NCBI GenBank assembly: GCA_017936205.1
Contig: JAGBGB010000275.1
Coordinates: 1 to 12,912, forward strand
Direction: 5' to 3'
Length of the DNA stretch: 12,912 bases
DNA from: Oscillospiraceae bacterium
GTDB lineage: Bacteria; Bacillota; Clostridia; Oscillospirales; Oscillospiraceae
Every line of letters begins with the position of its first letter. The first letter of the stretch is position 1. Positions 1-12,912 of the stretch are shown here, piece after piece. The position numbers were made by a program, and so were the translations under genes. The notes beneath the pieces were generated by a model. It was given only the letters and a program-made list of their open reading frames with translations, searched no databases and was not told where the DNA came from.

Positions 1-2571
1 CTCCTCAGCACACTGCCTACAGCTTCCGCTTATGAGACCGGTGTCCGTCTTGGTGGGCTGGGTGCTGACGGTGTAGATGAAGTCGTGCCCTAAGGGGGGA
101 AGCTCTGCCTCGAAGGAGAAGGTTCCGTGCTCTGTGACCTTCCATGTATAGGCCCCCAGACCGGCTTCGGTGCAGCTTGGAGCTCTGAGTACGGTGCAGA
201 TGTAATTCTCTTGATCCAGAAGGGGAAGGCGCAGGCTGCCGGATTCCTTACAGCGACTGCAGATGCCCTCTAAGGTGCCTTCCTCGGTTTCGGTGGGTAC
301 CTTCCACACCTTGTAGTCAAAGGCATGACCCAGAGGGTCTACATAGTTGTCTGTATAGCCTTCGCCGCAGCCTCTACAGGCATAGGTGGTGTAGCCCTGC
401 TGCGTGCAGGTGGCTTTGACTACGGTGACGGTGTAATTGTGAGAGGTTTCAGGAAGGATCACTTCAAAGGAGAAGCTGCCATAGGTGGTATTCTTCCATG
501 TGTAGAGTCCCTTGCCCTCTTCGGTGCAGCTGGGAGCCTGAAGGATTTGGTAGCTATAGTCTACCGTATTCAGCTTAGGCAGGGGAATCAGGCTCTCCTT
601 GTGGCAACGGGAGCAATTGCCTGCGAGGACACCTTCTGCCATGGGGGAGGGTTCCTTTGATACCCTGTAGGACATGGCGTGTCCTTCCTTACAGGGGTCG
701 ACGGTGGTGGTGTAAGCTTGGGCAGTGGTATACCAATCCGGGTATCTGGTGTTGACAGCTGTCAGGAGGAAGGTGTAGATCCCCTTTGGCAGCTCTACTG
801 TGTAGGAGGGCTCTGTCAGGGCTGTTGCGGAGGCATAGGGGGAGCCCTCGGTGGCTGCGCCCATAAAGATCTGCAGCTCATACTGCCGTATATCGTAATT
901 CCCAATGATAGGGGATGCAGTCCAGCTGATCTTCACGGTGTCCCCGTCCGAATACTCAATGGAGCTGATCTGAGGAGCTTCGGGGTGGTCGGGCTTGCTG
1001 TAGCTGACCCCATCCCGAAGCAGGTCATAAACGGAGAAGACCTGTGCCCCTGTGTCATTGGGCTCATAAAGCTGCACATTGGTGTTGGGTTCATTACTGT
1101 TGCCCTCTACATCCATAACGAGGCTTGTATCGTGGGCAGGGGAAAGGGTATAGCCTGCACTCTTGGAATGGAGGAACCAGCGCTGTGCCTGTGCTCCTGT
1201 TCCCTCGGAGACCTGAATGTTGGTTCCGGAGGAGGATCCCCCCTGTGCTGCCGTCAGATACAGACCGGAGTAAGCATTGCGGATGATATAGGAGCCATCG
1301 GTCTGGCGACCGAAGTGCCAGATCTGCTTGGGATCCTGAGGGTCATTTCCACCTGCTGCAAGCTGCACATTTCTGTCTGCCGCAGCCTCGATGTGAGTCT
1401 GTGTATCTGCCTTGCGCAGGAAGGCGTAGAAGCTCTCGCCGATATTTGCGTGGCTTGGGGCGACCTTGGGAGCGGAACGGACATGGGTGAAGCTGGTCTT
1501 CAGGGTGGACTTGGAGACTGTGGCATCCCAGCGGATCATGCAGTGATCATCCGAGTTGCAGTCTGTATAGGTGACCGTGTCACCCACCACGGCTGTGACA
1601 TAAATGGAGTGTCTGTCATAGCGATATCTTACAATATCTCCCGGCTTCAGGTTGTCCAGGGCAGAGGAGCTGTAGTAGGTCTGCCAGCCGTTGGCATTGC
1701 TACGGGGATTGTAGCCGGTCATGTCGAAGCCGCATTTCTCCGCATAGCCCATGCACTGCCAGGACAGCTCCGTGCCTCCGGTGGGGGCGAAGCCGTTGCA
1801 GGTCTGCATGTAGGTGCCGCAGTACCCCCGATGGGTGGGGCAGGGCTCCTCCGTCCAGCCGTCCTGATTGTTGTACTTGGGTCCGGTTCCCATATTGGGC
1901 ATATGGTTCCAATACTTGCCGTGGGGGAATTTGGCACGCAGAGCCGTTAGGTTCAGGCTGTCTCCGGGTGCACCGAGATCCAAGGGCTCTTCGGAATAAA
2001 AGACGGGATCGGAGAGAATGTCCCCGCTGAGCAGATCGAAGTAGCAGGTGGTCTGCTCGTCCGTCATAAATGCCAGAGTGTCGGGAGCCTCCAACCAGAA
2101 CTGCTTCAGGTCCTCTCTCAGGGGAAGGGGGCTGCACTCCTTACTGTCTAAGTCGTAGTGGAACAGGCTGCCCTCGGTCAGGTAGTACAGGGAGCTTCCG
2201 CTGAGGGCGAAGCGTTGGATCTCTGCAGTGACTGTCAGCAGCTCCTCCTGCTCCTTGGTGCTGAGGTTATACAGCTTTAAGCAGCTGCCTGCGGACAGAT
2301 AGAGCTGAGTTCCACGAGCTATGATCTGATCCACGGGGAAATCCGTCAGGTATTCTTCCTTACTGAGATTCAGGGTTCGACGGTAAAGGAAGGATTCCTT
2401 TTCGCTGTCTACAAAGTAGAACCAATTCCCCTCACATGCCTCCACATCGCTGTTGCGGATGGAGCCACCGGTGGTGTCGTATACTGTGGCATCAGCTCCG
2501 AGGGCAGGGAGGGGACAGCAGCACAGCAGTGTGCAGATGGATAGGATGATCGCAAGGATTCGTCGTTTCAT
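1..2571 (-). CDS. Secreted multidomain protein: CHAP-like peptidase/amidase, ricin-type lectin, Fn3, Cys-pair repeats (C-terminus cut by window edge)
   Basis: An uninterrupted minus-strand frame runs from ATG at 2571 to base 1 (857 codons, no stop), so the C-terminus lies outside the window. GGAGGT lies 4 bases before the ATG. Residues 1 to about 25 form a signal peptide (MKRRILAIILSICTLL, cleavage near ALGA). Residues about 30-190 contain beta-propeller-like repeats such as GSSLYYL and GTQLYLS. Residues about 240-375 resemble a CHAP/NlpC-P60-like cysteine hydrolase: candidate nucleophile Cys273 in SWQCMGYAEKC, LKPGDIVRY at 308-316, candidate His321 in DRHSIYVT, then DCNSDDHCMIRW from 337. 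Residues about 385-517 look like a ricin-type beta-trefoil, with QIWHF and AQRWFL as QxW-type motifs. Residues about 528-625 are Fn3-like. From 627 there are repeats with CSRC, CRGC and CRQC pairs and the phrase SCTE. This suggests a cell-surface or secreted protein acting on peptidoglycan or glycan; the substrate is unknown. The domains are family resemblance by eye, and catalytic residues are inferred. Confidence 0.85.
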   Translation of the reverse strand, partial: MKRRILAIILSICTLLCCCPLPALGADATVYDTTGGSIRNSDVEACEGNWFYFVDSEKESFLYRRTLNLSKEEYLTDFPVDQIIARGTQLYLSAGSCLKLYNLSTKEQEELLTVTAEIQRFALSGSSLYYLTEGSLFHYDLDSKECSPLPLREDLKQFWLEAPDTLAFMTDEQTTCYFDLLSGDILSDPVFYSEEPLDLGAPGDSLNLTALRAKFPHGKYWNHMPNMGTGPKYNNQDGWTEEPCPTHRGYCGTYMQTCNGFAPTGGTELSWQCMGYAEKCGFDMTGYNPRSNANGWQTYYSSSALDNLKPGDIVRYRYDRHSIYVTAVVGDTVTYTDCNSDDHCMIRWDATVSKSTLKTSFTHVRSAPKVAPSHANIGESFYAFLRKADTQTHIEAAADRNVQLAAGGNDPQDPKQIWHFGRQTDGSYIIRNAYSGLYLTAAQGGSSSGTNIQVSEGTGAQAQRWFLHSKSAGYTLSPAHDTSLVMDVEGNSNEPNTNVQLYEPNDTGAQVFSVYDLLRDGVSYSKPDHPEAPQISSIEYSDGDTVKISWTASPIIGNYDIRQYELQIFMGAATEGSPYASATALTEPSYTVELPKGIYTFLLTAVNTRYPDWYTTAQAYTTTVDPCKEGHAMSYRVSKEPSPMAEGVLAGNCSRCHKESLIPLPKLNTVDYSYQILQAPSCTEEGKGLYTWKNTTYGSFSFEVILPETSHNYTVTVVKATCTQQGYTTYACRGCGEGYTDNYVDPLGHAFDYKVWKVPTETEEGTLEGICSRCKESGSLRLPLLDQENYICTVLRAPSCTEAGLGAYTWKVTEHGTFSFEAELPPLGHDFIYTVSTQPTKTDTGLISGSCRQCAEE

Positions 2572-2609
2572 AAGCACCTCCATAGGCTTGTTTATCAATG
2601 GAAATCGGA

Positions 2610-2656
2610 AAAGGAGCCGACTCCAATGTCCTTGGGACATGGGAGTCAGCTCCTTT
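2610..2656 (-). terminator. Long perfect-stem hairpin after rnfB, probable intrinsic terminator
   Basis: The sequence folds into AAAGGAGC/GCTCCTTT, GACTCC/GGAGTC and ATGTCC/GGACAT helices stacked on one another, with single-base mismatches between them and a 3-nt loop. On the minus strand the stem ends in CTTTTCC, so a short U tract follows. It lies 19 bases beyond the rnfB stop and 38 bases before the next minus-strand start, where no clear separate promoter was found. It could therefore be a full terminator or an attenuator giving partial read-through into the secreted-protein gene. Confidence 0.75.
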
Positions 2657-2675
2657 GTTTGAACTCTTGTTTCTC

Positions 2676-3494
2676 TTACAGGGGGGCAGCATCCATGTCG
2701 GTTCTCAGGTTGAAATCGGAAATCAATCGACGGGGACAAACTGCTGCGCAGCGTCCGCAGGATACACACTTGCTGTAGTCGATGACAGCTAAATTGTTCA
2801 GCACATGAATGGCATCGTATTCGCACTGCTTCTCGCACAGGTGGCAGCCCACGCAGCCAACATCACAGACCTGACGGGTGTAGGCTCCTCGTGCCAGATT
2901 GGAGCAGGCGATGACGATATCCGTATTGTAGGTAACAGGGACGATGACCTTACGGGGACAGGCCTCTACGCATTGCATGCAGCCGGTGCACTTGTCGGCA
3001 TCCACTCGGGCAACACCCTTCTCAATATGAATGGCATCAAATTTACACACACTGACACAGGTGCCGAAGCCTAAGCAGCCGTTGGGACAGGCAGAGGGAC
3101 CGTCGCCCGTAACGAACATGGCAGAGCGGCAGTCGGGAATGCCTTCGTATTCGCCCTTGAAGCTGTGGTTGTGACCACGGCATTTGACCATGGCAACCTT
3201 CCGTTCGAAGGCTTCTGCCTCTACTCCCATGATCTGTGCCATTTTTTGGGAGGCTTCTGCGCCGCCGGCGGCACACAGACCGATCTCTGCCTTGCCCTCT
3301 AACACAGCCTGGGCGTAAGCCTGACAGCCTGCATAGCCGCAGCCGCCGCAGTTGGCGCCGGGGAGCGCCTCCTTCAGCAGGGGCAGCCGCTCATCTACCT
3401 TCACGGCGAAGACCTTGGAGGCAATGGCAAGAACCGCACCGAACACAGCGCCCATAATACCCAGCACCAGCACGGCAGAAAGAATGTTGTTCAT
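2676..3494 (-). CDS. rnfB: Ion-translocating ferredoxin:NAD+ oxidoreductase subunit B (RnfB), multi-cluster ferredoxin subunit
   Basis: This is the cytoplasmic electron-entry subunit of the Rnf complex, which accepts electrons from reduced ferredoxin. The 272 residues start with one membrane helix (about 4-28), followed by the RnfB [4Fe-4S] domain with Cys49, 52, 57 and 74 in NCGGCGYAGC. Ferredoxin-type cysteine sets follow: Cys136/140/146/150, Cys169/172/175/179, Cys210/214/217/220/224, and Cys243/246/249/253. This long multi-cluster form is the usual clostridial one. The ATG at 3494 is preceded by AAGGAGGT (3501-3508), which overlaps the stop codon of rnfA, so translation is probably coupled. 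It is the last gene of the operon and is followed by the hairpin at 2610-2656. Confidence 0.97.
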   Translation of the reverse strand: MNNILSAVLVLGIMGAVFGAVLAIASKVFAVKVDERLPLLKEALPGANCGGCGYAGCQAYAQAVLEGKAEIGLCAAGGAEASQKMAQIMGVEAEAFERKVAMVKCRGHNHSFKGEYEGIPDCRSAMFVTGDGPSACPNGCLGFGTCVSVCKFDAIHIEKGVARVDADKCTGCMQCVEACPRKVIVPVTYNTDIVIACSNLARGAYTRQVCDVGCVGCHLCEKQCEYDAIHVLNNLAVIDYSKCVSCGRCAAVCPRRLISDFNLRTDMDAAPL

Positions 3495-3506
3495 AGCTGC
3501 ACCTCC

Positions 3507-4097
3507 TTAGAAAACCTTGAAGCCGGAGAAGCCCATGAAGGACAGGGCAAGCAGACCGGCTGCGATCAGGGCGATGGGGAAGCCCTTGAAGCACTTGGGA
3601 CAATCGCAATCCTCCAGCCGCTCCCGTACAGAGGAGAACAGGACGATGGCGAGGGTGAAGCCCACACCGCCCATCACACCGTAGACCACGGACTCGATGA
3701 AGCTGTAGCCGTTCTGGATGTTCAGCAGAGCCACGCCTAAAACCGCACAGTTGGTGGTGATCAGGGGAAGATAGATGCCCAGTGCCTGATACAGAGCAGG
3801 CATGGCCTTCTGCAGGAACATTTCCACCAGCTGCACCAGTGCGGCAATGACCAGAATGAAGACCACGGTCTGCATATAGCCCAGCTCAAGGGGGGCTAAG
3901 AGATAGTGATCCACAGCCCAGGTAGCAGCGGAGGCAAGCCCCATAACGAAGGTAACTGCCACGCCCATACCAATGGCGGTATCGGACTTCTTGGACACGC
4001 CCATGAAGGGACAAATGCCAAGGAATTTTACCAGAATAAAGTTCTCTGCCAATATGGCGCTGAGGGAAATGGAAAACAGGGAGAGGAACAGATTCAT
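3507..4097 (-). CDS. rnfA: Ion-translocating ferredoxin:NAD+ oxidoreductase subunit A (RnfA), membrane subunit
   Basis: RnfA is one of two homologous integral-membrane subunits (RnfA/RnfE, like NqrE/NqrD) that carry electrons across the membrane through a shared iron-sulfur centre. The 196 residues include about six hydrophobic helices. The two family cysteines are visible: Cys29 in FLGICPFMG and Cys117 in TTNCAVLG. These are the expected ligands of the intramembrane cluster. The start overlaps the rnfE stop by 4 bases (ATGA type). Residues 160-173 read [14 protein letters not shown], where three extra cysteines (164, 166, 169) sit in the loop before the last helix. From memory of the family this loop usually has few or no cysteines. 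Confidence 0.96.
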
Positions 4098-4723
4098 TTC
4101 TTTCCCTCCTTTTCTTTCATGCGGTCATTGAGCCACTGGGAGAAGGCAATGAGACAGCCCAGAGTCAGGAAGCCGCCTACAGGCAGGATCACCAGCAGAG
4201 CAGGGTACTGTGCATCCAGAAGACGGATGCCGTCTGCACCGAAGACACCCTTGCCGAAGGTACCGCTTCCTAAGAATTCACGGATCACACACATGACCAC
4301 TAAGGCGGCAGTGTAGCCGATGCCCTGTGTGAAACCGTCTACGGCAGAGGCAAGGACACCATTCTTGGAGGCAAAGGCTTCTGCTCTGCCCAGAATGATG
4401 CAGTTGACCACGATCAGGGGAATGAACACACCCAGACTCTCGGACAGGGCAGGCAGATACGCCTTCAGGATCAGATCTACCATGGTCACGAAGCCTGCAA
4501 TGATCACAATGTAGGCTGCAATGCGGATCTTCTCCGGAATGACCTTCCGCAGCAGGGAAATAACCATGTTAGAGCAGATCAGGATCAGAGTCACGGACAG
4601 ACCCATACCCAGACCATTGAACAGAGTTGTGGTAATGGCCATGGTGGAGCAGAGTCCTAAAAGCTGCCCCAGGACCGGATTGTTGGTCAGCAGCCCGTCT
4701 TTTAAGCGATTCTTAAAATTCAC
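4094..4723 (-). CDS. rnfE: Ion-translocating ferredoxin:NAD+ oxidoreductase subunit E (RnfE), membrane subunit
   Basis: RnfE is the second antiporter-like membrane subunit, paired with RnfA around the intramembrane iron-sulfur centre. The 209 residues have the typical start [15 protein letters not shown] with Cys25, and Cys108 in [14 protein letters not shown], matching the two conserved cysteines of the family. Several hydrophobic helices alternate with short loops, and the tail is charged (MKEKEGKK). It overlaps rnfG by 4 bases upstream and rnfA by 4 bases downstream, so the three are probably translationally coupled. Confidence 0.97.
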
Positions 4724-5235
4724 GGCTGCACCTCCTTTACGAATTCCACAGCACGGTTTACAGCCTCCGTTACAGCACGGGAGGTTACGGTGGCACCGGT
4801 GAGAGCATCGATGCTGCCTCCGTCCTTGCTGACCTTCAGGTTGCCTTGGGTGCCTGTGAATTGGCTGCGCCAGTCCTCACGGGTGCACTCCGCACCTAAG
4901 GAGGCGGTTTCTGCATGGGAGATCACGGAAACACCTGTGACTGTTCCGTCTGTGCTCACGCCTACCATCAGGTCAATGGCACCGCCGAAACCGTTGGCGT
5001 TCAAGCGGACTACGAAGCCGCCTTCTGCTTGATAAGCCTCAGTAATGCCCTCCTTGCTGACCTCCAGCTTCTCATAGGAGGGGGAGGGAAGGACGGTCTG
5101 CATGGCTTCGTTGGCTTTCTTTGCAGTGTTATCTGCGATCCGTTCTGCGGTCAGGTGGTTGACCAAGCCCAGGAGCCCTGCTACAACCACAGTGATGGCA
5201 AGAAGAATGACGGTTAATTTCAGGATGTACTTCAC
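4720..5235 (-). CDS. rnfG: Ion-translocating ferredoxin:NAD+ oxidoreductase subunit G (RnfG), covalent FMN subunit
   Basis: RnfG carries a covalently bound FMN on the outer face of the membrane and relays electrons within the Rnf complex. The 171 residues begin with a single membrane anchor (about 5-25), followed by an FMN-binding domain. The attachment motif is at 145-149 (LTGAT, consensus S/T-G-A-T); Thr149 is the expected flavin attachment residue, within DALTGATVTSRAV. The family motif SHAETASLGAEC is at 106-117. Size and motifs fit RnfG/NqrC. It overlaps rnfD by 4 bases and rnfE by 4 bases. Flavin transfer normally needs an ApbE protein; none is encoded in this window. Confidence 0.96.
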   Translation of the reverse strand: MKYILKLTVILLAITVVVAGLLGLVNHLTAERIADNTAKKANEAMQTVLPSPSYEKLEVSKEGITEAYQAEGGFVVRLNANGFGGAIDLMVGVSTDGTVTGVSVISHAETASLGAECTREDWRSQFTGTQGNLKVSKDGGSIDALTGATVTSRAVTEAVNRAVEFVKEVQP

Positions 5236-6221
5236 TTCTTACCACCGCCCTTCCTTGCGCCGAAGCGCTTGGGTCTGCCCAGCTTGTCGAAGAAGCCGAT
5301 GCAGCAGTTCATGATCAGAATGGCGAAGCTGACTCCTTCAACATAGGAGCCGAAGTACCTTAACAGAATGGTCAGTACACCGCAGCCGATGCCGTAGGCG
5401 ATCTGACCGTTCTTGGTTACGGGAGAGGTGGTATAGTCCGTTGCCATAAAGATGGCACCTAAGAGCAAACCACCGGACAGCAGCTGATACAGAGCCCATT
5501 CCCAGGGAGCGTTCCCACCCTGAGGGAAGATGAATGCCAGCACAGCAACGGTTCCTAAGTAAGAAAGGGGAATGCGGAGGGTGATCACATGGGTCACCAG
5601 CAGGTACACAAGACCCAGCAGCAGAGCCAGCGCAGAGATCTCACCGAAGGAGCCGCCTACCCTGCCGAAGAACAGCTCCAACAGGCTCTCAGAGGGTAAC
5701 TGCCCAACAGCCAGAGCCTCCATGGGAGTAGCAGCGGTGACTGCGTCCACCGCTCCTGTCATAGGCAGGCTTACACCGGGCTTGTTCCAGTTGCCAGACA
5801 TTAGGGAGGGCCAGCTGAACAGGAAGGCACGTGCAGCCAATGCAGGATTGACGATATTCAGCCCGATGCCGCCGAAGAGCTGCTTGACCACCACAATGGC
5901 GAAGAAGTCTGCAATGATCAGAGTCCAGTAGGGCAGATTCACCGGGCAAACGAAGGCGATCAGAATGCCGGTGACTACCGCAGACCAGTCAGAAATGGAG
6001 CTGTCCTTCTTCATCAGGGTGCGATAGCCCCACTCGAAGAACACGCATGCTATCACAGAGACCACCGTCACTGACAGGGCACGGGGACCGAAGAACCAGA
6101 CCGCTGCAATGAGGGCAGGCGTGAGAGCTAAGCACACATCCCGCATAATGACCCCTGTGGTGCAGCCACTGTGGGCATGGGGGGAGGAGGATAGGGTCAG
6201 CTTCAGATCCTTATACTTCAT
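5232..6221 (-). CDS. rnfD: Ion-translocating ferredoxin:NAD+ oxidoreductase subunit D (RnfD), membrane flavin subunit
   Basis: RnfD is a polytopic membrane protein (NqrB family) that normally carries a covalent FMN and takes part in ion translocation. The 329 residues contain SSSPHAHSG near the N-terminus, CPVNLPYW at 92-99, NIVNPALAARAF at 122-133, the putative flavin-attachment segment DAVTAATPM at 159-167 (Thr165), and MATDYTTSPVT later in the chain. All are recognisable RnfD landmarks. The attachment motif reads T-A-A-T instead of the textbook S/T-G-A-T. The start overlaps the rnfC stop by 4 bases, and the stop overlaps the rnfG start by 4 bases. Confidence 0.96.
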   Translation of the reverse strand: MKYKDLKLTLSSSPHAHSGCTTGVIMRDVCLALTPALIAAVWFFGPRALSVTVVSVIACVFFEWGYRTLMKKDSSISDWSAVVTGILIAFVCPVNLPYWTLIIADFFAIVVVKQLFGGIGLNIVNPALAARAFLFSWPSLMSGNWNKPGVSLPMTGAVDAVTAATPMEALAVGQLPSESLLELFFGRVGGSFGEISALALLLGLVYLLVTHVITLRIPLSYLGTVAVLAFIFPQGGNAPWEWALYQLLSGGLLLGAIFMATDYTTSPVTKNGQIAYGIGCGVLTILLRYFGSYVEGVSFAILIMNCCIGFFDKLGRPKRFGARKGGGKK

Positions 6222-7531
6222 TTCTTCCCCTCCTTTGCTTTGGCATCACGGAGCAGCTTCTTGCCGGTACGGAAGCTCTGAACCAGCGGAATTCTGGCAG
6301 GGCAGCCGTAGGCACAGGAGCCACATTCAATACAATCCATCACGTGCTCTGCCTCTAATGCCTCCAGATCTCTCAGAACCTGTGCCTTGTGGAGGAACAG
6401 GGGCATGAGCTGCATGGGGCATGCCTCCACGCACTTCCCACAGCGGATGCAGTAGGGAAGCACCGAGGCGGGGCGATCTGCTTCGGAATAGCAGGTCAGG
6501 GCATTGTTGCCCTTAATGGTAGATGCCTCTAAGGTATGCTGGGCGATGCCCATCATGGGGCCACCTACGAAGATCTTATAGGGCTGGGAGGCGAAGCCGC
6601 CTGCTGCTTCTACCAGGTCCTCAAAGGAGGTTCCGATGGGAGCTAACAGATTACAGGGCTTGGCAATCGCCTTCCCCGTAACGGTCACTGCACGGCGAAC
6701 CAAAGGCAGACCCTCGAACACCGCATCACAGATGGCGGCGCAGGTTGCCACATTGAAAACAGCACAGCCTACCGCAGCGGGCAGACCACCGGGAGGCACC
6801 TGCCGTCCGGTGACGGCTTGGATCAGCTGCTTCTCTGCGCCCTGAGGGTAGCGCACACGCAGGGGCAGAAGCTCTGCCTCCCCCTGTAATGCCTGCCGCA
6901 GAGCAGCAATGGCTTGGGGCTTGTTGTTCTCCACACCGATGACGGTTCTCTTAGGTTGCAGGATGGTCTTGATCACAGAAATACCACGGAGGATCCGTTC
7001 AGGAGCTTCCTGCATGAGACGGTCATCGGAGGTAATATAGGGTTCGCACTCCGCACCGTTAATGAGGACGGTGTCTACCTTCCCCAGACCGGAGGACAGC
7101 TTCACGCTTGTGGGGAAGCCTGCACCGCCCATGCCTGTAATTCCTGCCTCCCGAATGATGGAGATCAGCTCCTCCGGGCTCAGGCCCTGAATGCTCTCCC
7201 GCTTCTGCAGGTCGGGGCAGAGGGTGTATTTGCCGTCACTGGCAATGACGATGGATTCTACATAAGTACCTGTAGGTGCCGGACGGGGACCGATGCGAAC
7301 CACCTCGCCGGAAACGGAAGCATGAACAGGAGCACACAGACCCTGACCGTCTCCGATCTTCTGCCCCACTGTGACCCGATCTCCAATGGAGACCAGAGGC
7401 TTGCAGGGAGCCCCAATGTGCTGGGACATGCAGATGGTCACCGTCTTGGGATAAATGGGTGTAATGGGCATTTGGCAGCTCAGCTCCTTATAGCCCTTGG
7501 GATGCACCCCACCGAAAAAAGAGTGTGCCAT
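6218..7531 (-). CDS. rnfC: Ion-translocating ferredoxin:NAD+ oxidoreductase subunit C (RnfC), NADH-site subunit
   Basis: RnfC is the peripheral cytoplasmic subunit that exchanges electrons with NAD+/NADH through FMN and iron-sulfur clusters. From the ATG at 7531 it has 437 residues and starts MAHSFFGGVHPKGYKELS, the usual RnfC opening. This start has GAGGTG at 7541-7546 with a 9-base spacer. Upstream in-frame GTG (7543) and ATG (7540) lie in or next to that ribosome site, so they are less likely. The nucleotide/flavin-binding loop GMGGAGFP is at 133-140. Two [4Fe-4S] sets follow: Cys361/364/367/371 (CIRCGKCVEACP) and Cys400/403/406/410 (CIECGSCAYGCP). It is the first gene of the rnf operon and overlaps rnfD by 4 bases. 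Confidence 0.97.
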   Translation of the reverse strand: MAHSFFGGVHPKGYKELSCQMPITPIYPKTVTICMSQHIGAPCKPLVSIGDRVTVGQKIGDGQGLCAPVHASVSGEVVRIGPRPAPTGTYVESIVIASDGKYTLCPDLQKRESIQGLSPEELISIIREAGITGMGGAGFPTSVKLSSGLGKVDTVLINGAECEPYITSDDRLMQEAPERILRGISVIKTILQPKRTVIGVENNKPQAIAALRQALQGEAELLPLRVRYPQGAEKQLIQAVTGRQVPPGGLPAAVGCAVFNVATCAAICDAVFEGLPLVRRAVTVTGKAIAKPCNLLAPIGTSFEDLVEAAGGFASQPYKIFVGGPMMGIAQHTLEASTIKGNNALTCYSEADRPASVLPYCIRCGKCVEACPMQLMPLFLHKAQVLRDLEALEAEHVMDCIECGSCAYGCPARIPLVQSFRTGKKLLRDAKAKEGKK

Positions 7532-7567
7532 TCTTTGCATCACCTCAATTCATATTTATACAAGTTT

Positions 7568-7576
7568 ATCATAGCA
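7568..7576 (-). promoter_or_regulatory. Extended -10 promoter element for the rnf operon
   Basis: The minus strand reads TGCTATGAT, an extended -10 (TGnTATnAT type). Its downstream end is about 36 bases before the chosen rnfC start, which leaves a 5' leader of roughly 30 bases. No good -35 hexamer is seen at 16-18 bases upstream, which is acceptable for an extended -10 promoter. The surrounding sequence is AT-rich. The start site is inferred. Confidence 0.55.
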
Positions 7577-7656
7577 TAAAACACCCGAAAAATCTACGAA
7601 AAATTCAGCAATTTTTCTTGAGATCGCCCAATAAATTCTGGAAGTAAAAGAAAAGT

Positions 7657-7694
7657 CTGCCACAGGATGATGGTCCTCCATCATCTCGTGGCAG
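7657..7694 (-). terminator. Intrinsic terminator on the minus strand, upstream of rnf
   Basis: The stem has CTGCCAC/GTGGCAG outside and GATGATGG/CCATCATC inside, separated by a 2x2 internal mismatch, with a 4-nt loop (TCCT on the plus strand). On the minus strand it is followed by ACTTTTCTTTTAC, a good U-rich tract. It would stop transcripts from the M50 peptidase gene, about 300 bases upstream across repeat copy 1, before they enter the rnf promoter region. Confidence 0.75.
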
Positions 7695-7747
7695 TCTGTA
7701 AGGTCTCAAAGGGATTGCTTGTCAAATAAATGCACCACCCGGGTGGT

Positions 7748-7956
7748 CAAATTCCGATTTATCGTACCATTCGTAGGGGCGCGCATTGCGCGTCCGACAA
7801 CCACCAAGAATTGGTGGTTGTGAAAATGTTTCGTTTTTTGGAGAAATTACATCTTTTTCGGTGGTTTTTGTGTTCATGGCGTTACGCCATGAACCGGACG
7901 CGCAATGCGCGCCCCTACGAAGGGGTAAATCAAACTGTTCGATAATTCGGAATTTG
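7748..7956 (+). repeat. Palindromic non-coding element, copy 1 (MITE/REP-like)
   Basis: This 209-bp element lies between the M50 gene and the rnf operon. It is bounded by imperfect terminal inverted repeats, CAAATTCCGATTTATCG at the left and the inverse of CAAATTCCGAATTATCG at the right (one mismatch in 17). Inside, 7770-7796 pairs perfectly with 7895-7921 (27 bp, containing GTAGGGGCGCGC). Between the arms are two hairpins: 7797-7821 (11-bp stem, GAA loop) and 7872-7894 (10-bp stem, TTA loop), joined by a 50-nt T-rich linker. Each outer arm also holds the near-palindrome CGCGCATTGCGCG. There is no plausible coding content. It resembles a non-autonomous MITE or composite REP element, but no parent transposase is present here. 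Confidence 0.85.
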
Positions 7957-7989
7957 GCGGAAGCTGGCTTCAGGGGTGGGGAGCACGAG

Positions 7990-9144
7990 TCAGGAACGGC
8001 GGAAGAGGGAGGCTACGAAGGTGGCACGCTGATCCGTCAGCTCCATAAGGGAGCGTTCCTCTGCTACCTCGTCTCGGTAGGGATAGACCTGTGCTACGGA
8101 TTCAAAGCGAGCCTTCAGGCTCTGTGCCTTGGGCTCGTTCCACTCCAGAAGACGGGCGAGAGCATATTCCGTGCGGAGGATCTGCAGGTTCTTGCCTAAG
8201 TTCTTCATGAGCTTCTTCTGCTCAGGGGTCAGGAGCTGCTGTACCACCTCAGGGCGGTTCTGCCGCATAAGCTCCAGATAGACCCGTTCAGCGGTCAGCA
8301 GCACACGATGCAGCCCAATGAGTCCGCTGTCGATTTCCAGCAGGTGCTCCATGAGCCTGTCTGCATCGTCAAAGAGTCGCTGCTCCATGAGCCTGCCACA
8401 GCATGCCACAGCCAGAGTGGCAACCATGCTGTCCTTCATAGCTTCGTCTGAGGGGACGGTGAACCAGTGTGCAGGCATATCCTTGTAGGTCACACCTAAG
8501 GATTCCTGTTCCACCATTGCCATCTGCAGGAGGTAGGCTTCCTTGGCTGCGGGGGAGCGTGCAATGGACAGGGCATTGTGACCATCGTTGATAACCAAGC
8601 CTGCCCTCATAGGAATGCCGTTGGAGATCAAGCTCAGGAAGGTCAAGGCTCCCGGTATAAGCAGGAAGAATCTTACATAGGGATCTGGGCAGAGGCAGAA
8701 GGCGACCAGCAGGAGCAGGGTACAGGAAATGGCATCTAAGATAACACCGCCCATGTGATGCAGCACAAGAGCTCCTGTGCTGACTCCGTCCTTGGGTGGG
8801 AACATGATACACTGACCGCCGGTGCCTGCCAGCTTGTATCTCCTGAACTTCAGCTTCCCATTGTCCTTGATCCAGATGAAGGAGTACAGGCGGAAGGAGC
8901 GGAAACGGAAGCCCAGCAGCTTGCCTGTCAGAAGGTGTCCGCTTTCGTGAATGGCTACATGGAGGAGGCTGGAAGCGAACAGGCAAAGGAAGAATGCCAA
9001 ATACAGTAGCAGGGCCTGCGAGGCTCCAAGGCTGTCACTGAGCCTGTCTAAGTGCCGAGCCGCAAAGGTGCCCAGAGCAACACCGAACACCAGAGGCAGG
9101 ATCTGCCGTGCTGATCCGATCTTCTGTTTTTTTCTTTGATTCAT
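7990..9144 (-). CDS. Membrane-embedded M50-type (site-2 protease-like) zinc metallopeptidase with uncharacterised C-terminal domain
   Basis: The 384-residue protein has hydrophobic segments at about 44-66, 128-151 and 156-178. The zinc motif HESGH is at 66-70 at the end of a helix, and SNGIPM...NDGHN (174-190) has the N-x-x-P...DG layout of the third-ligand region in the M50 family, with Asp187 as candidate ligand. M50 enzymes cleave substrates within or next to the membrane. Residues about 205-384 form a soluble, helix-rich region that I do not recognise. The ATG at 9144 follows AAGGAGG with about 7 bases of spacing. It appears monocistronic, and direct-orientation repeat copies 1 and 2 lie on either side. 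Its substrate is unknown; a role in peptide processing or regulated proteolysis would be inference. Confidence 0.82.
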   Translation of the reverse strand: MNQRKKQKIGSARQILPLVFGVALGTFAARHLDRLSDSLGASQALLLYLAFFLCLFASSLLHVAIHESGHLLTGKLLGFRFRSFRLYSFIWIKDNGKLKFRRYKLAGTGGQCIMFPPKDGVSTGALVLHHMGGVILDAISCTLLLLVAFCLCPDPYVRFFLLIPGALTFLSLISNGIPMRAGLVINDGHNALSIARSPAAKEAYLLQMAMVEQESLGVTYKDMPAHWFTVPSDEAMKDSMVATLAVACCGRLMEQRLFDDADRLMEHLLEIDSGLIGLHRVLLTAERVYLELMRQNRPEVVQQLLTPEQKKLMKNLGKNLQILRTEYALARLLEWNEPKAQSLKARFESVAQVYPYRDEVAEERSLMELTDQRATFVASLFRRS

Positions 9145-9197
9145 AAGAATGCCTCCTTTTTCTTCTCTTTCTTAAAACGACCCATCCGCCATAAGGC

Positions 9198-9408
9198 GAA
9201 ATCACGATTTTCCGTACCTTTCGTAGGGGCGCGCATTGCGCGTCCGCGAACCACCATGAAATGGTGGTTCGCTAAAAATGTTCGAATTTTAATGGAAATC
9301 ACATCATTATCGAAGGTTTTTGTGTTCATGTCGTTCCGACATGAACCGGACGCGCAATGCGCGCCCCTACGCAGCGGTAAATCAAACAGCGCGACAAAAC
9401 GGAATTTG
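9198..9408 (+). repeat. Palindromic non-coding element, copy 2 (MITE/REP-like, diverged)
   Basis: This second copy of about 211 bp is in the same orientation as copy 1 and starts 54 bases upstream of the M50 start codon. The outer arms 9222-9246 and 9347-9371 pair perfectly over 25 bp and are identical to the core arms of copy 1. Hairpins lie at 9247-9271 (11-bp stem, GAA loop) and 9324-9346 (10-bp stem, TTC loop). The right terminal repeat CGGAATTTG is intact, and the left one is degenerate (GAAATCACGATTT). Stem changes relative to copy 1 are all compensated on the other side. Confidence 0.83.
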
Positions 9409-9563
9409 TATCCCATGTTGCGATAGGATGGGAAGGGATTTTGGGCTGTTTGGGGAGGGGGGCTGTGTTCAATATATCATGATATTCTATGGTTGTCAAG
9501 CGGATTCGGTGTTCTGTGCCGGTGGAAGAAACGTGGGAGAATTTGCAGATTTTTAATTGGGTC
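9409..9563. other. Intergenic spacer without recognised gene
   Basis: This stretch lies between repeat copy 2 and the sdpR-like promoter. No convincing ORF, RNA gene or second promoter was seen. It holds a G-rich run near 9453-9465 and a perfect 12-bp palindrome ATATCATGATAT at 9474-9485, about 80 bases upstream of the -35 box. The palindrome could be a regulator site, but nothing else supports that. Confidence 0.4.
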
Positions 9564-9592
9564 TTGACAAAGGGCGGCTCGTCTGCTATAAT
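9564..9592 (+). promoter_or_regulatory. Consensus sigma-A-type promoter of the sdpR-like operon
   Basis: The -35 box TTGACA (9564-9569) and -10 box TATAAT (9587-9592) are both perfect, with a 17-base spacer. TG at 9584-9585 adds an extended -10. Transcription should begin near 9599-9600, inside the palindrome at 9594-9615. So strong a promoter with an operator on its start site suggests tight repression that is released on demand. Confidence 0.92.
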
Positions 9593-9593
9593 G

Positions 9594-9615
9594 CATTTAA
9601 CAATTAGGTTAAATG
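9594..9615 (+). promoter_or_regulatory. Palindromic operator, probable autoregulatory site for the ArsR/SdpR-type repressor
   Basis: CATTTAAC (9594-9601) and GTTAAATG (9608-9615) form a perfect 8-bp inverted repeat with a 6-base spacer. It begins one base after the -10 box and spans the predicted transcription start. ArsR-family repressors commonly bind such A/T-rich inverted repeats over their own promoters, and SdpR of Bacillus subtilis is autorepressing. Binding by this repressor is inferred from position. Confidence 0.75.
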
Positions 9616-9636
9616 TTACATGAGGGGGCTGATAAT

Positions 9637-9921
9637 ATGGGATTACAACAAACTCTCAAGGCATTGGCGGATCCCATCCGACGGGAGATCCTGAATCTTC
9701 TGAAAAAGGGCAGACTGTCCGCCGGGGAGATCTGCGACCAATTCCCTGTTACAGGTGCTTCTGTTTCCAGACACCTGTCGGTGCTGAAGGATGCCGACCT
9801 GATCCGAGACAGTCGGGAAGGAAAGTTTATTTATTATGAGCTGAACACCTCCGTTTTGGAGGAAACCATGCTTTGGCTTGCTGATTTGAAAGGAGTGTCT
9901 GATCATGATTCGGAAGCATAA
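9637..9921 (+). CDS. ArsR-family (SdpR-like) winged-helix transcriptional repressor
   Basis: The 94-residue protein reads MGLQQTLKALADPIRREILN at the start, then LSAGEICDQF and GASVSRHLSVLKDADLI (about 40-56), the helix-turn-helix recognition region, and REGKFIYYELN (60-70), the beta wing. This is the SdpR-like layout of ArsR repressors. No metal-binding cysteine motif (ELCVC type) is seen, so a metal sensor is unlikely. The start at 9637 was chosen because GAGGGGG (9622-9628) precedes it by 8 bases. An in-frame ATG at 9613 lies inside the operator with no ribosome site before it. The gene overlaps the sdpI-like gene by 17 bases. In B. subtilis, SdpI holds SdpR at the membrane when toxin is sensed; the same control is inferred here. 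Confidence 0.9.
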   Translation: MGLQQTLKALADPIRREILNLLKKGRLSAGEICDQFPVTGASVSRHLSVLKDADLIRDSREGKFIYYELNTSVLEETMLWLADLKGVSDHDSEA

Positions 9922-10990
9922 GGGGAAGCTGATCCTCTCGTCTCTGCTGATCCTGCTGCCTATGCTGGTAGGGCTGCTGCTCTGGGATCGGTTGCCTGAC
10001 TATATGACCACCCACTGGGGCTTGGACGGAACCCCCGACGGGGTCAGTACAAAGTGGCGAGCAGTGCTCTTCCTGCCCCTGCTTCTGCTGCTGTTCCACT
10101 GGATCGCTCTGTTCATCACCTTCCGTGATCCCAAGATGCAGGACCAGAGTCCCAAGGCCTTGAGGCTGGTATTCTGGATGTTCCCCTTTATCTCCCTCTT
10201 TGTAAACGGCATCCTGTATGCTGCACTGTTTGCCGCCGACCTTCAGAGCTACAGCCTGGTGCCCCTGTGTCTGGGTCTGGCTATGGCCATCATCGGCAAC
10301 TATTTGCCCAAGGTCAAGCAAAATTCCTACCTGGGCATTAAGACCAAGTGGACCCTCAATAACGAAGAAAACTGGAATGCCACCCACCGCTTCTGCGGCA
10401 AGGTCTGGTTCTTCACCGGTCTGTTGATCCTGCTGGGGATCCTGCTTCCCGTTAAGTGGATGCTGCCCTATAGTCTGGTGCTTGTGGCGATCATGTGTGT
10501 GATCACCCTGCTGTATTCCTATCTGTATTACCGCAAGCAGCTTGCCGCAGGAGCCGCCCCTATCTCCAAGACTCCTGTGACAGGGAAGAAGAAGCTGACC
10601 ATGGTCCTCACGGGGCTTCTCGTGGCTGTTCTTGCAGCCCTCCTTATCTATCTGATGTTCAGCGGTGAGATCCAAGTCCGCTTCGGTGAGCAGTCCTTCA
10701 CCATTGAAGCGGATTATTGGGAGGATCTGACTGTGGACTATGCCGCTGTTGAGGAGGTCCGATATGTCGAAGACTTCGACTTCGGTCAACGGATCGGTGG
10801 CTTCTCCTCCGGCAGATTGGATCTGGGAAGCTATATGAACGATGAATTCGGCAGATACACCCTCTATGCCTACCACCGCTGTGACACAGTGGTGATCCTC
10901 AAGTCCCAAGGCAAGGTTCTTGCCCTTGGGGGTGAGACCATAGACGACACCATCCGCCTTTACGAAACCCTAGAGGAGGTCACCCAATGA
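9905..10990 (+). CDS. SdpI-like membrane protein (DUF1648/SdpI family) with C-terminal PH-like domain
   Basis: The 361 residues have about seven membrane helices (roughly 9-27, 52-72, 88-110, 116-134, 167-182, 187-208 and 231-251). The DUF1648-like stretch WDRLPDYMTTHWGLDGTPDG is at 27-46. The SdpI signature region YLPKVKQNSYLGIKTKWTL...ATHRFCGKVW is at 133-168. Residues about 256-361 are soluble, ending in beta-strand-like segments and a final helix, and resemble a bacterial PH-like domain. SdpI in B. subtilis gives immunity to the SdpC toxin and controls SdpR. AAAGGAG lies 9 bases before the ATG, and the start overlaps the repressor gene. The stop overlaps the ABC ATPase start by 4 bases. 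The toxin or ligand is unknown and no sdpC-like gene is in the window. Confidence 0.88.
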   Translation: MIRKHKGKLILSSLLILLPMLVGLLLWDRLPDYMTTHWGLDGTPDGVSTKWRAVLFLPLLLLLFHWIALFITFRDPKMQDQSPKALRLVFWMFPFISLFVNGILYAALFAADLQSYSLVPLCLGLAMAIIGNYLPKVKQNSYLGIKTKWTLNNEENWNATHRFCGKVWFFTGLLILLGILLPVKWMLPYSLVLVAIMCVITLLYSYLYYRKQLAAGAAPISKTPVTGKKKLTMVLTGLLVAVLAALLIYLMFSGEIQVRFGEQSFTIEADYWEDLTVDYAAVEEVRYVEDFDFGQRIGGFSSGRLDLGSYMNDEFGRYTLYAYHRCDTVVILKSQGKVLALGGETIDDTIRLYETLEEVTQ

Positions 10991-11862
10991 ATGCCATCCA
11001 AACCCAAAAGCTGTGCAAATACTACGGTAAGGCTCGTGGGATCCTTGATGTAGATCTGACTGTAGCAGAAGGAGACTTCTTTGGCTTTATCGGTCCCAAC
11101 GGAGCAGGGAAAAGCACTACCATCCGCAGCCTCTTAGGGCTGATCCGGCCTACCTCCGGCAGCGCTCGGATCTTCGGGAAGGAGATCGGCAAGGAGTACC
11201 TGTCTATCCTGAAGGATATCGGCTATCTCCCTTCCGAAACTGCCTTCTACCCCGGTATGAGGGTGGAGGAGCTGCTGCGTTTTTCTGCTCGCCTCCACAA
11301 GACAGACTGCACACAGGAGGCAAGGCTCCTCTGTGACCGCTTGGAATTAGACCCCAAACGGAAGATCCGTGAGCTGTCCTTAGGCAATCGGAAGAAGCTG
11401 GGCATTGTCTGTGCCCTGCAGCACAAGCCCCGACTGTATATTTTAGATGAGCCTACCAGCGGCTTGGATCCCCTGATGCAGAAGGAATTCTATGAGATCC
11501 TGCGGCAGCGGAACGCAGAGGGAGCCACCATCTTCCTGTCCTCTCATGTGCTCAGCGAGATCGCACGTTATTGCAACAAGGCTGCGGTCATCAGTGAAGG
11601 TCGGATCCTTGCAGCGGACTCCGTAGAGAATTTAGGACACACAGGGGTCAAGAAGGTGACCCTCCGTGGCTGCCCCTCCCTTCCCAAGCTGCAAGGAGCC
11701 AAGGATCAGGTCATAGAGGGCGACAGCCTACGCTTCCTTTACAGCGGCGATCCTCGGAGACTGCTGCAGGAACTGAGCAGCCTGCCCTTTGAGGACATCA
11801 GCATTACGGACCCGGATCTGGAAGAGATCTTCCTGCACTACTACACCAAGGAGGAAGGTTAA
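10987..11862 (+). CDS. ABC transporter ATP-binding protein (ABC-2 type partner)
   Basis: The 291-residue ATPase has Walker A GPNGAGKST at 36-44, a Q-loop-equivalent region near IGYLPSE (78-84), signature LSLGNRKKLGI at 130-140, Walker B RLYILDEP at 149-156, and switch His187 in LSSHVLSE. The C-terminal 80 residues are an accessory region, as in BcrA/YtrB-like exporters. GAGGAGGT lies 6 bases before the ATG, which overlaps the sdpI-like stop. With the permease that follows, it should form a peptide, drug or lipid exporter at the cytoplasmic membrane, probably part of the same envelope-defence response. The substrate is unknown. Confidence 0.93.
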   Translation: MNAIQTQKLCKYYGKARGILDVDLTVAEGDFFGFIGPNGAGKSTTIRSLLGLIRPTSGSARIFGKEIGKEYLSILKDIGYLPSETAFYPGMRVEELLRFSARLHKTDCTQEARLLCDRLELDPKRKIRELSLGNRKKLGIVCALQHKPRLYILDEPTSGLDPLMQKEFYEILRQRNAEGATIFLSSHVLSEIARYCNKAAVISEGRILAADSVENLGHTGVKKVTLRGCPSLPKLQGAKDQVIEGDSLRFLYSGDPRRLLQELSSLPFEDISITDPDLEEIFLHYYTKEEG

Positions 11863-12645
11863 ATGACACTGTTTTTTCATGAGCTTCGCAGAGGTCGTGT
11901 GAGCTGGGCAGTTTGGAGCATAGGTATCTCCGTCATTTTGGGCATCTGCATTCTGATCTATCCGGAAATGTCCGTACAAATGAACGAGGTTGGCAATATT
12001 TTTGCAGACATGGGCAGCTTCTCTCAGGCATTTGGCATGGATAAGCTGAATTTCGGAGAATTCAAGGGCTACTTCGGCATCGAGTGCGGCAATATGCTGG
12101 GCATCGGCGGAGCGCTTTTCGCCGCCCTGTTGGGCGTTGCAGCCCTCTCGAAGGAAGAAAAGGAGCAAACAGCAGAATTCCTCCTAACCCATCCCATCTC
12201 TCGTATGCGGGTCTATACCCAGAAGCTGCTGGCAGTTGCAGCCCAGATCCTTGCTCTGAATCTGCTGACAGCTGCCACCACCGTGGGAACCATGCTCCTG
12301 ATCGGAGAAAGCTTCCCCGCAGCTCAGCTGGCGCTGCTCCTGAGCTCCTTCCTGCTGCTGCAGTTAGAGATCGCCGGCATCACCTTCGGTCTGTCTGCCT
12401 TCCTCCGTAATGGCAGTCTTGGCATCGGTTTGGGTCTGTGTCTCCTGTTCTATTTCATGAATCTGATCTCCAATCTGGTAGATATGACAGAGTTCCTGAA
12501 GTACCTGACTCCCTTCAGCTACACAGACAGTGCCTACATCTACGAGCACAGTGCCCTGAACCTTTCCTATCTTCTCCCGGGTCTTCTGTTGGCAGTCCTC
12601 AGCCTTACCGTGGGAGCTCTCCATTACCGCAAGAAAGATATCTGA
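11863..12645 (+). CDS. ABC-2 family transporter permease
   Basis: The 260-residue protein has about six hydrophobic helices (roughly 15-32, 78-96, 122-147, 154-178, 186-206 and 236-253). The cytoplasmic stretch SKEEKEQTAEFLLTHPISR (96-114) is typical of ABC-2 permeases. It starts immediately after the ATPase stop codon, with AAGGAGG just upstream, so the pair is clearly co-translated. It is the last gene of the sdpR-sdpI-ABC operon and is followed by a hairpin. It is the likely membrane half of the exporter; the substrate cannot be read from the sequence. Confidence 0.9.
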   Translation: MTLFFHELRRGRVSWAVWSIGISVILGICILIYPEMSVQMNEVGNIFADMGSFSQAFGMDKLNFGEFKGYFGIECGNMLGIGGALFAALLGVAALSKEEKEQTAEFLLTHPISRMRVYTQKLLAVAAQILALNLLTAATTVGTMLLIGESFPAAQLALLLSSFLLLQLEIAGITFGLSAFLRNGSLGIGLGLCLLFYFMNLISNLVDMTEFLKYLTPFSYTDSAYIYEHSALNLSYLLPGLLLAVLSLTVGALHYRKKDI

Positions 12646-12660
12646 TCCCCTGCAGCATAA

Positions 12661-12708
12661 AAGGCTGTCTCTCATGATGGTTTGAACCCAATCATAAGAG
12701 ACAGCCTT
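12661..12708 (+). terminator. Hairpin terminator of the sdpR-sdpI-ABC operon, possibly bidirectional
   Basis: AAGGCTGTCTCT (12661-12672) pairs perfectly with AGAGACAGCCTT (12697-12708). The stem is extended by ATGAT/ATCAT pairing inside. The downstream plus-strand tract is only ATTCTAT, while the minus strand has CCTTTTATG after the stem, so it may work in both directions. It starts 15 bases after the permease stop and ends 21 bases before repeat copy 3. Confidence 0.75.
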
Positions 12709-12729
12709 ATTCTATGCACTGTTACCCTG

Positions 12730-12912
12730 CAAATTCCGATTTATCAAACAGTTTGGTTTAACGCTGCGTAGGGGCGCGCATTGCGCGTCCGGTTCATGGC
12801 GTAACGCCATGAACACAAAAACCACCGAAAAAGATGTAATTTCTCCAAAAAAACAAAACATTTTTCACAACCACCAATTCTTGGTGGTTGTCGGACGCGC
12901 AATGCGCGCCCC
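12730..12912 (-). repeat. Palindromic non-coding element, copy 3 (inverted, cut by window edge)
   Basis: This copy is in the opposite orientation to copies 1 and 2. It begins with terminal repeat CAAATTCCGATTTATC at 12730. One outer arm is at 12767-12791 and the opposite arm begins at 12892 and is cut by the window end. Hairpins lie at 12792-12814 (loop TAA) and 12867-12891 (loop TTC), the reverse complements of those of copy 1. The linker is nearly identical to that of copy 1 read backwards, with only a few differences. So copies 1 and 3 are recent relatives and copy 2 is older or from another subfamily. Confidence 0.83.

What the first reader, a model, noticed from the sequence alone, without database searches (positions are those of the whole stretch)
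7748..7956. About 210-bp palindromic element family with nested hairpins, three copies in under 5.2 kb
The sequence shows three copies (7748-7956, 9198-9408, 12730-12912) of the same architecture: short terminal inverted repeats starting CAAATTCCG, a 25-27 bp GC-rich perfect outer stem, and two inner 3-nt-loop hairpins joined by a T-rich linker. As single-stranded DNA or RNA this gives a clover-like fold. It is larger and more ordered than a simple REP and has no coding content. It may be a non-autonomous mobile element driven by a transposase elsewhere in the genome, or a structural RNA/DNA element.
Basis: partly seen in the sequence, partly recalled or inferred. Interest (0 to 1): 0.7.

Follow-up and report, generated by a model that had tools for sequence, protein, structure and literature searches.

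The report
Capped REP palindromes, high-copy mobile repeats
The three palindromes are copies of a small non-coding DNA repeat present more than a hundred times in this gut bacterium's genome: a known kind of bacterial hairpin repeat (a REP pair) wrapped in a second set of inverted ends that also enclose other palindromes in related species and in phage-like DNA.

Summary
The elements at 7748-7956, 9198-9408 and 12730-12912 (inverted, cut by the contig end) belong to a family with 249 REP-half and 269 end matches in the window's 2.46 Mb draft genome (controls 0). The core is a GTAG-tagged REP doublet (REPIN); the same 23-mer lies inside a REP-associated transposase (RAYT) ORF of an order-level relative, uncapped there. 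Unusual is a 16-bp inverted repeat outside the REPs ("cap", AAATTCCGATTTRTCG): in 329 kb of this genome 50 of 54 sides of such REP dimers carry it, so the capped unit was multiplied. The same caps enclose at least eight other palindromic interiors, REP and non-REP, in congeners, and occur in tailed-phage-like contigs; one insert there is absent from relatives. REP stems diverge 0.6%, other segments 2.4-12%. No target duplication was seen outside the caps and no cap-flanked transposase was found in the stretches sampled. Best reading: a composite MITE-like element, a REPIN nested in a cap pair that sets its ends, moved in trans by an unidentified enzyme. GTAG dimers inside longer palindromes are in print (PMC3733652), so this is a new variant of a known kind.

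The parts
7748..7956 (+). element copy 1, complete (209 bp)
7749..7764 (+). left cap AAATTCCGATTTATCG (outer terminal inverted repeat)
7772..7796 (+). GTAG-type REP half (25 bp, outer stem)
7797..7821 (+). inner hairpin 1 (11-bp stem, 3-nt loop)
7822..7871 (+). linker
7872..7894 (+). inner hairpin 2 (10-bp stem, 3-nt loop)
7895..7919 (-). inverted REP half ending CTACG
7940..7955 (-). right cap (inverted)
9198..9408 (+). element copy 2, complete, left cap degenerate
9222..9246 (+). REP half of copy 2
9347..9371 (-). inverted REP half of copy 2
12730..12912 (-). element copy 3, inverted relative to copies 1 and 2, cut by the contig end
6218..7543 (-). neighbour: rnfC-like gene, first of the rnf cluster; copy 1 lies upstream of it
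   Evidence: Complex1_51K, RnfC_N
7990..9144 (-). neighbour: ORF between copies 1 and 2; no Pfam hit; weak similarity to ORFs of congeners, which I take by eye for site-2-protease-like

Best explanation
Shown: the family is multi-copy, its ends are the caps, the caps occur with other interiors, the same REP is linked to a RAYT elsewhere, and the REP stems are about ten times more conserved than the linker. Inferred: an ancestral capped element received a REPIN (laid down by a RAYT) in its middle, and the capped unit was then multiplied by an enzyme acting in trans on the caps or on the long hairpin that the unit forms as single-stranded DNA. Copies are tolerated mainly between genes, often between converging genes, where the hairpins could act as terminators. 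The enzyme is not identified.
For: Copy number: 249 REP halves and 269 ends in 2.46 Mb, controls 0. In 20 G000 contigs plus the window (329 kb) 27 GCGC-type REP dimers have 54 sides: 50 capped, 2 cut by contig ends, 1 where another capped element takes the place of the cap, 1 without a cap; 6 of 6 halves of a second REP type (GTAGGGAACGG) there are capped too, while 2 of 2 dimers of a third (GAAGC/GATGC) are not. The caps enclose many palindromes: 93 cap pairs of G000, G014 and G016 fall into 17 clusters by interior, and one spacer arm is found with different cores. Caps occur in 8 of 17 genus genomes: G014 280, G000 198, G016 27, G009 17, four others 1-2. The exact REP 23-mer lies in the RAYT ORF L324 of G041; none of 6 further G041 REP loci has a cap beside the REP. 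Other REP types flank RAYTs L002, L003 and L194; 8 of 8 candidate RAYTs hit NF047646 best, 1 of 8 above its cut-off. Phage-like contigs carry capped elements at gene borders, and the second L302 insert is absent from L407-L411. In G000 10 of 21 placed elements sit between convergent genes against 28 of 182 gene pairs; in G014 15 of 46 against 50 of 257.
Against: No gene enclosed by caps was found: none in 616 kb of G014 and G016, no cap-to-cap stretch of 0.8-6 kb in 329 kb of G000, none at 20 PF01797 loci of the genus; most of each genome was not looked at. No target duplication outside the caps in 76 copies. No exact same-species empty site was available; orthologous sites between species are too diverged to read the junction. 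The strongest conservation is in the REP (6 of 1000 sites against 35 of 640 in the caps), which would fit RAYT recognition rather than cap recognition. Some REPINs in the same genome lack caps.
Confidence: 0.6

Rival explanations
1. An ordinary REPIN moved by its RAYT through the REP hairpins; the caps are flanking DNA carried along because the founding copy had them.
For: REP stems are the most conserved part (0.6% against 2.4-12%); the exact REP is inside a RAYT ORF in G041; there is no target duplication, as expected for a Y1 enzyme; the genus has RAYTs with their own REPs.
Against: Unit ends fall at the caps in GCGC, other-REP and non-REP interiors alike; a RAYT cutting at GTAG would leave the caps behind. 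The four Y1 genes found in G000 (72.5% complete) carry other REPs or none.
Confidence: 0.27
2. The caps are pre-existing palindromic targets into which REPINs and other palindromes insert. (This overlaps with the nesting step of the best explanation.)
For: Di Nocera et al. 2013 (PMC3733652, section 7 read) put it so for Anabaena GTAG-15 and T. roseum GTAG-23; interiors of many kinds share the caps; a few bare or nearly bare cap pairs exist: L124 and two in the phage-like L284, and with 4 mismatches three pairs of 44-45 bp in G016, two of which look like the left part of a longer palindrome.
Against: With up to 3 mismatches 0 bare against 86 loaded cap pairs in the G000, G014 and G016 samples; caps, arms and core are multiplied together at 91-97% identity (40 scored copies of 219 candidates).
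Confidence: 0.15
3. A structural RNA or cis-regulatory hairpin conserved for function, not a mobile element.
For: Strong fold; convergent intergenic placement.
Against: No Rfam family; presence or absence differs between orthologous loci; only 2 of 63 pairs show a change on both sides, and 62 of 500 shuffles reach that; full-length matches among 60 relatives in G000 only, with 13 candidates scored per genome.
Confidence: 0.05

Closest known systems
REPIN (Bertels and Rainey 2011, PMC3116915; passages seen)
   Same: Inverted pair of REPs forming a hairpin, intergenic, many copies, strong conservation of the two REPs, RAYT association.
   Different: Here the multiplied unit reaches beyond the REPs to a separate cap pair; two extra inner hairpins; unit about 209 bp.
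GTAG-15 dimers in Anabaena variabilis and GTAG-23 in T. roseum (Di Nocera et al. 2013, PMC3733652; abstract, sections 7 and 16 and passages seen)
   Same: GTAG REP dimers inside longer palindromes; empty palindromes not found in A. variabilis.
   Different: Here one cap pair encloses many interiors, REP and non-REP, across a genus and in phage-like contigs; the cap does not fit the published consensus sequences.
MITE (general; RUP, Nezha and others as listed in PMC3733652)
   Same: Short, non-coding, 15-30 bp terminal inverted repeats, many copies.
   Different: No visible target duplication; no autonomous partner with these ends found; the interior is itself a REP doublet.
TIRtron / TIRYT (Di Nocera et al. 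2013, section 16 read)
   Same: Y1 transposase genes flanked by inverted repeats other than REPs.
   Different: No Y1 gene enclosed by these caps was found.

Membership tests
REPIN / GTAG-type REP | two inverted REPs, each with GTAG at the foot | tested here: met
REPIN / GTAG-type REP | high copy number, extragenic | tested here: met
   (0 of 24 in an ORF; crude ORF calls, and ORFs under 700 bases covering over half an element were dropped first)
REPIN / GTAG-type REP | REPs more conserved than the rest of the unit | tested here: met
REPIN / GTAG-type REP | replicating unit ends at the REP doublet | tested here: not met
   50 of 54 sides extend to a cap
REPIN / GTAG-type REP | a RAYT with the same REP in the genome | tested here: inconclusive
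   not among 4 Y1 genes of the 72.5% complete G000; exact REP in RAYT ORF L324 of G041
REPIN / GTAG-type REP | movement by the RAYT | not testable with these tools
   needs an experiment
MITE | terminal inverted repeats, no coding capacity, under 300 bp | tested here: met
MITE | target-site duplication | tested here: not met
   no excess of direct repeats outside the caps in 76 copies; an AATT duplication inside the invariant cap cannot be tested
MITE | autonomous partner with the same ends | tested here: inconclusive
   none in the stretches sampled
TIRtron / TIRYT | Y1 transposase enclosed by the caps | tested here: not met
   0 of 20 PF01797 loci of the genus; L187 (G004) has two caps with 2 mismatches upstream of an IS200-like gene, not enclosing it; other matches have 3-4 mismatches; loci reach at most 1.5 kb either side
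Rfam RNA family | score above gathering threshold | tested here: not met
   0 matches

The most novel reading that the evidence does not exclude
The caps are a general carrier: a 16-bp inverted end pair with its own, still unknown transposase that takes up whatever palindromic repeat lands in its middle (REPINs of several RAYTs, and non-REP palindromes), multiplies it as one unit, and travels between species on phages. REPINs would then have two independent ways of spreading.
Probability: 0.35. Interest if true: 0.75.

Novelty: new variant of a known kind. Interest (0 to 1): 0.5.

Why it matters
REPINs are thought to depend on their RAYT. Here a REPIN population is found almost only inside outer ends that also carry other palindromes, so the question of which enzyme moves REPINs becomes testable in one genus: RAYT recognition predicts that the REP matters, cap recognition that the caps matter. 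It also shows how nested palindromes build larger composite elements, and that phage-like DNA can carry them.

Tried and rejected
Target duplication: 8 offsets, lengths 2-10, 76 copies, no excess over shuffled pairing. Cap-flanked autonomous element: the long cap-to-cap candidate examined (L165:5985-7684) holds ordinary-looking ORFs and poor cap matches; none of 0.8-6 kb in the G000 sample. Y1 genes enclosed by caps: none of 20. Empty sites: three orthologous pairs between species, too diverged to read junctions; within the fetched loci no closer pair. Cap-supplied stop codons: in 365 cap ends the stop of an upstream open frame falls exactly on T plus AA of the cap 12 times, against a mean of 2.6 at the 39 positions before. 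I considered reading this as a sign that AAATTT is the target and AATT a hidden duplication; one phage case (L302:2596) favours it, because the joined flanks would lack a stop, but PMC3733652 reports that REP ends often supply stops, so I leave it open. In one search the right end of some of the 12 (surely L302:728) was misplaced by the script, so I use only the L302:2596 row. Covariation: too little variation. Caps in the family: 7 of 300 genomes, two of the genus; the other five have a single hit each and none of these five loci shows a complete element. Literature: searches (open-licence papers only, listings seen) showed no description in Oscillospiraceae.

Slip: one row had wrong coordinates (3 bases of L031); I repeated the alignment correctly and used only that one. 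clusters by single linkage, so its largest cluster joins two REP types.

Full report
Observation. The window is the whole of contig C28 (12,912 bases) of a 2.46 Mb, 364-contig, 72.5% complete draft genome, G000. The three palindromes are present as described, with two corrections: copy 2 has a degenerate left end, and copy 3 is inverted and cut by the contig end. Both complete copies fold far better than shuffles (z -16.1 and -11.8). No Rfam family matches.

Copy number and range. The REP half GTAGGGGCGCGCATTGCGCGTCC occurs 249 times (up to 3 mismatches) and the end CAAATTCCGATTTRTCG 269 times (up to 2) in G000; reversed controls 0. Several contigs begin or end in a copy (places), so the draft seems to break at them. 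A search of 60 relatives with copy 1 (13 candidates scored per genome) found full-length matches only in G000; six other genomes matched pieces, mostly the REP core, and G014 matched the outer end. The outer end alone (up to 1 mismatch) occurs in 8 of 17 genus genomes: G014 280, G000 198, G016 27, G009 17, G006 2, and one each in G002, G010 and G011. A longer exact pattern was found in 7 of 300 genomes of the family: 83 in G000, 6 in G009, single hits in five other genera, none of which showed a complete element. G014 contigs have the same lengths as contigs of SIG473 there, so I infer that it is that genome.

Anatomy. From the outside in: cap (AAATTCCGATTTRTCG), spacer arm, 25-bp REP half with the GTAG tag, hairpin 1, linker, hairpin 2, inverted REP half, spacer arm, inverted cap. 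Conservation begins sharply with the first A of the cap; one base further out C is found in 55 of 76 left and 56 of 76 right ends, beyond it only a weak symmetric preference (G, then Y, reading inward). In 76 complete copies there is no excess of direct repeats outside the caps. Because AATT inside the caps is nearly invariant, a hidden 4-bp duplication cannot be excluded.

The cap is part of the multiplied unit. In 20 G000 contigs plus the window (329 kb; contigs chosen because long and known to hold copies), 27 GCGC-type REP dimers have 54 sides: 50 capped, 2 cut by contig ends (L319), 1 in which another capped element takes the place of the cap (L309), 1 with no cap (L312). Of other GTAG REPs in that sample, 6 of 6 halves of the GTAGGGAACGG type are capped, and 2 of 2 dimers of the GAAGC/GATGC type are not, though capped copies of the GATGC type exist elsewhere in G000 (L074, L081).

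The cap carries other interiors. In G000, G014 and G016, 93 cap pairs form 17 clusters by interior (up to 4 mismatches per cap; single linkage, the largest cluster merges two REP types; three of the 93 are short pairs of 44-45 bp). Interiors include several GTAG REP types and palindromes without GTAG, such as those built on GTTGAAAGTGGAAAGT, GTGGACAGTTGACAGT and CCTTCTCCTTGAGGAGAAGG. A spacer arm recurs with different cores. Bare cap pairs with up to 3 mismatches: 0 against 86 loaded ones in those samples; besides the three short pairs, a few exist elsewhere (L124, L284).

Where the core comes from. RAYT-like Y1 genes of the genus carry their own REPs: L002 (GTAGGGGCGATGC...), L003 (GTAGGGCAAG...), L194 (GTAGGGGTGGG...). 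L004, L193 and L195 stand next to the same gene in three species (PLP-enzyme-like by eye, not searched) and hold REP-like palindromes inside the ORF. The exact 23-mer of the window lies twice, inverted, inside the RAYT ORF L324 of G041, an order-level relative; none of 6 other G041 REP loci has a cap beside the REP. All 8 proteins tested hit NF047646 (REP-associated tyrosine transposase) best, 1 of 8 above the curated cut-off. No GCGC-type RAYT was seen in G000; its draft is incomplete.

What is conserved. In 20 copies located by their caps and a length of 195-235, the REP halves differ from the consensus at 6 of 1000 aligned sites, hairpin 1 at 12 of 500, caps at 35 of 640 (13 of these at one purine/pyrimidine-type variable position), hairpin 2 at 26 of 460, linker at 63 of 1014, arms at 11 of 140 and 46 of 387. 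Constraint or conversion on the REP stem is therefore strong; this is the main result against a purely cap-driven mechanism. Covariation is uninformative in this recent family.

Mobility. Copies lie mostly between genes: 0 of 24 in an ORF in G000 and 2 of 54 in G014 (crude ORF calls; ORFs under 700 bases covering more than half an element were dropped before the count). In G000 10 of 21 placed elements lie between convergent genes against 28 of 182 gene pairs; in G014 15 of 46 against 50 of 257. IMG/VR contigs L284 and L292 encode capsid, portal and terminase proteins and L302 a tape-measure protein; they carry capped elements at gene borders. The insert of L302 after the tape-measure gene is absent from related contigs L407-L411 (L407-L410 read); no relatives close enough were found for the inserts of L284 and L292. 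In 12 of 365 cap ends the cap supplies the TAA stop of an upstream open frame, against a mean of 2.6 at each of the 39 preceding positions.

Mechanism. Shown: multi-copy family, unit ends at the caps, interchangeable interiors, RAYT link of the REP, presence/absence in one phage-like case. Inferred: nesting of a RAYT-made REPIN in a capped element and multiplication in trans by an enzyme that reads the caps or the long hairpin. I give this 0.6, against 0.27 for RAYT alone with passive caps and 0.15 for caps as targets; the last overlaps with the nesting step, so the figures are not exclusive.

Comparison. Di Nocera et al. 2013 (PMC3733652; abstract, sections 7 and 16 and passages seen) describe GTAG-15 dimers inside long palindromes in Anabaena variabilis, without empty palindromes, and Y1 genes flanked by other inverted repeats. 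Bertels and Rainey 2011 (PMC3116915, passages seen) define REPINs and argue that RAYT movement would give strong conservation of the two REPs. The present family shares these traits but differs in one cap pair serving many interiors across a genus and in phage-like contigs. Hence: new variant of a known kind.

Noticed in passing
L324:1432-1908, L193:1411-2217, L195:1438-2088, L004:259-939: RAYT genes of four Oscillospiraceae-order genomes carry REPs or REP-like palindromes inside their own reading frame without stops, in a stretch that varies between them (peptides such as GADDSVRP, VGARIARP).
   Followed up: partly
L082:399-756 and L089:1344-1702: A second small palindromic element (GAGGCTGCTGAAAAAGTCC ends) sits in the right REP half of two capped copies at the same site, with an apparent 9-bp duplication CGCGCAATG; its interiors differ, so two separate events are likely.
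   Followed up: no
L311:118, L317:138, L183:180 and 10841, L173:160: A sequence beginning TGTCAAGAG, probably the end of an insertion sequence, interrupts REP halves at a similar point in G000 and G014, near contig ends.
   Followed up: no
L309:18811-18879: The left end of another capped element (GTAGGGAACGG type) follows the right REP half of a GCGC element in place of its own cap.
   Followed up: no
L284, L292, L302: Phage-like contigs with two or more capped palindromes each, mostly at gene borders.
   Followed up: partly
L187:281 and 801: Two degenerate caps (2 mismatches each) facing outward upstream of an IS200-like gene in G004, a genus genome with no cap match at 1 mismatch.
   Followed up: no
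window 12661-12708: A terminator-like inverted repeat (AAGGCTGTCTCTCATGAT...) before copy 3; similar gagacagcc hairpins precede some other copies.
   Followed up: no
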